Below the pieces are notes generated by a model. That model was not told the DNA's origin. It did not search any database and saw nothing but the letters and a program-made list of their open reading frames with translations. 64,000 nucleotides of DNA, from assembly GCF_039649665.1 (NCBI RefSeq), contig NZ_JBDJAW010000026.1:1-64000 (forward strand). Direction: 5' to 3'. Positions 1 to 64,000 of this stretch are shown here, piece after piece; position 1 is the first letter of the stretch, and each line of letters opens with the position of its first letter. The stretch is from Microbispora sp. ZYX-F-249 (GTDB lineage: Bacteria > Actinomycetota > Actinomycetes > Streptosporangiales > Streptosporangiaceae). Position numbers and translations under genes: made by a program.

Positions 1-3
1 GAG

Positions 4-92
4 CGGAGAGCGTGGGATTCGAACCCACGAGACCGGTCACCCGGCCTAGCGGTTTTCAAGACCGCCGCCATCGTCCACTAGGCGAGCTCTCC
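4..92 (-). tRNA. tRNA-Ser(UGA)
   Basis: Read on the minus strand this is an 89-nt class II tRNA. The 7-bp acceptor stem is GGAGAGC paired with GCTCTCC, followed by discriminator G. The anticodon loop is CTTGAAA with anticodon TGA, so it decodes UCA as serine. A long variable arm lies between the anticodon stem and the T arm (GGTTCGAATCC), as expected for tRNA-Ser. CCA is not encoded. Confidence 0.95.
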
Positions 93-192
93 CCGGCGCC
101 CCGCGCTGGAGGCGCCACGCAGCAGCCTAGCCTCTCACTCGCGGGCACGTGACCGCGACCGCGAAAGAGATCATTCCCGCCCTTTCGATCGC

Positions 193-2769
193 CTACAGGT
201 GGTCGGGAATCTCGGAGAACCTGCGCTCGGACAGCGCCTGCGGGCCGGCGAAGCCGTCGCCCACGGAGGCGGCCAGGCGGAGGTAGGCGTCCCGGGTCGT
301 CTGCTGGAGCCGGTCCAGGTCGATCTCCGCGCCCTCCTCCAGGTGAGGGTCGTACGGCACGCGGACCACGGTGCGGCAGCGGGCGGCGAAGTGGGCCTCC
401 AGCTTGTCGAGGTCGACGGTGGACTTCGACCGGGGCCGTACGCTGCACAGCACGACCGTGGCGGCCCGGACGAGGTCGCCGTAATGGTGCGCCTCCAGCC
501 AGTCCAGCGTGGCCGAGGCCGCGCGGGCGCCGTCCACGGACGGCGAACTGACCAGCACGATCTGATCGGCCATGCCGAGCACGCCCGACATGGCGGAGTG
601 CAGGAGACCGGTGCCGCAGTCGGTGATGCAGATGGAGTAGAAGTTCTCCAGCACCTGCGCCACCGCGTGGTAGTCCTTGGCGCTGAACGCCTCCGACACC
701 GACGGGTCACGGTCCGACGCCAGGATCTCCAGCCGTGAGGGCGTCTGCGAGGTGAAGGCCCGGATGTCGACGTACCGCTTGATCTGCGCACGCTCGTTCA
801 GCAGGTCGCGTACGGTGGCCGCCGTCTCCAGCTCGACCTTGTCGGAGAGCGTTCCACGGTCGGGGTTGGCGTCGACGGCGATGACACGGTCGCCGCGCAC
901 CTGCGCGAGCGTGGCGCCGAGGCCGACGGTCGTCGTGGTCTTCCCCACGCCCCCCTTGAGGCTGAGCACGGCGACCCGGTGGTGGCCGGTGGCGACGGGC
1001 GTGCGGGCACGCTGCACGAGTTCACGGCGCCGCCGCACCTCCGGGGCCTCGCCCGGCTTGATCAGTCCGGCCGACGCCTTGTAGACCAGCCGCCGCCAGC
1101 CCGTCGCGGGGGTGTTCCTCCGCCCTCTCAGCAGGGTGACCGGGTCGAGGCTGTCAGCCGTCGGCTTGGACCCTGCCGCCTTCGACCCTGTCGTACGCGC
1201 CGGCGAACTGAAGGCGGAGGCGGGAGGAGCCGGACGGCGCGCGGTCTGGTACGCCTCCCGCTCCGCCACCGCATCCCGTTCCACCGCGGGCGCCTGCTCG
1301 GGTGCGGGGCTCGGTGCCGACGCGCGCTCGGGCGCGGGTGGCGGCACGGGCGTGGGCGCGGGCGTGGGCACCGCGACAGGACCCGGCTCGTACGGCTTCC
1401 GTTCCTCGGCGGCCAGGTCCTCCCGCAGCGAGCCCGTGAAACGGTCCTCGGTGAAGTCAGACGCGGTCTCGGCCCGCGCAGGGCCGAAGGGCCGCTCAGG
1501 GCCGAAGGGCCGCTCAGGGCCGAAGGGCCGCTCAGAGTCGAAGGGCCGCTCAGGGCCCAATGGCCGCTCAGGGCCGAAGGGGCGTGCGGGAGGCTCCTCC
1601 GGCTCGGCGGCGTGTTCCTGCTGTGCGGGCGGCACGGGTACGGCCGGCTCCAGCCAACCCCGCAGCGGCTCCTGCGACGGGGACGGGGACGACTCGCCGG
1701 AGGCCGGTGGGGCGTAGCGCTTGACGGACTCGCTGCCGGAGAAGGTCCTGACGTTGTAGGAGTCGGTGTCCACGGGGGAACCGGGGATGACGCCGCCGAA
1801 GCCCCGTTCGCCGAACAGGGGGGCGGTGAAGGGCGAGGAACCGCCCGGCGGCGGGATGGGATGGCCGTCGTCGTCCGGCTCCTGGTCGCCGCTCGGGGAC
1901 TCCGCCGTCGCCTCCGAAGGCTCCGGCTTCGCGTCGGAAGACGGACCGAAGGACGTCGCGAAGGAGGACCCGGCCGAGCGGTCCTGCGCCTGTCCGTAGG
2001 ACGACTCGGCCGCCGGCTCGTAGGACGACTCGGACGGCGAACCGTAAGAGGACTCGGACGCCGAGCCGTAGGACGTTTCGAAGGACGGGGCGCTGACGGG
2101 GCCGGTCGACGCGGCGGACGTCTCCGAGCCGAATGCGGTGCCCTCCGGGGACGTCTCCGAGCCAGATGCGGGGCCCTCGTCGGCTGCCTCCGAAGCGGCC
2201 GGCGCGTCCTCGCCCTCCTCCGAGGACGAGGGCTGGGGCCTGGTCACGAAGACCGTGTCACCGAAGCCCGTGTCGCCGAAGGCCGAATCACCCAGGCCGG
2301 TGTCACGGAAACCACTGTCACCGAAAGCCGTCTCGCCGTAGCCCGATTCGGTGCCATACGCGGACCCAAATTCGGACTTTTCATCACTTTCATACCCAAA
2401 GCCGCCCAAATAGCCGCCGAAGGCGGACTCCCGGATGGGACTGGTGGCAGACGCCTCGGCGGCCTCCGAGGCCTCGTGGGTCTCCGCGTCCTCCCGCGAC
2501 GGGGCGCCGTACGCGGAGCCGGTCGCGCTGTCGGCGGCGCCGCGAAGCAGCCCGCCGGAGGCGGGCTCGGACGGGACGAGGCTCCAGGGGTCGGCGGGGT
2601 ACGGGGAGGCGGACTCGGGGTCGGCGGGCGGCGGCTGTGGAGAGGCGAGGGTGGCGGAGGTGACCGCGCTGACCGCTATCTCCACCTCGTCGGGCATCTC
2701 CTTGATCGCGTCGAGCCACGCGAGCTGGTCCTCGAGAGAATGGGGATCCTCACGATCATGTCTCGCCAC
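193..2769 (-). CDS. MinD/ParA-like P-loop ATPase with long repetitive N-terminus
   Basis: An 858-residue protein with two parts. Residues about 590-858 form a MinD/ParA ATPase with a deviant Walker A (LSLKGGVGKTTTT, about 600-612), the AVDANPDRGTL switch and a later LVSSP motif. Residues 1-560 are low-complexity Ser/Glu/Pro/Gly sequence rich in repeats: FGDT-type units, ESSYG units and tandem FGPERP hexapeptides. The GTG start at 2769 has GAGGGGG upstream. Such fusions are known in actinobacteria as MinD-like or EspI-like proteins, some tied to type VII secretion or polar positioning. No ESX gene is seen here, so the role is open. Transcribed divergently from the quinone oxidoreductase gene. 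Confidence 0.85.
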   Translation of the reverse strand: MARHDREDPHSLEDQLAWLDAIKEMPDEVEIAVSAVTSATLASPQPPPADPESASPYPADPWSLVPSEPASGGLLRGAADSATGSAYGAPSREDAETHEASEAAEASATSPIRESAFGGYLGGFGYESDEKSEFGSAYGTESGYGETAFGDSGFRDTGLGDSAFGDTGFGDTVFVTRPQPSSSEEGEDAPAASEAADEGPASGSETSPEGTAFGSETSAASTGPVSAPSFETSYGSASESSYGSPSESSYEPAAESSYGQAQDRSAGSSFATSFGPSSDAKPEPSEATAESPSGDQEPDDDGHPIPPPGGSSPFTAPLFGERGFGGVIPGSPVDTDSYNVRTFSGSESVKRYAPPASGESSPSPSQEPLRGWLEPAVPVPPAQQEHAAEPEEPPARPFGPERPLGPERPFDSERPFGPERPFGPERPFGPARAETASDFTEDRFTGSLREDLAAEERKPYEPGPVAVPTPAPTPVPPPAPERASAPSPAPEQAPAVERDAVAEREAYQTARRPAPPASAFSSPARTTGSKAAGSKPTADSLDPVTLLRGRRNTPATGWRRLVYKASAGLIKPGEAPEVRRRRELVQRARTPVATGHHRVAVLSLKGGVGKTTTTVGLGATLAQVRGDRVIAVDANPDRGTLSDKVELETAATVRDLLNERAQIKRYVDIRAFTSQTPSRLEILASDRDPSVSEAFSAKDYHAVAQVLENFYSICITDCGTGLLHSAMSGVLGMADQIVLVSSPSVDGARAASATLDWLEAHHYGDLVRAATVVLCSVRPRSKSTVDLDKLEAHFAARCRTVVRVPYDPHLEEGAEIDLDRLQQTTRDAYLRLAASVGDGFAGPQALSERRFSEIPDHL
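1479..1587. repeat. 18-bp tandem repeat coding FGPERP units
   Basis: About six imperfect copies of an 18-bp unit containing GGGCCGAAGGGCCGCTCA lie head to tail inside the MinD-like gene. On the coding (minus) strand they encode FGPERP hexapeptides with variants such as LGPERP and FDSERP. The length is a multiple of three, so copy-number change would keep the frame. Confidence 0.85.
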
Positions 2770-2883
2770 CGTGTACCCCCTCGGGCTGGGCTAATGGGGT
2801 AGCAAACACATTGCAGATTAGCGCCACGTAACCCGGTGAATACGGGCAACCGCCGAGTTCTCCGCCACGCTACTTTAGGTCAC

Positions 2884-3846
2884 ATGCGTGCGATAGTGAT
2901 TTCCGAACCCGGCGGACCTGAGGTTTTGGCCTGGCAGGAAGTCCCCGACCCGCGTCCCGCCGCAGGTGAGGTGGTCATCGACGTCGCCGCGTCGGCCGTC
3001 AACCGGGCGGACCTGCTCCAGCGCCGCGGCTTCTACCCGCCGCCGCCCGGCGCCTCCGAGATCCCCGGGCTGGAGTGCTCCGGAGTGATCATAGAGGTCG
3101 GGGAGAACGTCCCGCACCTCGCGCCGGGCGACCGGGTCTGCGCCCTGCTCGCGGGCGGCGGGTACGCCGAGCGGGTGGCGGTCCCCTGGCAGCAGGTGAT
3201 GCCGGCGCCGGAGGGAATCTCGCTGGAGGAGGCCGCCGGCCTTCCCGAGGTCGCCTGCACGGTGTGGTCGAACGTCTTCATGACCGCCCGCCTGAGGAAG
3301 GGCGAGACCCTGCTCGTCCACGGCGGCGCGAGCGGCATCGGCACCATGGCCATCCAGCTCGCCAAGGCGTACGGCTCCCGCGTGCTGGTGACGGCGGGGT
3401 CGCCCGAGAAGATCGAGCGGTGCCGCGAGCTGGGCGCGGACGAGGCCGTGAACTACCGCGAGGAGGACTTCGCCGAGCGGTTCGAGGGCCGGGCCGACGT
3501 CATCCTCGACATCATGGGCGCCAAGTATCTGCCGGGAAACCTGAGTGCCCTCGCCACCGGCGGGCGGCTGGTCGTCATCGGCATGCAGGGCGGCACGAAG
3601 GGCGAGCTCGACCTCGGCGTGCTGCTCGCCAAGCGGGCGGCGGTCCACGCGACCGCCCTGCGCAGCCGGCCAGCCGACGACAAGGGCGTGATCTGCCGCG
3701 GCGTCGTCGACAACGTCTGGCCGCTGGTCGCGGCCGGGTCCGTACGGCCCGTGGTGCACGAGCGGATCCCCCTCGACCAGGCCGCCCGCGCCCATCAGGC
3801 GCTCGAAGAAGGGGAACACGTCGGCAAACTCCTGCTGGTCAGGTGA
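2884..3846 (+). CDS. NAD(P)H:quinone oxidoreductase (zinc-independent MDR family)
   Basis: A 320-residue medium-chain dehydrogenase/reductase of the quinone oxidoreductase (PIG3-like) group, expected to reduce quinones with NADPH. The N-terminal GroES-like fold runs to about residue 125. The Rossmann fold follows, with the cofactor motif HGGASGIGTMAIQLAKA at about 144-160. The catalytic-zinc ligands of true alcohol dehydrogenases are absent, as usual for this subgroup. I chose ATG 2884 (MRAIVISEPGG) over an upstream in-frame start because homology begins there. It is divergent from the MinD-like gene, with a 114-bp shared promoter region. Confidence 0.9.
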   Translation: MRAIVISEPGGPEVLAWQEVPDPRPAAGEVVIDVAASAVNRADLLQRRGFYPPPPGASEIPGLECSGVIIEVGENVPHLAPGDRVCALLAGGGYAERVAVPWQQVMPAPEGISLEEAAGLPEVACTVWSNVFMTARLRKGETLLVHGGASGIGTMAIQLAKAYGSRVLVTAGSPEKIERCRELGADEAVNYREEDFAERFEGRADVILDIMGAKYLPGNLSALATGGRLVVIGMQGGTKGELDLGVLLAKRAAVHATALRSRPADDKGVICRGVVDNVWPLVAAGSVRPVVHERIPLDQAARAHQALEEGEHVGKLLLVR

Positions 3847-3972
3847 GTTAGGTTGGATCGGGTCGGGAGTGCCTGACGACGCCGCCCCGTCGCACGGCAG
3901 GGCCGTGGTCCGGCAGGCACGACCTGGCACGGTGTGCCCCAGCGGAGCGAATTCAGGAGTTGTAAGCGATCG

Positions 3973-4500
3973 ATGAACGCAGACGAGAGCACGCCGCAGA
4001 TCGTGGTCGTGGGGCCGCAGGGCCTTTCGGTCTCCGGCGGCAACGGTAAGGGCGAGCACGAGGAGCGGTCCGTCGCCGACCTGGTGGAGCAGCCCGCCAA
4101 GGTGATGCGGATCGGCAGCATGATCCGCCAGCTGTTGGAGGAGGTGCGGGCGGCTCCTCTCGACGAGGCCAGCCGCAAGCGGCTCAAGGACATCCACCAG
4201 AGCTCCATAAAGGAGCTCGAGGAGGGCCTGGCTCCCGAGCTGGTGGAGGAGCTGGAGCGGTTGTCCCTGCCGTTCAGCGACGAGAGCGACACCGCGCCCA
4301 GCGACGCGGAGCTTCGGGTCGCGCACGCCCAGCTCGTCGGCTGGCTGGAGGGCCTGTTCCACGGCATCCAGACCACGCTGTTCGCCCAGCAGATGGCCGC
4401 CCGGGCGCAACTGGAGCAGATGCGCCGCGCACTCCCCGGCGGGATGGGCCAGGCCGCGCAGGACGACCAGGGCCACCGCGCGGGCGGCCCCTACCTCTAG
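3973..4500 (+). CDS. bpa: Bacterial proteasome activator Bpa (DUF2587)
   Basis: A 175-residue protein of the Bpa/PafE family, which forms a dodecameric ATP-independent ring that docks on the 20S proteasome and feeds it unfolded proteins. The helical core is clear (VRIGSMIRQLLEEVRAAPLD-like segment, then ELEEGLAPELVEELERLSLP). The C-terminus ends GGPYL, where M. tuberculosis Bpa ends in a GQYL motif that inserts into the proteasome alpha-ring pockets. The YL end is kept and the Gln is replaced by Pro. ATG 3973 was chosen because the upstream in-frame extension looks non-coding. The gene stands alone after the quinone oxidoreductase. Confidence 0.9.
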   Translation: MNADESTPQIVVVGPQGLSVSGGNGKGEHEERSVADLVEQPAKVMRIGSMIRQLLEEVRAAPLDEASRKRLKDIHQSSIKELEEGLAPELVEELERLSLPFSDESDTAPSDAELRVAHAQLVGWLEGLFHGIQTTLFAQQMAARAQLEQMRRALPGGMGQAAQDDQGHRAGGPYL

Positions 4501-4519
4501 ACCCCCCGAACGCGCTGAC

Positions 4520-5317
4520 TCAGAACAGGGTCTCGAGCACGACCGCCACACCGTCGTCGTTGTTGGCCGCCGTCACGTGATCGACGGCGGCCAGCACGTC
4601 GGGGTGGGCGTTCGCCACGGCGTACGAGACGCCGGCCCAGGTGAGCATCGGCAGGTCGTTCGGCATGTCGCCGAACGCGACCACCTCCGCGGGCTTGATC
4701 CCCCGCTCCTCGGCCAGCGTGGCCAGCGCCGTGGCCTTCGTCACACCGTGCGCGCTCATCTCGATCAGCGCCCGTCCGCTGGAGTGGGTCGGGGTCACGA
4801 TGTCACCGACGATCTCCAGCACCCCGCGGTGCAACTCGTCGGGGTCCATCGAGGGGTGCTGCGCGAGCAGCTTGGCGCACGGCCGGGCCGTCAGTGCCGA
4901 GATCGCCAACTCCCGGCCGAAGGACAGCTCCCGGGCGTCCCACCCGCCCAGCGGATAGTCGGCCTCGTGCGCGAAGCCCCCCTCGTACTCGACGGAGAAC
5001 GTGAGATCCGGCACATGCCGCCGCAGGCGGGCGACGCACTCCTCGAGGACGTCGGACGCGATCAGGTGCGACTCCACGATCTCCTCGGTGTGGAGGTCGT
5101 ACACGAGCGCGCCGTTCGCGCAGATCGCGAGCCCGCGGTGCCGTACGGCCCCCGCGACGGTGTGCATCCACCGCGGCGGCCGGCCGGTGACGAAGACGAG
5201 GGTGCCGCCCGACTCCTCCACCCGGGCGAAGGCGGCGGCCGTACGAGGAGAGATCGTGCCGTCGGTGCGCAGAGCTGTGCCGTCGAGGTCTGTGGCGACG
5301 AGGCGGGGGCAGGTCAT
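4520..5317 (-). CDS. HAD-superfamily (Cof-type) phosphatase
   Basis: A 265-residue Cof/YidA-type HAD hydrolase, a soluble Mg2+-dependent phosphatase usually acting on small sugar or nucleotide phosphates. Motif I is DLDGT at about residues 10-14 (nucleophile Asp10, acid/base Asp12). Motif IV is FGDMPND near residue 210, and VFVTGRPP carries motif II. The large C2 cap lies between motifs II and III. It is convergent with bpa (19 bp between stops). The substrate cannot be read from sequence. Confidence 0.88.
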   Translation of the reverse strand: MTCPRLVATDLDGTALRTDGTISPRTAAAFARVEESGGTLVFVTGRPPRWMHTVAGAVRHRGLAICANGALVYDLHTEEIVESHLIASDVLEECVARLRRHVPDLTFSVEYEGGFAHEADYPLGGWDARELSFGRELAISALTARPCAKLLAQHPSMDPDELHRGVLEIVGDIVTPTHSSGRALIEMSAHGVTKATALATLAEERGIKPAEVVAFGDMPNDLPMLTWAGVSYAVANAHPDVLAAVDHVTAANNDDGVAVVLETLF

Positions 5318-5557
5318 GACAGGTTCCAGTGTGCACCGAGATATGCCATGGCATGTCCTCGGCCACCCCCCGGGCGAGAAATCTCCTCCAGACGTGGAAC
5401 ACCAACGGGCTACATAGTGTTAGATGTGAAGGCGTTGTATTAGCTGTTCCCGTAGCGAAAACCAGTTTGACTGTATGAGCCACCCGGGGAGCTGTGCGAC
5501 ACACCCGGGGTCCACGAGGTGTGGTCCCCAAGATTCACTTCCTTAGGGAGAGCAGTA
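5318..5557. promoter_or_regulatory. Leader and promoter region of the cold-shock gene
   Basis: This 240-bp stretch separates the divergent HAD and cold-shock genes and is less GC-rich than its neighbours. It holds a perfect 12-bp palindrome ATGCCATGGCAT (5343-5354), a possible -35 box TTGACT near 5468, and a foldable GGGG...CCCC stretch (about 5509-5531) just before the cold-shock RBS. Long structured leaders are typical of CspA-type mRNAs. No promoter is proven here. Confidence 0.4.
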
Positions 5558-5761
5558 ATGGCTCAGGGAACCGTCAAGTGGTTCAACGCTGAGAAGGGCT
5601 TCGGCTTCATCGCACCGGACGGCGGCGAGCCCGACGTGTTCGTGCACTTCTCCGCGATCACGGGCAGCGGCTACCGCAACCTGGAGGACGGCCAGCGGGT
5701 CGAGTTCGAGGTCATCGCCGGTCCGAAGGGTCCGCAGGCTTCGAACGTCCGCGGCCTCTGA
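5558..5761 (+). CDS. Cold-shock protein (CspA family)
   Basis: A 67-residue single cold-shock domain (OB fold) that binds single-stranded RNA/DNA and acts as an RNA chaperone. RNP1 (KGFGFI) and RNP2 (VFVHF) are both intact. The start ATG 5558 ([14 protein letters not shown]) is fixed by the family N-terminus and by the AGGGAGA ribosome-binding site. A strong hairpin terminator follows 15 bp after the stop, so it is a single-gene transcript. Confidence 0.97.
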
Positions 5762-5774
5762 CCTGACGTGACGG

Positions 5775-5806
5775 AAGGCGGGGCTCGCCTGGCGAGCCCC
5801 GCCTTT
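5775..5806 (+). terminator. Rho-independent terminator of the cold-shock gene
   Basis: A perfect 13-bp inverted repeat (GGCGGGGCTCGCC and its complement) with a 1-nt centre, extended by an A-T pair on each side and followed by TTT. It lies directly after the cold-shock stop codon. Confidence 0.85.
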
Positions 5807-5819
5807 CGCATGTCCGGGA

Positions 5820-5880
5820 GTGTCCGGACAGGGCAGAGCGGCGCCTGTCCCGGGGTGTCCGGACAGGGCAGAGCGGCGCC
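5820..5880. repeat. 26-bp perfect direct repeat
   Basis: Two identical 26-bp copies (5820-5845 and 5855-5880), each starting GTGTCCGGACAGGGC and ending GCGGCGCC, lie 35 bp apart after the cold-shock terminator. Each copy contains the palindrome TGTCCGGACA. Confidence 0.85.
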
Positions 5881-6217
5881 GACGGGCCCCGCAGCCTGAG
5901 CGGGGTCCTACCCGCACGAGAGCCGGGCCCGGGCGGCCGCGAGGGAGGTCGCCCCGTACACGCGAAAGCCCTCCGCGCATGAAAGTTTCACTCGCGAGGC
6001 CTTCCCGGCGCGCAAATCCCGTCCGAACTGAGAGATTTACATCACACCTGACGGCCCTACCGCCAAGGGCCGCGTTTCGCACTCTTTGGGGCTTTCCGAC
6101 ATCAGAGCCGGCCGGTGCCCGCGCGAATCGCCGCGGCCAGGACTTTCTCACGATGAGACACGAAGACCTCCGGACCCGGCGGTCGCCCGCCGCGCCGGAG
6201 GTCCTCCGCGCAGCCCG
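5881..6217. other. Intergenic region, no gene seen
   Basis: 337 bp between the repeats and the serS stop. I see no ORF with an actinobacterial codon pattern and no convincing RNA gene. The middle part (about 5990-6090) is locally AT-richer. Confidence 0.5.
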
Positions 6218-7483
6218 CTATCGGGACAGCGGCTCCAGGACGTCGAGCCCCACGTACGGCCGCAGCGCCTTGGGCACGACCACCGAGCCGTCGGCCTGCT
6301 GGTGGTTCTCCAGGATCGCCACGATCCAGCGGGTGGTCGCGAGCGTGCCGTTGAGGGTGGCCACGTGCTGCGGCTTGCCGTCCTCGTCCCGGAACCGCAC
6401 CTTCAGGCGACGGGCCTGGAAGTCGGTGCAGTTGGAGGTCGAGGTCAGCTCGCGGTAGCGGCCCTGCGTGGGCACCCAGGCCTCGCAGTCGTACTTGCGC
6501 GCCGCCGACGAGCCGAGGTCGCCGCCCGCCACGTCGATCACGCGGTAGGGCAGCTCGACCTTCTCGAGCATCTCCTTCTCCCAGGCCAGGAGCCGCAGGT
6601 GCTCCTCGTGGGCGTCCTCGGGACGGCAGTAGGAGAACATCTCCACCTTGTCGAACTGGTGGACGCGGATGATCCCCCGGGTGTCCTTGCCGTACGACCC
6701 GGCCTCGCGCCGAAAGCAGGACGACCATCCGGCGTAGCGGAGCGGCAGCGACGCCCGGTCGAGGATCTCGTCGGAGTGGTAGGCCGCCAGCGGCACCTCG
6801 CTGGTGCCGACCAGGTAGAGGTCGTCGGCCTCCAGCCGGTAGACCTCGCTCGCGTGGGCGCCGAGGAAGCCGGTGCCGGCCATCGCCTCGGGCTTGACCA
6901 GCACGGGCGTGATCATCGGCGTGAAGCCGGCCTCGACGGCCTGCTGGATCGCCATGTTCAGCAGCCCGAGCTGGAGCCGCGCGCCGACGCCCTTGAGGAA
7001 GAAGAACCGGGCGCCGGAGACCTTGGCCCCGCGCTCGGTGTCGATCGCGCCGAGCAGCTCGCCCAGCTCGACGTGGTCGCGGGGCTCGAAGTCGAAGACC
7101 GGCTTCTCGCCGACCTCTTCCAGCACCACGTAGTCGTCCTCGCCGCCGGCGGGCGCGCCCTCCTCGACGATGTTCGGCACGGTCATGAGCAGCTCGTCGA
7201 GCTCACTCGCCAGCGCGGCGGCCTCGGCCTCGGCCGCCTTCACCTGCGCGGCCAAGTCCTTCGCGCGGTCGAGCAGCGCCTGGCGCTCGTCTCCGGACGC
7301 GCGGGACACCGACTTGCCGATGCTCTTCTGCTCGGCGCGCAGCGACTCGAAGTTGTTGAGCGCGGCACGGCGGCGCTCATCGAGCGACAGCAGGGTCTCC
7401 ACGACCGAATCGTCCTCGCCGCGGACGCGCTGCGACGCCCGGAGCCGGTCAGGGTCCTCACGAAGGGTTCGCAGGTCAATCAC
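6218..7483 (-). CDS. serS: Seryl-tRNA synthetase
   Basis: A 421-residue class II synthetase that charges tRNA-Ser (and tRNA-Sec where present) with serine. The N-terminal long coiled-coil arm (about 25-105) contacts the long variable arm of tRNA-Ser. The catalytic core has motif 2 ([14 protein letters not shown], about 255-268) and motif 3 ([16 protein letters not shown], near 385-400), plus the [13 protein letters not shown] serine-site segment. The start is GTG 7483 ([12 protein letters not shown]), matching the family N-terminus. pheA lies upstream on the same strand, with only 38 bp between them, so they may be co-transcribed. Confidence 0.97.
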
Positions 7484-7521
7484 GGCTCAAAGGCTACCGG
7501 AGCCGGTGTGGCTTCCGCCCG

Positions 7522-8442
7522 TCAAGCGCGACCGGCGCGGATCTTCGTGAGCCAGTCGGCGGCCTCGGCGAAGTCCGCGTCCGCCGTACCCTCCTTGATC
7601 TGGGTGGGAAGCCGGTCGGCGCGCGGGTAGCTGCCGAGGAAGCGCACGTCGTCGCAGAGCCGGTGCAGGCCGGCCACGGCCTCCCCGACGCGGGCGTCGG
7701 CGATGTGACCCTCGAGATCGAAGTGGAAGAAGTAGCGGCCGATGCCGTCCCCGGTGGGACGCGACTCGATGCGGGTCAGGTTGACCCCGCGGACCGCGAA
7801 CTCGCTCAGCATCTCCAGCAGCGCGCCCGGGTGGTCGTCGCGGAGGAAGGCCACGAGCGAGGTGCGGTCGGCTCCGGTGGGCTCGGACAGCCGCCCCGGA
7901 CGGTTCACCTTGATGAACCGGGTGACGGTGTCGGAGCGGTCGCCGATGTTCGAGGCGATCGCGTCGAGCGCGTAGTACTCCCCGGCGATGGCCGGGCTGA
8001 TCGCCGCGTCGTACGGAGACTCGGGAGAGGCGACCTCCTGCGCGGCGGCGGCCGTCGAGGACGCCGCGATCACCACGGCGCCGGGCAGCTCACGCTCGAT
8101 GTACCCACGGCACTGGGTGTGGGCCGCCGGGTGCGTGATGACCCGCTTGATCTGCGCCAGCTCGGTGCCGGGCCGCACCAGCAGGGAGAACTCGACCGGA
8201 AGCAGCCACTCGCCGGTGATGTGGAGCGGCCTCCCCCCGGCCAGCTCGTCGAGGGTCTGAGTGATCGCCCCCTCCACCGAGTTCTCCAGCGGGACGACCG
8301 CGCCGTCCGCCTCGCCGTCGCGGGCGGCGTCGAGCGCGGCTCCGACGTTGGCGCAGGGCAGGCGCTCGGCGTCCGGCTCCAGGAGTCGCAGGGCCGCCTC
8401 ACAGAAGGTGCCCTGAGGCCCCAGGTACGCGAGCTTCGACAT
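7522..8442 (-). CDS. pheA: Prephenate dehydratase
   Basis: A 306-residue monofunctional enzyme converting prephenate to phenylpyruvate in phenylalanine synthesis. The PDT domain (1-180) begins MSKLAYLGPQGTFCEAA and carries the catalytic Thr-Arg-Phe triplet at 174-176. The ACT regulatory domain (about 195-275) has the phenylalanine-binding ESRP motif at 226-229, so feedback inhibition by Phe is expected. There is no chorismate mutase domain. ATG 8442 is taken as start because the long in-frame extension upstream runs through DnaA-box-like and repeat DNA and lacks homology. Confidence 0.95.
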   Translation of the reverse strand: MSKLAYLGPQGTFCEAALRLLEPDAERLPCANVGAALDAARDGEADGAVVPLENSVEGAITQTLDELAGGRPLHITGEWLLPVEFSLLVRPGTELAQIKRVITHPAAHTQCRGYIERELPGAVVIAASSTAAAAQEVASPESPYDAAISPAIAGEYYALDAIASNIGDRSDTVTRFIKVNRPGRLSEPTGADRTSLVAFLRDDHPGALLEMLSEFAVRGVNLTRIESRPTGDGIGRYFFHFDLEGHIADARVGEAVAGLHRLCDDVRFLGSYPRADRLPTQIKEGTADADFAEAADWLTKIRAGRA

Positions 8443-8494
8443 GTCCTCAAGGGTATCCGCAGGTTGGTGTGGCGAGCATGCGAAAAACACTCCC

Positions 8495-8532
8495 TGTGGA
8501 CAACTCCGCGGGTCCGCTTGCCCTGTGGACGG
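8495..8532. promoter_or_regulatory. DnaA-box-like pair upstream of pheA
   Basis: TGTGGACAA at 8495-8503 is, on the minus strand, TTGTCCACA, the high-GC actinobacterial DnaA box. A second near match, TGTGGACGG, lies at 8524-8532, both copies inside the shared word CCCTGTGGAC. They lie in a 227-bp gene-free stretch (8443-8669). No AT-rich unwinding element is seen, so this would be a DnaA-binding or titration site rather than an origin. Confidence 0.5.
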
Positions 8533-8577
8533 CCCGCGTCGGCGCTGGTCAGCGGGAGGCACCAGGCGCCGCCGGAA

Positions 8578-8698
8578 GACACCGTGCGCCAGCGGAGGGC
8601 GCGGAGCGTCACATGAGCAACGCAGTGCGTCAGCAGGAGACCCGGTGCGTCTGTGAAAGGCACCGTGCGTCAGCGAGGGACGCGGTGCGGCTCGGCCT
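8578..8698. repeat. Imperfect ~40-bp tandem repeat, three copies
   Basis: Three diverged units start near 8578, 8619 and 8659, with a period of 40-41 bp. The shared core is close to CACCGTGCGTCAGCG followed by a GA-rich GACGCGG. The last unit runs into the 3' end of the DUF4446 gene and supplies its last codons. Confidence 0.65.
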
Positions 8699-9089
8699 CG
8701 GGTCCGATGCCGAGTCTCGCGGCCCACACGGCGTGCTCCTCCTCCGGTGACAGCGGCTGCACTCCCTTGCCCCCGTGTACGGCACGGGCGTACGTGCGGG
8801 TCTCGGTGCGTCCGTTGATCGACGTCAGCACGATTCCGTCGCCGAAGCCGTTGATGAGCGCGACCGAGAACGACAGCCTGCCGGTCATCTCGTCGAGCGC
8901 GTCGTACCGGTACAACGCCACGTCGCGGATCGCCCTGCTGTCCACCCGGCCCTCGACGGAGGCCCGCCGGGCGAGGACGTCCAGGCACTCCCGCACGCTG
9001 CGGCGGGCGGTCCGCAGCGCGATCAGGCCGACGGCCACCCCGGTCGCACCCGTCAGGACACCGGCCATCTCCACAACGGTAACCAGCAC
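8670..9089 (-). CDS. DUF4446 family membrane-anchored protein
   Basis: A 139-residue protein with one N-terminal transmembrane helix (about 3-26) and a small domain. The hallmark signatures of DUF4446 are present: YRYDALDEMTGRLSFSVALI, then GIVLTSINGRTETRTYA and LSPEEEHAV near the C-terminus. The biochemical role of the family is unknown. The GTG start at 9089 puts it 22 bp after the stop of the GT87 gene on the same strand. Its 3' end overlaps the tandem repeat, which may have extended the C-terminus. Confidence 0.8.
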   Translation of the reverse strand: MLVTVVEMAGVLTGATGVAVGLIALRTARRSVRECLDVLARRASVEGRVDSRAIRDVALYRYDALDEMTGRLSFSVALINGFGDGIVLTSINGRTETRTYARAVHGGKGVQPLSPEEEHAVWAARLGIGPEAEPHRVPR

Positions 9090-9111
9090 GGCACCGAGCG
9101 TAATGAGTCGG

Positions 9112-10365
9112 TCAAGGCGCCGCAGCGGGAACGGCGACAGCGGCCCGTCGTCGCGGCAACCAGAAACCGAGGAGCCAGACCAGGCCGATCGCGCCGAGCC
9201 CGAACGCGTTCTGCACGATCTTCCCCGCGACCGGGCTGATCACGGGGATCTCCAGCGCCTTGAGCGCCACCCCCCACCACGGGATGGGCAGCACGTAGTA
9301 CAGCCACACGCCCGCCGCGACCAGCAGCCGGACCGGATCGCGCCCGGACCCCGCGAGGGCCGCGAGCACGACCACGACCCAGGCGATGTGGTGGATCCAG
9401 GCCACCGGCGACAGCAGCACCGCCATCAGCCCGGTGAGCGCCACCGCGGTCGTCACGTCGCCGTCCAGGTGCGCCCGGCGGGCCCGGCGGAAGCCGTACC
9501 AGCCGATCACGGCGACGGCGGCGAGCCAGGCGACCGAGGTCAGCCAGTCAGGCAGGTAGAGCCTCAGCAGCATGCCGCGCAGCGACTGGTTGGTCGTGGC
9601 GGCGTTGGCGCCCAGCCGCTCGGAGTCGAGCAGCGCCCCGAACCAGAAGTCCCGGGCGTCGTCGACGATCACCAGGAACGGCAGCAGCGTGAGCAGGGCG
9701 GCCGTGAACACCGCCATGAGGAAGGCCCTGCGCTGCGCCGTGTCGCCCTCCCGGGGCGGGAACGCGGTGATCGCCAGGTAGACGAGGAACACGCCGGGGG
9801 TGAGCTTCACGGCGGTCGCGAGGCCGATCAGCATCCCGCGCGGCCACCACGGCCTGCGCGCCACGCAGTCGAGCAGGCACAACGCCAGGAGGAACAGATC
9901 CACCTGGCCGAACCTGAACTGGTCCCTGATCGGCATGAGATACGTGCACGCGACGCACAGCACGGCGAACAGCAGCGGCGCGGCCAGGGCGCCGCGCACG
10001 CCGTCCAGGAAGGCCCGGAAGGCGTGCCGGACGGTCACGGCGAGGACGGCGACGATGGCGATCGTCCACACCCACTGCGCGACCGGCCACGACATCAGGG
10101 CGAGCGGCACCGCCAGCATGGCGGCCACCGGCGGGTAGGTGAACGGCAGCAACTGGGGAGCCGGCGTGATCACGTCGTAGACGGGCAGGCCCCGCAGCAG
10201 CGCCCAGCCGCCCGTACGGTAGACGTCCAGGTCCACCAGACGCTGGTCCTCCGGGTTGGTCAGCCAGTAGGCGATCAGCGGCGCGGCCGCGGCGGCCACC
10301 GCCACGAGTGCGAGCGCCCATGCCCAGGCGGGCCGGCGGGCCCCGGCGATCCGGCCAGTCGTCAT
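9112..10365 (-). CDS. GT87 (DUF2029) polyprenol-dependent mannosyltransferase-like protein
   Basis: A 417-residue polytopic membrane protein with about ten helices, in the GT-C fold family GT87. Relatives such as PimE use polyprenyl-phosphate-mannose outside the membrane to extend lipoglycans. The first extracytoplasmic loop has the typical acidic VDLDVYRTGGWALLRGLPVY segment, with Asp residues as candidate catalytic bases, followed by PFTYPP. It is divergent from the alkaline-phosphatase-like gene (47 bp between starts). With the neighbouring MptB-like and GT2 genes it suggests assembly of a mannose-containing envelope glycan. The acceptor is unknown. Confidence 0.85.
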   Translation of the reverse strand: MTTGRIAGARRPAWAWALALVAVAAAAAPLIAYWLTNPEDQRLVDLDVYRTGGWALLRGLPVYDVITPAPQLLPFTYPPVAAMLAVPLALMSWPVAQWVWTIAIVAVLAVTVRHAFRAFLDGVRGALAAPLLFAVLCVACTYLMPIRDQFRFGQVDLFLLALCLLDCVARRPWWPRGMLIGLATAVKLTPGVFLVYLAITAFPPREGDTAQRRAFLMAVFTAALLTLLPFLVIVDDARDFWFGALLDSERLGANAATTNQSLRGMLLRLYLPDWLTSVAWLAAVAVIGWYGFRRARRAHLDGDVTTAVALTGLMAVLLSPVAWIHHIAWVVVVLAALAGSGRDPVRLLVAAGVWLYYVLPIPWWGVALKALEIPVISPVAGKIVQNAFGLGAIGLVWLLGFWLPRRRAAVAVPAAAP

Positions 10366-10412
10366 GATTAGGCAGGTTACCGTGGAGGACCGCGGCCACA
10401 GCGTCGTCGATC

Positions 10413-12764
10413 ATGAGGGAGCGCGGAACAGTGCCACCTGGTTCAGCACCGGCTCCGGCGGGCCCGGCGATCCGGGCCTCCGTCCGGCCGGGTGGCCCGG
10501 CGTGGCCCTCGAACACGGCCCGGGCCGCCACGGCCGGGCGACGGCGCCCGCCGGCCGTGCCCGGCCTTCCCGGCCTTCCCGGCGCCCTGCGTGGGGCGTT
10601 CGCGGCCGTCCTCGCCTCGCTGCTGATGCTTCTCATCGCGGCCCTCGTCCTGCCCGCCGCCCCCGCGTCAGCCGCGGAACAGGCCGCCATCGCGAGACAG
10701 GCCGCCGCCGCGGGACAGGACACCGCCGCAGGACAGGCCGCGGTGACGGGCCGGGTCGTGCTGATCGGGGTGCCCGGGCTCCGCTGGGACGACCTCGACC
10801 CGCAGCGGACCCCCGCGCTGTGGGATCTGGCCGGCCGCGGCTCCGGCGGGTCGCTGTCCACGAGGGCCGTCCCACCCGAAGGGTCGTCCGTGACCTGCCC
10901 GGCCGCCGGATGGCTCACGGTGTCCGCCGGCCAGCGGGCGAAGGCTCCCGGCACCGGCTGCGCGCCCCTTCCCGAGCCCGTCACCGCCGCCGGCGGCGCG
11001 GCGACGATCCCGAACTGGTCCGAGCTGGTCGCCGTGCAGCAGGCCAATCCCTTCAAGGCCCGGCTCGGGCTCCTCGCCGACGCCGTGACCGCCGCCGGAG
11101 GACGGATCGCGGCCATCGGCCCGGGGGCGGCCCTGACCGCCGCCGAGTCCTCCGGCAGGGTCGCGACGTACGCCGCGACGCCCGCCGCGACGCCCGACCT
11201 CACGCCGTACGCCCTCGTGGTCGCCGAGGCGGGGGGAATCCCCGGCGCCGGAACCGGGGTGCGGGCGCGCCGGGAGGCCGTGAGCGCGGCCGACCGGGCC
11301 GTCGCGGAGGTGCTCGCCAAGGTGCCCGCCGGTTCGACCGTGCTCGTGGCGGGACTGTCCGATTCCGGGTCCACCGCCCACCTGCACGTCGCGATCGCCG
11401 CGGGCGGGCCGTACGGGCACGGGTGGCTGACCGCCGCCTCGACCCGGCAGCGGGCGCTGGTCACGATCACCGACGTCACGGCGACGGTCACCCACCTGCT
11501 CGGTCTCCCCACTCCCGAGGGCGCGGTCGGCAGGGCCTGGACGGGCGACGGCGCGGCGCCGCCCGTGACCGACGCGGCCCGCGAGCTCGCCGACGCCGAC
11601 CTGGCGAGCCAGATGCTCAGGGAGGTCAGGGAGCCCTTCTTCATCACGCTGGTCGTCGCGCAACTGATCTTCTACGCCCTGGCCGCGATCGTGGTCAGGC
11701 GCCACCGGCGGATGCTCACCACCACGCGGGTGGTGGCTACGGTCAGCGGCGCGCTCCCGGTGTCGATCTTCCTGGCCCAGCTCGTGCCGTGGTGGGGCTT
11801 CGCGCACCCGATGCCCGCCCTGCTCGGCACGATCCTGGCCTTCGCCGCCCTGGTGGCGGGGCTCGCGTTCGCCGGGCCGTGGCGCCGCCACCTGCTGGGG
11901 CCGCCGGCCGTGGTCGCCGGGGTCAGCTCGCTCGCGCTCCTCGCCGACGTGGTGACGGGCTCGCGGCTGCAGGTGAACGCCGTGGCCGGGTACGAGCCCG
12001 TGACCGGCGGCCGGTTCTACGGCTTCGGCAACATGGCCTTCGCCGTCTACTCGACGGGCACGATCCTGCTCCTGGCGGCCGTCGCCCACGCGCTGCGCCG
12101 CCGGCCGAGGCTCGCCGTGGCCGTCTGCACGGCGTACGGCCTGCTCGCGATCGTCGGGGACGGCTGGCCGACGTGGGGGGCGGACTTCGGCGGGGTGCCG
12201 TCGTTCGTCCTGGGCGTGGCGGTGTGCGTGCTGATGGCCGCGGGCGGGCGGGTGTCGGTCCTCCGGCTCGGGCTGGTCGCGGTGGCGGGGGTCGTGCTCA
12301 TCGCGCTGATCGCGGTGCTCGACTGGCTGCGGCCCGCCGACCGGCGCACCCACCTGGGGGCCTTCGTCCAGCAACTCGTCTCCGGCGAGGGCAGTTCGGT
12401 CGTCGGGCGCAAGTTCGCGGCGATGCTCCACACGCTGGGCAACCTGCCGCTGACGCTGCTGTCGCTGGTCGCGCTGGCGTTCCTGTTCCTCGTGCTGGCC
12501 CGGCCGTCGCGGTGGGGCGCGGCCGCGCTCAGCCTGGCGTACGAGCGGGTCCCGGAGTTGCGGGCCGGGCTGATCGGCGCGCTGACCGCGGCGTTCGCCG
12601 GGTTCCTGATCAACGACTCGGGGATCGCGATTCCGGCGATGGCCCTGACGGTCGCGGTGCCGCTGGCGCTCGCGGCGTCCGTACGCGCCCTGCAGACCGC
12701 GCCGCCCACCACAGCAGCGCGATCGTCAGCGCCAGCAGGAGCGACGGCGCCACCCAGGCCCTGA
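10413..12764 (+). CDS. Polytopic membrane protein with extracytoplasmic alkaline-phosphatase-like domain
   Basis: A 783-residue protein. Residues 1-60 are Pro/Arg-rich and cytoplasmic. A signal-anchor (61-80) ends in an Ala-rich cleavage-like site near 88. Residues about 113-370 resemble the alkaline phosphatase/sulfatase fold (VVLIGVPGLRWDDL, then TCPAAGWLTVSAGQRA). From about 410 to 757 there are some nine or ten helices, with a conserved-looking loop GYEPVTGGRFYGFGNMAF. I cannot see a full metal-ligand set, so catalysis is uncertain. It sits between glycosyltransferase genes, which suggests envelope polymer assembly or phospho-group transfer. Its last 51 codons overlap the 3' end of the MptB-like gene on the other strand. 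Confidence 0.75.
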   Translation: MRERGTVPPGSAPAPAGPAIRASVRPGGPAWPSNTARAATAGRRRPPAVPGLPGLPGALRGAFAAVLASLLMLLIAALVLPAAPASAAEQAAIARQAAAAGQDTAAGQAAVTGRVVLIGVPGLRWDDLDPQRTPALWDLAGRGSGGSLSTRAVPPEGSSVTCPAAGWLTVSAGQRAKAPGTGCAPLPEPVTAAGGAATIPNWSELVAVQQANPFKARLGLLADAVTAAGGRIAAIGPGAALTAAESSGRVATYAATPAATPDLTPYALVVAEAGGIPGAGTGVRARREAVSAADRAVAEVLAKVPAGSTVLVAGLSDSGSTAHLHVAIAAGGPYGHGWLTAASTRQRALVTITDVTATVTHLLGLPTPEGAVGRAWTGDGAAPPVTDAARELADADLASQMLREVREPFFITLVVAQLIFYALAAIVVRRHRRMLTTTRVVATVSGALPVSIFLAQLVPWWGFAHPMPALLGTILAFAALVAGLAFAGPWRRHLLGPPAVVAGVSSLALLADVVTGSRLQVNAVAGYEPVTGGRFYGFGNMAFAVYSTGTILLLAAVAHALRRRPRLAVAVCTAYGLLAIVGDGWPTWGADFGGVPSFVLGVAVCVLMAAGGRVSVLRLGLVAVAGVVLIALIAVLDWLRPADRRTHLGAFVQQLVSGEGSSVVGRKFAAMLHTLGNLPLTLLSLVALAFLFLVLARPSRWGAAALSLAYERVPELRAGLIGALTAAFAGFLINDSGIAIPAMALTVAVPLALAASVRALQTAPPTTAARSSAPAGATAPPRP

Positions 12765-14070
12765 CGACGTCGACGAGCCATCCCAGGTCGCGCGGCTGAT
12801 CCGCCTGGCGCGCGGGCAGGTAGGCCAGCGAGAGCACGGCGAGCCGGGCGACCAGGAACGCCTCCAGGCCGGGCCAGGCGACCAGGGCCAGCAGCGCGAA
12901 CCCCAGCCCGTCGTACCACGGCAGCGCGTACGGCGTGGCGAACAGCCAGGCCACGGCGACGGCCAGGGCGACCACCGGCCCCTCACGGTCCGCCTCCGGA
13001 CGTCCCCGGAGCAGGAGGACGGCGAGCGCGGCCAGCAGGAGCAGCGACCCGGCCTGGATCCACGCCCGGTAGGCCCCGGGACCGAACAGCGCCTGCAGCG
13101 CCCTCTGCGCGAGCTTCCACGGCGTGGCGAGCGAGACCGACTTGCTGGCGTTCAGCAGCTGGTCGAGCGCGTGGGGCCCGGCCAGCAGGTACGCCACGAG
13201 CGCGGTCAGCGCCGCCAGCCCGGCGACCAGGGCGAGCCGCCGGGGGTTCCTGCGCAGCTCCCACGCCGTGCCCAGCGCCACCAGGCCCACGGTGGCCTTG
13301 ACCGCCACGCCCAGGCCGAGCGGCACCCCGCGGCGGGCGGCCAGCCCGGCCACGACGAACGCGATGGCCACGGTGTCGAGGTGCATCCCGGCCACGAGTT
13401 CGTAGACGACCAGGGGGTTGGCCGTCCACAGCAGGGCCGCGCGGCGCTGCCGTACGGGATCGCCGGCGGCGGCCCGGTGGAGCAGCAGGCCGGTGGCGAT
13501 GAACGCGGCGGCGTTGACCAGGGCCATCACGAAGACCGTCAGCCGGACCGACTCGCCCCCCACGTGGCTCGCCAGCGCCTGCACGGCCGTCGCGACCGGG
13601 CCGTACACGCTGGGCGTCCTGGTCCACTCCTCCACCCTGCCGACGACGGGATCGGCGGGAAGGTCGGCGGGCACGGTCACGTACGGGTCGTGGGCGAGGG
13701 CCGCCATCCGGCCGTACGCCGCGTAGTTGAGGTGGTCGGCCGACCCGGAGGGCGGCAGGAACGCGAGGACCGCGGCGGCGGCGCACCCGGCGACGACCAG
13801 CGTGCGCGCCCGAGGCATCCGGCCGGGGTACGCGAGACCGGCGGCCAGGCCGACGGCGCCGAGCACGAGCGCCGCGGCGGCCAGGGCGACGACGAGGTGG
13901 CCGCCGGGCGCGAGGCCGAGGGAGTAGGGAGGCTGCCACGGCCGCCCGGGCAGTCCGGGCACCATCGCGGACGGCCCGAGGGCGCCGATCGTGATCGTGA
14001 GGAGGATCGACAGGCCGCCGGCGGCCGGGGCCAGCCGGGCGGCGGTCCGTGCGCGCCCCCGAGAATCCAC
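12610..14070 (-). CDS. MptB-like polyprenol-phosphomannose-dependent alpha-1,6-mannosyltransferase
   Basis: A roughly 486-residue GT-C membrane protein with about twelve helices. The first large loop has the family pattern SADHLNYAAYGRMAALAHDPY, with the Asp proposed as catalytic in MptA/MptB relatives. Those enzymes build the alpha-1,6-mannan core of lipoglycans. I placed the start at GTG 14070 (VDSRGRARTAARLAPAAGG); the in-frame extension to 14160 is made of intergenic repeat DNA. TTG 14076 is an alternative. The 3' end overlaps the alkaline-phosphatase-like gene by 155 bp, tail to tail, and encodes the last helix. Confidence 0.8.
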   Translation of the reverse strand: MDSRGRARTAARLAPAAGGLSILLTITIGALGPSAMVPGLPGRPWQPPYSLGLAPGGHLVVALAAAALVLGAVGLAAGLAYPGRMPRARTLVVAGCAAAAVLAFLPPSGSADHLNYAAYGRMAALAHDPYVTVPADLPADPVVGRVEEWTRTPSVYGPVATAVQALASHVGGESVRLTVFVMALVNAAAFIATGLLLHRAAAGDPVRQRRAALLWTANPLVVYELVAGMHLDTVAIAFVVAGLAARRGVPLGLGVAVKATVGLVALGTAWELRRNPRRLALVAGLAALTALVAYLLAGPHALDQLLNASKSVSLATPWKLAQRALQALFGPGAYRAWIQAGSLLLLAALAVLLLRGRPEADREGPVVALAVAVAWLFATPYALPWYDGLGFALLALVAWPGLEAFLVARLAVLSLAYLPARQADQPRDLGWLVDVVRAWVAPSLLLALTIALLWWAARSAGRVRTPRAPAAPRPSGPSPESRSPSR

Positions 14071-14095
14071 CCGCAAATTCCACCACACCCCTGCC

Positions 14096-14396
14096 GTGAT
14101 CTTGCATTTTGTCGCAGGGGTGGGGGATGAGCAGGGGCGCCACCCTCCGTGATCTTGCACTTTGTCGCAAGCACCGGCGTCTACCAGGGGCTATCCCCTT
14201 CGCGATCTTGCAACGGCCACGACCGCCGGATGCTCACCTGCGAGATCTCGGCAGCCGATCTTGCATCTCGCCGTGACAGTGCAAGATCACGCACACCATA
14301 TCCGCAGGTGGGGGCACCCGCAGGCCACTTTCTGCATGATCACAAAGCTCATCAGCCCAGGTAGACGCGCTGCCTGCGACAAACTACAAGATCACG
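14096..14396. repeat. Cluster of GTGATCTTGCA / TTTGTCGCA repeats with inverted ends
   Basis: This 334-bp gene-free gap (14071-14404) holds repeated words. GTGATCTTGCATTTTGTCGCA is at 14096-14116 and GTGATCTTGCACTTTGTCGCA at 14149-14169, 53 bp apart. Shorter CGATCTTGCA copies occur near 14203 and 14257. Inverted copies include TGCAAGATCAC (14280-14290) and a full-length inverted form near 14373-14396 ending ACAAGATCACG. The outer copies make imperfect terminal inverted repeats around about 300 bp. It could be a MITE-like element, a set of operators or a structured RNA. No ORF is seen inside. Confidence 0.7.
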
Positions 14397-14404
14397 GTGT
14401 GGGG

Positions 14405-15145
14405 TTAGGGGCGGCGGAGGGCGGAGCGCGCCTGGCCCACGGCGGGCTCGCGGGCGGCGAGAGCCAGGCCGACGTCACGGAGCTGCCTGGCCCTGTGCAA
14501 CTGGGAGCGCCAATCGGTGCCGGTCGCCCGGTGCGACATCTCGACCTCGACCTCGACCACCCGGAAACCCTTCCTGAGCAGGTCGACGGTGAGGCCGGTC
14601 TCGACGCCGAAACCGTGCGCGAGCGGCCGGCCCGCCTCGAACGCGGCCCGGGTGAGACACCGCTGCCCGTTGAGCGGCTGGGTCGCCTCCCAGCCGGTGA
14701 GCCGCTTGATGCCGTCCCGGGCCAGCCGTACGACCATGCCGTGCCCGCCGAGCTTGACCCTGGTCGCGAACGCCGCGATGGTCATGTCGGCCTCGCCGTC
14801 GCGCACCGGCGCGATCAACGGGAGGGCCGCCGCCGCCGTCTCGCCCAGGTCGGCGTCGAGGAACAGCAGGTGCCGGGGACGCTCCTCGTCGAGGAGGCGC
14901 ACCGCCTCGGCCCCGCTCTCCATCGCCGCGGCCTTGCCCCGGTTGCGGCTGTGCCGTACGACCCGGGCGCCCGCCGCCCTGGCCACCCGGCCGGTCTCGT
15001 CGGACGAGCCGTCGTCGACCACGACCACGAGATCCACGCCGGGCAACTTCAGGGCGGCGGTCACGGTGGCGCCGATCCGGTCGGCCTCGTCCTTCGCCGG
15101 AATCACCACCGCGGTGTCCGGCTCGGGCACTGCCATTTCCCCCAT
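14405..15145 (-). CDS. Family 2 glycosyltransferase
   Basis: A 246-residue soluble GT-A fold enzyme using a nucleotide sugar. VVIPAKDEADRIGATV opens the fold, DDGSSDET and DADLG (the DxD-like metal site) follow, and NGQRCLTRAAF plus ETGLTVDLL mark the acceptor side. It resembles polyprenyl-phosphate-mannose or glucosyl-3-phosphoglycerate type GT2 enzymes. A GT2 making the lipid-linked donor would fit the GT-C enzymes next door, but the product cannot be fixed from sequence. ATG 15145 is used; ATG 15134 is possible. It starts 4 bp from the stop of the STAS gene upstream. Confidence 0.85.
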   Translation of the reverse strand: MGEMAVPEPDTAVVIPAKDEADRIGATVTAALKLPGVDLVVVVDDGSSDETGRVARAAGARVVRHSRNRGKAAAMESGAEAVRLLDEERPRHLLFLDADLGETAAAALPLIAPVRDGEADMTIAAFATRVKLGGHGMVVRLARDGIKRLTGWEATQPLNGQRCLTRAAFEAGRPLAHGFGVETGLTVDLLRKGFRVVEVEVEMSHRATGTDWRSQLHRARQLRDVGLALAAREPAVGQARSALRRP

Positions 15146-15149
15146 GCGC

Positions 15150-15536
15150 CTAACCCTGGTGCTCGGCCGTGAGCAGATCGGCGGGCACCGTGTCGTGCAC
15201 GGTGAACACCGAGTCGAGCCCGGTGACCTGCAGAATCTTGCGTACCGCCGGTCTCGGCGCCGCCACCTCCAGCGTGCCGCCCCGCTCGCGCAGCCGCTTG
15301 AGCGCCGACAGCAGCACGTTCATGCCCGTGGAGTCGCAGAACTCCACTCCGGACATGTCGATGACCACCCGGTCCGGCCCGGTCTCCAGCAGGCGGGTGA
15401 ACTCCGCCTGCAGCCGGGGCGCGGTATATAGGTCGATTTCGCCGAAGACGGCCATGACGGCCTGACCGGCGTGGGATTGCGTCGCGACTTTGAGCTCCAC
15501 GAGGCGCACACTAGCGTCGTCCCGGCCCCGGGTCAC
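15150..15536 (-). CDS. STAS-domain anti-anti-sigma factor (SpoIIAA/RsbV-like)
   Basis: A 128-residue STAS domain protein of the partner-switching type, whose unphosphorylated form releases a sigma factor by binding an anti-sigma kinase. EIDLYTAPRLQ and VVIDMSGVEFCDSTGMNVLL are canonical, with the phosphorylatable Ser in DSTG. The GTG start at 15536 is tentative; GTG 15500 (VELKVATQ) would give a more typical N-terminus. It is followed directly by the GT2 gene. A candidate partner kinase is the RsbW-like ATPase at 23.0-23.5 kb. Confidence 0.85.
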   Translation of the reverse strand: MTRGRDDASVRLVELKVATQSHAGQAVMAVFGEIDLYTAPRLQAEFTRLLETGPDRVVIDMSGVEFCDSTGMNVLLSALKRLRERGGTLEVAAPRPAVRKILQVTGLDSVFTVHDTVPADLLTAEHQG

Positions 15537-15724
15537 GTTCCATCGGATTCGTCGAAGAGTCGTCCGCCCTTTGTCCCCGATTCCGGCCCCATGTAAACGG
15601 CGAGTGCGCGAAGCTTGACGCTATGCGACACCGGCGTCGCCGGATGGAGGGCCCGGAACCTCCGCGTCTTGGTCGTCACTTCGCAAAGGAGGGCGGGCGC
15701 CGAGCACAGCGGGCCCGAGAGCAG

Positions 15725-16162
15725 ATGAACACTGAGATACCCGAGGATCCCCAGCGCCGCGTGCTGCGCGAGCATCTGGAGACCATCCAGGTCCGCACCG
15801 AGAAGGCCTCGTCGTGGCGCGAGGCGGCCGAGCCGCTGCGCGGCCTGGTCAACCGCGAGGGGTACGTCCCGGTCAGCGCCCGGCTGGCGACCGAGGACCT
15901 CGATTTCCTCGCCGAGGCCCGCGAGGAGCTGCTGTGCTTCTCCGAGCTCGGCATCCGGCTGCTCGACCTGCATCAGCCCAGGGACGCGGGCGGCATCTCG
16001 AGCGACCCGGCGAACCCGATCCTGCGATGCCGGAGCTGCATGTGGCGCTGGCCGTGCCCCACGTTCCGGGCCATGGCGGAGGCGTTCGCCCCGCGCCGCC
16101 GTGAGGCCGCCCCCGGCATCCCTCCCTGGCGTGGCCAGCTGGAGCACCAGGGCGAACCGTGA
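15725..16162 (+). CDS. Hypothetical protein with Cys-rich CxxC segment
   Basis: A 145-residue protein not assigned to a known function. The first 60 residues are helical and charged. The C-terminal third has CRSCMWRWPCPTF, three Cys that could bind metal or form a redox site, followed by a Pro/Arg-rich tail. ATG 15725 (MNTEIPEDPQ) with GAGAG upstream is preferred over the longer in-frame start at 15623, whose extra codons are Arg-rich and look non-coding. The gene is transcribed away from the STAS gene. Confidence 0.6.
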   Translation: MNTEIPEDPQRRVLREHLETIQVRTEKASSWREAAEPLRGLVNREGYVPVSARLATEDLDFLAEAREELLCFSELGIRLLDLHQPRDAGGISSDPANPILRCRSCMWRWPCPTFRAMAEAFAPRRREAAPGIPPWRGQLEHQGEP

Positions 16163-16360
16163 CCCCGCCGACCTGCGCTTTCTGGGGGCTTCACGCGGCG
16201 CCAAGCGCGGGCGAAGTCGTCGTTAAGCGGCCGCCATGGAGGCGCTCCTAACTTCCCCTGTGTAAGGGCCGGCGTACGGAGACGGACGCCGGCCGACACA
16301 GGAGAGGACCGCAGGGCCCGGACGCGGATGGGCTTTCGGGTCCCGGATGGGAAGAGTGTC

Positions 16361-16831
16361 ATGAAACTGGTCTACAAGGTCCTGGCCTCACTGGTCGCCG
16401 CCGAGGTCGCCGTGCAGGCGATGATGGTCGTCCTCGGCGACGCCGGCCTGTTCAAGTACATCGAGCAGGGCGGCGTGATCGACAAGGCGACCGCGGAGAG
16501 CGGGGGGATCCAGTTCCCCGAATTCTTCGCCTTCATGGTCCACGGCATGAACGGGATGATGGTCATCCCGGTGATCGCACTGCTCCTGCTGATCTCCTCG
16601 TTCTTCGCCAAGATCCCCGGGGCGGTCAAGGGGGCCGCCCTCGTGGTCCTGCTCGTCGTGGTCCAGGTCTCCCTCGGCCTCCTCGGCCACCAGATCCCCG
16701 CCCTGGGCGCCCTGCACGGCCTGAACGCGCTGCTGCTGTTCAGCGCGGCCGTCCACGCCGCACGCCGCGGCCGCGGGGTGGAGGCGAGCGTCCCGGGCCG
16801 GTCGCACGCCCGTGTCGAGACGGTCGTCTGA
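16361..16831 (+). CDS. Four-helix membrane protein (DUF6220-like)
   Basis: A 156-residue integral membrane protein with four hydrophobic segments at about 5-25, 55-75, 83-103 and 110-130. Conserved-looking His residues sit in FMVHGMNGMM and ALGALHGLN, which could bind a metal or heme. I would place it near DUF6220, at low confidence. The start ATG 16361 has GGGAAG upstream. It ends 11 bp before the multicopper oxidase start, so the two are probably co-transcribed and may work together at the membrane. Confidence 0.65.
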   Translation: MKLVYKVLASLVAAEVAVQAMMVVLGDAGLFKYIEQGGVIDKATAESGGIQFPEFFAFMVHGMNGMMVIPVIALLLLISSFFAKIPGAVKGAALVVLLVVVQVSLGLLGHQIPALGALHGLNALLLFSAAVHAARRGRGVEASVPGRSHARVETVV

Positions 16832-16841
16832 CGGCGATCCG

Positions 16842-18389
16842 ATGGACAGGACTCGCCGTCGCGGCGCCCGGCTGCGCCTCGCCCTGGCGGGCGCCGCGAC
16901 CATCGCCCTGCTCGCCCCGCCGGCCTGGCTCTGGCAGGACAGCCTCATGCCCGGTACGTACTCGGTGATGGACATGGGGTACCCCGACTACGGCGGCGCC
17001 CTGACCCACGTGGCCGGCACATCGGAGCACTCAGAGCACCCACAGCACCCACAGCATTCAGGCCACAGCGCCGGACACACCGGGCACGGCGCGGCGGCGC
17101 GCAGCCTGACGTCGTTGACCGCCGACCCGGACCGCGAGGCCGACGTCGCGATCACCCTGGTCGCCCGCGAGCAGCGGTTCCGGCTGCCCACCGGCCGCCC
17201 GGTGGACGGCTACACCCTGAACGGCACCTCGCCCGGCCCGGTCATCCACGCGAGCGTCGGGCAGCTGGTGCAGGTCCGGCTGGTGAACGAGTCGGTGCCG
17301 GGCGGCATCACGCTGCACTGGCACGGCGTCGACGTGCCGGGCGCCGCCGACGGAGTCGCCGGCGTCACCCAGGACGCGGTCGGCGTGGGCGGGTCGTTCA
17401 CCTACCGCTTCGTCGCCGGCCAGGCAGGCACCTTCTGGTACCACTCCCACCAGGTCTCCCACGAGCAGGTGCGCCGCGGCCTGCTGGGCGCCCTCGTGGT
17501 CGCCCCAGAGCGCCCGTCCACCGGCGTCGTCGACGTCGTAGCGCTGATGCACCTCTACGACGGAGCCCGCACGATCAACGGCAGGGAGGGCGACGTGCGG
17601 ACCGAAGCCCGCCCCGGCGAGCGGGTGCGCGTGCGGGTGATCAACACGGAGAACGGCCAGACGCCCGTATGGGTCGGCGGGGCCCCGTTCCGGCTCGCCG
17701 CCGTCGACGGCACCGACCTGCACGGGCCCGCGCCCGTGCGGGACACCGCCGTGCTGGTCACGGCGGGCGGCCGCGCCGACATCGAGGTGACCATGCCCGA
17801 GGACGGCTCGCCGGTGCGGGTCCACGTCGGCGGCCGGGCCGGCGTCGTGCTCGGATCGCGGTCGTACGACGCGCCCGCCGTCCCCCGGCCCGCGGTCACG
17901 CTCGACCCGCTCTCCTACGGCACGCCGGCGCCGCTGGGGCTCGATGCCGACCGGCCCGACCGGCGGTTCGACTACGAGATCGGGCGCCGCCCCGGCTTCC
18001 TGGACGGACGTCCGGGAGTCTGGTGGACGATCAACGGCCACATGTTCCCCGACGTGCCGATGTTCGTGGTCGCCGAGGGCGACGTGGTGCGGGTGCGCAT
18101 CGTCAACGACAGCGGCGAGCCGCACCCCATGCACCTGCACGGCCACCACGCCGTGGTGCTGAGCCGGGACGGCGTACGGGCGACGGGCAGCCCGTGGTGG
18201 GTGGACTCGCTCGAAGTCGGCGCCGGCGAGACGTACGAGATCGCCTTCGTGGCAGGCAACCCCGGCATCTGGATGGACCACTGCCACAACCTGCCGCACG
18301 CGACCGAGGGTCTCGTCGCCCATCTCATGTACGAGGGGGTCACCACGCCCTTCACCGTGGGCGGGACCACCGCGAACGAGCCGGAGTGA
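16842..18389 (+). CDS. Secreted multicopper oxidase with His-rich N-terminal segment
   Basis: A 515-residue three-domain multicopper oxidase, probably exported or membrane-anchored through the helix at about 11-30. The copper ligand motifs are complete: HWHG, WYHSHQ, HPMHLHGH and HCHNLPHATEGL (type 1 Cys in HCH). Such enzymes oxidise Cu(I), Mn(II) or phenolics while reducing oxygen to water. Before the first cupredoxin domain, residues 63-82 contain seven His in HSEHPQHPQHSGH-like spacing, a likely metal-loading segment. ATG 16842 was chosen just after the stop of the membrane protein. The adjacent two-component genes on the other strand may control it. Confidence 0.92.
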   Translation: MDRTRRRGARLRLALAGAATIALLAPPAWLWQDSLMPGTYSVMDMGYPDYGGALTHVAGTSEHSEHPQHPQHSGHSAGHTGHGAAARSLTSLTADPDREADVAITLVAREQRFRLPTGRPVDGYTLNGTSPGPVIHASVGQLVQVRLVNESVPGGITLHWHGVDVPGAADGVAGVTQDAVGVGGSFTYRFVAGQAGTFWYHSHQVSHEQVRRGLLGALVVAPERPSTGVVDVVALMHLYDGARTINGREGDVRTEARPGERVRVRVINTENGQTPVWVGGAPFRLAAVDGTDLHGPAPVRDTAVLVTAGGRADIEVTMPEDGSPVRVHVGGRAGVVLGSRSYDAPAVPRPAVTLDPLSYGTPAPLGLDADRPDRRFDYEIGRRPGFLDGRPGVWWTINGHMFPDVPMFVVAEGDVVRVRIVNDSGEPHPMHLHGHHAVVLSRDGVRATGSPWWVDSLEVGAGETYEIAFVAGNPGIWMDHCHNLPHATEGLVAHLMYEGVTTPFTVGGTTANEPE

Positions 18390-18392
18390 GCC

Positions 18393-19508
18393 TCAGGCCA
18401 GCGGCAGCGTGATCTCGAAGCGGCAGCCGGGGCCCTCGTTGGCCACGCCGATCACGCCGTCGTGGGCCTCCACGATGCCGCGTGCGATCGCGAGGCCGAG
18501 CCCGGCGCCGCCGTCGGGGCCGGGCGTCCGGGCCGCCTCGCCGCGGAACGCGACGTCGAAGACCCGGGGAAGGTCCTCCTCCGGGATTCCGCCGCAGCCG
18601 TCGAGCACGGACAGGCGGGCGGTGGTCCCTTCGGTCACCGCCCGCACGACGACCGTTCCCCCGGCGGGCGTGTGGCGGATGGCGTTCACCACCAGATTGC
18701 GTACGGCCCGGCCGAGCTGCCCGGCGTCGGCGTGGACCGGGACGCGCGGGTCCGCCTCCCCGGTCAGCCGCACGCCCCCGGCGCGGGCGAGCGGCTCGAC
18801 GGCGGCGAGGGTGTCCGCGACGAGGTCGCCGAGCCCCGTGCGGGTGAGCGTGGGCCGCAGTGCGCCCGCGTGGATCCGCGACAGCTCGAACAGGTCCTCC
18901 ACCATCCCGGCGAGCCGGTCGACCTCCACCCTGATCTGGACGTGATAGCGCTTGACGGTCTCGGGGTCGTCGGCCACCCCGTCCTCCAGCGCCTCCACCA
19001 TCGCCCGCATGCCGGCCAGGGGGGTGCGCAGGTCGTGGCTGACCCACGCGACCAGTTCGCGCCGCGCGCTCTCCAGCGCCCGCTCGCGCTCGCGGCCCAG
19101 CCGCAGCCGCTCGTACGCCTGCTCCAGCGCGGTGCCGATGGTCTGCAGCTCGGCCGGGAGCGGCGTGGGCGGCGGGACGAACCGGCCGGAGGGCGGCACG
19201 CTCTCCAGCGCGCCGACGAGGCTCCTGCTGGCGCGCACCACCGTCCGGGCGTTCACCAGCGCGACGCCGAGCCCCACCAGGCCGCCGATGCCGACGACGG
19301 TGAGCACGATGTTCTTCGGCCGCCCGTCGATGATCATGGCGAGCGTGATGGCGACCACCCCGGCCAGCGTCGCGGAGACCGTCACCGCCGCCACGACCGC
19401 GAGCATCACGCCGATCGACCGGCGGCGCAGGACCCGCAGCAGCGCCAGGCCGAGGGCCGCGATGACGAGGCCGAGCCCGGCGGCGACCGCGACGATCTGG
19501 ACGATCAC
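18393..19508 (-). CDS. Sensor histidine kinase
   Basis: A 371-residue kinase with two or three N-terminal helices (about 3-25, 33-60 and 66-86) and almost no extracytoplasmic domain, so it probably senses a membrane signal. The H-box is WVSHDLRTPLAGMR with phospho-acceptor His158. The ATPase domain has the N-box LVVNAIRHTP, DGCGGIP (G1) and GLGLAIARG (G2). The ATG at 19508 overlaps the TGA of the response regulator by 4 bp (ATGA), so the pair is translationally coupled. It is convergent with the multicopper oxidase (3 bp between stops). Confidence 0.95.
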   Translation of the reverse strand: MIVQIVAVAAGLGLVIAALGLALLRVLRRRSIGVMLAVVAAVTVSATLAGVVAITLAMIIDGRPKNIVLTVVGIGGLVGLGVALVNARTVVRASRSLVGALESVPPSGRFVPPPTPLPAELQTIGTALEQAYERLRLGRERERALESARRELVAWVSHDLRTPLAGMRAMVEALEDGVADDPETVKRYHVQIRVEVDRLAGMVEDLFELSRIHAGALRPTLTRTGLGDLVADTLAAVEPLARAGGVRLTGEADPRVPVHADAGQLGRAVRNLVVNAIRHTPAGGTVVVRAVTEGTTARLSVLDGCGGIPEEDLPRVFDVAFRGEAARTPGPDGGAGLGLAIARGIVEAHDGVIGVANEGPGCRFEITLPLA

Positions 19509-20227
19509 GACAGCGGCTCGTAGCGGTAGCCGACGCCCCAGACCGTCACGATCCGGTGCGGGTCGGTCGGATCGTCCTCGATCTTCTCCCGCAGCCTGCG
19601 CACGTGGACCGTCACGGTGGAGGAGTCGCCGAACGACCAGCCCCAGACCTGGTCGAGCAGGGCCGTACGGCTGAACGCCTGGCGGGGGTTGCGCAGCAGG
19701 TAGACGAGCAGGTCGAACTCGCGGGCGGTCAGGGTGATCTCCTTGCCGCCCAGGCGCACCTCGTGGGCGCCGACGTCGACCACCAGGTCGCCGTCGCGCA
19801 GCACGCCGGTGCCGGTGGGCACCAGCGCACCCCGGGCCCGCCGCAGCACGGACTGCACGCGCAGGGCCAGCTCACGCGGGCTGAACGGCTTCGTCACGTA
19901 GTCGTCCGCGCCGGTCTCCAGGCCGACCACCCGGTCCATCTCCTCACCGAGGGCGGTCAGCATGATCACCGGGACGGGCCGGCGCTCCCGCAGCTTCCGG
20001 CAGACCTGCAGGCCGTCGAGCTTGGGCAGCATCAGGTCGAGCACCATCAGGTCGGGCGGGTCGGCCAGCGCCCGGCGCAGCGCCTCGGCGCCGTCGCCCA
20101 CGCACTCGACCTCGTGCCCGTCGCGTTCCAGATAGCGGGCCACCACCTCGGCGACGGTGGGGTCGTCTTCCACCACCAGGACGCGGGCGGGATTCTGGGA
20201 GGTTCTCGAGGAGGGCACGTCCCCCAC
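19505..20227 (-). CDS. OmpR/PhoB-family response regulator
   Basis: A 240-residue DNA-binding regulator partnered with the kinase just downstream. The receiver domain has the acidic pair Glu20/Asp21, phospho-acceptor Asp64 (LMVLDLMLPK) and the Lys of YVTKPFSP. The C-terminal winged helix (about 145-238) has the recognition part STVTVHVRRLREKIE. The start is GTG 20227. Candidate targets are its own operon and the convergent multicopper oxidase/membrane-protein operon; this is inferred from neighbourhood only. Confidence 0.95.
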   Translation of the reverse strand: MGDVPSSRTSQNPARVLVVEDDPTVAEVVARYLERDGHEVECVGDGAEALRRALADPPDLMVLDLMLPKLDGLQVCRKLRERRPVPVIMLTALGEEMDRVVGLETGADDYVTKPFSPRELALRVQSVLRRARGALVPTGTGVLRDGDLVVDVGAHEVRLGGKEITLTAREFDLLVYLLRNPRQAFSRTALLDQVWGWSFGDSSTVTVHVRRLREKIEDDPTDPHRIVTVWGVGYRYEPLS

Positions 20228-20401
20228 GGTAAGTCCGCCGGGCGGCCCGGCGAAGCGCCGTCACCTCCCCGTAAGAACCAGTCGCGCGGCGGCCGTCGCG
20301 CGTCGGGGAGAACACGCACGTCGTGCACACGGCCGCCCCGCACGCCGCGGCTCCGCGTCAGGGCGCGTCCGGCGAGCCGCTCGATGGAGGCGAACGGCGC
20401 G

Positions 20402-20950
20402 TCAGGGAGACGACACTCCCGCCGTACGCAGGTCCACGATGCTCCGGCGCTCTCGTGCGGGAGGTGTCGTGTCGTCCAGGGGCGGCACGCCGATGGCCGT
20501 CATCGTGAGGATCCGCCAGCCGGGCCTGACGCCGAGCCGGGTGTGCAGCCCTTCGAGGTCGAAGGCGCGGAACTGCCGGCAGGACAGGCCCATCGCATGG
20601 GCCTGCACAGTCATATGGGCCACCGCCTGGCCGAGGTCGTAGTCGGCGAACTCGGAGTAGAGCAGGCCGCTGTCGTCGGTCTCGCGGTGGGCCAGGTTGA
20701 CGACCAGCGCGCTGGCATCGGGCGCCCACCGGCGCGAGCTGCCGGCGAGGTGCTGCACGAGGTGCTCGTGCCCGTCCTCTCCGCGGCGGCGCAGGTGGAA
20801 CGACCAGGGCTGCGAGTTACCGGCGGACGGAGCCCACCGGGCCGCCTCCAGCAGGGTCTCGACGTCCGAGCCGGACAGCCGATGGCGCGGATCGAAGCGC
20901 AGAGGACTGAAACGCCCACGGAGGGCCGGTGTGAGTTGCGGAAGGTTCAT
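20402..20950 (-). CDS. Nitroreductase-family flavoprotein
   Basis: A 182-residue protein of the FMN-dependent nitroreductase fold. ARWAPSAGNSQPWSF is the classic FMN phosphate/ribityl-binding segment, and YSEFADYDLGQAVAHMTVQAHAMGL is the central helix. These enzymes reduce nitro compounds, quinones or related substrates with NAD(P)H. It lies upstream of the response regulator on the same strand with a 174-bp gap, so separate transcription is likely. The substrate is unknown. Confidence 0.88.
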   Translation of the reverse strand: MNLPQLTPALRGRFSPLRFDPRHRLSGSDVETLLEAARWAPSAGNSQPWSFHLRRRGEDGHEHLVQHLAGSSRRWAPDASALVVNLAHRETDDSGLLYSEFADYDLGQAVAHMTVQAHAMGLSCRQFRAFDLEGLHTRLGVRPGWRILTMTAIGVPPLDDTTPPARERRSIVDLRTAGVSSP

Positions 20951-21287
20951 GCCTCAACCAGGGGGACCGGGTGGTGTGCGCCGTGCAGCCGCGCCAGGAA
21001 CGCCGCGAGTCGGGTGATTTCGCGGTGATCAAGCGGAGTCTACGGCGCATGCGCTGCGGACAGCCGATGGGACCGGCCGGCGGAGGAGCCATGACTCTCT
21101 GTTGATGAACTGCCGCCGACCGCGATGATTCACGTGAAACCTCATGAATCACGGGTATGCGAACCGATTCTGACCAGGGGAGTGTCCGACAGATGCCGCC
21201 CGTCGCGAGCGAGGACGCATCACCAGGCGAGGATGAACGGACACGATCAAGCTCGCGGTTGTCGGGCCCACCGCGTACCTTGTGGCT
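20951..21287. other. Divergent intergenic region
   Basis: 337 bp between the nitroreductase start (minus) and the 55-residue membrane protein start (plus). It must hold both promoters. The part around 21110-21150 is AT-richer, with ATGATTCACGTGAAACCTC and a second TGAATCACG nearby, a loose inverted repeat of GTGATTCA/TGAATCAC type. No ORF is convincing. Confidence 0.4.
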
Positions 21288-21455
21288 ATGGCCCGTATCG
21301 TACTGACCGTACTGGGGATCCTCCTGGCCCTCTGGCTGGTGTTCGGATTCGTGATCCCCGCCCTGTTCGCGACGCTGAAGTTCCTGCTGATCATCGGGAT
21401 CGTCGCCCTCGTCGCCGTGGTCGCCGTCACCGTCGTCGGGAAGCTGTCCCGCTGA
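21288..21455 (+). CDS. Small hydrophobic membrane protein (55 aa)
   Basis: A 55-residue ORF starting MARIVLTVLGILL and ending VGKLSR, almost entirely hydrophobic, with two predicted helices (about 3-25 and 30-50) and a short basic C-terminus. Third codon positions are strongly G/C, as in real genes here. The stop is followed after 1 bp by the GTG start of the DUF6412-like gene, so the two are coupled. Together with the YidC-like gene it forms a three-gene membrane cluster. Function unknown. Confidence 0.65.
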   Translation: MARIVLTVLGILLALWLVFGFVIPALFATLKFLLIIGIVALVAVVAVTVVGKLSR

Positions 21456-21456
21456 C

Positions 21457-21738
21457 GTGAACGCGCTCCAGGCCGCCATCGGATCGCTCCTCTGGCTGCT
21501 GGCCGAGCCGGCCGCCGGGTCCCCGGGCCCCGGCGCGCTGACCGCGGTCGGGCTGGCCGGAGTGGCCGTCCTGGTGTTCGCCTGGATGCTCTCCCGGCTG
21601 GCCGGCGTCCCCGTTCTGCGTGAGGGGCCGGGCAGGCCGTCGTACACCGGTGAGACGGCGATGGTCAGGCTGCGCGATCCCGGCACGCCCGGCCGTCCCC
21701 GTCCCCGCGCACCATCGGGAAGCCCCGCGCTCGTCTGA
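21457..21738 (+). CDS. DUF6412-like small membrane protein
   Basis: A 93-residue protein with a hydrophobic N-terminal stretch (5-20), a second helix (27-48) and a Pro/Arg-rich cytoplasmic tail. The GTG start lies 1 bp after the previous stop. Genes of this kind are commonly found just before a YidC/Oxa1-type insertase gene in actinobacteria; I recall them as DUF6412, at moderate confidence. No catalytic motif is visible. Confidence 0.6.
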   Translation: MNALQAAIGSLLWLLAEPAAGSPGPGALTAVGLAGVAVLVFAWMLSRLAGVPVLREGPGRPSYTGETAMVRLRDPGTPGRPRPRAPSGSPALV

Positions 21739-21813
21739 CCGGAGATCCGGTCGGACGAGCGCTTTCGTCATGCCCTCATCCACGGGCAACAGGTCACAGA
21801 CGAAAGGCTTCCC

Positions 21814-22476
21814 ATGTTCGACTTCGTGCTCGACCCCGCCTACCGGCTCATCGACGCGCTCAGCCACCTCACCGGCGCCGGACTCGCGATCGTCCTGGTC
21901 ACCCTCGCCGTACGGCTGTCGCTGCTGCCGCTGAGCGTCCGCGTCGCGCGGGCGCAGCGGATCCGCATGCGGCTCGCGCCACAGGTGGACGGGCTGCGTA
22001 CTCGGTGGAAGAACGACCCGCAGCGGCTCCTGCGCGAGGTCGACGCGTTGTACGCCAAGGAGGGCGTGGGCCGGTTCTCCGGCTATCTCCCGGCGTTCGC
22101 GCAGTGGCCGTTCTTCACGGTGACCTACCGGCTGTTCACGGCGGCCGTCGTCGCGGGCCACCCGAACCTGCTGCTGGCGCAGAGCGTGCTCGGCGTGCCG
22201 CTGGGGGAGCACCTCGCCGCCGTGCTCGCCGGGGCGGGCCTGGTCAGCCCCGCCGCCGGGGTGTTCGCCGCGCTGCTCGCGCTGCTCGTGGCCGTGGCCG
22301 TGATCGCCGCCCGCAGGGTCGAGCCCACCGCGCCGATGCGGCGTCTGGCGGTCCTGATGCCGTTCTGGACCGTGCTCGCCGCGGCCTTCCTCCCGCTCGC
22401 GGCGGGCGTCTACCTGCTCGTGAGCAGCGCCTGGACGACGGCCGAGCGGGCCGTGCTCCACCCCCGCGCGGCCTGA
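21814..22476 (+). CDS. YidC/Oxa1-family membrane protein insertase (paralogue type)
   Basis: A 220-residue YidC/Oxa1 domain protein with about five helices that inserts small membrane proteins. VTLAVRLSLLPLSVRVARAQRIR holds the helix-1 end and the positively charged groove region. The basic cytoplasmic loop RLAPQVDGLRTRWKNDPQRLLREVDALY is typical. It lacks the large C-terminal tail of the housekeeping YidC that sits beside rnpA in actinobacteria, so I take it as a second, specialised insertase. It follows two tiny membrane-protein genes on the same strand, which could be its clients or partners. Confidence 0.85.
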   Translation: MFDFVLDPAYRLIDALSHLTGAGLAIVLVTLAVRLSLLPLSVRVARAQRIRMRLAPQVDGLRTRWKNDPQRLLREVDALYAKEGVGRFSGYLPAFAQWPFFTVTYRLFTAAVVAGHPNLLLAQSVLGVPLGEHLAAVLAGAGLVSPAAGVFAALLALLVAVAVIAARRVEPTAPMRRLAVLMPFWTVLAAAFLPLAAGVYLLVSSAWTTAERAVLHPRAA

Positions 22477-22491
22477 CCCCGGATCGGTGGA

Positions 22492-23028
22492 ATGCTGGCG
22501 GGCATGATCCGTGACCATGCGATCGTGACCTGGGCGGCCGGGGACGACGGCCGGGAGGACCTGCGGGCGCTCCTGGCCGCCTACCACCTGCGGACCGAGG
22601 CCGAGAAGGGCGTCCCGGTGGCCGACGCGGCGCGCCTGCCCGAGCGCTACCGGGCGGAGGTCGAGGATCCGGGCGCGGCGTTCGCGGACGACGTCGTGCT
22701 GGTCGCGCGCCGTGGCGACGCCGCGATCGGCTGCGTGGTGCTCGCGGCGCCCGCGGGTGGACGGGCGGAGATCAAACGCCTGTGGGTGGACCCGGACGAG
22801 CGGGGCAGGGGCGTGGCCGCCGCGCTCGTCCGCGCCGCGCTCTCCCGGGCGCACGCGACCGGCCTGCGGTCGGTACGGCTGTCGGTGTGGCGGTGGCGGA
22901 CGACGGCGATCGCCCTCTACGAGCGGCTCGGGTTCACCGTCACCGCGCCGTGGGACTCCCGTGACGACCTGATCTGCATGGAGCACACCCTCGGCCGGTC
23001 CCGAGGCCCGGCCGTGCGCGGGGTGTGA
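22492..23028 (+). CDS. GNAT-family N-acetyltransferase
   Basis: A 178-residue acetyltransferase with the acetyl-CoA pyrophosphate loop VDPDERGRGVAAALVRAAL (motif A, about 97-115) and LYERLGFTV (motif B, about 140-148). The acceptor may be an amine on a small molecule or protein and cannot be predicted. ATG 22492 is used; ATG 22504 (MIRDHAIV) is also plausible. It lies 15 bp after the insertase gene and may be co-transcribed with it. Confidence 0.85.
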   Translation: MLAGMIRDHAIVTWAAGDDGREDLRALLAAYHLRTEAEKGVPVADAARLPERYRAEVEDPGAAFADDVVLVARRGDAAIGCVVLAAPAGGRAEIKRLWVDPDERGRGVAAALVRAALSRAHATGLRSVRLSVWRWRTTAIALYERLGFTVTAPWDSRDDLICMEHTLGRSRGPAVRGV

Positions 23029-23037
23029 GGGCGCGCG

Positions 23038-23499
23038 TCAGCCGACCTCGCGCAGCACCGGAATTTCGGACAGCTCGGCGTGCCCATTCCGGTCAGGCCA
23101 TGAGGCGGGCACGACGGCCCAGACGGTGGTCGCCTCCTCCTCGTGCCGGACTCCCCAGCGCTCGGCGAGGTACTCCACGATGCCGAGTCCGCGGCCGCCG
23201 AGGGACGACAGCGTCGGGCGGCCCGCCCGGGGCTCCGTGTACGCGCCACCGTCGCTCACGGCCACCTCGACCTGCGAATCCGAGCAGACCCAGGCCACTT
23301 TGAGCCGCCCGCACGGGAGAGGATGGGCGTGGCGCAGCGCGTTGCTCAGCAGTTCACTCATGATCAACACGACGTCGTCGACGGCGGAGGCGAGCAGCCC
23401 CGCGGTCGAAAGCTCGGCACTCAGGCGCTGACGTGCGACGGCGACGCTCGACGGTGCGTACGGCAGCATCACGACGCTCGACGCACTCACCTCCCCCAT
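23038..23499 (-). CDS. RsbW-like ATP-binding anti-sigma/serine kinase
   Basis: A 153-residue GHKL ATPase domain protein of the RsbW/SpoIIAB group, common in actinobacteria as a partner-switch kinase. The N-box is LIMSELLSNALRHA (about 45-58). The G1 box is VAVSDGGAYTEP and the G2 box GGRGLGIVEYLAERWG. It would phosphorylate a STAS protein and may bind a sigma factor. Two STAS proteins are encoded in this window (15.2 and 54.0 kb). It is convergent with the GNAT gene. Confidence 0.88.
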   Translation of the reverse strand: MGEVSASSVVMLPYAPSSVAVARQRLSAELSTAGLLASAVDDVVLIMSELLSNALRHAHPLPCGRLKVAWVCSDSQVEVAVSDGGAYTEPRAGRPTLSSLGGRGLGIVEYLAERWGVRHEEEATTVWAVVPASWPDRNGHAELSEIPVLREVG

Positions 23500-23607
23500 A
23501 CCCCCGTATCTGCTGCACGAGCAACTACGACCGAAATGCCCCGCTCACTCAGCCGGGAAACCGTGCCCCGCATCACAGCTTGTGCACATTGGACAATAGA
23601 TCAGTCC

Positions 23608-25611
23608 TTAAGTGGTGACGCCACGCTCCGATCTGTCCTGGCAGGATGAAGATTCCGCCGAGTTCAGCACCAGCCGCATGCGGGTTCCCCCGCCGGACCG
23701 GGGCAGCGCGGCGACGTCCCCGCCCTGGGCCCGGGCGAGGTTGCGCACGATGTAGAGCCCCAGGCCGACCCCGCCGAACCTGCGCCGGTTGCCGCTGTCG
23801 GCCTGGACGAACCGCTCGAAGATCCGCTCCCGGTCGCCCGGCGCGATGCCCACTCCCTCGTCGTCCACCACCAGCACGACCCGGTCGTCCTCCGGCCACG
23901 CCTCGACCCGGATCAGGCCGCCGTCGGGGGAGTACTTGAACGCGTTCTCCAGCAGTTGGGCCAGGAGGATGTCGGTGGCCAGGGCGTCGCCGTACGCGAG
24001 GGGGAGGTCGGGCGGGATGTCCACCTCCAGCCGGTGCCGGTCTGACAGGACCGGCAGCCCCAGCGTCGCCGCGTGCACCCGGGCGGCCAGGTCGAAGGGC
24101 TCGACCCTGACCTTCAGCTCCTCCGCGCCCGCCCGCGCGCCGAGCAGGAGATGGTCCATGAGCTGCCCGAGCGAGCGGGCGCGCTCGGCGATCGTGTGGA
24201 CCGCCCCCCGCCGCTCCACGTCGGACAGGTGGTCCCAGCGGGAGTCGAGCGTGCTGGCGAAGCCGTGCACGATCGTGATCGGCGTCCGCAGTTCGTGACT
24301 GGTGGTGGCGAGGAACAGGTCCTTGGCCTCCTCCAGCTCCTTGGCCCGGGTCACGTCGCGGAAGTCGACGACGGTCTCCCCCGTCTCCCGGATCTCCGCG
24401 CACAGCACGTCGAGCCAGCGGCCGGACGGGAGCTGGAAGGTGAGCTTCTCCCCCGGCGCCGGCAGCGGGAAGGGCGGCGGCCCGCCGATGACCCGGTCCG
24501 CCGGGTGGCCGGTCAGCTCGGCCGCGGCCGGGTTCCACCGCACGACCGCCCCCGCGCCGTCCAGCACCGCGATGCCGTCGGCGCTCGCGTCGAAGACCGC
24601 CCGCTCGTGGGCGCGCTGCCGCACCGCGTCCTGGTAGGCCGTCGCGTTGGCGACCGCGATGCCGGCGTGCCCGGCGAGCAGTTCGAGCAGTTCGAGCTCC
24701 AGATGACTCGCCTTGCGCCGGGCGAACAACGCGTAGAGCGCTCCATAGGGACGCCCGCCGACGGCGGCGATGCCGACGGCGATCGTGTGCAGGCCGGGCA
24801 GGCGCGCCCAGATCAGGTCCGGGAAGCCCTCCGGGCCGGTCTCCAGCAGCACGGTCTTGCCGGTGCGCAGGAGCTTGGCGACCAGGCTCGTGTGCAGGTC
24901 GGCGGTGGCCCCGCGCAGCGTCTCCGGCAGCCGGTGGACGCCGACCAGGCGCAGCCGGTCCCCTTCTATGGACACGAAACCGCCGGCGTCGGCGCCGGTC
25001 AGCTCGGTCAGGCTCGCGGCGATCCGGTCGAGCACGACGGGCAGGTCGAGTTCGGCGTTGATGTCGCCGACCACGTCGGTCAGCCTCCGCACCAGGCGGG
25101 CGCGCCGCACCATCCTGCCGTGCGCCGCGTCGTCGTCCTCGGCGGCGTGGTAGACGTTCACGTACCCCAGCAGGACGCCGCCCGGCGAGCTCAGCGCGCT
25201 CGTGTCCACCCGCAGGTCGAGCAGCCGCCCGTCGCGGTGGAGACGTTTGGTGGTCAGCGACACCCGGCCGCCCGCGCGTACGCGTTCGAGTACGGCGTTG
25301 TGCTCGGCCATCAACTCGTCGGGCACGATCGGCGCCCGCCTGCCGAGCAGATCGGCCGCGGGCCAGCCGAACATCCGCTCGGCCGCCGCGTTCCAGCTCA
25401 GCACGGCCAGGTCGCGATCGAGCGCGACGATCGCGTCGGGGGAGCCGGCCAGGACCGCACGCGCGAGGCCCTCCTCGACGTCGCTCCCGTGGAGTTCCGC
25501 GCCGGGGCCGCCGCCCGGCTCCATGTCGAATTCGCCCGCGAGCACGTCCGCGGCGTCAGCGACCACGGGGGCGATGTCCGCCGCCCGGCCGTCCACGCTG
25601 CTGTCACCCAC
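23608..25611 (-). CDS. PAS-GAF-PAS hybrid-sensor histidine kinase
   Basis: A 667-residue soluble kinase without membrane segments. PAS 1 lies at about 45-165 (AVLAGSPDAIVALDRDLAVL), GAF at about 185-330, PAS 2 at about 335-430, then the H-box TTSHELRTPITIVHG with His439. The ATPase domain has LLENAFKYSPDGG (N), DDEGVGIAPGDR (G1) and GGVGLGLYIVRNLA (G2). The GAF/PAS layout suggests sensing of a ligand, redox state or gas. No receiver domain or adjacent response regulator is seen, so it is an orphan kinase. Confidence 0.92.
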   Translation of the reverse strand: MGDSSVDGRAADIAPVVADAADVLAGEFDMEPGGGPGAELHGSDVEEGLARAVLAGSPDAIVALDRDLAVLSWNAAAERMFGWPAADLLGRRAPIVPDELMAEHNAVLERVRAGGRVSLTTKRLHRDGRLLDLRVDTSALSSPGGVLLGYVNVYHAAEDDDAAHGRMVRRARLVRRLTDVVGDINAELDLPVVLDRIAASLTELTGADAGGFVSIEGDRLRLVGVHRLPETLRGATADLHTSLVAKLLRTGKTVLLETGPEGFPDLIWARLPGLHTIAVGIAAVGGRPYGALYALFARRKASHLELELLELLAGHAGIAVANATAYQDAVRQRAHERAVFDASADGIAVLDGAGAVVRWNPAAAELTGHPADRVIGGPPPFPLPAPGEKLTFQLPSGRWLDVLCAEIRETGETVVDFRDVTRAKELEEAKDLFLATTSHELRTPITIVHGFASTLDSRWDHLSDVERRGAVHTIAERARSLGQLMDHLLLGARAGAEELKVRVEPFDLAARVHAATLGLPVLSDRHRLEVDIPPDLPLAYGDALATDILLAQLLENAFKYSPDGGLIRVEAWPEDDRVVLVVDDEGVGIAPGDRERIFERFVQADSGNRRRFGGVGLGLYIVRNLARAQGGDVAALPRSGGGTRMRLVLNSAESSSCQDRSERGVTT

Positions 25612-25716
25612 GCCCCCATCGTGCCTTCTTTCACCTTTTGATCATGGCCTTTTCCGTCACCTCGCAATCGCTCCGATACGCTGCCTGCACGCAGAGAAGA
25701 GAAAGTGGGGCCGCCC

Positions 25717-26310
25717 ATGTCCACCGAGGACCTCGAAGCCCTGCTCCGCGTGACCTCGCCGGGCTACGTCGGCGAGACCCCGCCCGAGGTCGCCTTCGGC
25801 ACCACCGACGCGCCGGTGGGCCGCCTGGTCCTCGCGGTGACCGCACGCGGCGTGCTCGCCTGCACCTACGAGGGCGAGCACGAGGTCTTCGCCCGGATCT
25901 CCCGCGCCGTCGGCTCGTTCATCGGGCCGGACCCGCGCCGCCTCGATCCCCTCCGCAGGGAGCTCGACGCCTACTTCACGGGCAGGCTGCGCACCTTCTC
26001 CCTCTCCGTGGACCTGCGTCTGGTCACGGGCTTCAGCCGTACGGTGATCCAGCTCATGCCGGCCGTGCCGTACGGCAGCGTCACCACCTATCAGGACATC
26101 GCCGAGCGGATCGGGCGGCCGCAGGCGCCCCGCGCGGTGGCCAACGCCCTCGCCGGCAACCCGGTCTGCCTGCTCCTGCCGTGCCACCGCGCCGTGGAGG
26201 GCCCCGGCGCGCTGGGCGGCTACGCGGGCGGCCAGGCGGCCAAGGAGCACCTGCTCCGCCTGGAGGGCGCGCTCCAGCCCGGCTCCGGCCCGGTGCCGGG
26301 CCGGCCCTAG
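25717..26310 (+). CDS. ogt: Methylated-DNA-protein cysteine methyltransferase
   Basis: A 197-residue suicide repair protein that moves the methyl group from O6-methylguanine to its own cysteine. The active site LLLPCHRAV places the acceptor at Cys156. The preceding helix-turn-helix (VPYGSVTTYQDIAERIGRP) and GGYAGG complete the domain. ATG 25717 (MSTEDLEALL) is preferred to GTG 25705 because of its spacing from AGAGAAAG. It is convergent with the NCS1 transporter; the stops share CTAG (4-bp overlap). Confidence 0.93.
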   Translation: MSTEDLEALLRVTSPGYVGETPPEVAFGTTDAPVGRLVLAVTARGVLACTYEGEHEVFARISRAVGSFIGPDPRRLDPLRRELDAYFTGRLRTFSLSVDLRLVTGFSRTVIQLMPAVPYGSVTTYQDIAERIGRPQAPRAVANALAGNPVCLLLPCHRAVEGPGALGGYAGGQAAKEHLLRLEGALQPGSGPVPGRP

Positions 26311-27659
26311 GCCGCGCGGCCCCGGGAACGGAGGCGGCGGGCCGGGACGGACACCGCCACGGTCGCCAGCGCGGCCACCAGGAACGCGGCGAGCGCGGCG
26401 TTCATCCAGGGCTGGTGGACGAACCCGAGGGCGAGGCGGACCTCGGTCCAGATCCCGTCCCACCAGCCGACGGTCGGGGTGGAGGTCACGATCCAGTACG
26501 CGACGAACCCGAGGATCCACGGCACGACCATGAGCCAGCGCGAGGGGGCGTCCTCGGCCGTGTTCCACCGGGCGGCCCCGCCGAGCAGGAAGTAGTCCAC
26601 CACGAGGACGGCGAACATCGGCACGAACACCGCCCCGATCACGCTCAGGAACGCGCCGTAGGAGTTCACGTCGGCGAACAGCGCGATCAGCGTGGTGAGC
26701 ACACCGATCACGACCGAGACCACCCGGCGGTCCCAGCGCGGCGCGAGGTTCTGGATCGACACGGTCGTCGAGTAGACGTTCGCGAACGACTGGTCGGCCT
26801 CGCGCAGCACCAGGATGCCGAAGAACACGACCCCGAGAGGGGCGGCCACGAACGGGTCCCACACCTTGTCCCCGTCGTTGCCCACCAGGGCGAGCGCGGC
26901 GATGCCGAGGGCCAGGCAGGCCACCTGCGCGATCGTGTATCCCGCCACCACGCCGGTGAACGCCGCGCCGCTCGACCGCGAGTGCCGGGCGTAGTCGGCC
27001 GCCATCGGCACCCACGACACCGACAGCGCGATCACGTAGTCGACGGCGGGGGCGAAGGCGTCCCAGGAGCCGCCCCCCACGGACGGCCCCTGGTTGAACA
27101 GGGCGACCGACAGCCAGATCATCGCGATCACCACGCCCGCCGTGACGTAGCGGCGCAGCAGTCGCAGCGCGCCGAGAGGCCGGATCGTCAGCGCGATCGT
27201 CAGCGCACCTGCCGCGAGCACCCACACCGCGTACGGCACCGCCGTGCCGAACAGGGCCTGCGCGCCGTTGGCGATCACCCACAGCTCGAAGGCGCCCCAG
27301 CCGAGCATCTGCACGATGTTCAGCACGGTGGGGACGTACGACAGACGGGCCCCGAACAGGCCGCGCAGCAGCACCATCGCGGGCCGCCCGGTCCGCGTGC
27401 CGGGGATCGCGGCCAGACCGACCATCGCCGTCCCGAGCAGGCTGCCGACGACGGCCGCGACCACCGCCGCGGTGAAGGTCAGCGGCTTGCCGCCCAGCGG
27501 GTCGAGCAGGAACAACGCCCCCGAGAAGCCGAGAAGGCTGACGCCGAGATTGGCCCAGAACGCCCCCTGGTCGAGCAGGCCCAGGGTTCTCGGGGCCTCC
27601 TCGTCCAGGGTGAGCGGAACCTCCGCGTGCGCGTCGTCGACGACGGCAGAAGTCATCAC
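26307..27659 (-). CDS. cytX: NCS1-family permease, probable hydroxymethylpyrimidine transporter (CytX-like)
   Basis: A 450-residue membrane protein with about twelve helices, of the nucleobase:cation symporter-1 family (purine/cytosine permease type). Substrate-site features include the GWGAFELWVIANGAQ helix and SVSWVPMAADYARHSR. Its leader is a clear TPP riboswitch. This points to CytX, the transporter that imports HMP, the thiamine pyrimidine precursor, rather than cytosine. TenA, which regenerates HMP, is encoded 1.5 kb away. The start is GTG 27659 or ATG 27656; the RBS AGGGAG lies inside the riboswitch 3' edge. Confidence 0.85.
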   Translation of the reverse strand: MMTSAVVDDAHAEVPLTLDEEAPRTLGLLDQGAFWANLGVSLLGFSGALFLLDPLGGKPLTFTAAVVAAVVGSLLGTAMVGLAAIPGTRTGRPAMVLLRGLFGARLSYVPTVLNIVQMLGWGAFELWVIANGAQALFGTAVPYAVWVLAAGALTIALTIRPLGALRLLRRYVTAGVVIAMIWLSVALFNQGPSVGGGSWDAFAPAVDYVIALSVSWVPMAADYARHSRSSGAAFTGVVAGYTIAQVACLALGIAALALVGNDGDKVWDPFVAAPLGVVFFGILVLREADQSFANVYSTTVSIQNLAPRWDRRVVSVVIGVLTTLIALFADVNSYGAFLSVIGAVFVPMFAVLVVDYFLLGGAARWNTAEDAPSRWLMVVPWILGFVAYWIVTSTPTVGWWDGIWTEVRLALGFVHQPWMNAALAAFLVAALATVAVSVPARRLRSRGRAA

Positions 27660-27660
27660 A

Positions 27661-27757
27661 CGCTCCCTACGCCGGCATTATCCGGACAGGTTCATGCGGT
27701 CGGCGGCACGACTTCGATCCGCCCTCTCAGCCCGGTCACGCCCGAGCTCCCGCGGGT
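27661..27757 (-). promoter_or_regulatory. TPP riboswitch (THI element)
   Basis: On the minus strand all core words of the thiamine pyrophosphate aptamer occur in order: GGGCTGAGAGGGCGG (CUGAGA core), then CGACCGCATGAACCTG, then TCCGGATAATGCCGGCG and TAGGGAG. The aptamer ends only about 5 nt from the start codon, and its terminal AGGGAG is the only good Shine-Dalgarno for the transporter gene. TPP binding therefore most likely blocks ribosome access. The control mode is inference; the aptamer identity is firm. Confidence 0.95.
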
Positions 27758-27801
27758 ATTGATGATGTCTTTGGGATTATGACACTTCTTTGACCGTTTT
27801 C

Positions 27802-28125
27802 CTATGCGACGTAGGGCACCCCGCCGGTCTCGCTGACCATCGGGCGCCCGGCGGCGGCCCACAGCTGCATGCCGCCGTCCACGTTGACGGCGTCCCTGCC
27901 GACATGGTTGAGCCACATCGCGGCGTGCGCCGACCGTCCGCCGACGCGGCAGACCACGTACACCGGCCGGTCGTGCGGCACCTCGTCCACCCGCGCCTGC
28001 AGCTCGCCGAGCGGGATGTGGACGGCGCCGGGCGCGTGACCGGCCACCCACTCCTCGTTCTCACGGACGTCGAGCAGGTACGCGTCGTCGGGCAGGGCGT
28101 CGGGGGTGATTTCCGGCAATGTCAT
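27802..28125 (-). CDS. Rhodanese-like domain protein
   Basis: A 107-residue single rhodanese domain, a sulfur-transfer protein or persulfide carrier. LLDVRENEEWVAGHAPGAVHIPLGE is the typical first half. The active-site loop is CRVGGRS with catalytic Cys59, and VNVDGGMQLW follows. ATG 28125 fits the domain start. It lies upstream of the riboswitch transporter and downstream of the Fpg-type glycosylase, all on the minus strand. A role in sulfur supply for thiamine or Fe-S clusters is possible but not shown. Confidence 0.88.
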   Translation of the reverse strand: MTLPEITPDALPDDAYLLDVRENEEWVAGHAPGAVHIPLGELQARVDEVPHDRPVYVVCRVGGRSAHAAMWLNHVGRDAVNVDGGMQLWAAAGRPMVSETGGVPYVA

Positions 28126-28199
28126 GCGCCCATTGTGGCCGCACGCCGCCGATGCCCGGGCCAAGGCCGGAAGCTGTGACCCACGGTGATCCGCGGACG

Positions 28200-29078
28200 C
28201 TACTTGAGGAGGCGGGACATCCGGCGATCGGCCAGCGGCTTGCCGCCGGTCTGGCAGGTCGGGCAGTACTGCAGCGAGGAGTCGGCGAACGACACCTCCC
28301 TGATCGTGTCGCCGCACACCTCGCACGCCTCGCCCGTACGGCCGTGCACGCGCAGGCCCGGCTTCCTGTCCGACTGGAGGTCCTTGGCGGCCTGCCCCCT
28401 GGCCCGGCCGACCGCGTCCCGCAGCGTGCTCACGATCGCGTCGTGCAGGTCGGCGACCTGGCCGTCCGTCAGCGTTCCGGCGATCTTGAAGGGGGACATC
28501 TTCGCGACGTGCAGCACCTCGTCGGAGTAGGCGTTGCCGATGCCGGCGATCACCTTCTGGTCCCGCAGCAGGCCCTTGATCTGCGTCCGGCTGCCGCCCA
28601 CGATCGTCTTCAGCACGCTTGGCGTGAAGTCCTCCGCCAGCGGGTCGGGCCCGAGGCCGGCGACCCCCGGGACGTCCTCGGGATCGCGCACCACGTACAC
28701 CGCCAGGCGCTTCTGCGTGCCGAGCTCGGTGAGCTCGAAGCCGGGGGCGCGGCCGTCCTCGCCGGGCGACAGCCGTACGCGGACCGCGAGCGGGCCCTTG
28801 CCCGGCCGCACCGGCCGCGCGCCCGTGAGGTCGTCGCGCCAGCGCAGCCGGCCGCCGCGCGCCAAGTGGGTGACGAAGTGCAGGCCGACGCAGTCGACGT
28901 CGAGGAACTTGCCGTGCCGCGCCACGCCGGTGACGAGCAGCCCGGCGAGCGCGGTGACGGGCGGGTCGACGGTCTTCAGGGCCTGGAAGGCGGTCACGTC
29001 GACGCCGACGACGGCATGGCCGACGGCGTGCTCGCGGAGGAACTCGGCGAGCGCCTCGACCTCGGGCAGCTCCGGCAT
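28200..29078 (-). CDS. Fpg/Nei-family DNA glycosylase/AP lyase
   Basis: A 292-residue base-excision repair enzyme. The N-terminal catalytic Pro2-Glu3 (MPELPEVEAL) is intact and Lys57 (RHGKFLDV) is present. The helix-two-turn-helix contains QKVIAGIGNAYSDEVL. A C-terminal zinc finger (CEVCGD...YCPTC, about 252-275) binds DNA. It removes oxidised bases such as 8-oxoguanine or oxidised pyrimidines. The Fpg versus Nei choice is not certain: the segment after the zinc finger and the RMSRLLK end differ from housekeeping MutM. Confidence 0.9.
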   Translation of the reverse strand: MPELPEVEALAEFLREHAVGHAVVGVDVTAFQALKTVDPPVTALAGLLVTGVARHGKFLDVDCVGLHFVTHLARGGRLRWRDDLTGARPVRPGKGPLAVRVRLSPGEDGRAPGFELTELGTQKRLAVYVVRDPEDVPGVAGLGPDPLAEDFTPSVLKTIVGGSRTQIKGLLRDQKVIAGIGNAYSDEVLHVAKMSPFKIAGTLTDGQVADLHDAIVSTLRDAVGRARGQAAKDLQSDRKPGLRVHGRTGEACEVCGDTIREVSFADSSLQYCPTCQTGGKPLADRRMSRLLK

Positions 29079-29096
29079 GCCTTCAGACTAGGTCGC

Positions 29097-29147
29097 GTCC
29101 CGTGATCTTTTCAGCCCGCCGCGGCGTACGGCGGAAGATCACGGGAC
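29097..29147 (-). terminator. Long hairpin after tenA
   Basis: A perfect 13-bp inverted repeat, GTCCCGTGATCTT (29097-29109) and AAGATCACGGGAC (29135-29147), encloses a second stem of CCGCC and GGCGG. It lies 20 bp after the tenA stop and before the Fpg gene on the same strand, so it probably terminates tenA. The CGTGATCTT word also occurs in the repeat cluster at 14.1 kb. Confidence 0.7.
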
Positions 29148-29166
29148 ACTCTCCGGCCCGGCAGGG

Positions 29167-29772
29167 TCAGGGGACGTCCCAGAACGCGAGCTCGTGCTCC
29201 ATGCCCCGGACGAACAGCTCCCGGGCGCGCGCCGGGTCGGGAGCCGCCTCGTCGATCATCACGGCGATGCGCGCGGAGAGGGCGGCGAAGCCGGGATCGG
29301 CGTAGGTGTCCACCCACGCCTTGTACCGGGGCTCGGCGGGCGGGTCGGCGGCCAGGATCCGGCCGAGCGTCGAGTAGCCCCACATGCAGGGGTACAGCGC
29401 GGCCAGGCCTTCCGCGTAGTCGGCCGCCGCCTCCAGCAGGAACGAGGTGTACGCCGCGCAGGCCGGGCCCTTCACCGCGCCGTCGAGGTCGGCGCCGAAC
29501 TCGGCCGACAGCGACCGGTGCAGGTCCAGCTCGTCGTGCCAGGTGGCGTACGCGAGATCGACCAGGTCGCCGAGGTGACCGTCCGGAGCCTGCCAGGCCA
29601 GCCGGCTGAACACCCGGACGTAGTCGAGCAGGTAGAGGTAGTCCTGCTCAAGCCACGACCGGAAGACCGGCTCGGGCAGGTCGCCCGCCGCGATGCCGCG
29701 TACGGTCGGGTGCGCGAGCTGGGCGTCCAGCATCGGCCGCCCGATGGCATGCAGCTCGTCAGATATTCCCAT
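29167..29772 (-). CDS. tenA: TenA-family thiaminase II
   Basis: A 201-residue all-helical TenA protein. In thiamine salvage, TenA hydrolyses base-degraded thiamine products to give HMP. The active-site cysteine is Cys129 (LYPCMWGYS), and a C-terminal Glu (about 194, MEHELAFWD) matches the catalytic Glu of the family. DYVRVFSRLAW and YATWHDELDLH complete the pocket. It is not in one operon with the TPP-riboswitch transporter but lies near it. It is divergent from the GPP34 gene. Confidence 0.92.
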   Translation of the reverse strand: MGISDELHAIGRPMLDAQLAHPTVRGIAAGDLPEPVFRSWLEQDYLYLLDYVRVFSRLAWQAPDGHLGDLVDLAYATWHDELDLHRSLSAEFGADLDGAVKGPACAAYTSFLLEAAADYAEGLAALYPCMWGYSTLGRILAADPPAEPRYKAWVDTYADPGFAALSARIAVMIDEAAPDPARARELFVRGMEHELAFWDVP

Positions 29773-29815
29773 AAAGGCACATTCTGGCCTGGATCGGCGC
29801 GTTACGCTCGATCAC

Positions 29816-30466
29816 GTGACACTGACGATCGCCGAGGAAGTGCTGCTGCTGGCCTACCGGGAGGACACCGGCAAGCCGATCATCGGGTCGATGGAGCTCG
29901 ACTGCGCCCTGGCGGGTGCTCTGCTCGCGGAGCTCGCCGTACGCGGACGCGTCGGCTTCGACGGCAAGAAGCTGCGGGTCGAGAACGGCTCCCCGCTGGG
30001 TGACGAGGAACTGGACGCGACGCTGTCCCGGATCATCGGTGAGGCCGGGCGGCACGACGCCGGCTGGTGGGTGGGCAAGCTCCGCATGGGCAGGCTGCGC
30101 AAGCGGCTGCTCACCCGCCTCGCCGCCCGGGGCGTGCTGAGCGAGCAGGAGGGCAAGGTCCTGGGAATCTTCCCCACCACGCGCTATCCCGAGCTCGACC
30201 CGCGCCACGAGCAGGGCGTGCGGGAGCGCGTCCAGAACGTGCTGACCGGGGCCGAGCCCGACGAGCGGACGGCGGTGCTGTTCGCGGTCATGCATGCGGC
30301 CAGACTCGACCGCAAGGCGTTCCCCGGGGCGCCGAAGGACCGGGTCAAGGAGATCGCCCAGGGCCAGTGGACGGGCGAGGCGGTCCGCAAGACGATCGCG
30401 TCCGTGCACGCCGCCGTCGTCGCGGCCACGACCGCCGCGACGGTCGCCGCCACCGCCGGAGGCTGA
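29816..30466 (+). CDS. GPP34/GOLPH3-family protein
   Basis: A 216-residue protein of the GPP34 (GOLPH3/Vps74) family. Eukaryotic members bind PI4P and sort Golgi glycosyltransferases; the bacterial role is unknown. LTIAEEVLLLAYREDTGKP is the conserved opening, and LRMGRLRKRLLTRLAARGVL follows in the middle. The last 30 residues are Ala/Thr-rich and hydrophobic and could touch the membrane. GTG 29816 matches the family start. It is convergent with the LCP gene; the 130-bp gap holds three 9-bp copies of CATCCCGCG-type sequence (about 30527-30553). Confidence 0.85.
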   Translation: MTLTIAEEVLLLAYREDTGKPIIGSMELDCALAGALLAELAVRGRVGFDGKKLRVENGSPLGDEELDATLSRIIGEAGRHDAGWWVGKLRMGRLRKRLLTRLAARGVLSEQEGKVLGIFPTTRYPELDPRHEQGVRERVQNVLTGAEPDERTAVLFAVMHAARLDRKAFPGAPKDRVKEIAQGQWTGEAVRKTIASVHAAVVAATTAATVAATAGG

Positions 30467-30596
30467 CCCGGCCGGAACCGGCGGCCGACCCTGCCGGAAC
30501 CGGAGGGAGCCCCGCCGCCCGTGCCGCGCATCCCGCGCATCCCGCGCACCCCGCGCGCCCACGTGAGCGGCCGGGCGCGTCGCACGGCCGCCGCGG

Positions 30597-31847
30597 CTAC
30601 TTGGTGATCACGTCCTTGGGGACCTGCTTGTCGGCGGCGAGCGCCTCGAACAGGCGCAGCGCCTTCTGCGTGTCCCACTTCACCACCGCCTGGCCGCCGA
30701 TCGTGGGCAGCGAGCCGATCGGCACGGCGGTGGCGACGGGTCCCTCGCGCATGGCCAGACCGACCGACAGCAGGTCGAACAGGCCGGTGCCGGGGTCGAC
30801 GGCGACCGAGTCGGCCGCGCTCAGCGCCAGCGGGACCGAGGTGAACGGGTTGATCAGCGTGCCCGGGCTCGCGGCCTTCTGCACGACGGCCGAGAAGAAC
30901 TGACGCTGCCGCTGGGTGCGCTCGAAGTCCGGGATGGCGCCGGTGGCCCGGGTGCGGACATAACCGAGCGCGGTGCCGCCGTCCATGTCCTGGCAGCCCT
31001 TCTTCAGGTCGATCCCGGCCTTCGGGTCCTTGATGTCCTGCTTCACGCAGATGTTGACCCCGCCGACCGCGTCCACGATGCCGACGAACCCGCCGAACCC
31101 GATCTCCATGTAGTGGTCGATCCGGATGCCGGTCACCCGCTCGACGGTCTTGGCCAGGAGCTTCGGCCCGCCGAAGGCGTACGCCGCGTTCAGCTTGCCG
31201 CTGCCGTGCCCCTCGATCGGGACGTACGAGTCGCGCGGCAGGCTGACCAGGGTCGGCCGGCCGCTGTCGGGGATGTGCAGCAGCATCATCGTGTCGGTGC
31301 GCTTGCCGACGGCCTTGCCGGTGGCGAGCTTCCTGCGCTGTGCCGCGGTCAGCCCCGCCCGGCTGTCGGACCCGACCAGCAGCCAGTCCTCGCCCGGCGT
31401 CTCGGCGGGCCGTCCGCTGTAGTCGGTCAGCGACTCGACCGGCTTCAGCCGGGAACCGATCCAGAAATATCCGGCTACGGCGGCGACGAGCAGGAGCACG
31501 ACCAGCACCACGACGACCCGAAGGATGGTCCTGCCGGTCCGCCGCGGTCCGCGGCCACCGCCGCGCACGGCCCCGTCGCGGCCCCTCGGCCCGCCGCCGC
31601 CACCGTGCGGGGCGCCGCCGTCCCGGTCCCCGGCCTCGTGCCCGCTCCCGCCGAGCGGGCGGATCGGAGTGTCGCCGGAGCGCGGCTTGCCGTACACCTT
31701 GGAACGGACCCGGGGGACCGTGTCCTCCCTGCCGGACCCCGCCCGGGCGGCCGGAGCCTCCGCGCGGGGCTGTGCCGCCGGGGGCGGTGCCGCCGGAGGC
31801 CGGGCCGTACGGCGGTACGCGCGGGTCGCCTCGTCCTCGTCGGCCAC
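30597..31847 (-). CDS. LytR-CpsA-Psr (LCP) family envelope glycopolymer ligase
   Basis: A 416-residue type II membrane protein. Residues 1-105 are a cytoplasmic Pro/Gly/Arg-rich tail, one helix lies at about 107-128, and the LCP domain follows outside. Signature motifs are LLVGSDSRAG, SLPRDSYVPI, YAFGGP and the Arg-rich DFERTQRQRQFF strand that binds polyprenyl pyrophosphate. LCP enzymes attach teichoic acids, arabinogalactan or other polymers to peptidoglycan. The long disordered tail is a plausible Ser/Thr kinase target. It is transcribed divergently from the CNNM pair. Confidence 0.93.
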   Translation of the reverse strand: MADEDEATRAYRRTARPPAAPPPAAQPRAEAPAARAGSGREDTVPRVRSKVYGKPRSGDTPIRPLGGSGHEAGDRDGGAPHGGGGGPRGRDGAVRGGGRGPRRTGRTILRVVVVLVVLLLVAAVAGYFWIGSRLKPVESLTDYSGRPAETPGEDWLLVGSDSRAGLTAAQRRKLATGKAVGKRTDTMMLLHIPDSGRPTLVSLPRDSYVPIEGHGSGKLNAAYAFGGPKLLAKTVERVTGIRIDHYMEIGFGGFVGIVDAVGGVNICVKQDIKDPKAGIDLKKGCQDMDGGTALGYVRTRATGAIPDFERTQRQRQFFSAVVQKAASPGTLINPFTSVPLALSAADSVAVDPGTGLFDLLSVGLAMREGPVATAVPIGSLPTIGGQAVVKWDTQKALRLFEALAADKQVPKDVITK

Positions 31848-31998
31848 CTGAACCCCCAGCCCCTCAGCGTCCTTGCGCCTGCTTTGACCGCAGCGGCCGA
31901 AGTCTTTGCCGATGCGCCCCCTTCTTCACGGTACCCAGACGCCCTCTAAGCAGTCAGTAAAGGCTGCCGGGAAACACAGGAGAGATTCCAGCCGTTAC

Positions 31999-32012
31999 GG
32001 TGGTATACCACC
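31999..32012. promoter_or_regulatory. Perfect 14-bp palindrome GGTGGTATACCACC
   Basis: A perfect palindrome in the 255-bp divergent region between the LCP and CNNM genes. Its core TGGTATACCA resembles operators of GntR/FadR-type regulators. No such regulator gene is adjacent, so the assignment is only structural. Confidence 0.5.
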
Positions 32013-32102
32013 ACGCGAAAGGATCGTCGTGTCCGTTTCGGACCCCTGGAGTACCTGCCCGTGCATACGCACGGGATCTCATGATCGCATGGCGGGCGCC
32101 CG

Positions 32103-33571
<1,469 letters not shown>

Positions 33572-33575
<4 letters not shown>

Positions 33576-34576
33576 GTTCTCTCACCGGCGTTCTGCTCGG
33601 CATCGTGCTGCTGGCCGCCAACGGGTTCTTCGTGGCGGCCGAGTTCGCCTTCGTCTCGGCACGCAGGCACCGGCTGGAGGAGGTCGCCGTCAGCGGCGGC
33701 CGGCTGGCCAAGATCACGGCCCGCGCCGCGGTCAGGGGCGGGCGCGAGCTGTCGCTCATGCTCGCCGGGGCGCAGCTCGGCATCACCCTGGCCTCCCTGG
33801 GCCTCGGCATGGTCGCCGAGCCCTCCATCGAGCACCTGATGGAGCCGGTGCTCACGCTGCTGCCCGAGTCGCTGCGCACCCCCGTGGCGTACGTCGTGGC
33901 GCTGGCCCTGGTGACGTTCCTGCACATGGTCGTGGGCGAGATGGCCCCCAAGTCGCTGGCGCTCACGCATCCCGAGCGGGCGGCGATGGGACTGTCGCTG
34001 CCGTTCCGCGGCTTCGCCTGGATCGTCCGCCCGATCCTGGCCGTGTTGAACGCGCTGACCAACGGCGTGCTGCGGCTGGCCGGCGTACGGCCCCGCGACG
34101 AGCTGGCCACCACCCGCACGCCGCGCCAGCTCGCCATGCTGGTGGCCGAGTCGGGCCGGATGGGCATGCTCGACCGCGACGAGCACGACCTGCTCACCCG
34201 CGCGCTGCGGGTGCACTCCCAGCCGGTCGAACGGCTGATGGTGCCCGTCGGCGAGGCGCCCTCGGTGCCCGCGAACGCCGACGACCTGCTCGTACGCCGG
34301 ACGGCGGCGCGCGGCGGGAGCCTGCGCATGCTGGTCGTCACCCCCGACGACGTGGTCGGCGTGCTCCACGTGCGCGATTCGGTCATCCAGCCGGGACGCC
34401 GGGCCGGGGAGCTCGCGACCCCCGTCCCCCGGATGGCGAAGAACACCACGATCTCCGACGCGGTGACTCTGCTGCAGGAGGCGCGCGCCCAGCTCGGCCT
34501 CGTCACGGACGCCGGCGGCACGCCCGTCGGTGTGATCGATCTCACCACCCTGGTCGGTGAGCTGCTCGTGGCCTGA
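33572..34576 (+). CDS. CNNM-type membrane protein with CBS domains (second, shorter copy)
   Basis: A 334-residue paralogue of the preceding protein. The CNNM domain (FFVAAEFAFVSARRHRLEE, HMVVGEMAPKSLAL) and CBS pair are present. The CorC_HlyC domain found in the first copy is missing: the protein ends right after GVIDLTTLVGELL. The paired long-plus-short arrangement is common in actinobacteria, so this is the normal form rather than a truncation. ATG 33572 overlaps the previous stop by 4 bp. Confidence 0.9.
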
Positions 34577-34867
34577 CAAGTGCGGGAACGTCTCTCATCA
34601 CGAGACGCAAACTCTCACTAACTGGGACAGATGGTAAAGGTCGCCGCCTGCAAGTCTGCGGAAAGTGGTTTGAAAGGCGGCCTCCGGAGAATGTGCAGTG
34701 CGCGCGGAGGGGGCCCCGATCTTCGGGGCCCCCTGTGCGACACGCACACGAGGCCCGTGCCGTACGGGCCGGGAGGGGAGGCCGGACGTGGATGCTTCGC
34801 TTGCGACCAGGCGAGGCGCGTCGTCCGGCCGAGCGCCCCAAGGGGCTGCCCCACTGAGCCACACAAG
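34577..34867. other. Intergenic region with GC hairpin
   Basis: This stretch after the CNNM pair holds a perfect 11-bp stem with a 3-nt loop (GGGGGCCCCGA, 34709-34719, and its complement to 34733), but no T-run follows. There is also a small CGTCTC/GAGACG inverted repeat near 34590-34608. The hairpin may end the CNNM transcript. No ORF is convincing. Confidence 0.5.
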
Positions 34868-34902
34868 AAAAAAGCCCCGGCCGGCGACTGCCGAGCGGAG
34901 CT
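34868..34902 (-). terminator. Rho-independent terminator of tRNA-Leu
   Basis: On the minus strand, AGCTCCG pairs with CGGGGCT, and inner CGGC pairs with GCCG around a 4-nt loop. A run of six T follows. It begins 10 nt after the tRNA 3' end. Confidence 0.8.
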
Positions 34903-34911
34903 TGTTTCTGG

Positions 34912-34995
34912 TGGGCAAGGGGGGAGTTGAACCCCCACGTCCTCTCGGACACACGGACCTGAACCGTGCGCGTCTGCCATTCCGCCACTTGCCCT
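34912..34995 (-). tRNA. tRNA-Leu(CAG)
   Basis: An 84-nt class II tRNA on the minus strand. The acceptor stem is GGGCAAG paired with CTTGCCC, with discriminator A. The anticodon loop TTCAGGT gives anticodon CAG, decoding CUG, the main leucine codon in high-GC genomes. The long variable arm and GGTTCAACTCC T-arm are present. CCA is not encoded. Confidence 0.95.
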
Positions 34996-35151
34996 TGCGG
35001 TTGGCCCCCATCTCTGGGTGCCTGGAAAGGTTAGCACGTATCCGCCCGTGCTTACGAACCCGGATACGATCCCTCTAAACGACGATGCGAAGGAGCTCAG
35101 TGCAGCACCGGAGCGATCGCGACCGTAGTGGCAGTGGAAGGGAGGTATCCG

Positions 35152-35892
35152 GTGGGAGTCCTTCAGCGCTTCGAGCGCAGGCTCGAAGGGTTGGTTGAAG
35201 GGGCCTTCGCAAGGGCGTTCAAGTCCGATCTCCAGCCGGTCGAGGTTGCCAGCGCCGTGCAGAGGGAGATGGACGAGCGCGCCGCGATCGTCGCTCAGGG
35301 TCGCACGCTCGTGCCGAACGACTTCGTGGTGGAGCTGTCGACGACCGACAGCGAACGGCTGGAGGTGTACGCCGACAGCATCAGCCATGAACTGGCCACT
35401 CTCGCGAGGGAGTACGCCAAGGAGCAGGGCTACTCGTTCGTCGGGCCGGTACGGGTGCGGTTCGAGACCGCCGACGACCTCGCGGTCGGGCTTTTCCGCA
35501 TCCGGTCGGGGGTGATCCGCGGCGCGACGGTGGAGCAGGACGAGATCCGTCAGCCGCCGACCGACGTGCCCGCCGGCAGGCCCAGCGCGTTCCAGGGGCG
35601 TCCCCGGCTGCTCGTCTCGACCCAGGACGACCCCCAGGGCCAGCGGTCGTACGAGCTGACCACACCGGTGACGCTGCTCGGCCGCGGAACCGATTGTGAT
35701 CTTCGGCTGGTGGATCCCGGCGTATCACGGCATCATGCCGAGCTAAGAGTGGAAGGGCCGCAGGTCGTGCTCGTGGACCTGGGGTCGACCAACGGCACTT
35801 TCGTCAACGGCCAGCCGGTCCGCAGGGTCGAGATGCAGGACGGGACGAGGGTGACCCTCGGCCGCACGACACTGGTGTTCAGGCGCGATTAG
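35152..35892 (+). CDS. fhaA: FhaA-type protein (DUF3662 plus FHA domain)
   Basis: A 246-residue cytoplasmic adaptor. Residues 1-115 form the DUF3662 domain (VLQRFERRLEGLVEGAFARAF) and 155-246 a C-terminal FHA domain with GRGTDCDLRL, SRHHAEL and GSTNGTFVNG, which binds phosphothreonine. In M. tuberculosis, FhaA binds the PknB-phosphorylated pseudokinase MviN and controls lipid II export. GTG 35152 is used, with GGGAGG at 35140-35145. A 32-codon ORF (GTG 35100, RBS AAGGAG) overlaps the start out of frame and could couple translation. This is the first gene of the seven-gene signalling operon. Confidence 0.93.
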   Translation: MGVLQRFERRLEGLVEGAFARAFKSDLQPVEVASAVQREMDERAAIVAQGRTLVPNDFVVELSTTDSERLEVYADSISHELATLAREYAKEQGYSFVGPVRVRFETADDLAVGLFRIRSGVIRGATVEQDEIRQPPTDVPAGRPSAFQGRPRLLVSTQDDPQGQRSYELTTPVTLLGRGTDCDLRLVDPGVSRHHAELRVEGPQVVLVDLGSTNGTFVNGQPVRRVEMQDGTRVTLGRTTLVFRRD

Positions 35893-35909
35893 AGGTAGAC
35901 AGACGGTCC

Positions 35910-36374
35910 ATGTCCGAGCTAACGCTGCTGCTGATCCGGCTCGCCTTCCTGGCGGTGCTGTGGTTCTTCGTGATCGCCGCGGTCGGCGTCATCCGGACAG
36001 ACCTGTTCGGTCCACGTACGGCTCCCGCGCCCGCACGCAAGCCGGCCAAGCAACCCCGGCCGGTTTCCAAGCCCAAGAAGGGCGAACCCCGCCAGCTGAT
36101 CGTCACCGGTGGTCCCCTGCAAGGGACCATCATCAACCTCACGGAGACGCCAATCACCATCGGCCGGGCGAACGACGCCACGCTGGTTCTCAGCGACGAC
36201 TACGCTTCGAGCCGGCACGCCCGGCTCTTTCCCCAGGACGGCCAGTGGATCGTGGAGGATCTCGGTTCCACGAACGGCACGTACCTCGAACGCTCGAAAG
36301 TGACCCGCCCGACCCCGGTGCCCCTCGGAGTTCCGATCCGCATCGGCAAAACCGTCATCGAATTGCGCAAATGA
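35910..36374 (+). CDS. fhaB: FhaB/FipA-type membrane-anchored FHA protein
   Basis: A 154-residue protein with one N-terminal helix (about 5-26), a basic Pro/Lys linker (35-60) and a C-terminal FHA domain (GRANDATLVL, SRHARLF, GSTNGTYLE). The M. tuberculosis homologue links phosphorylated division proteins at the septum and is a PknA/PknB substrate. It lies 17 bp after fhaA and overlaps pstP by ATGA. Confidence 0.93.
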   Translation: MSELTLLLIRLAFLAVLWFFVIAAVGVIRTDLFGPRTAPAPARKPAKQPRPVSKPKKGEPRQLIVTGGPLQGTIINLTETPITIGRANDATLVLSDDYASSRHARLFPQDGQWIVEDLGSTNGTYLERSKVTRPTPVPLGVPIRIGKTVIELRK

Positions 36375-37645
36375 CCATCGCACTCCGCTACGCCGCTCGC
36401 TCGGACGTCGGGCTCCTCCGTGAAGGCAACGAGGACTCGGCGTACGCCAGCGGCCGCCTGCTTGCCGTCGCCGACGGCATGGGCGGGCATGCCCACGGCG
36501 AGGTGGCCAGCTCGGTCGCCATCGCCGCACTGTCGTCCCTCGACCGGGACGCCTCCGGTGGTGACCTGCTCAGCGCCATCGAGGCGGCCGTCCGGGACGC
36601 CAACCACCAGTTGCACGCGATGGTGGCCCGTGACCCGAGCCTCAAGGGCATGGGCACCACCCTCACCGCGATGCTCTGGAGCGGTGCACGCTTCGCGCTG
36701 GTCCACGTGGGTGACTCCCGCGCGTACCTGCTCAGGAACGGCGAGCTGTACCAGATCACGCACGACCACACGCTGGTGCAGTCCCTCGTGGACGACGGGC
36801 GGATCACCCAGGAGGAGGCCGCCAACCATCCCCAGCGCTCGATCCTGCTGCGCGCGCTGGACGGGAGCGGCGAGGTCGACCCCGACCTGCAGGACCGGGA
36901 GGCCCAGGTGGGCGACCGTTACCTGCTGTGCTCGGACGGCCTGTCCACGGTGGTCAGCGCCGAGACCCTGCACCACACCCTGACCACGATCGACGATCCC
37001 GAGGACGTCGTCCGGCAGCTCATCGACCTCGCCAACCGGGGCGGCGGGCCGGACAACATCACCTGTGTGGTCGCCGACGTGATCGAGGTGGACGACCTTC
37101 AGCCACCGCTCGGGGCGGCGGCGGTCGTGGGCGCGGCCGGCTCCGGCCGGGTGCGCTCCGCGCCGCCGGACACCCCCGCCGGTCGGGCCGCCACCGTGAC
37201 CGCGCCGCAACCGGTGATCATCGACGACGACCTGGACGACGAACCCGCGCGCGAGGCCCAGGCCTCCGCGCGGCGTTCGCGCAAGCGCCGGTCGGGGCCG
37301 AAAGTGGCCGCCGGGGTGCTGGTCGTCGCCGCCGCGCTCGGGGCCGGCGGCTACTTCGGCTACGAGTGGACCCAGAGCCAGTTCTACGTGGGCGCCAAGG
37401 GGGACGAACTCGTCGTCTTCCAGGGCGTCGACGCGGAGGTCGGGCCGGTGTCCTTCAAGAAGGTCGCCTACACCGACCCCCTACGCGTCTCGTCGCTGCC
37501 GGCCGTGCAGCAGGACCAGGTCCGCAGCGGCATCCCGGTCGACGACCTGCAGGCCGGGATCACCAGGATCAAGAGTTTCGGCGCCTCGTCGGCCCCCACG
37601 CCGGACACCGAGGCGACGCCGACCCCCACGAGGTCCAGTAAGTGA
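36371..37645 (+). CDS. pstP: PP2C-family Ser/Thr protein phosphatase PstP
   Basis: A 424-residue phosphatase that reverses PknA/PknB phosphorylation. The cytoplasmic PP2C domain (1-240) has all metal motifs: GLLREGNEDS, ADGMGGHAHGE, VHVGDSRAYLL, SDGLS and GGPDNITCVVADV. A disordered acidic linker follows, then one helix (about 308-330) and an extracytoplasmic domain of about 90 residues ending in a Thr/Pro/Ser tail. The start overlaps fhaB (ATGA), and the stop overlaps the rodA GTG start. Confidence 0.95.
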   Translation: MTIALRYAARSDVGLLREGNEDSAYASGRLLAVADGMGGHAHGEVASSVAIAALSSLDRDASGGDLLSAIEAAVRDANHQLHAMVARDPSLKGMGTTLTAMLWSGARFALVHVGDSRAYLLRNGELYQITHDHTLVQSLVDDGRITQEEAANHPQRSILLRALDGSGEVDPDLQDREAQVGDRYLLCSDGLSTVVSAETLHHTLTTIDDPEDVVRQLIDLANRGGGPDNITCVVADVIEVDDLQPPLGAAAVVGAAGSGRVRSAPPDTPAGRAATVTAPQPVIIDDDLDDEPAREAQASARRSRKRRSGPKVAAGVLVVAAALGAGGYFGYEWTQSQFYVGAKGDELVVFQGVDAEVGPVSFKKVAYTDPLRVSSLPAVQQDQVRSGIPVDDLQAGITRIKSFGASSAPTPDTEATPTPTRSSK

Positions 37646-39018
37646 CTGCTGTCGAAGCCACGCCCGTACCGATGACCGCGAAGAGGCGGGGGGCCCAGCT
37701 GGGCATGCTCGCCTTCGCCGTGCTGATCGTGATGGGCGCGTACGCCGGCGTCGGGCTCGGGATCAACGGCAAGGTCCCCTCCGGCATGCTCGGCTACGGC
37801 CTCGGCCTCGGCGGTCTGATGCTCGCGGCCTACCTGGTGCTGGCCAAGTGGGCGCCATGGGCCGACCCCCTTCTGCTTCCCCTCGTGACGCTGGTCAACG
37901 GCATCGGCCTGGTGATGATCTACCGGATCGAGCTGGCCGGCGAGAAACTCGCGTCGGCCGCCAACCAGCTCATGTGGACGGCGCTCGGCGTGGTGATGTT
38001 CTCCGCGGTCCTGATCGCGTTGAGAGACCACCGCGTCTTGCAGCGCTTCACCTACACCGCCGGCTTCGCCGGGCTGGGCCTGCTGGTGCTGCCCATGCTG
38101 CCCTTCATCGGCAAGGAGATCAACGGCGCCCGCATCTGGGTCGGCGTCGGCCCCTTCAGCATCCAGCCCGCCGAGTTCGCCAAGCTGGCCCTGGTCGTCT
38201 TCTTCGCGGGCTACCTGGTCGCCAAGCGCGACGTGCTGGCCCTCGCGGGCCGCCGCCTGCTGTTCATCGACCTGCCCCGGGCACGCGACCTCGGTCCCAT
38301 CGTCATCACCTGGGTGATCAGCCTCGGCGTCCTGGTCCTGCAGAAGGACCTCGGCAGTTCGCTGCTGCTGTTCGGCGCGTTCATCGTGATGCTGTACGTC
38401 GCCACCCAGCGCACCTCGTGGGTGCTCATCGGCATCCTGCTGTTCGTCGGCGGCGCCTTCGTCGCCGGGCAGATCTTCAGCCACGTCGAGGCCCGCTTCG
38501 ACGTCTGGCTGCACGCGGAGGACGAGAGGCTTTACACGGCCGTGGGCGGCAGCGAACAGCTCATGCAGGGCCAGTTCGCGATGGGCTCGGGCGGCATCCT
38601 CGGCACCGGCCTCGGGCAGGGCTACCCGTACAAGATCCCGCTGTCGTTCTCCGACTTCATCTTTCCGGCGGTGGGCGAGGAGCTGGGCCTCACCGGCCTG
38701 ATGGCCATCCTCATGGTCTACGCGCTGATCGTCGAGCGGGGGCTGCGCACGTCGCTGGCGGCCCGCGACCCGTTCACCAAGCTGCTCGCGGGCGGCCTGT
38801 CGTTCATCCTGGCCTGGCAGGTGTTCATCATCGTCGGCGGCGTGACCCGGCTGATCCCGCTGACCGGTCTCGTCACGCCGTTCATGTCCGCCGGAGGCTC
38901 GGCCCTGCTGGCCAACTGGATGCTCATCGCCCTGCTCGTACGGATGTCCGACGCGGCCCGCCGCCCGCCGCCGCAGGCGATCCAGGACGAGGGAATGACC
39001 CAGGTGATGCAGCGATGA
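37642..39018 (+). CDS. rodA: SEDS peptidoglycan glycosyltransferase (RodA/FtsW family)
   Basis: A 458-residue SEDS polymerase with about twelve helices that makes glycan strands from lipid II together with the class B PBP encoded next. Signatures include GARIWVGVGPFSIQPAEFAKLALV, LQKDLGSSLLLFG (catalytic Asp region) and GGVTRLIPLTGLVTPFMSAGGSA. In this operon context the protein is named RodA in mycobacteria; some annotations call it FtsW. The start is GTG 37642, overlapping pstP by 4 bp. It overlaps pbpA by ATGA. Confidence 0.95.
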   Translation: MTAVEATPVPMTAKRRGAQLGMLAFAVLIVMGAYAGVGLGINGKVPSGMLGYGLGLGGLMLAAYLVLAKWAPWADPLLLPLVTLVNGIGLVMIYRIELAGEKLASAANQLMWTALGVVMFSAVLIALRDHRVLQRFTYTAGFAGLGLLVLPMLPFIGKEINGARIWVGVGPFSIQPAEFAKLALVVFFAGYLVAKRDVLALAGRRLLFIDLPRARDLGPIVITWVISLGVLVLQKDLGSSLLLFGAFIVMLYVATQRTSWVLIGILLFVGGAFVAGQIFSHVEARFDVWLHAEDERLYTAVGGSEQLMQGQFAMGSGGILGTGLGQGYPYKIPLSFSDFIFPAVGEELGLTGLMAILMVYALIVERGLRTSLAARDPFTKLLAGGLSFILAWQVFIIVGGVTRLIPLTGLVTPFMSAGGSALLANWMLIALLVRMSDAARRPPPQAIQDEGMTQVMQR

Positions 39019-40469
39019 ACAGCCCGCTCAAGCGTGTCTCCGTGGCCTGCCTGCTGATGTTCGGCCTGCTCATGGCCAATGTGACGTATCTCGGCGCGGT
39101 GCGGGCCGAGGGGCTGCGCAACGACTCCCGCAACGTGCGCATGCTGTACGGCCGCTACAACGTCGACCGCGGCTGGATCACGGCCGACAACGGCAAGACC
39201 ACCCTGGCCAAGACGGTGGACACCGGCGACAAGCAGTTCCGGTTCGAGCGGGAGTATCCGCTCGGCAAGCCGTTCACGCACGTGGTCGGCTGGTTCGCGC
39301 CGGAGAGCGCCTCGGGCATCGAGGCCGCGATGAATCGCTACCTCGACGGCAGCCACCCCGACCTGGTCGTCCGCCGGGCGATCGACATGGTCAGCGGCAA
39401 GCCCGCCAAGGGCGCGAGCGTCGACCTCACGCTGAACACCAAGGCCCAGGAGATCGCGTACAAGGACCTGGCCGGCACCGGCAAGCGCGGCGCGGTCGTC
39501 GCGCTCGAGCCGAAGACCGGCAAGATCCTGGCGATGGTGTCGGTGCCGTCGTACGACCCGAACCCGCTGGCGGTGGCCAACAAGGCCACGGTCAACAAGG
39601 CGTACAACAAGCTGGACAAGGACGACAACAAGCCGCTCCTCAACCGGGCCATCAACCTGACGTTCGCCCCGGGGTCCACGTTCAAGACCGTGACCGCCGC
39701 GGCCTACCTCAGCGACGACGAGTCGCGTGACGAGAACACACAGGTCGACGCGCCCGACTCGCTGCCGCTGCCGGGCACGAACATCTCGCTGCCCAACTAC
39801 CACGGCGAGTCGTGCGGCGGCCGGGCGACGCTGGTCGAGGCGCTGACGATCTCCTGCAACACGCCGTTCGCCATCATGGGCATGGACGTCGGCTACGACA
39901 AGCTGAAGGAGCAGGCCGAGAAGTTCGGGGTCGGCCAGCCGCTGGAGATCCCCCTGGAGGTCTCGCCCAGCGACATCGGCCCGGACGAGAGCAAGGCCGC
40001 CCTCGCCAAGACCGCCATCGGCCAGCAGAGCAACCAGATGACCCCGCTGCAGATGGCGATGGTCGCGGCCGGCATCGCCAACCAGGGCACGGTCATGAAG
40101 CCGTACCTGGTCAACAAGATCATGGCGGACGGCTCGGAGATCGACGGGACCGACCCCGACGAGCTCGACGAGGCCGTCAGCCCCGAGGTCGCCGGCGAGC
40201 TGACCAAGATGATGATCAACGTGGTCGAGCGCGGCACCGGCGGCGCGGCCAAGCTTCCCGGGATCACCGTGGCCGGCAAGACGGGCACGGCGGAGACCCT
40301 GCCGGGCAAGCCGTCGCACGCGTGGTTCATCTCCTTCGCCCCGGTCGACAACCCGAAGGTCGCCGTGGCGGTCTTCGTGGAGTCGGGCAGCGCCGGCAAC
40401 GACGCCACCGGCGGTGCGGTCGCCGCGCCGATCGCCCACGACGTCATGCAGGCGGTGCTGGGACAGTGA
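39015..40469 (+). CDS. pbpA: Class B penicillin-binding protein PbpA
   Basis: A 484-residue transpeptidase anchored by one helix (about 8-28). The catalytic motifs are PGSTFK with nucleophile Ser221, SCN at 280-282 and KTGTAE with Lys422. It cross-links peptidoglycan strands made by the SEDS partner encoded just before. The frame stays open far upstream through rodA, but ATG 39015, overlapping the rodA stop by ATGA, is the true start by homology. It is the target class of beta-lactams. Confidence 0.95.
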   Translation: MNSPLKRVSVACLLMFGLLMANVTYLGAVRAEGLRNDSRNVRMLYGRYNVDRGWITADNGKTTLAKTVDTGDKQFRFEREYPLGKPFTHVVGWFAPESASGIEAAMNRYLDGSHPDLVVRRAIDMVSGKPAKGASVDLTLNTKAQEIAYKDLAGTGKRGAVVALEPKTGKILAMVSVPSYDPNPLAVANKATVNKAYNKLDKDDNKPLLNRAINLTFAPGSTFKTVTAAAYLSDDESRDENTQVDAPDSLPLPGTNISLPNYHGESCGGRATLVEALTISCNTPFAIMGMDVGYDKLKEQAEKFGVGQPLEIPLEVSPSDIGPDESKAALAKTAIGQQSNQMTPLQMAMVAAGIANQGTVMKPYLVNKIMADGSEIDGTDPDELDEAVSPEVAGELTKMMINVVERGTGGAAKLPGITVAGKTGTAETLPGKPSHAWFISFAPVDNPKVAVAVFVESGSAGNDATGGAVAAPIAHDVMQAVLGQ

Positions 40470-40476
40470 CGGACGC

Positions 40477-41982
40477 ATGAACGACACGGTGCTCGGCGGG
40501 CGATACCGGCTGACCTCCCCCATCGCCGCGGGCGGCATGGGCGAGGTCTGGCGGGCCGACGACGAACTGCTCGGCCGGGAGGTGGCGATCAAGCTGCTCG
40601 GCCGCCACGTCGCGGACGACGCCACCTTCCGTGACCGGTTCCGCTCCGAGGCCAGGATCACCGCCGCCCTGACCGACCCCGGCATCGCCCAGGTCTTCGA
40701 CTACGGCGAGACCGACGGCCTCGCCTACCTCGTGATGGAGCTGGTGCGGGGCGAGCCGCTGTCGGCCATCCTCGCCCGCAACGGCGCGCTCGGGCCGGAC
40801 GTCACGCTCGACGTCGTCCAGCAGGCCGCCCGGGGCCTGTACGCCGCGCACCGGGCCGGGGTGATCCACCGCGACGTCAAGCCCGGCAACCTGCTCGTCA
40901 CCGAGGCCGGGCAGGTCAAGATCACCGACTTCGGCATCGCCCGCGCGCTGGAGGCGGCGCCGCTGACCGCGACCGGCCTGATCCTCGGCACCGCCCAGTA
41001 CGTGAGCCCGGAGCAGGCGTCCGGCACGGCCCTGACCCCGGCGAGCGACGTCTACTCGCTCGGGGTGGTGGCCTACGAGTGCCTCGCGGGCCGTCCGCCG
41101 TTCACGGCGGAGACCCCGGTGGCGCTGGCGCTGCGGCACCTCAATGACACGCCCCCGCCGCTGCCCGGGACCGTGCCCGCGCCGGTGGCGGCCCTCGTCA
41201 TGGCCATGCTGGCCAAGGACCCCGCCGCGCGGCCCGAGACCGGGGCGGTGCTCCTCGACAGGGTGCGGGTGCTGCGTGAGACGCTCGCGGGCACGGCGGC
41301 CTCGACGGCGGTCCTCGGGTCGCTGACCGACCCGCAGGGCTTCCCCGCGGCAGGCGGGGGTGCGGGCCGCACCATCCCTCCGGCCGCGCCCGGCCTGACG
41401 GCGCCCCTGGGTGAGCCCGCGGCCGGCGCCCCGCGTCCCGGCGCCACCGCGCCGCTGAGCCCGGCCCCGGCCGCCCCGCGCAGGGCTCCCGCCGGCGTCC
41501 CCGGCGCCCGTACGCGGCGCCCGGGCGGCCCCGACGGACCCGCCGGACCCGCCGGGGGGCGGCGCCGCCGTCCGGCGACCCTGCTCCTCGCGACGGCCGG
41601 CTGTGCCGCCGCGGTCGGCATCGGGGTTTTGGCCTTCACCGCCGCCCGGACCGGCGAAGCGCCGCCGGACCCGGGCGAGACCGCCGCGCCCGTCACACCG
41701 TCGTCCTCGCCGTCGCCATCGCCGTCGCCGGCACGTACGCACAGGTCAGAGGTTCCGCGGACGCATCGGCCGTCTCCTGTGGCGACGTCGGCCGAGCCGA
41801 GCGCCGTTCCGTCGGCTACCGTAAGCAGGTCGGCACCATCGACAACCCAGTCGCCCACACCGGCTTCGTCCCCGACCTCGACCCCGACTCCGACGTCCAC
41901 CTCGGCCCCGGAAACCGATGAGACTCCGCTCCCGACGGAAGCCCCACCCGACGACACGAGCCCTCCGGATGAGGGGGAGTGA
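40477..41982 (+). CDS. pknA: Ser/Thr protein kinase PknA
   Basis: A 501-residue transmembrane kinase. The catalytic domain (1-275) has the Gly-rich loop AAGGMGEV, Lys39, HRDVKPGN (Asp133), DFG (Asp151) and GTAQYVSPEQ. A disordered Ala/Pro juxtamembrane region leads to a helix at about 372-392. The short extracytoplasmic tail is Ser/Thr/Pro-rich with no PASTA domain, as in mycobacterial PknA. PknA and PknB phosphorylate division and wall-synthesis proteins. It starts 7 bp after pbpA. Confidence 0.95.
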   Translation: MNDTVLGGRYRLTSPIAAGGMGEVWRADDELLGREVAIKLLGRHVADDATFRDRFRSEARITAALTDPGIAQVFDYGETDGLAYLVMELVRGEPLSAILARNGALGPDVTLDVVQQAARGLYAAHRAGVIHRDVKPGNLLVTEAGQVKITDFGIARALEAAPLTATGLILGTAQYVSPEQASGTALTPASDVYSLGVVAYECLAGRPPFTAETPVALALRHLNDTPPPLPGTVPAPVAALVMAMLAKDPAARPETGAVLLDRVRVLRETLAGTAASTAVLGSLTDPQGFPAAGGGAGRTIPPAAPGLTAPLGEPAAGAPRPGATAPLSPAPAAPRRAPAGVPGARTRRPGGPDGPAGPAGGRRRRPATLLLATAGCAAAVGIGVLAFTAARTGEAPPDPGETAAPVTPSSSPSPSPSPARTHRSEVPRTHRPSPVATSAEPSAVPSATVSRSAPSTTQSPTPASSPTSTPTPTSTSAPETDETPLPTEAPPDDTSPPDEGE

Positions 41983-42049
41983 TGAGGAGAGGGGTCGATG
42001 ATGGAGACCGGCGGCACCCCAAGATGAACGGCAAGGGACAGTGCAGGAA

Positions 42050-43984
42050 ATGACTCAGCCACGACTTCTCGGCGGACGCTACGAGCTCGATGGCGTCGTG
42101 GGGCGTGGCGGCATGGCCGAGGTGTATCGCGCCCGGGACATCCGCCTGGACCGTGTCGTCGCCATCAAGACGCTCCGCTCCGACCTCGCCAGGGACCACA
42201 CCTTCCAGGCGCGCTTCCGGCGTGAGGCGCAGTCCGCCGCCTCGCTCAACCACCCGTCGATCATCGCCGTGTACGACACCGGCGAGGACATGATGGACGC
42301 CACCCCCGTGCCGTACATCGTGATGGAGTTCGTCGACGGGCGGACGCTGCGCGACCTGCTGCGCGCCGACCGGCGGCTGCTGCCCGAGCGGGCGATGGAG
42401 CTGGTGGACGGCATCCTGCGGGCGCTGGACTACAGCCACCGGGGCGGCATCGTCCACCGGGACATCAAGCCGGCCAACATCATGTTGACGGTCAACGGCG
42501 AGGTCAAGGTCATGGACTTCGGCATCGCCCGGGCGATGGCCGACTCCGCCGCCACGATGACCCAGACCGCCCAGGTGATCGGCACCGCGCAGTACCTGTC
42601 CCCCGAGCAGGCCCGCGGCGAGCGCGTCGACGCGCGCAGCGACATCTACTCGACCGGCTGCGTGCTGTACGAGCTGCTCACCGGCCAGCCGCCCTTCACC
42701 GGCGACTCCCCCGTGGCGATCGCCTACCAGCACGTGCGGGAGGACCCCATCCCGCCGTCCCGGATCGACCCGGAGATCCCGCAGTGGGCCGACGCGATCG
42801 TGCTCAAGGCGATGGCCAAGGACCCGGTCCAGCGCTACCAGAGCGCCGCCGAGATGCGCGGAGACATCCAGCGGGCGCTGTCCGGCATGCCGGTCGACCC
42901 GCAGACGATGGCGATGGCCACCCAGCAGTACAACGGGTACGGCGGGGCGGACCGCACGCGGACGATGACCACGGCCGGCGGCGCCCCCATGACCCAGAAC
43001 ACCCGCGCCATCCCCGACTACGAGTACGCCCAGGAGGAGCGCGGCGGCGGCAGGTACGACGGCCGGCGGCGCAGCAACGGCGGCGGCAACAACGCGCTGA
43101 AGACGGCCCTGTGGATCCTCATCCCGCTGCTGGTCATCGGCGCGATGATCGGTGTCGGCTACAAGTTCCTCGGGTCCGGCGGCTCCTCCGCGGCCGACAA
43201 GGTCGAGGTGCCGTCGGTGACCAACCAGACCAAGGCCGCGGCCGAGCAGGCGTTGAAGGCGGCCGGGTTCAAGGTCGCCTTCGGGCCGGAGGAGTTCAAC
43301 GGCGACGTGCCCAAGGGGGCCGTCGTGAGCACCGATCCCGCCGGGGGCGAGCAGGCCGACCCGGGGTCCACGGTCACCGTCGTCGTCTCCAAGGGCCAGG
43401 AGAAGGTCGTCATCCCGGAGACCGTGCTCGGCAAGTCGCCGGAGGAGGCGAGGGCCGAGCTGGAGGCACTGGAGCTCAAGGTCAGCATCGTGCCGAAGGC
43501 CTCCACCAAGCCGCAGGGCCAGGTGTTCGACACCAAGCCCAAGCCGGGTGAGAAGGTCGAGAAGGGCGCCCTGGTCACGCTGTACGTGCCCAAGGAGATG
43601 ACCGAGGTCCCGAGCGTGGTCGGGCTGACGGTCGACGACGCGAAGCAGACGCTGGAAGGCGCCGGCTTCAAGGTCAAGACCTCGCCGCAGCCGAGCGACA
43701 CGGTGCCGGAGGGCAACGTCATCGACCAGGCGCCGCAGCCCGGGGCCAAGCTCAACCCCGGCACCACGATCACGCTCACGGTCTCCAGCGGCCCCTCGCA
43801 GGAGCAGCCGCCGACCCAGCAGCCGACCGGCGACACGCCGACGGACGGCACCGGCGACGGAACGGGCACCGGCACCGGTGACGGCACGGGAGACGGCGGC
43901 GACGGCACCGGTGACGGTGGGGGCGGCGACAGCGTCCAGGTCGGACCGCCGGGAGAGGGCGGGGACAACCCGTTCGGCAACTGA
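42050..43984 (+). CDS. pknB: Ser/Thr protein kinase PknB with three PASTA domains
   Basis: A 644-residue receptor kinase. With ATG 42050 as start the numbering matches M. tuberculosis PknB: Lys40, HRD Asp138, DFG Asp156 and activation-loop Thr171/Thr173. One helix lies at about 351-372. Three PASTA repeats follow outside (about 388-450, 455-520 and 523-585), one fewer than mycobacterial PknB. A Gly/Asp/Thr-rich tail of about 55 residues ends the protein. PASTA repeats sense muropeptides or lipid II. The alternative GTG 42041 would add three residues. Last gene of the operon. Confidence 0.95.
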   Translation: MTQPRLLGGRYELDGVVGRGGMAEVYRARDIRLDRVVAIKTLRSDLARDHTFQARFRREAQSAASLNHPSIIAVYDTGEDMMDATPVPYIVMEFVDGRTLRDLLRADRRLLPERAMELVDGILRALDYSHRGGIVHRDIKPANIMLTVNGEVKVMDFGIARAMADSAATMTQTAQVIGTAQYLSPEQARGERVDARSDIYSTGCVLYELLTGQPPFTGDSPVAIAYQHVREDPIPPSRIDPEIPQWADAIVLKAMAKDPVQRYQSAAEMRGDIQRALSGMPVDPQTMAMATQQYNGYGGADRTRTMTTAGGAPMTQNTRAIPDYEYAQEERGGGRYDGRRRSNGGGNNALKTALWILIPLLVIGAMIGVGYKFLGSGGSSAADKVEVPSVTNQTKAAAEQALKAAGFKVAFGPEEFNGDVPKGAVVSTDPAGGEQADPGSTVTVVVSKGQEKVVIPETVLGKSPEEARAELEALELKVSIVPKASTKPQGQVFDTKPKPGEKVEKGALVTLYVPKEMTEVPSVVGLTVDDAKQTLEGAGFKVKTSPQPSDTVPEGNVIDQAPQPGAKLNPGTTITLTVSSGPSQEQPPTQQPTGDTPTDGTGDGTGTGTGDGTGDGGDGTGDGGGGDSVQVGPPGEGGDNPFGN

Positions 43985-44085
43985 CGACACGGGCGGACGG
44001 CGGTCATCGCGAGGCGGTGGCCGCCGTCGGCGTTTCCGGGGGGCCGCCGGGCACGGCGTACGGCGTCCCGGCGTGGACATGAGGA

Positions 44086-44122
44086 AGGGCTTCCGCCACT
44101 CGGGGGCAATGGCGGAAGCCCT
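44086..44122. terminator. Bidirectional hairpin between pknB and pabA
   Basis: A perfect 13-bp inverted repeat (AGGGCTTCCGCCA and its complement) with an 11-nt loop, in the gap between two convergent genes. The plus-strand side is followed by CACTCTTGT, so the T-tract is weak. Confidence 0.7.
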
Positions 44123-44154
44123 CACTCTTGTAGTCGTAACAGGAGCGGAAAGCG

Positions 44155-44733
44155 TTACACGATCTGCGCGAGCCAATTTCCGAGCAGCCGGTGGCCGTGC
44201 TCGGACACCACCGACTCGGGGTGGAACTGCACGCCCTCGACGGGCGCCGCACGGTGGCGCAGGCCCATGATGACGCCGTCGGGCGTCGTGGCCGTCACCT
44301 CCAGCGGGTCCGGCACGGTGCCCGGGACCACGGCGAGCGAGTGGTAGCGCGTCATCGTGACCGGCGAGGGGAGCTCGCGGAACACGCCCCGTCCGTCGTG
44401 GGAGATCAGGCTGGTGCGGCCGTGCATGAGCTCCGGCGCGCGCTCCACCACGGCCCCGTACGCCACGGCGATGGCCTGGTGGCCGAGGCAGACTCCGAGC
44501 AGCGGCAGGCCGCGCTCGGCGCAGTGCCGGACGAGGGGCACCGACACCCCCGCCGCCTCCGGCGTGCCGGGCCCGGGGGACACGAGCACGGCGTCGAAGC
44601 CGTCGGCGTCGTCCACGACGACGTGGTCACGCGGCCGCACGTCGCAGTCGGCGCCCAGACCGCGCAGATACTGCACGATCGTGTGCACGAAGCTGTCGTG
44701 ATTGTCGACCACGAGAACCCTGGTCGGGCTCAT
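44155..44733 (-). CDS. pabA: Aminodeoxychorismate/anthranilate synthase glutaminase subunit
   Basis: A 192-residue class I glutamine amidotransferase that supplies ammonia to the chorismate-utilising partner for folate (PabB) or tryptophan (TrpE) synthesis. The oxyanion segment is VSPGPGTPEAAG. The nucleophile elbow is GVCLGHQAIA, and the catalytic His-Glu is FHPESV near the C-terminus. ATG 44733 (MSPTRVLVVDNHDSFV) with GGGAGA upstream is chosen. No partner synthase gene is adjacent. A gene of this type between pknB and crgA is a common actinobacterial order. Confidence 0.9.
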   Translation of the reverse strand: MSPTRVLVVDNHDSFVHTIVQYLRGLGADCDVRPRDHVVVDDADGFDAVLVSPGPGTPEAAGVSVPLVRHCAERGLPLLGVCLGHQAIAVAYGAVVERAPELMHGRTSLISHDGRGVFRELPSPVTMTRYHSLAVVPGTVPDPLEVTATTPDGVIMGLRHRAAPVEGVQFHPESVVSEHGHRLLGNWLAQIV

Positions 44734-44929
44734 AGGTGTCTCCCGCTTGACCGGCGTGGCTGGACGTTGCAGGGCGAAAATCGGACTTTCAGCGTACGGC
44801 AATCCCTCGTGGGGGATCGCCCGGCGGGGTCCGGGCCGACTATCCTTGCTCGGGACTTCACCGCCACAGCGATTACGCTATTGACACCAGCCCGCACGAC
44901 CGCGCGGGTACCCACCAGGAGACACTCCC

Positions 44930-45175
44930 GTGCCCAAGTCGAAGACTCGCAAGAAGGCCGTCTACACCCCGCCGCAGAAGGCGCAGACGGTGAAGGTCAG
45001 CCCCCGTTGGCTCGCCCCCGTCATGGTGGCCACCTGGATCATCGGTATCGCCTGGATCGCGGTCTACTACATCGCGCCGAACGTGCCGGGGATCTCCAGC
45101 CTGCAGAACTGGAACCTGCTGATCGGGTTCGGGCTCATCATCGTCGGCGTCGTGCTCTCCACGAAGTGGCGCTAG
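44930..45175 (+). CDS. crgA: Cell division protein CrgA
   Basis: An 81-residue membrane protein with a basic N-terminus (MPKSKTRKKAVYTPP) and two helices (about 28-47 and 59-76), ending STKWR. In mycobacteria and Streptomyces, CrgA binds FtsZ, FtsQ, FtsI and wall enzymes at the septum; in Streptomyces it restrains Z-ring formation. The start is GTG 44930 with AGGAGA upstream. It is divergent from pabA and close to the PknB operon, as expected. Confidence 0.95.
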   Translation: MPKSKTRKKAVYTPPQKAQTVKVSPRWLAPVMVATWIIGIAWIAVYYIAPNVPGISSLQNWNLLIGFGLIIVGVVLSTKWR

Positions 45176-45204
45176 AGCACTTTCCCAAAAACTTTCCACA
45201 GTCT

Positions 45205-45213
45205 TTATCCACA
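45205..45213 (+). promoter_or_regulatory. DnaA-box-like site after crgA
   Basis: TTATCCACA is a full match to the classical DnaA box. A related CTTTCCACA lies about 10 bp before it, and CTGTGGGCAA follows on the other strand. The site is 30 bp after the crgA stop, in AT-richer sequence. A functional role is not shown. Confidence 0.45.
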
Positions 45214-45271
45214 GCCTGTGGGCAACTCGTGACCGAACGGGCTCGGGCCGTCCGGACCTGACGTGCGGTCC

Positions 45272-45307
45272 GGGCCGGACCGGTGCGCGGAGCGTCCGGT
45301 CCGGCCC
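45272..45307. terminator. Bidirectional hairpin between crgA and tautomerase gene
   Basis: A perfect 12-bp inverted repeat (GGGCCGGACCGG and its complement) with a 12-nt loop. It lies between the convergent crgA and tautomerase genes, 9 bp after the latter's stop. No T-run is present, as is common in this GC range. Confidence 0.6.
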
Positions 45308-45316
45308 CGGAGAGGC

Positions 45317-45523
45317 TCAGCTGCGACCGAGCATCTCGGCGGTGAGGACGTTGCCGCCGAGGCCCCAGCCGCCGTCGGCGACCTCCTCGACGAGGACCAA
45401 CGTGGTCGCCCGGGCCCGCTCGCCGTACACGGCGGCGTACGCGTCGGTGACGGCGTCGATGAGCTTCTTCTTGGACTCGGTGGTCAGGGTGCCGGCGGGC
45501 ACCTTGAGGTTGGCGAACGGCAT
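45317..45523 (-). CDS. 4-oxalocrotonate tautomerase-family enzyme
   Basis: A 68-residue tautomerase subunit with the catalytic N-terminal Pro exposed after Met removal (MPFANLKVPAGTL). KKKLIDAVTDAYAAVYGERA and the VLVEEVADGGWGLGG loop follow. These small enzymes form hexamers and interconvert keto-enol forms. It lies 47 bp after the SDR gene on the same strand, so both likely respond to the divergent TetR regulator. The substrate is unknown. Confidence 0.88.
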   Translation of the reverse strand: MPFANLKVPAGTLTTESKKKLIDAVTDAYAAVYGERARATTLVLVEEVADGGWGLGGNVLTAEMLGRS

Positions 45524-45570
45524 GTGTTACCTCCGGTGATGTCGGTCTGAAGTGAGGCGGCCCGGCGGCG

Positions 45571-46305
45571 TCAGACGATGCCGCCGTTGGCACGCACGAT
45601 TTGCCCGTTGACCCAGTGCCCCGCGGGGCTCGCCAGGAAGGCGACGACCTCCGCGATGTCCTCCGGGGTGCCGAGCCGTTCCAGCGGGGGCTGCTTGGCC
45701 ATCCGCTCGATCGTGGCCTCGTCCTTGCCCTCGAAGAACAGTTCGGTCGCGGTCGGTCCGGGCGCGACCGCGTTGACGGTGACGTCCCGCCCCCGCAGCT
45801 CGCGGGCGAGCACGAGGGTCATCGCCTCGACGGCGCCCTTGCTGGCGACGTACGCGCCGTAGTTGGGCAGTTGCAGGCCCACGACGGACGTGGACATCGT
45901 GATGATCGCGCCGCCGTCGCGCACGCGGCGCGCGGCCTCCCGCGCCATCACGAAGGTGCCCCGGATGTTGGTCCGGTGCAGGGCGTCCAGGTCGGCGAGG
46001 TCGAGATCCGCGATCGGGGACAGCGACAGGCGCCCCGCCGAGTTGACGACGACGTCGATTCCGCCGAACTCCTTCTCCGCCGCGTCGAACATCGCCGCGA
46101 CCGCGTTCTCGTCGGCGACGTCCGCCCGGGCCGCGATCGCCCGGCCGCCGGCCGACGTGATCGCGTCAACCACCTCGCCCGCCGCCGAGGACGATCCCTG
46201 GTAACCCGCGACGACGGCGAGACCGCGTGCGGCGAGCGTCGTCGCGACGGCCCGGCCGATCCCGCGGGAGCCGCCGGTGACGACGGCCACGCGCTGATCA
46301 CTCAT
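45571..46305 (-). CDS. Short-chain dehydrogenase/reductase
   Basis: A 244-residue classical SDR. The cofactor motif is VVTGGSRGIGRAVA (about 8-21) and NSAG is at about 89-92. The catalytic tetrad is complete: Ser in MSTSVVG, Tyr-x-x-x-Lys in YGAYVASKGA. ARADVADE hints at NADP(H) use. It resembles 3-oxoacyl-ACP reductase-like enzymes of secondary or xenobiotic metabolism. The ATG has GGGAG upstream. It is first in the SDR-tautomerase unit facing the TetR gene. Confidence 0.92.
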   Translation of the reverse strand: MSDQRVAVVTGGSRGIGRAVATTLAARGLAVVAGYQGSSSAAGEVVDAITSAGGRAIAARADVADENAVAAMFDAAEKEFGGIDVVVNSAGRLSLSPIADLDLADLDALHRTNIRGTFVMAREAARRVRDGGAIITMSTSVVGLQLPNYGAYVASKGAVEAMTLVLARELRGRDVTVNAVAPGPTATELFFEGKDEATIERMAKQPPLERLGTPEDIAEVVAFLASPAGHWVNGQIVRANGGIV

Positions 46306-46327
46306 TGGAGAACTCCCTTGTCAATAT

Positions 46328-46392
46328 CGCCGATACGTGGTGTACGTATCGGCGTTACGAGACCAGACGCTAGCACGAACTGCGTATCGGCG
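46328..46392. promoter_or_regulatory. Probable TetR operator, three copies of CGTATCGGCG
   Basis: CGCCGATACG (46328-46337) and CGTATCGGCG (46345-46354) form a perfect 10-bp inverted repeat with a 7-bp spacer, in the divergent SDR/TetR promoter region. A third half-site CGTATCGGCG lies at 46383-46392, flanked by GCTAGC on both sides (46369-46374 and 46392-46397). The arrangement suits autoregulation plus control of the SDR-tautomerase operon. Confidence 0.75.
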
Positions 46393-46418
46393 CTAGCGGA
46401 AGTCCGTACCATGGTTAC

Positions 46419-47132
46419 ATGGCAGGTGCGGAGTCCCTACGCGCGGCGATGATCGAGGCCGCCGAGAAGCAACTGGCGTCGTCGTCCGACAACGACATCG
46501 CCACGCGGGCGGTCTGTGAGGCCGTCGGCGTGACCCAGCCAGTGCTCTACCGGCTGTTCGGCGACAAGCGGGGGCTCCTCGACGCCGTCGCCGACCACGG
46601 GTACGAGCGCTACGCCGCGCTCAAGGCCGCACAGGAGCAGACGGCCGACCCGGTGACCGACCTGCGGGCCGGCTGGGACGGGCACATGGCTTTCGCGCGG
46701 GAGAACCCCGCCCTCTACCAGCTCATGTTCACTCCGAGGCCGTGGTCCCACTCCACGGCTCGCGACCGGGTGTTCGACCTCCTGGAGGCCACGCTCGTAC
46801 GGTGCGCGGCGATCGGCGCGCTGAAGGTCGAGCCGCGCGTCGCCGCCCGGCTGATCCTGTCCGCGAGCGTCGGCACCGCCCTCGATCACATCGCCGGTCC
46901 GGAGCGCTTCGACGACCCCGCGGTGTCGCACCGCATGCGTGACGCCGTGTTCGCGCACGTGCTCACCGAGACGACCACGCGGGACGACGGCGACCCCCTG
47001 CGCGAGGCCGCGCTGCGCCTGCGCGCGCAGCTCGACCTCGCGGGCACCGAGGCCCTGGAGCCGGTCGAGACCGCCCTGCTGCTGCGCTGGCTCGACCGCA
47101 TCACGCGGCCCGGCGCGAGCGACGTCAGGTGA
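46419..47132 (+). CDS. TetR/AcrR-family transcriptional regulator
   Basis: A 237-residue repressor. The N-terminal HTH (about 8-55) is NDIATRAVCEAVGVTQPVLYRLFGDKRGLLDAV, and the C-terminal ligand domain has the TetR_C-like ENPALYQLMFTPRPW segment. It is divergent from the SDR-tautomerase operon, with a clear inverted-repeat operator between them, so it most likely represses that operon and itself until an unknown ligand binds. Its 3' end overlaps the rhomboid gene by 8 bp on the opposite strand. Confidence 0.92.
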   Translation: MAGAESLRAAMIEAAEKQLASSSDNDIATRAVCEAVGVTQPVLYRLFGDKRGLLDAVADHGYERYAALKAAQEQTADPVTDLRAGWDGHMAFARENPALYQLMFTPRPWSHSTARDRVFDLLEATLVRCAAIGALKVEPRVAARLILSASVGTALDHIAGPERFDDPAVSHRMRDAVFAHVLTETTTRDDGDPLREAALRLRAQLDLAGTEALEPVETALLLRWLDRITRPGASDVR

Positions 47133-47988
47133 GGGCGCCCTGCAGCAGACCGTACGGCGGGAGCATGGTGACGAGCAGGACCAGCGCCACCAGCACGGCC
47201 GCGGCGACGCCGAACTGCACGAGGGCGCGGTTGCGGCGCGGCGCGTAGGCGAAGCCCGCCGCGACGATCGCGCCGGCCACGAGGCCGCCCAGATGGCCCT
47301 GCCAGCTGATGCCGGGCACGACGAACGTCAGCACCACGTTGATGCCGATCAGCCAGAGAACGCCGCGCGCGTCGTACCCGAGCCTGCGGGCCACGACGAA
47401 CAACGCGCCGAACAGGCCGTAGATGGCGCCGGACGCGCCGACGGCCGACGTGCCGAACAGGTAGATGGCGACCGAGCCGCCCAGAGCCGACAACAGATAG
47501 AGCGCGGCGAACCGGCCCGAGCCGAGCCTGCGCTCCAGCTCGGGGCCGAGGGCGTAGAGCGCCCACATGTTGAACAGGATGTGCCAGAAGGACGGCGGCG
47601 GGGCGTGCAGGAAAGCACTGGTGATCAGGCGCCACCACTCGCCCAGATGGACGCCGAGCGACCACATCGCGAACCGCTGGACGACCTCGTCCGGGCGCAG
47701 GACCTCGGCCGCGTACGCGAGCACGTTGAGAACCAGCAGCGTCCACGTGACGCGGGGCGTGGCGACGGCGGCGCCGCCGAACGTGGCGCGGGCCTGCCGC
47801 ACCTCCCGGTTGCCCTCACGGACGCACTCGGGGCACTGGTGACCGACCGCCGCATCCCGCATGCAGTCCGGGCAAATCGGGCGCTCGCAGCGCTGGCAGC
47901 GGACGTAGGTCTCGCGGTCGGGGTGCCGATAGCAGGTGGGTACGGCTTGCGCCCCCGGCTGCGGGGGCGGCGGAGGCTGGGAGGTCAT
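47125..47988 (-). CDS. Rhomboid-family intramembrane serine protease with zinc-finger N-terminus
   Basis: A 287-residue protein. Residues 19-55 hold a Cys/His-rich module (Cys19, His21, Cys31, Cys34, Cys39, Cys42, Cys52, Cys55), a B-box/zinc-ribbon-like domain in the cytoplasm. Six or seven helices follow from about 78. Rhomboid motifs are HILFN at 136-140, catalytic Ser186 in GASGAIYG and catalytic His232 in QGHLGG. It cleaves transmembrane substrates. Such zinc-finger rhomboids are common in actinobacteria near crgA and the cyclophilin gene. Substrates are unknown. Confidence 0.92.
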   Translation of the reverse strand: MTSQPPPPPQPGAQAVPTCYRHPDRETYVRCQRCERPICPDCMRDAAVGHQCPECVREGNREVRQARATFGGAAVATPRVTWTLLVLNVLAYAAEVLRPDEVVQRFAMWSLGVHLGEWWRLITSAFLHAPPPSFWHILFNMWALYALGPELERRLGSGRFAALYLLSALGGSVAIYLFGTSAVGASGAIYGLFGALFVVARRLGYDARGVLWLIGINVVLTFVVPGISWQGHLGGLVAGAIVAAGFAYAPRRNRALVQFGVAAAVLVALVLLVTMLPPYGLLQGALT

Positions 47989-48051
47989 GGGGTCCTTCCT
48001 GGCGTGTCCCTGTGCGGGAGCGCATCCACGAGCCAGCCTATAAGCCGGGAA

Positions 48052-48084
48052 CGCCCCGGCCGCGCGTTCGCTGCGGCCGGGGCG
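48052..48084 (-). terminator. Terminator hairpin after the cyclophilin gene
   Basis: A perfect 12-bp inverted repeat (CGCCCCGGCCGC and its complement) with a 9-nt loop, 21 bp after the cyclophilin stop on the minus strand. Confidence 0.7.
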
Positions 48085-48105
48085 CCGGGATCGGACGTTG
48101 CGGCG

Positions 48106-48639
48106 TCAGGACCGCTCGATGGTGACCTCTTCGAGCACCACGTCGTTCACCGGACGGTCGTTGCGGCCGGTGGGGGCCTTGGCGATGGCGTCGACCACCT
48201 CGGTGCCCTCGATCACCTCGCCGAAGATCGTGTGCCCCTGGTTGAGGTGCGGCTGCGGGCTCACCGTGATGAAGAACTGGGAGCCGTTGGTGCCCTTGCC
48301 GAACCGCTTGCCCGCGTTCGCCATGGCGAGCAGGTAGGGCCGGTTGAACTGGTTCTCCGGGTGGATCTCGTCGTCGAAGCTGTAGCCGGGGCCGCCGACG
48401 CCCTGACCGAGCGGGTCGCCGCCCTGGATCATGAAGCCGCTGATGACCCGGTGGAAGATCGTGCCGTCGTAGAGCTTGACGTTCGTCTGCTTCTCGCCGG
48501 TCTCCGGGTGGGTCCACTCCCGGGTGCCCTCGGCGAGTTCGACGAAGTTGCGCACGGTCTTCGGCGCCTTGTTGGGGAAAAGCTGGACGCGGATCGTGCC
48601 GTGGTTCGTGCGCAGATTCGCGATGAGGTTGTCAGCCAC
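48106..48639 (-). CDS. ppiB: Peptidyl-prolyl cis-trans isomerase (cyclophilin type)
   Basis: A 177-residue cytoplasmic cyclophilin that speeds proline isomerisation in protein folding. Conserved elements are YDGTIFHRVISGFMIQGGDP, GTNGSQFFIT and HTIFGEV. The active-site Trp of human CypA is replaced, with HLNQGHTIFGEV here, as in many bacterial forms. The GTG start at 48639 (VADNLIANLRTNHG) has AAGGGGG upstream. The in-frame extension to 49245 crosses the promoter of the divergent gene and is not coding. Confidence 0.93.
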   Translation of the reverse strand: MADNLIANLRTNHGTIRVQLFPNKAPKTVRNFVELAEGTREWTHPETGEKQTNVKLYDGTIFHRVISGFMIQGGDPLGQGVGGPGYSFDDEIHPENQFNRPYLLAMANAGKRFGKGTNGSQFFITVSPQPHLNQGHTIFGEVIEGTEVVDAIAKAPTGRNDRPVNDVVLEEVTIERS

Positions 48640-48778
48640 GAGGGCCGCCCCCTTTGTCTGATCGTGTTTGTTGTCCGTGAACAGGGTATCGAGCATGCCT
48701 TCAAGCACTGCTCGTGATTGAGCGGCGACCATGCGGGAAGGGGTCGTTCCGGGGCCCCGTCGATTGGGGAGGTTGATC

Positions 48779-49279
48779 GTGTCCCTGACAATGAACAGAA
48801 GGCGCCGCGCCGAGGTGGTCATCCCGCAGACGTGGCTGAGCAGGATGAGAGACCAGGCGAGGAGAGCCGGCGGCCGGATGAGCCCGGTGGCGGAGACCGC
48901 CCGGGATCTCGCGACGCACCGGATCGAGGACGCCAGGGTCTGGGCGGCGCCGAAGCTCGACCAGGCGGCACAGTCGGTCGAGGAGCAGATCGCGCCGATC
49001 GTGAGCGCGTTCCTGACCGAGATGGCTCGTCGCATCGACGTGTCCAGCACCAAGAAGACGCGCCGGCGCTGGCCGGTCCTCGCGTTGCTGAGCGGCGTCG
49101 CGATCGGCGCGGTCGGTGTGGCGATGTACCGGAACAACGCCCAGCGCTGGACCGAGACGATGCGGGAGAGCATGCGGCACACCGGCTCCGACGCCAGCAA
49201 GTGGGTCGGAGACAAGGCCGGGGAAGTCGGCGAGAAGGCCGACAAGGCCGCCGACGAAATCTCGGGAAAAATGCCCTAG
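48779..49279 (+). CDS. DUF5324-like membrane-anchored protein
   Basis: A 166-residue protein with a basic N-terminus, a helical amphipathic region (APKLDQAAQSVEEQIAPIV), one transmembrane helix (about 98-115, preceded by TKKTRRRW) and a charged Asp/Lys-rich C-terminus with GEVGEKADKAADE repeats. It resembles the actinobacterial DUF5324 family, which I recall near the cyclophilin/rhomboid/crgA block; moderate confidence. GTG 48779 is supported by GGGGAGG at 48766-48772. Function unknown. Confidence 0.7.
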   Translation: MSLTMNRRRRAEVVIPQTWLSRMRDQARRAGGRMSPVAETARDLATHRIEDARVWAAPKLDQAAQSVEEQIAPIVSAFLTEMARRIDVSSTKKTRRRWPVLALLSGVAIGAVGVAMYRNNAQRWTETMRESMRHTGSDASKWVGDKAGEVGEKADKAADEISGKMP

Positions 49280-49300
49280 CCAATCCCTCACAGCCACCCG

Positions 49301-49331
49301 GTACGGCCGGCGTCCCCCACGCCGGCCGTAC
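49301..49331 (+). terminator. Terminator hairpin after the DUF5324-like gene
   Basis: A perfect 13-bp inverted repeat, GTACGGCCGGCGT and its complement, with a loop of five C, 21 bp after the stop. Confidence 0.7.
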
Positions 49332-49338
49332 TGTGTCT

Positions 49339-49492
49339 CCCGCGTCACTCGTCGGGGCGCTCACTCCCGGTGTCTTCCCTCGTCACGTGCTCGCTCGTTC
49401 CTCGCTGCGCGCGCTCCTCAGTCCAGACACCGGCGCGCCCCTCCGGCTCGCTCGGTGTTACCCGCGTCACTCGTCGGGGCGCTCACTCCCGG
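49339..49492. repeat. 32-bp perfect direct repeat, 122 bp apart
   Basis: Two identical 32-bp copies (49339-49370 and 49461-49492) share CCCGCGTCACTCGTCGGGGC and the following CGCTCACTCCCGG. The segment between them is rich in CGCTCG/CTCGCTGCGCGC words. It lies between the DUF5324-like and HelD-like genes (convergent), with no ORF of its own. Confidence 0.85.
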
Positions 49493-49514
49493 CGGGGTCG
49501 TGCCGGAGGCACGG

Positions 49515-51776
49515 TCAGACGGCCAAGCGGTGGAGCATGGCGGGCAGGCGGTCCTCGTAGAGCACGGTGAGCCGACGGGTCGCCCGGGTGATGGCGACGT
49601 ACAGGTCCTGGCCGCCGTTGGGCGACTGGCTCAAGATGCCCTCGGGGTCGACGACCACCACGGCGTCGAACTCCAGGCCCTTGGAGCTCCGTACGGTGAG
49701 GACGGCGACCGGGCTGTCCAGGGGGTCGACGGCCTCGGGGAACAGCGCGGCGACCTCCGCGTGCCGGGCGTCCGGCGTGACGACGCCGACCCGTCCCTCT
49801 CCGATCTCGCGCAGCTCCGCCTCCACGAGCAGCCGCAGGTCGGTCCCGGCGACGGGCACGGCGCGGGGGCGGGCGCCGCCGAACCGGACCGACTCGGGCG
49901 GCTCCTCCCCGGGCGCCACGGCGCGCAGCACGTCGGCGGCTACCTCCATGATCTCGGTCGGCGTCCGGTAGTTGACCAGCAGGCGCTCCTCCCGCCAGCG
50001 TCCCTGCACATAGGGGTCGAGCATCTCGCCCCAGGAGCGCGCGCCGGCGGCCGAGCCGGTCTGGGCGATGTCGCCGACCACCGTGAGGGAGCGGGCCGGG
50101 ACCCGTCGCATCACCGTCCGCCACGCCATCGCCGACAGCTCCTGCGCCTCGTCCACGATCACGTGCCCGTACGCCCAGGTGCGGTCACGGGCGGCCCGGT
50201 CCGCGGTCGTCACGTACGCCCCGTCGTCGCGGTTGCGGCCGGCCAGCAGGGCCGCGTCGAGCACGGGGTCGACGTCGGTGATCGTCAGCACTTCCCGGGC
50301 GTACAGTTCCTCCTCGCGCCGCTCCTCCTCCGCGCGGCGCCGCCTGGCCCCGGCCCCGTAGTCGTACTCGCCGAGCAGTTCGGCGGCCTCGTCCAGCAGG
50401 GGGACGTCGCCGACCGTCCACGGCGCCTCGCGGGGCCGCAGCAGGAGCGCGCGTTCCTCCTCCGTCAGGTACGGCCCGGCCGCCGCGCGCAGCCGTTCCT
50501 CATCCGACAGGAGCTCGCGGACAAGCCGCTCCGGGGTGATCTCCGGCCACAGGGAGTCGAGCGCGTCGCGCACCGCCCGGTGCTCCCACAGGGTCGTGGC
50601 GGCGTACTTCAGGTCGCCGTCCTCCAGCGGCCGGTCGAGCCGTGCCGCCTCGTCGAGGGCCAGTGCCCGCAGCATCCGGTCCACGAACGTCCACCGGGCG
50701 ATGTTGTGCTGACGCCGCAGGCCGCGGGCACGGTCCCGGGCCCGCAGACAGGTGGCGTGGTCCACCCGCAGCGGCATCTCCTCGACCACCACCTCCACGC
50801 CACCGCGTACCGACGTCCGGACGGGGATCCTCACCTCCAGGTCGCCCTCCGGCACGCGCTGGCGGTCGCGCACCGCCTCCTCGACCACCCGGGCCATGCG
50901 CGGGTCGCCCTTGACGACGGCGGCGGCCGGCTCGTCCTCGGCGGTGGCCCGTACCCCGGGATGGAGCCCGCCCATGCTCGTCAGCACCACCTGCGTCTCG
51001 CCCAGCGCGGGCAGCACCTGGCTGATGTAACGGGAGAACGTCGCGTTGGGACCGATGACGAGCACGCCGCGACGCTCCAGCGTGTCGCGGTGCGTGTAGA
51101 GCAGGTACGCCGCGCGGTGCAGGGCGGCGACGGTCTTGCCCGTGCCCGGACCGCCCTGCACGACGAGCGCGCCGGCCAGGCCGGAGCGGATCACCCGGTC
51201 CTGCTCGCGCTGGATGGTGGCGACGACCTCGCCCATGCGTCCGGTGCGCCCGCGGCGCAGCGCCGCGAGCAGCGCGGCCTCGCCGACGAGCGTACGACGG
51301 TCTCCGTCGGCCATCCGGTCGAGGTCGAAGACCTCGTCGTCGATGCCCACGACCTCGCGGTGCCGCGTGTGCAGGTGACGGCGGCGTACGAGGGCGCCCG
51401 GGTCGCCGGGGGTGGCGACGTAGAAGGGACGGGCGGCGGGGGCCCGCCAGTCGACGAGCACGGACGTGTGGTCGTCGTCGCGCAACCCGATGCGGCCGAT
51501 GTAGAGGCTCTCGCCGCCGGCGTCGTCGATGCGGCCGAAGCACAGGCCGCGTTCGACGGCCGACAGTTGCGCGAGGCGGCGGGCGTGCTCGGACGCCCTC
51601 ACATCCCGCTCCACGACGGCCTGCCGGGTGCCCGTGCCGCCGCGGGCCAGGGCCTCGCGCATGCCGTGCTCGGCCCGTTCACGGGCGATGTCGAGACGGT
51701 CGTACAGCATGGAGACGTAGGACTGTTCGATTCGCAGGGCTTCGGTGCGCGCGGAGTCGGATTGACGGTCACCCAT
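49515..51776 (-). CDS. HelD/HelR-family RNA polymerase-associated UvrD-like ATPase
   Basis: A 753-residue superfamily 1 ATPase. The N-terminal coiled-coil arm (about 1-75) would enter the RNA polymerase secondary channel. Walker A is VVQGGPGTGKTVAALH (about 206-220), Walker B/DEAQ is VIVDEAQELSAMAW, and late motifs include NYRTPTEI, VRSSKGLEFDAVVV and YVAITRATRRL. HelD-class proteins free stalled RNA polymerase; actinobacterial HelR relatives also displace rifamycins. Orthology to HelR is not proven: no rifamycin-associated element (inverted GGGGCTTGC) is seen upstream. ATG 51776 has AGGAG 12 nt upstream. Confidence 0.9.
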   Translation of the reverse strand: MGDRQSDSARTEALRIEQSYVSMLYDRLDIARERAEHGMREALARGGTGTRQAVVERDVRASEHARRLAQLSAVERGLCFGRIDDAGGESLYIGRIGLRDDDHTSVLVDWRAPAARPFYVATPGDPGALVRRRHLHTRHREVVGIDDEVFDLDRMADGDRRTLVGEAALLAALRRGRTGRMGEVVATIQREQDRVIRSGLAGALVVQGGPGTGKTVAALHRAAYLLYTHRDTLERRGVLVIGPNATFSRYISQVLPALGETQVVLTSMGGLHPGVRATAEDEPAAAVVKGDPRMARVVEEAVRDRQRVPEGDLEVRIPVRTSVRGGVEVVVEEMPLRVDHATCLRARDRARGLRRQHNIARWTFVDRMLRALALDEAARLDRPLEDGDLKYAATTLWEHRAVRDALDSLWPEITPERLVRELLSDEERLRAAAGPYLTEEERALLLRPREAPWTVGDVPLLDEAAELLGEYDYGAGARRRRAEEERREEELYAREVLTITDVDPVLDAALLAGRNRDDGAYVTTADRAARDRTWAYGHVIVDEAQELSAMAWRTVMRRVPARSLTVVGDIAQTGSAAGARSWGEMLDPYVQGRWREERLLVNYRTPTEIMEVAADVLRAVAPGEEPPESVRFGGARPRAVPVAGTDLRLLVEAELREIGEGRVGVVTPDARHAEVAALFPEAVDPLDSPVAVLTVRSSKGLEFDAVVVVDPEGILSQSPNGGQDLYVAITRATRRLTVLYEDRLPAMLHRLAV

Positions 51777-51792
51777 TGCTGTGATAAACTCC

Positions 51793-51836
51793 TAGTGAGG
51801 GTGTCTGTTTGCAGATAACCAGGGAACCTCTCACTA
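51793..51836. promoter_or_regulatory. Inverted repeat in the HelD-like gene leader
   Basis: TAGTGAGGG (51793-51801) and CCTCTCACTA (51827-51836) form a near-perfect inverted repeat about 25 bp apart. In the minus-strand transcript the second arm abuts the AGGAG ribosome-binding site of the HelD-like gene, so it could be an operator or a hairpin masking the site. Confidence 0.5.
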
Positions 51837-51865
51837 TAAGGCATCGCACGCGCATGCCTCGATCT

Positions 51866-51896
51866 CCACTCCGCTTTGGGGTGGATTTTTTGTTTT
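51866..51896 (+). terminator. Intrinsic terminator in the divergent leader
   Basis: CCACTCC pairs with GGGGTGG (one T-G pair) around GCTTT, followed by ATTTTTTGTTTT, an unusually clear T-tract for this genome. It points along the plus strand, about 20-50 nt after a TATAAG sequence (51835-51840) that could be a -10 box. It would end a short transcript or act as an attenuator before the small ORF at 52058. Confidence 0.65.
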
Positions 51897-52057
51897 CCGA
51901 GACTTTTGTGACGGATGTGAGTGATGGCGCGTCCGTTCTGGGTAGCCGAGGTCCGGCGCGGCCGGCTGGAGATCTTGCCTCGTTCCATCCGGATTCGCGT
52001 CGCGCCATGGTCAACCGCCGCGTGCCGCGGGACGTCTTTGGAAACAAGGAGGCCCGG

Positions 52058-52165
52058 ATGGACGTCCTCGAAGGCCTCGTGGACGACGAACTCCGCCTGG
52101 AGCTCGTCCTGATCGAGGCACTGCACCATGAGGCGGAACGGCTGGCCGCCCCAGCCGTACGCTGA
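52058..52165 (+). CDS. Small ORF with strong RBS (35 aa)
   Basis: A 35-residue ORF, MDVLEGLVDDELRLELVLIE and onward, acidic and helical. It is preceded by a perfect AAGGAGG (52046-52052) at 5-nt spacing, the best Shine-Dalgarno in this part of the window, and followed by a strong hairpin. Third positions are mostly G/C. The same frame is open to 51854, but those codons cross the T-rich terminator and look non-coding. I do not recognise the product. Confidence 0.5.
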   Translation: MDVLEGLVDDELRLELVLIEALHHEAERLAAPAVR

Positions 52166-52173
52166 GATCACCC

Positions 52174-52200
52174 GCCCGCCGCCCCACCTCGGGGCGGCGG
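52174..52200. terminator. Bidirectional hairpin
   Basis: A perfect 11-bp inverted repeat, CCCGCCGCCCC and its complement, with loop ACCTC. It lies between the small ORF (plus) and the alcohol dehydrogenase stop (minus). Confidence 0.75.
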
Positions 52201-52213
52201 GCGACCCCTCACG

Positions 52214-53389
52214 TCACGCCCAGGGGCGGAAGACGGCGCGGACGCAACCGTCCTTCTTGTGCTTGAACATGTCGTAGCCCCTCGGCCCCTCGTCGAGCGT
52301 CATCGTGTGCGTCGCGAGGTAGGAGGTCTTCAGGTCGCCCTTCGCGATCCGGTCGAGGAGCTTCGGGATGTACCGCTGGCCGTGCTGCTGCGCGCCCCGC
52401 AGCGTCAGGCCCTTGTTCATCAGCGCGCCGAGCGGGAACTTGTCCACGAACCCGGCGAAGACCCCCAGCACGAACACCGAGCCGCCCTTGCGGCAGGCGT
52501 GGATCGCCTCGCGTACCGCGATCGGGCGGTCCTGCTCCAGGCGGAGCTGCTGCTTGATCCCGTCGTACACGCGCTGGATCCCGGTGCTGTCGGCTTCCAT
52601 GCCGACGGCCTCGACGCACACGTCCGGGCCCCGGCCGCCGGTGCGCTCGCGCAGCTCGGCGGTCACGTCGGTGCTCGTGTAGTCGATCACCTCGCAGCCG
52701 ACGTGGCGGGCGGTCATGGCGAGGCGTTCCGGGTAGCGGTCGATCGCGATGACCCGCTCGGCGCCGAGCAGCATGGCGGCCCGGGCGGCCATCTGGCCGA
52801 CGCCGCCGCACCCCCACACGGCGACCACGTCTCCCGGCTTCACGCCGCCGAGCTCGGCGCCCATCCAGCCGGTCGGGGCCGCGTCGGAGGCGAACAGCGC
52901 GTCGAGGTCCGAGATGCCCTCGGGGACGGTGAACGCGTTGTAGTCGACGAACGGAACGCGGATGTACTCGGCGTGGCTGCCCCGGAAGCCGCCCATGGCG
53001 TGGGAGTAGCCGAAGATGCCGGCGGTCGTGCCTCCCCACATCAGGTCCGTGACGCCCGGCTTGGGGTTGCTGTTCTCGCACAGCGACCACTGGTCGTGCC
53101 GGCAGGCCCAGCAGCGGCCGCATCCGATGATGGAGCAGACCACGACGCGGTCGCCCACGCGGTGGTTGTTCACCTCGGGGCCGACGTCGACGATCTCGCC
53201 GATGAACTCGTGCCCGATGACGTCTCCGGCCCGCATCGCGGGGATGTATCCGCCGAGCAGGTGAAGGTCGGAACCACAGGTGGTGCTCGCCGTCACCTTC
53301 ACGATCGCGTCCTGGGCGTTGAGGATCGCGGGGTCGGGCACCTGCTCGACCGACAGCTCGTTCACGCCCTGCCAGCACAGCGCCTTCAC
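52214..53389 (-). CDS. Zinc-dependent alcohol dehydrogenase (formaldehyde dehydrogenase-like)
   Basis: A 391-residue MDR dehydrogenase. Catalytic-zinc residues occur in TTCGSDLHLLGG and GHEFIGE, and the structural zinc site is CGRCWACRHDQWSLC. The NAD-binding motif is VWGCGGVGQMAARAA. It resembles the glutathione-independent formaldehyde dehydrogenase-like group that carries long inserts. GTG 53389 overlaps the stop of the upstream gene (GTGA). It oxidises an alcohol or aldehyde adduct; the substrate is not known. Confidence 0.92.
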   Translation of the reverse strand: MKALCWQGVNELSVEQVPDPAILNAQDAIVKVTASTTCGSDLHLLGGYIPAMRAGDVIGHEFIGEIVDVGPEVNNHRVGDRVVVCSIIGCGRCWACRHDQWSLCENSNPKPGVTDLMWGGTTAGIFGYSHAMGGFRGSHAEYIRVPFVDYNAFTVPEGISDLDALFASDAAPTGWMGAELGGVKPGDVVAVWGCGGVGQMAARAAMLLGAERVIAIDRYPERLAMTARHVGCEVIDYTSTDVTAELRERTGGRGPDVCVEAVGMEADSTGIQRVYDGIKQQLRLEQDRPIAVREAIHACRKGGSVFVLGVFAGFVDKFPLGALMNKGLTLRGAQQHGQRYIPKLLDRIAKGDLKTSYLATHTMTLDEGPRGYDMFKHKKDGCVRAVFRPWA

Positions 53390-53862
53390 AGCCGTCCCCC
53401 CTCCGCCGCGCGTCCCAGCGCCATGTCGAGCACCTTGCCCGGCATCGTCGGCCTGGTCGTGGCGAGCTCCTCGTCCGACCGCAGCACGTCGCCGGTCTCC
53501 AGCAGGGACTTCGTCTCTCGCAGCGCCGTACGGACCGCCGTACGGGGGTCGTCGCCCCGCAGCCGGGCGAGGACGCCGTCGGCGCCGGCGCGGTGCTCCC
53601 TCGGCCGGGCGTAGATCTCCGTGCCCCGGTCGCCCGGCGCCCGGTTCATCCGCACCTCGGCGTCCACCCGGGCCAGCGGATCCGGCAGGTGCCCGCCCGG
53701 GGCGACCTCGTCCGGCGGCCGGTTGACCGTGACGCCGAGCCAGCGGCTCGACTCCAGGGGGTCTTTCGCCGCGGCCGGCACACGCCTGCGCGAGGCCGCC
53801 CATCGAGCCGCTCCCAGGCCCGCGGCGGCGAGGGCCGCCGCTCCGGCAACGAGACGTTTCAT
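53386..53862 (-). CDS. Membrane-anchored hypothetical protein upstream of the dehydrogenase
   Basis: A 158-residue protein with a hydrophobic N-terminus (residues 3-25), then a globular part starting SSRWLGVTVNRPPDEV and RVDAEVRMNRAPGDRGTEIYA. That pattern resembles the SRPBCC-like or cyclase-like proteins often found beside zinc alcohol dehydrogenases in actinobacteria. The second half is helical (RTALRETKSLLETGDVL). It overlaps the dehydrogenase start by 4 bp, so the pair is coupled. Function unknown. Confidence 0.7.
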   Translation of the reverse strand: MKRLVAGAAALAAAGLGAARWAASRRRVPAAAKDPLESSRWLGVTVNRPPDEVAPGGHLPDPLARVDAEVRMNRAPGDRGTEIYARPREHRAGADGVLARLRGDDPRTAVRTALRETKSLLETGDVLRSDEELATTRPTMPGKVLDMALGRAAEGGRL

Positions 53863-53972
53863 GACTTCGCCCCCTCCACGGCCGACTCCTCGGGTGCTAC
53901 CCCCGGCTCCGGGGCTCTACCCGCCCCTGGCGGCAGCTGAGGAAGTCGATCGCGGTATGGCGGGCCGGCGGG

Positions 53973-54356
53973 CTACTCCGCGTCGCGGGACGGCGCGGCG
54001 GCGAGAGCGTCCGCGACGGTGGGGAAGACCGGGACGTGGGAGGCCAGCCCGGTGATCCACAACGCGCGGGCCGCACCCTGCTCGACCGCGACGAGGCCCA
54101 GCCAGCCGCCCTCGTCCAGCGCGCGCTTCCAGCAGTTGACCAGCAGGCCCGTCGCCCTGGAGTCGAGGAAGTCCAGGTCGAGCAGGTTCACCACGAGGTA
54201 CGGCCCGAAATGGGCGAAGGCCTTGTCGAGGAATTCGGTGGCCACCTCGTGAGTGGTGAAGTCGAGGGTCCCCCGCACCGTCAGCAGTCCGATGCTTCCA
54301 CTGCTCTCGGCGGCGAACGTGGTCTCGGCTGTCGAGATGTTGTGCAGATCAGACAT
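53973..54356 (-). CDS. STAS-domain anti-anti-sigma-like protein
   Basis: A 127-residue STAS protein (SIGLLTVRGTLDFTTHEVATEF, VVNLLDLDFLDSRATGLLVNCW), with the phosphorylatable position in DSRATG. It starts at ATG 54356, sharing one base with the stop of the SpoIIE-type phosphatase gene upstream, so phosphatase and likely substrate are made together. This is a partner-switch module without its kinase; the RsbW-like ATPase at 23 kb is a candidate. Confidence 0.88.
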   Translation of the reverse strand: MSDLHNISTAETTFAAESSGSIGLLTVRGTLDFTTHEVATEFLDKAFAHFGPYLVVNLLDLDFLDSRATGLLVNCWKRALDEGGWLGLVAVEQGAARALWITGLASHVPVFPTVADALAAAPSRDAE

Positions 54357-55936
54357 CAGGACACTTCCGTGGAGTTCGGCAGAATGCGCGCGACCAGAAT
54401 GCAGGTGTCGTCGCCGGTGTTGCTCGGGGCCAGAGCCTCCATCACCGCCGCGACGCGATCCTGCGGTGGCACCTTCGGCACTGTCTCGGCGATCGCGGCG
54501 CTGAGGATGTCCAGGCCCTCGAACAGGTCCCGGCCCGGCCGCTCGATAAGACCGTCGGTGAACATGAGGAGCAGATCGTCCGGCTCCAGCCGGATCTCGG
54601 CGCAGCTGTAGCTCACGTCCTCGAAGACGCCGAGCAGCACGCCCGGGTGCAGCAGCCGGTGGACCTTGCTCCCCCGGACCAGCAGCATCGGCGGGTGACC
54701 CGCGTGTGTCCACTGCAGCGTGCGGTCCTTGGTCCGGTAGCGGGCCACCACCGACGTCGCCAGCACGTCGGGCCGCATCCGCCGCAGCAGCCGGTTCAGC
54801 GCCACGAGGATCTGGGCCGGGTCGTGGTCGGCGAAGGCCAGCCCGGTGATCGCGTGCCGCAGTTTGGCCATCGCGGAGGCGGCGGCCAGGCCGTGCCCGG
54901 CGACGTCGCCCACGGCAAGCAGCGCCTCCCCGTGGTCGAGGTGGATGGCCTGGTACCAGTCGCCGCCCAGCGGAGCGGTCTCGGCGGGGAAGTAACGCAC
55001 ACCGATCTGCAGTCCGGGCACCGCGTCCTGCACGGGCAGGATGATGCTCTGCAGTCGCGCGGTGAGCTGCGACTCCTCCTCCAGCCGCTGGGTGACCTCG
55101 GCGAGCTCGTCGGCGGTCCTGCGCCAGTCGGTCACGTCCTGCACGACGCCGTGGATCTCGACGGGCCGCCCGTTCGCATCCCTGCTGACCTCGGCCGTGG
55201 CCCTGACGTGCCGGTATTCGTCGCCGACGCGGATACGGACCTCGAACTCGTGCGGCCCGCCGCTGCTGGTCAGCGTCGTGAGCGCGTGCTCGACGATCGG
55301 CACGTCGTCGGGGTGGGCGATCTCGCGGTAGTGCTCCAGCGCGAACGGCCCCTCGGCCGGGTCGCGCCCATGAATGACGTAGAGCTGGTCCGACCACTCG
55401 GCCTCGCCGGTGATGAGGCTCCAGTGCCCCCACCCGAGGTGGCCCAGGCGCTCGGTGTGGAGCAGCCGGGCCGACAGGCGCTCCTCCCTGTCGTGGCGCA
55501 CCCAGGAGGCGAACAGGCCGCCGTGCAGCCGGGCGAGGCGGATGCCGTAGGTGGACAGGTGAGCGACGCCGTCCCCACTCTCCCGATGGACGTAGGGATC
55601 GACGTCCTCGGGTTCCCCCGTCTCCATGACACGGAGATAGGCGTCCCACAGCGGGGAACCGCCGACGCCCGGATACGCCTCGAGCGTGCGCAGGCCGACG
55701 AGCTCCTTGCCGGTCCGATCGCGGACGTCCCTCGCCCCGGGACTGGCCGCGAGCACTTCGAAATCGGCGATCGCGCCGGCCTTGTCGCGGATGGGCACCA
55801 GCCAGACACCCTGGATGGAAATCGCATCAAGCATGGCTTGCACCAGCCCGGCCATCGCTTCGACAGACGACGCGCCCTGGTCGACAGACGGGCCGCTCAC
55901 TGGAGTAAGCCGCAGAATGCGATCACCTCCGCTCAT
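54356..55936 (-). CDS. PAS-containing SpoIIE/RsbU-type PP2C phosphatase
   Basis: A roughly 526-residue soluble protein. Residues about 20-130 form a PAS-like sensor, a second PAS fold (about 175-290, ending VVQDVTDWRRTADELAEVTQ) follows, and the C-terminal PP2C (SpoIIE) domain (about 305-526) has GGDWYQAI, VGDVAGHGLAAA and LLMFTDGLIERPG metal-binding motifs. It should dephosphorylate the STAS protein encoded next. ATG 55936 (MSGGDRILRLTP) with AAGGTGG upstream is used; the longer in-frame form to 56188 crosses promoter-like DNA. Confidence 0.9.
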   Translation of the reverse strand: MSGGDRILRLTPVSGPSVDQGASSVEAMAGLVQAMLDAISIQGVWLVPIRDKAGAIADFEVLAASPGARDVRDRTGKELVGLRTLEAYPGVGGSPLWDAYLRVMETGEPEDVDPYVHRESGDGVAHLSTYGIRLARLHGGLFASWVRHDREERLSARLLHTERLGHLGWGHWSLITGEAEWSDQLYVIHGRDPAEGPFALEHYREIAHPDDVPIVEHALTTLTSSGGPHEFEVRIRVGDEYRHVRATAEVSRDANGRPVEIHGVVQDVTDWRRTADELAEVTQRLEEESQLTARLQSIILPVQDAVPGLQIGVRYFPAETAPLGGDWYQAIHLDHGEALLAVGDVAGHGLAAASAMAKLRHAITGLAFADHDPAQILVALNRLLRRMRPDVLATSVVARYRTKDRTLQWTHAGHPPMLLVRGSKVHRLLHPGVLLGVFEDVSYSCAEIRLEPDDLLLMFTDGLIERPGRDLFEGLDILSAAIAETVPKVPPQDRVAAVMEALAPSNTGDDTCILVARILPNSTEVS

Positions 55937-56219
55937 CGATCCGCCGGCCACCTTTCGCAAGGCATCCGCAAGAGCGGACAGTAGGGAGGATCGCTCTTGC
56001 CTTCCCGATGAGGTTACCTGCCACAGCCGAGGATAGGTGCTGGACGCCCTTTGGCATCCCGGCGGTGTTCCGTCACGTTCCGCCCTCCGCCCTGGGCACA
56101 CGTCCTTTGCCGGATCGTGGAAACTTGAGGAATTTTTTACCATTTGTGGCCTTGTGCCCGGTCGCCCGTCCTCCCCGAGACCGCGCACAATGCCTGCTGG
56201 CCGGCAATCGGGAGGAACG

Positions 56220-57038
56220 ATGACCGGGGCAGGTGCGGGTATGGCGCTGACCCTCGCGGTCGCGGTGCTCGCCGCTCCCGCGCCCGCCGCGGACCTGCCG
56301 CCGTGCCCGCTGGTCTTCGGTCACGGCGGCTACCCGAAGAGCGCCGGGGCCAAGATGAAGGACGCGATCCGTCAGCCCAACGTGCTGCGGGCGGTCGACG
56401 ACCAGTGGTCGTGGGGCGCCGACGGCGTGGAGGCCGATGTCCAGCTCACGAAGCGGGGCGCGAAGGCCGTCATGTGGCACAACAGGACGACCAACGGCCT
56501 GACCGGCCCCCGGCAGGAGATCCGCGAGACCTGGTGGGCCGACGGGCCGGGCAACCTGCGGGACCGCCGCGTCGCCCGCGGCCCGTACGCGGGCGAGCGT
56601 GTGCCGACGCTGCGGGAGTGGCTCGACCACGTCCGCGCCCGGGGGCTGGTCGCGCTGCTCGAGATCAAGAAGTCCGCGGCGCCCGTCCTGGCCGATCCGG
56701 CGTACGGACCCTCCGCGTGGCGGGAGATCGTCGACCCGGTCGTCGAACGGCAGGACGCCCAGCCGATCCTCGTCTACTCGCGGGACCAGTGGATCAAGGC
56801 GGAGCTCGCCGACCGGCTGCCCGGGCATCTGCGGGGCTCGGCGGCGAAGTGGACCGACGGCGTCATGTGGGACGAGCCACCACCTCCCTGGCAGCTGAAC
56901 GTGCCGCGGTGGCAGACCGTGCTCGACGAGGCCCCCACCAGCGTGATGACCAGTCACACCCCGGACTACCGCGCCTGGCTCGGCGGCAGATGCCGCCGAC
57001 ATCCCACCCCCTTCGCCGCCGACGCGCCCACGGCATAG
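56220..57038 (+). CDS. Secreted glycerophosphodiester phosphodiesterase-like protein
   Basis: A 272-residue protein with a signal peptide (about 1-24, ending PAPAAD). The GDPD/PLC-like TIM-barrel signatures are FGHGGYPKS, then WGADGVEADVQLTKRGAKAVMWHN, which hold the catalytic His, Glu/Asp and His. It would hydrolyse glycerophosphodiesters outside the cell. ATG 56220 has GGGAGG five bases upstream. The TAG stop lies inside the first of three 13-bp repeats, so the C-terminus (DAPTA) may be recent. It is divergent from the SpoIIE-type gene. Confidence 0.83.
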   Translation: MTGAGAGMALTLAVAVLAAPAPAADLPPCPLVFGHGGYPKSAGAKMKDAIRQPNVLRAVDDQWSWGADGVEADVQLTKRGAKAVMWHNRTTNGLTGPRQEIRETWWADGPGNLRDRRVARGPYAGERVPTLREWLDHVRARGLVALLEIKKSAAPVLADPAYGPSAWREIVDPVVERQDAQPILVYSRDQWIKAELADRLPGHLRGSAAKWTDGVMWDEPPPPWQLNVPRWQTVLDEAPTSVMTSHTPDYRAWLGGRCRRHPTPFAADAPTA

Positions 57039-57066
57039 ATACACGGCATAGATCCACGGCATAAAT
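57030..57066. repeat. 13-bp tandem repeat x3 over a stop codon
   Basis: ACGGCATAGAT occurs at 57030-57040 and 57043-57053, with the variant ACGGCATAAAT at 57056-57066, period 13. The first copy contains the TAG stop of the GDPD-like gene. A period of 13 is not a multiple of three, so copy loss could shift the frame only beyond the stop. Confidence 0.85.
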
Positions 57067-57142
57067 GAGGTGACGCGCACGAGAGGGGACGGCACGATGG
57101 AGTGTCCCCCTCGTCGTGTTCCACGTCATCCGGAGTTCTCTC

Positions 57143-58399
57143 ATGCCTGGCTTCCGCCATGATCTCGGCATGCTCAGGGATCGGCGGTTCGCCCTGCTGC
57201 TGGCGGCCCGGACGATCTCCGTGCTCGGCACCTCCTTCGCGCCGGTGGCCCTCGCCTTCGGCGTGCTCGGCCTCCCGGGCGCGGACGGCAGGACGCTGTC
57301 GGCCGTGCTCACCGCCGAAGCGTTGCCGATGGTGCTCTTCATGCTGGTGGGCGGGGTGATAGCCGACCGGCTGCCGCGCCACCGGGTCATGACGGCGGGG
57401 GAGTCGATCAACGCGCTGGCGTACTTCTGCCTGGCCGCGATGATGCTGACGGGATGGACACCGCTGCCCGCGCTGGTGATCGCGAGCGCGGTGAGCGGCA
57501 TCGCGACCGCGATCCTGTTCCCCGCTCTGACCGGCATCATCCCCGACGTCGTGCCGGCCGACCGGCTGCAGACCGCCAACGCCCTGCTGGGACTGGGACA
57601 GAACATCTCCCGGGTCGCCGGCCTGGTGCTGAGCGGCGCCGCCGTGGTGCTGCTCGGCGCGGGATGGGCGCTGGCCGTCAGCGGGGCGATGTTCGCCACG
57701 GCCGGCGCGCTGATCACGCTGCTGCGGCTCACCCCCGCCGAGCGGACCTCGGCCGGCGGGCACTCGGTGCTGGCCGACCTGCGGGCCGGGTGGCGCGAGT
57801 TCGTCTCCCGGCAGTGGCTGTGGGTGGTCGTCGCCCAGTTCTCGATCCTGGTCATGGCGTTGCAGGCCGCCCACGGCGTGCTCGGGCCGCTGGTCGCCAA
57901 GGAGTCGCTCGGCGGAGCGCCCGCCTGGTCGGCGGTCCTGGCGGGCGAGGCCGTCGGCATGATCGTCGGGGTGGTCGTCACGCTGCGGCTGCGGCCGCGG
58001 CGGCCCATCCTGATCGGGACGCTCGTCACCCTGCCCACGGCTCTGCCGTACCTGCTCCTCGGCATGAGCGCGCCGCTGTGGACGGTCGTCGGCGGCGCGT
58101 TCGTCATGGGCGTGTGCTTCGACATCTTCGGCGTGCTGTGGCAGACCACCATGCAGCGCGAGATCCCGGCCGAGTCGCTGTCGCGGGTGAGCTCCTACGA
58201 CGCGCTCGGGTCCCTGATGTTCGGGCCGCTCGGGCTGCTGCTGGCCGGGCCGGCGGCGATCGCGGTCGGGCCGCGGCCGGCGCTGGTCGCCTGCGGGACG
58301 ATCATCGTGCTGGTCACGCTGGCCGCGCTCCTGGCCCCCGGCGTACGCGGGCTGCGGGTCCCCGACGAGGAGCCCGCGTCCGTCGCGACCGTGTCCTGA
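57143..58399 (+). CDS. MFS transporter (enterobactin-exporter-like group)
   Basis: A 418-residue major facilitator with twelve helices. The loop 2-3 motif is GGVIADRLPRHRVM. SAVSGIATAILFPALTGIIPDVVP matches the EntS/MFS_3 group, which exports siderophores or drugs. GVLWQTTMQREIPAESLSRVSSYD is the equivalent second-half segment. ATG 57143 (MPGFRHDLGMLRDRRF) with GGAG upstream is preferred over 57116. The substrate is unknown; no siderophore gene is nearby. Confidence 0.9.
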   Translation: MPGFRHDLGMLRDRRFALLLAARTISVLGTSFAPVALAFGVLGLPGADGRTLSAVLTAEALPMVLFMLVGGVIADRLPRHRVMTAGESINALAYFCLAAMMLTGWTPLPALVIASAVSGIATAILFPALTGIIPDVVPADRLQTANALLGLGQNISRVAGLVLSGAAVVLLGAGWALAVSGAMFATAGALITLLRLTPAERTSAGGHSVLADLRAGWREFVSRQWLWVVVAQFSILVMALQAAHGVLGPLVAKESLGGAPAWSAVLAGEAVGMIVGVVVTLRLRPRRPILIGTLVTLPTALPYLLLGMSAPLWTVVGGAFVMGVCFDIFGVLWQTTMQREIPAESLSRVSSYDALGSLMFGPLGLLLAGPAAIAVGPRPALVACGTIIVLVTLAALLAPGVRGLRVPDEEPASVATVS

Positions 58400-58491
58400 G
58401 AAACGCGCATTCTGCGATAACGGCCGGTCTGTTCACCGGCGCGCCGTTGGTCCATGGTGAGAGGGACGGGACGCCGCATACGGAGGTCAGC

Positions 58492-59004
58492 ATGGAGGAC
58501 TACGGCATCACCGGCGCGCGGGTGGACCTCGAGGTCGTCGTCGACATGCCTCGGGAGCGGTTGTGGGACCTGATCACCGCCGTCCACCGGGTGAGCGAGT
58601 GGAGCCCCGAGTGCGAGCACACCGCCCTGCTCGACGGCGGCGAGGGACCGGTCGCCGTGGGGACCCGCTTCGAGGGGCGCAACCGCCGCGAGGGCCGGGT
58701 CTGGACGGTGAACTGCGTGGTGACCGAGGTCGAGCCCCAGCGCTCGTTCGCGTGGGTGGTGCTCGACCGCGCCGCCGACCCGGAGCGCCCTTCGTCGTTC
58801 TGGCGCTACGACCTCGAACCCGGCGACCTTCCCGGCCAGACCCGGGTGCGGCACAGCTTCGTGCACGGCCCGGGGCACAGCGGCCTGCGCGAGATGATCC
58901 TCAGCCACCCGGAGATCGCGCCGATCATCCTCGACGTACGCCTCGAGGAGCTGCGCAAGCACATGACCGAGACGCTCGACGCGATGACCGCCGCGTACGT
59001 CTGA
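58492..59004 (+). CDS. SRPBCC-family (START-like) protein
   Basis: A 170-residue SRPBCC fold protein of the polyketide cyclase/dehydrase-like group with a hydrophobic cavity (MPRERLWDLITAVHRVSEWSPE, then GTRFEGRNRREGRVWTV). It may bind a lipid or aromatic ligand. ATG 58492 with GGAGG upstream is clear, while the same frame is open through the MFS gene. It is followed by a strong hairpin. Confidence 0.87.
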   Translation: MEDYGITGARVDLEVVVDMPRERLWDLITAVHRVSEWSPECEHTALLDGGEGPVAVGTRFEGRNRREGRVWTVNCVVTEVEPQRSFAWVVLDRAADPERPSSFWRYDLEPGDLPGQTRVRHSFVHGPGHSGLREMILSHPEIAPIILDVRLEELRKHMTETLDAMTAAYV

Positions 59005-59010
59005 CCGGAC

Positions 59011-59043
59011 GCCCGGGGCGGGGGCCGCAACCCCACCCCGGGC
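59011..59043. terminator. Bidirectional GC hairpin
   Basis: GCCCGGGGCGGGG pairs with CCCCACCCCGGGC (one mismatch) around a 7-nt loop, between the convergent SRPBCC and methyltransferase genes. Confidence 0.7.
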
Positions 59044-59052
59044 TCCCGGGGC

Positions 59053-59712
59053 CTACTTCGTCAGCCGGACCTCGGTGGAGATCCCCGCCGTGCGGATCTC
59101 GCACGTGCCGAACGCGCTCTCGGCGGCGAGGCGGGCGAACAGGTCGCGGGAGTAGGCGCGGCGGCGCAGCATAAGCAGCGGCATCCTGGTCAGGACGGAG
59201 TTCAGCGGCGTCAGGCCCATTCGCCTGACCTCGTCGTCGATGTCGGCCCGGGACGCCTCCCTGCTCATGTCGTGCACCACCGCGGCGCCACCGGGACGCA
59301 GCACCCGGTGCATCTCGTCCAGCGCGCGGACGGGCCGCCCGAAGTTCTTGAACGCGGCCTGGCAGACGACCAGGTCGAACGAGCCGCCGGGGAAGGGGAG
59401 GTCGGCGGCGTCGCCCTGCCGCACGTCGACGCGCACCCCCGCCCGCCGGGCGTTGTCCGCCGCGATCTCCACGAACGTGCGGCTCAGGTCGAGCGCGGTC
59501 ACGGCGAAGCCGAGCCGTGCCATCTCGACGGCCAGGTAACCGGGCCCGGGAGCCACCTCCAGGACGGCCGCCCCGGCCGGCAGTCCCGCGGTGACCTGTG
59601 CGGCGTACCGCCGTACGAGGGCGATCTGGGGCGCCGAGGCGCGCTGCCGCGCGTACCACCGCGCCATCGCGCCCTCCATGCCGGGCGCCTGGGTCTTCGT
59701 GATCTTTTCCAT
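59053..59712 (-). CDS. Class I SAM-dependent methyltransferase
   Basis: A 219-residue methyltransferase. The SAM-binding motif I is AVLEVAPGPGYLAVEMARLG, the acidic ribose-binding residue is in VTALDLSRTF, then GDAADLPFPGGSFDLVVCQAAF (motifs II-III) and HRVLRPGGAAVVHDM (motif IV/V). It is of the UbiE/Methyltransf_11 type acting on small molecules. ATG 59712 (MEKITKTQAPGMEG) is used; the upstream in-frame start at 59736 is less likely. The PadR regulator encoded upstream on the same strand may control it. Confidence 0.9.
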   Translation of the reverse strand: MEKITKTQAPGMEGAMARWYARQRASAPQIALVRRYAAQVTAGLPAGAAVLEVAPGPGYLAVEMARLGFAVTALDLSRTFVEIAADNARRAGVRVDVRQGDAADLPFPGGSFDLVVCQAAFKNFGRPVRALDEMHRVLRPGGAAVVHDMSREASRADIDDEVRRMGLTPLNSVLTRMPLLMLRRRAYSRDLFARLAAESAFGTCEIRTAGISTEVRLTK

Positions 59713-59828
59713 GGTTCTCCTCCGGTTCCGGATCATGCGTGTCCGAACCGGCCCGCGGAGGGAGCCCGGCTATCCTTGCGGTTGCCACCTTCCGGCCGGA
59801 TTCCGCCCGCGGTTTCGGTTCGGAGGTC

Positions 59829-59869
59829 ACGGACCCCGGCCGGTGTTCCCGCACCTCGCCGGGGTCCGT
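59829..59869 (-). terminator. Terminator hairpin after the padR-type gene
   Basis: A perfect 12-bp inverted repeat, ACGGACCCCGGC (59829-59840) and its complement (59858-59869), with a 17-nt loop, 12 bp after the PadR stop on the minus strand. Nearby, TCCGAACCG (59742-59750) and CGGTTCGGA (59816-59824) form a second, wider inverted repeat before the methyltransferase gene, possibly its operator. Confidence 0.65.
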
Positions 59870-59880
59870 CTTCCGACGGT

Positions 59881-60528
59881 TCAGTCCTTCGTGCGGCCCC
59901 TTTCCACCAGATCGGCCGCCTCCGGCGGCATCCGCCCGGACTCGTGCCAGGCCCGCCACAGGTCAAGGCCGGGGAACGACCCCGTGGTCAGCTCCTCCAG
60001 GAAGGAGCGGACCCAGGACGCCTCGGCCTCGCGGACGGCGAGTTCGTACTCCGCCTCCACGAGGAACAGCCGCGGCACCTCCCGGCGTGCCGTGTCGAGC
60101 ATCTCCCGCTGGGCGGCGATGTCCTTGTCCAGCAGGGCCAGCCGCCGGCGCAGCAGGCCGGCCAGCTCGTCCGGCGGGAGCACGGCGCCCACCGACAGAC
60201 CGGCCAGGAACCGTGACTGCTCCCGCTCCGGCGTCGCGATCAGGTCGCGCGCCCAGTCGGTCAGCTCCGCCCGCCCGGCGTCGGTGATGCGGTAGATCGT
60301 GCGCTCGGGGTGCGCCCCCTCGCGCACGGTCCCCTCCACGGCCAGGAACCCGTGTTTCTCCAGGTTGCGCACGACCGTGTAGAGCGAGCCCCACTTGACG
60401 CCCATGTCCCGGTCCTTGCCGCGGGCGCGGATCAGCGTGGCCATCTCGTACGGATGCATCGGCCGCTCGACGACGGTGGCGAGCACGGCCAGGCCCAGCA
60501 GGTTGTTCACCTTGCGCCGTCCGGCCAT
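59881..60528 (-). CDS. PadR-family transcriptional regulator
   Basis: A 215-residue regulator. The N-terminal winged helix (about 8-85) has the PadR signature RPMHPYEMATLIRARG and KWGSLYTVVRNLEKHGFL. The C-terminal helical part (about 100-190) is the dimerisation domain (Vir_act_alpha_C-like). ATG 60528 with GAGGGAA upstream fits the family. A palindrome ATACTCG...CGAGTAT lies 19 bp upstream, so it likely represses itself. It is divergent from the ECF sigma gene, which shares the promoter region. Confidence 0.93.
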   Translation of the reverse strand: MAGRRKVNNLLGLAVLATVVERPMHPYEMATLIRARGKDRDMGVKWGSLYTVVRNLEKHGFLAVEGTVREGAHPERTIYRITDAGRAELTDWARDLIATPEREQSRFLAGLSVGAVLPPDELAGLLRRRLALLDKDIAAQREMLDTARREVPRLFLVEAEYELAVREAEASWVRSFLEELTTGSFPGLDLWRAWHESGRMPPEAADLVERGRTKD

Positions 60529-60546
60529 TTCCCTCACCCCATCCTG

Positions 60547-60564
60547 ATACTCGTATGCGAGTAT
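60547..60564. promoter_or_regulatory. PadR operator candidate
   Basis: ATACTCG and CGAGTAT, separated by TATG, lie just upstream of the PadR start codon. A further TATAC...GGCGAGTAG half-site follows. PadR regulators commonly bind ATAC/GTAT-bearing palindromes of this kind. Confidence 0.7.
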
Positions 60565-60655
60565 ACGTCGGCGAGTAGCGCCCGTGAACTCCCGGCGGCA
60601 CGAGTGGAGAGACAGGACCGTCAGATCCCCGAGGGTTAGGTTCCGGCTCGATGCC

Positions 60656-61246
60656 ATGGTGTCGTTGATGATCCCCCTTGCCACCCCACGCCAGGACGCG
60701 GACCTGATCGCCGAGTCCAGGGCGCGGCCCGAGGCGTTCGCGGCGCTGTTCGACCGCTACGCGGCGATGCTCTACCGCTACGTGTCCCGCCGCCTCGGCC
60801 CGGAGGTCGCCGAGGACCTGGTGGGCGAGACGTTCCTCGTCGCGTTCCGGCGCCGGGACCGCTACGACCTCACCCGTCCGGACGCCCGTCCCTGGCTGTT
60901 CGGCATCGTCAGCAAGCTCGTCTCCCGGCACCACCGCGACGAGGCCGCCCGCTACCGCGCGCTCACCCGCAGTCCTGTCGACGACGTCGCGGAGTCCCCC
61001 GCCGAACGGGTCGAGGACGGCGTGCGCGCGACGGCCGTGCGCCCGCTGCTCGCCGCCGCGCTCGCGCGCCTGCCGAAGGGCGACCGCGACGTCCTGCTGC
61101 TCATCGCCTGGGCCGACCTGTCGTACGACGAGGTGGCGCAGGCCCTGGGCATCCCCGTGGGCACGGTGCGCTCACGCCTGAACCGGGCCCGCCGCAAGGT
61201 GCGCGAGGCGCTCGGCCACACCAATCCGCTGCGGGACGAGGAGTGA
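60656..61246 (+). CDS. ECF-type RNA polymerase sigma factor
   Basis: A 196-residue two-domain sigma factor. Region 2 (about 20-90) has FAALFDRYAAMLYRYVSRRLGP and RPWLFGIVSKLVSRH, and region 4 (about 125-185) ends YDEVAQALGIPVGTVRSRLNRARRKVRE. The ATG at 60656 is the best start; 60674 is possible. It is followed immediately by the LCP gene, which occupies the position usually held by an anti-sigma or sigma-associated membrane protein, with stop and start 3 bp apart. Confidence 0.92.
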   Translation: MVSLMIPLATPRQDADLIAESRARPEAFAALFDRYAAMLYRYVSRRLGPEVAEDLVGETFLVAFRRRDRYDLTRPDARPWLFGIVSKLVSRHHRDEAARYRALTRSPVDDVAESPAERVEDGVRATAVRPLLAAALARLPKGDRDVLLLIAWADLSYDEVAQALGIPVGTVRSRLNRARRKVREALGHTNPLRDEE

Positions 61247-61248
61247 CC

Positions 61249-62301
61249 ATGGACGACCTCACGACGCTCCGCGATTTCGGCCGGGGTCTCGAGCACGAGC
61301 CTCCCGCCGGGCTCGTACGCCAGCGGGGCCGCCTGCTGGACGAGGCGGCGGGCGGGCGCGCGCGGCGCCCGGCGAGATGGCCGGGCGGCCGCCGGGCGGG
61401 CTGGATCGCCCTGGCGGCGGTCGCGGTGGTCACCGCCGCGCTGGTCGTGGTGCCGACCGTGCTGCTGCGCGGGAGCACCGGCGCGCACCTGCTGACGCCG
61501 GCCACGGGAGACCGTCCGTTCAAGAAGGGCGAGGCGCTGACCGTGCTGCTCCTCGGCACCGACCGGCGCCCATCCTGGGGCGACCCGGAATCGAGTGAGC
61601 AAAGCGATCTCATGATCCTCCTGCGGCTGTCCGCCGACCGGAAGCGGGCGACGGCCGTCAGCCTGCCCCGCGACTCCCTGGTCCGGATTCCGCAGTGCCG
61701 GTCCGCCGACGGCAGGACCGTCGCCGCGCATCAGGATCTCATCAACCAGGCGTACTCGATCGGCGGTCTGCCGTGTGCGTGGAAGACGGTGGAGACCACG
61801 ACGGGCGTGCGCGTCGACCACGCCGTCGCCATCCGCTACGACGGCCTGGCGAAGCTAGTCGACGCGCTCGGCGGCGTCGAGGTCACCCTCCCCCACGCGG
61901 TGGACGACCCCAAGTCGAAGCTGAAACTGCCGGCCGGCCGCTCCCTGGTGAACGGCGAGACCGCGGTGGCGTACGCACGCCTGCGGTACGTGGGCGACGG
62001 CTCCGACATCGCCCGCATCAAGCGGAACATGGCCCTGCTGCAGGCGATGCTGAAGAAGGCCTCCCGTCTCGACGAGCCCGCCGCCCTGGTCTCCTTCGTC
62101 CGCGTGGCCGCCACGTCGGTCACCACCGACGCGGGGCTGGACCTGGACGCCATGGTCACGCTGGCCGTGGACGTGCAGCGGGCCGGCACCCGGGTCACGG
62201 CCCTGACCGTGCCGTGGCGGCCCGCGGCGCAGGATCCGAACCGGATCGAGTGGAAGCAGCCCGAGGCCTCCCGCCTGTTCGCACGATTCGCCGACGAGTG
62301 A
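61249..62301 (+). CDS. LCP-family protein with sigma-partner-like N-terminus
   Basis: A 350-residue protein. Residues 1-30 (DDLTTLRDFGRGLEHEPP, then VRQRGRLL) resemble the N-terminal motif of actinobacterial membrane proteins encoded after ECF sigma factors (CU044_5270 type). One helix lies at about 51-73. The LCP domain (about 95-300) has VLLLGTDRR, SLPRDSLVRI, YARLRYVGDGSDIARIKRN and the Arg-rich substrate site. LCP enzymes join polymers to peptidoglycan. The combination suggests an envelope enzyme that is also tied to sigma control; the control part is inference. Confidence 0.85.
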   Translation: MDDLTTLRDFGRGLEHEPPAGLVRQRGRLLDEAAGGRARRPARWPGGRRAGWIALAAVAVVTAALVVVPTVLLRGSTGAHLLTPATGDRPFKKGEALTVLLLGTDRRPSWGDPESSEQSDLMILLRLSADRKRATAVSLPRDSLVRIPQCRSADGRTVAAHQDLINQAYSIGGLPCAWKTVETTTGVRVDHAVAIRYDGLAKLVDALGGVEVTLPHAVDDPKSKLKLPAGRSLVNGETAVAYARLRYVGDGSDIARIKRNMALLQAMLKKASRLDEPAALVSFVRVAATSVTTDAGLDLDAMVTLAVDVQRAGTRVTALTVPWRPAAQDPNRIEWKQPEASRLFARFADE

Positions 62302-62340
62302 GCCCGCGGCGCCGGGGGCCGGCGGCGTCGCGGCGCGTGA

Positions 62341-63480
62341 TCAGGCCCGCTGGACGGCCGGTTCCCACAGCTCGGCGGCGCGGGCCTCGGCGAGAGCGCC
62401 GATGCGGGCCAGCGCCTCGGCGGCGGGCATCGCCGGCAGGGCGCGCCCGTCGCGCAGCCGCAGCGCGACCTGGTCGTTCCCGGCCTCCTTCGCGCCGATC
62501 ACCGCCTGGTAGGGCGCCAGGCGGGCGGCCCGGACGCGGGCGCCCAGGCTGCCGTGCTCGGGACCGGAGACCTCCGCCCGCAGGCCCAGCTCGGCGCAGC
62601 GCCGTACGAGCGCCTCGGCCGGGGGCAGCTCGGCCTCGGTCACCGGCAGGACCACCAGCTGGGTGGGGGCGAGCCAGGCGGGGAAGGCGCCGCCGTACAC
62701 CTCGATGAGGTGCGCGACGGCCCGCTCCACGCTGCCGATGATGCTGCGGTGGACCATGACGGGCCGGTGCCTGCCGCCGTCCGGGCCGATGTAGTGCAGG
62801 TCGAACCGTTCCGGCTGGTGGAAGTCGACCTGCACGGTGGACAGGGTGGCCTCGCGCCCGGCGCCGTCGGCGATCTGCACGTCGATCTTCGGGCCGTAGA
62901 ACGCCGCCTCGCCCTCCACCGCCTCGTACGCCAGTCCGGAGCGGTCGAGCACCTCGGTCAGCATGGCGGTCGCCCGCCGCCACATCTCGGGAGCCGCGAC
63001 GTACTTCCCGCCGGCCCCCGGCAGCGACAGCCGGTGGCGGACCGGCCGGATGCCGAGCACGGCGTACGCGCTCCTGATCATCTCCAGGGCCCCGGCGGCC
63101 TCGGCGGCGACCTGGTCGAGGGTGCAGAAGATGTGCGCGTCGTTGAGCTGGATCGCCCGCACGCGGGTCAGCCCGCCGAGCACGCCCGAGAGCTCCGAGC
63201 GGTACATGCCGCCCAGTTCGGCGACGCGCAGCGGCAACTCCCGGTAGCTGTGCGACCGGGACCGGTAGATCAACGCGTGGTGGGGGCACAGGCTCGGCCG
63301 CAGCACGACCTGCTCGCCCCCGAGGTCCATCGGCGGGAACATGTCGTCGCTGTAGTGGGACCAGTGCCCCGAGATCTCGTACAGCTCCCGTTTGCCCAGC
63401 ACGGGGGAGTACACGTGCCGGTAGCCCGCCCGCCGTTCGGCGTCGCGGATGTACTCCTCCAGGGTGTGCCGGATGACGGC
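62341..63480 (-). pseudogene. 5'-truncated short threonyl-tRNA synthetase
   Basis: The sequence encodes the catalytic and anticodon-binding domains of a ThrRS that never had TGS or editing domains (short actinobacterial paralogue). All three zinc ligands are kept: Cys in RPSLCPHH, His in NDAHIFC and His in VMVHRSI. Motif 2 region RVRAIQLNDAH and a C-terminal HGTP domain are intact. Homology continues in frame upstream of the first usable start (GTG 63414) as AVIRHTLEEYIRDAERRAGYRH to 63480. It then stops abruptly, with no ATG, GTG or TTG before an in-frame stop at 63553. About 35-45 N-terminal codons are missing. A 357-residue product from GTG 63414 remains possible. Confidence 0.7.
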
Positions 63481-63490
63481 TCCTATCGGG

Positions 63491-63511
63491 CAGACTAAAA
63501 AACTAGGTCTG
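63491..63511. repeat. AT-rich inverted repeat at the ThrRS break
   Basis: CAGAC (63491-63495) and GTCTG (63507-63511) flank TAAAAAACTAG. The A-run is unlike the surrounding GC-rich DNA and sits within about 10 bp of the place where ThrRS homology ends, so it may mark a recombination or attachment site. Confidence 0.5.
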
Positions 63512-63536
63512 CTCCGGCGTCGAGGGAGCGGGAGAC

Positions 63537-63722
63537 ATGGCTGATAGCCGGTTCACCATCGGACTGATCTACGACGTCACCAAGGTATTGGAGCAGCACG
63601 GCTACCGGCTCCCCGATGGCGACAGCCGGACCAGAGCACTCGGTGCGTTCTCCGGCGTGCTCCTGCACCTCGTTGAGACTTACGAGGGACGTCGAGACAG
63701 CCTCGGCGACGAGGTCGCCTGA
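63537..63722 (+). CDS. Small hypothetical protein, mobile-element type
   Basis: A 61-residue ORF starting MADSRFTIGLIYDVTKVLEQ, with GGGAGCGGGAGA as ribosome-binding site. It continues HGYRLPDGDSRTRALGAFSG and ends DSLGDEVA. Short proteins of this pattern (helix, HGYR-P motif, second helix) are, from memory, frequent in actinomycete integrative elements. It lies right after the ThrRS break and is followed by a foldable GGCCC/GGGCC stretch (63730-63770). Function unknown. Confidence 0.6.
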   Translation: MADSRFTIGLIYDVTKVLEQHGYRLPDGDSRTRALGAFSGVLLHLVETYEGRRDSLGDEVA

Positions 63723-63799
63723 TCAAAACGGCCCCAAGCGGGTGCAGCGAACACCTGCTCAGGGCCTTGACCCCCACCTGCGGAACCAGGAGAGGACCT

Positions 63800-64000
63800 A
63801 TGAACGACGTTACAGGAACCCCCGAGCCGGAAGACGTTTCCGCGCTGATCAGCGAGGCCGAGGCATTCCTGGCCAGCCAGCAGCCCGCGACGGTACCCGC
63901 CGCGTCGGCGGCCGTTAACGGCGAGACCAGGCGCGTGCGCCAGCTCCGGGCCGAGGTCGCCGAGGCGGCCCTGTTGGCCGAACTGCAGAACGACGACACC
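63800..64000 (+). CDS. Hypothetical protein, runs off the window
   Basis: The first 67 codons of an ORF still open at the window end. It begins MNDVTGTPEPEDVSALISEA at ATG 63800, with AGGAGAGG as a strong ribosome-binding site. The visible part is acidic then Ala-rich, and the last 25 residues (ETRRVRQLRAEVAEAALLAE) look like a coiled coil or helix. It follows the 61-residue ORF on the same strand, probably in one transcript of an integrated element. No family recognised. Confidence 0.55.
   Translation, partial: MNDVTGTPEPEDVSALISEAEAFLASQQPATVPAASAAVNGETRRVRQLRAEVAEAALLAELQNDDT

Follow-up and report, generated by a model that had tools for sequence, protein, structure and literature searches.

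Elements of the phiC31 and phiBT1 type carry an integrase with Resolvase and Recombinase domains, recombine across a 2-bp core, keep the integrase gene beside an att site, and split a host gene. Among the actinomycete integrative and conjugative elements (ICEs), the survey extract in PMC3218068 gives 19 of 144 AICEs as using serine recombinases, and describes Faln2929 of Frankia, a serine-integrase ICE that interrupts a gene for an endonuclease and undergoes excision. The locus described here is in a 64,000-nt stretch of Microbispora sp. ZYX-F-249 DNA (the window; positions prefixed C26 are on the contig from which it comes, many of them beyond the window). A 19,706-bp conjugative-type element has almost certainly entered a short paralogue of threonyl-tRNA synthetase (ThrRS) by serine-integrase attP × attB recombination with GG as the crossover, an arrangement in which the paralogue would be off while the element is integrated and excision would restore it exactly. 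The element resembles the phiC31/phiBT1 type in its Resolvase and Recombinase domains, 2-bp core, integrase beside an att site, and split protein gene. It differs from them in having ThrRS as its target; no paper linking a serine integrase, attB, and threonyl-tRNA synthetase was found in the open-licence literature. The features are as follows.

62341–63481, − strand: 3′ part of the short ThrRS paralogue (379 codons plus stop), with catalytic core and anticodon-binding domain, separated from its first 31 codons
63457–63481, − strand: attB right half-site (B′ arm), in the ThrRS gene
63482–63483: 2-bp crossover core of attR, CC on the + strand and GG on the gene strand; the other copy is C26:83188–83189 (attL)
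63484–63508, − strand: attP left half-site (P arm) with A-run
63490–63512: inverted repeat GCAGACTA-AAAAA-CTAGGTCTGC (A-run with CAGAC/GTCTG), overlapping the P arm
63537–63722, + strand: first ORF of the element, 61 aa
63800–64000, + strand: start of a 339-aa gene that runs on outside the window
C26:64001–83187: rest of the element
L004:14139–15215: tyrosine recombinase, mid-element
C26:81662–83101, − strand: predicted serine integrase, 480 codons after its ATG, directly beside attL
C26:83277–83422 (L017:6277–6422), − strand: threonine leader peptide (MKRACLTTTPETVPAR), conserved, its RNA having competing pairings; it lies beyond the window and precedes the ThrRS paralogue

The 3′ part is identified as ThrRS by TIGR00418 (E = 9e-115) and by matches to Pfam tRNA-synt_2b and HGTP_anticodon. 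It is of a short type, about 404–410 aa, which has no TGS or editing domain, starts at the core, and aligns from end to end with catalytic ThrRS constructs of roughly 400 aa (1evk and 4hwo, for example). A preliminary description made from the window alone had placed the end of this homology near 63480, after an in-frame continuation 22 codons above the first usable start, and both points hold: that start is GTG 63414, there is no in-frame ATG, GTG, or TTG between it and the TGA stop at 63555 (ThrRS frame, − strand), and the gene is interrupted at 63482–63483. DNA alignment with eight same-genus homologues stops at 63493, and window sequence further upstream of the junction is not ThrRS. The A-run and inverted repeat that had been remarked on beyond the break are indeed there, in the attP P arm, and the genes that follow are, as had been said, of another type.

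The same description had suspected an integration junction inside a tRNA-synthetase gene, with about 40 missing N-terminal codons to be sought at the far end of the inserted DNA. A 501-bp query taken from a relative located the lost 5′ part together with its own upstream region on the same contig, outside the window (C26:83188–83709, − strand, E = 2.9e-160), at the end of the element where the serine integrase lies. The missing codons number 31 (C26:83188–83279), on the same strand as the 3′ part, and the distance between the two cores (83188 − 63482) gives the 19,706-bp length of the element. When the host flanks are joined around GG they form an uninterrupted 410-aa frame, 95–96% identical to the intact genes of eight same-genus genomes. 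All eight of these relatives have an ATG 31 codons above the position of the window's break (two have further ATGs upstream), and they read MHDHRKLGRELGLFDTDPLIG[A/S]GLPYWLPDG. Misassembly is unlikely to have produced both junctions.

On the gene strand, attL reads CTGCCCGAC-GG-TGCAGGGTAC and attR reads TTAGTCTGCCCGATA-GG-AGCCGTC, where the uninterrupted relatives have CTGCCCGAC-GG-[A/C]GCCGT; GG is all that attL and attR have in common at the crossover. A 2-bp core flanked by attB and attP arms that are not identical, as found here, is what is expected of large serine integrases. The attB site spans codons 22–39 of the paralogue. The P arm and the P′ arm at the other end form an imperfect inverted repeat (13 of 25 positions), a symmetry that is only modest and is equalled or bettered by 295 of 14,303 GG-centred control sites (about 2%).

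In the integration proposed, attP would have recombined with attB at GG through the action of the serine integrase. With the gene split, the upstream region and initial 31 codons of ThrRS specify a 40-aa stub, whose stop codon is 52 nt before the integrase ATG. The 3′ part, deprived of its own upstream region and start codon, would be off; it probably stays silent as long as the element does not excise, since GTG 63414 is the first in-frame ATG, GTG, or TTG. Excision would give back the gene exactly. It usually requires a directionality factor, and none was identified in the element.

The paralogue is present (E ≤ 1e-120) in eight of the 14 other same-genus genomes, or nine of 15 counting the window's own, and six of the 14 have no match at that threshold. 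Elsewhere in the host genome, contig C14 has a ThrRS match in a 682-codon frame (43% identity), and a third match, on C17, is weak (27%). Because of the C14 frame and the six genomes without a match, loss of the paralogue seems tolerable, and the long ThrRS is taken to cover the essential function. More widely, the family has matches at E ≤ 1e-110 in 126 of 338 genomes, 122 of them starting at query residue 1–3. The four exceptions are the window genome and genomes G306, G205, and G290. In G205 and G290 (L092, L093) the paralogue is divided between two frames at one point, which could be due to sequencing errors. In G306 (L091) the first 24 codons are missing, and that genome has only two weak DNA matches to the upstream query.

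The predicted integrase matches Pfam Resolvase (PF00239, E = 1.5e-18) and Recombinase (PF07508, E = 2e-8) and the PHROG integrase family phrog_95 (E = 1.2e-71). For a zinc ribbon there is no Pfam match at E ≤ 0.05, and a group of cysteines is seen in the sequence. At the other end of the element the 61-aa ORF, with no PHROG match (E ≤ 0.01) and no NCBIfam match (E ≤ 0.1), is followed by conjugation-type genes. An FtsK/SpoIIIE-like translocator is encoded (phrog_12531, E = 3.9e-61; its Pfam ATPase matches are weak and below cut-off), along with replication-initiator-like HTH proteins (phrog_270, E = 3.2e-13), GntR, Cro/C1, and MerR-type regulators, and an HNH protein. Two large pentapeptide-repeat proteins have membrane-like N-terminal segments (L004:11521–13290 and 15836–17113, on C26). 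With an FtsK/SpoIIIE-type protein, a serine integrase, and insertion within a protein gene, the element is like Faln2929 and other actinomycete ICEs as portrayed in the extract of PMC3218068; it departs from Faln2929-type ICEs in its extra tyrosine recombinase. It may also differ from actinomycete ICEs in its replication proteins: among the element proteins scanned there was no RepSA, RepAM, or Prim-Pol, only the HTH initiator-like proteins.

Relatives of the FtsK-like protein (E ≤ 1e-100) occur in two genomes besides the window's own, of 338 (G309 and G179). Their elements have the backbone and the tyrosine recombinase in common with the one here, and their junctions are adjoined by other serine-recombinase-like ORFs (about 24% identity, E 1e-11 to 1e-14). 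The same backbone with different serine-recombinase-like ORFs suggests that integrase modules have been exchanged between elements. The target in G309 is a gene split at its P-loop, which we take from translated motifs to encode a CpaF/TadA-type ATPase (positions about 13750 of L094 and about 13400 of L099). In G179 the N-terminal end of what is presumably, on the same kind of evidence, a formate-dehydrogenase-type gene is involved (about 16150 of L095 and about 15530 of L100), with a new start seemingly supplied by the element. The tyrosine recombinase was set aside as the integrating enzyme: it lies mid-element and is present in both same-backbone elements, which have other serine-recombinase-like ORFs at their junctions.

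Integrase relatives were found in 20 of 341 family genomes (E ≤ 1e-40) and three of 394 class genomes (E ≤ 1e-60), the window's own being counted in both, and at three named loci. Viral contigs contained none, and matches in phages and plasmids were all below 60% identity (24–36% among the matches listed, 10 each). The closest relative found belongs to Streptosporangium carneum and shares 86% identity across 480 aa. There it adjoins codons 1–118 of a pirin gene, at QWMTAG; GG is again the core and the P′ arm is nearly identical. No P arm of that element's own was found. The site in pirin presumably differs from the phiC31 position in that gene. At the far end of the S. carneum element is a second 415-bp copy (94.5%) of the pirin upstream region and 5′ part, ending at the core (G305:C23:4889–5303 and 24922–25335; L042, L043), so that an intact pirin gene remains.

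Because this nearest relative adjoins pirin, the assignment of attB in ThrRS rests on one insertion, and the insertion could be a secondary, pseudo-attB event by an integrase family that favors pirin, at a ThrRS sequence resembling the pirin site. We consider this doubtful, if the best of the alternatives. In the window genome itself the pirin site has no interruption, and its left arm is identical to that in S. carneum. Leaving the core aside, this site matches the ThrRS attB at 29 of 50 positions, a level reached among 29,354 GG-centred control sites by only two that are not ThrRS copies. Use of pseudo-attB sites is documented for the phiBT1 serine integrase in the extract of PMC5937489. The S. 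carneum ThrRS paralogue, however, is whole and has a similar site which the element there did not use. The two integrases have 154 of their first 160 residues in common, against 261 of the other 320, and late divergence of this kind is expected if DNA recognition has shifted. Either specificity has moved or ThrRS is a secondary site.

The preliminary description took the gene to be recently decayed, or its short product to be in use, and we find both very improbable. Broken paralogues do occur elsewhere in the family, in G205, G290, and G306. Against decay, the paralogue has no internal stops, and over 404 codons the joined gene has dN/dS of 0.10–0.19 against the eight relatives, which among themselves give 0.08–0.25; recent insertion and a gene still being restored both fit these values. 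Use of a short product is unlikely because GTG 63414, the first usual start, is 53 codons inside the protein, and no AGGAG-type site lies within the 25 bases before it. Alignment turned up no same-length homologues beginning at its equivalent: the eight relatives have their ATG 53 codons above, with conserved coding sequence in between. The gene has been split by a site-specific element instead.

There is next to no chance that a one-base sequencing or assembly error breaks an otherwise intact gene, since window sequence above LPDGA is not ThrRS, the real upstream part is 19.7 kb away beside the integrase gene, and a one-base change therefore leaves the gene broken. That the word LPDGA returns on removal of one base, as had been pointed out, is correct; the cause is a different one. 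The window has one extra base near 63484–63486, its junction reading CTGCCCGA-TA-GGAGCC versus CTGCCCGA-C-GG[A/C]GCC in the eight relatives. The element's own half-site also contains CTGCCCGA, and the offset arises because both left arms contain this sequence, in registers that differ by one base. The shift is the attP/attB boundary, neither decay nor sequencing error.

The region upstream of the split gene, now placed ahead of the integrase, encodes a threonine leader peptide. In all 32 leaders examined (30 family loci minus L069, the window genome's own truncated copy, plus its own leader and those of G205 and G290) the peptide contains ACGACGACG, with three Thr codons, and ends in TTTPxxVPAR. 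Among 20 further picked genomes, TTTP is followed by E or D in all 20, and 18 have the VPAR end. Of 296 class genomes, 38, the window's own included, contain an exact 33-base leader pattern (reversed control, 0), and at ten of ten fetched loci from these 38 the pattern precedes a ThrRS match of 70–81% identity. In Streptomyces lividans a thrL leader of the same type, MKRVRPFLETTPGFVPAR, has been reported for thrS (extract of PMC8079986). The two arrangements are alike in their Thr codons, VPAR end, and subsequent hairpin before a ThrRS gene, and differ in that the gene here is a short paralogue, the Thr codons are three in a row, and an element splits the gene. An earlier survey, in the extract consulted, gives no conserved element upstream of Actinobacteria threonine operons and lists attenuators at trpS and leuS (PMC1262725).

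RNA pairings were compared in an alignment of 23 leaders (six of the 32 and 17 of the 20, with L102, L103, and the most diverged, L121, left out). Three structures, a hairpin around the Thr codons, a second and strong hairpin, and a sequestor of the ribosome site, have 90.8% of their cells paired; 11 of the pairs are changed on both sides, a number reached by one of 500 shuffles. A competing helix, between the loop region of the second hairpin and the sequestor, is paired in 94.0% of cells (38–55% for slid versions), with 16 cells changed on both sides, which none of 500 shuffles reach; kinship inflates both these counts. Two of five measures for the competing helix fall within the shuffles (pairs changed on both sides, 3, 96/500; pair types, 7, 500/500). 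No pair of the leader-peptide hairpin shows changes on both sides in this alignment. The window genome's own leader forms seven of eight pairs in the alternative helix. In the ThrRS leader region Rfam gave three matches, none of which attains its gathering score.

Insertion would have brought the integrase gene right up to the threonine leader and upstream region of an emergency ThrRS, so that it now follows them. It is conceivable, if improbable, that the element uses this host threonine sensor, low threonyl-tRNA raising integrase and excision restoring the spare ThrRS, as a reversible starvation switch.

What the sequence itself shows is the pair of junctions, the 2-bp core, the integrase gene next to attL, homologues that are intact, and a frame that runs on without a break when the flanks are joined. 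With both gene halves and the 2-base crossover point identifiable, the locus is a new and clean instance of a known process, site-specific insertion splitting a spare ThrRS. The mechanism is ordinary and cleanly resolved; what it adds is the site choice of sister integrases and a possible threonine-controlled integrase. The mapped attB, attP, attL, and attR set, for an uncharacterized Streptosporangiaceae serine integrase, may serve as an integration tool, and with two integrases of 86% identity sitting at two different genes, site choice can be put to the test. Whether a mobile element may be wired to the threonine status of its host likewise becomes testable, through the order of leader, ThrRS stub, and integrase.
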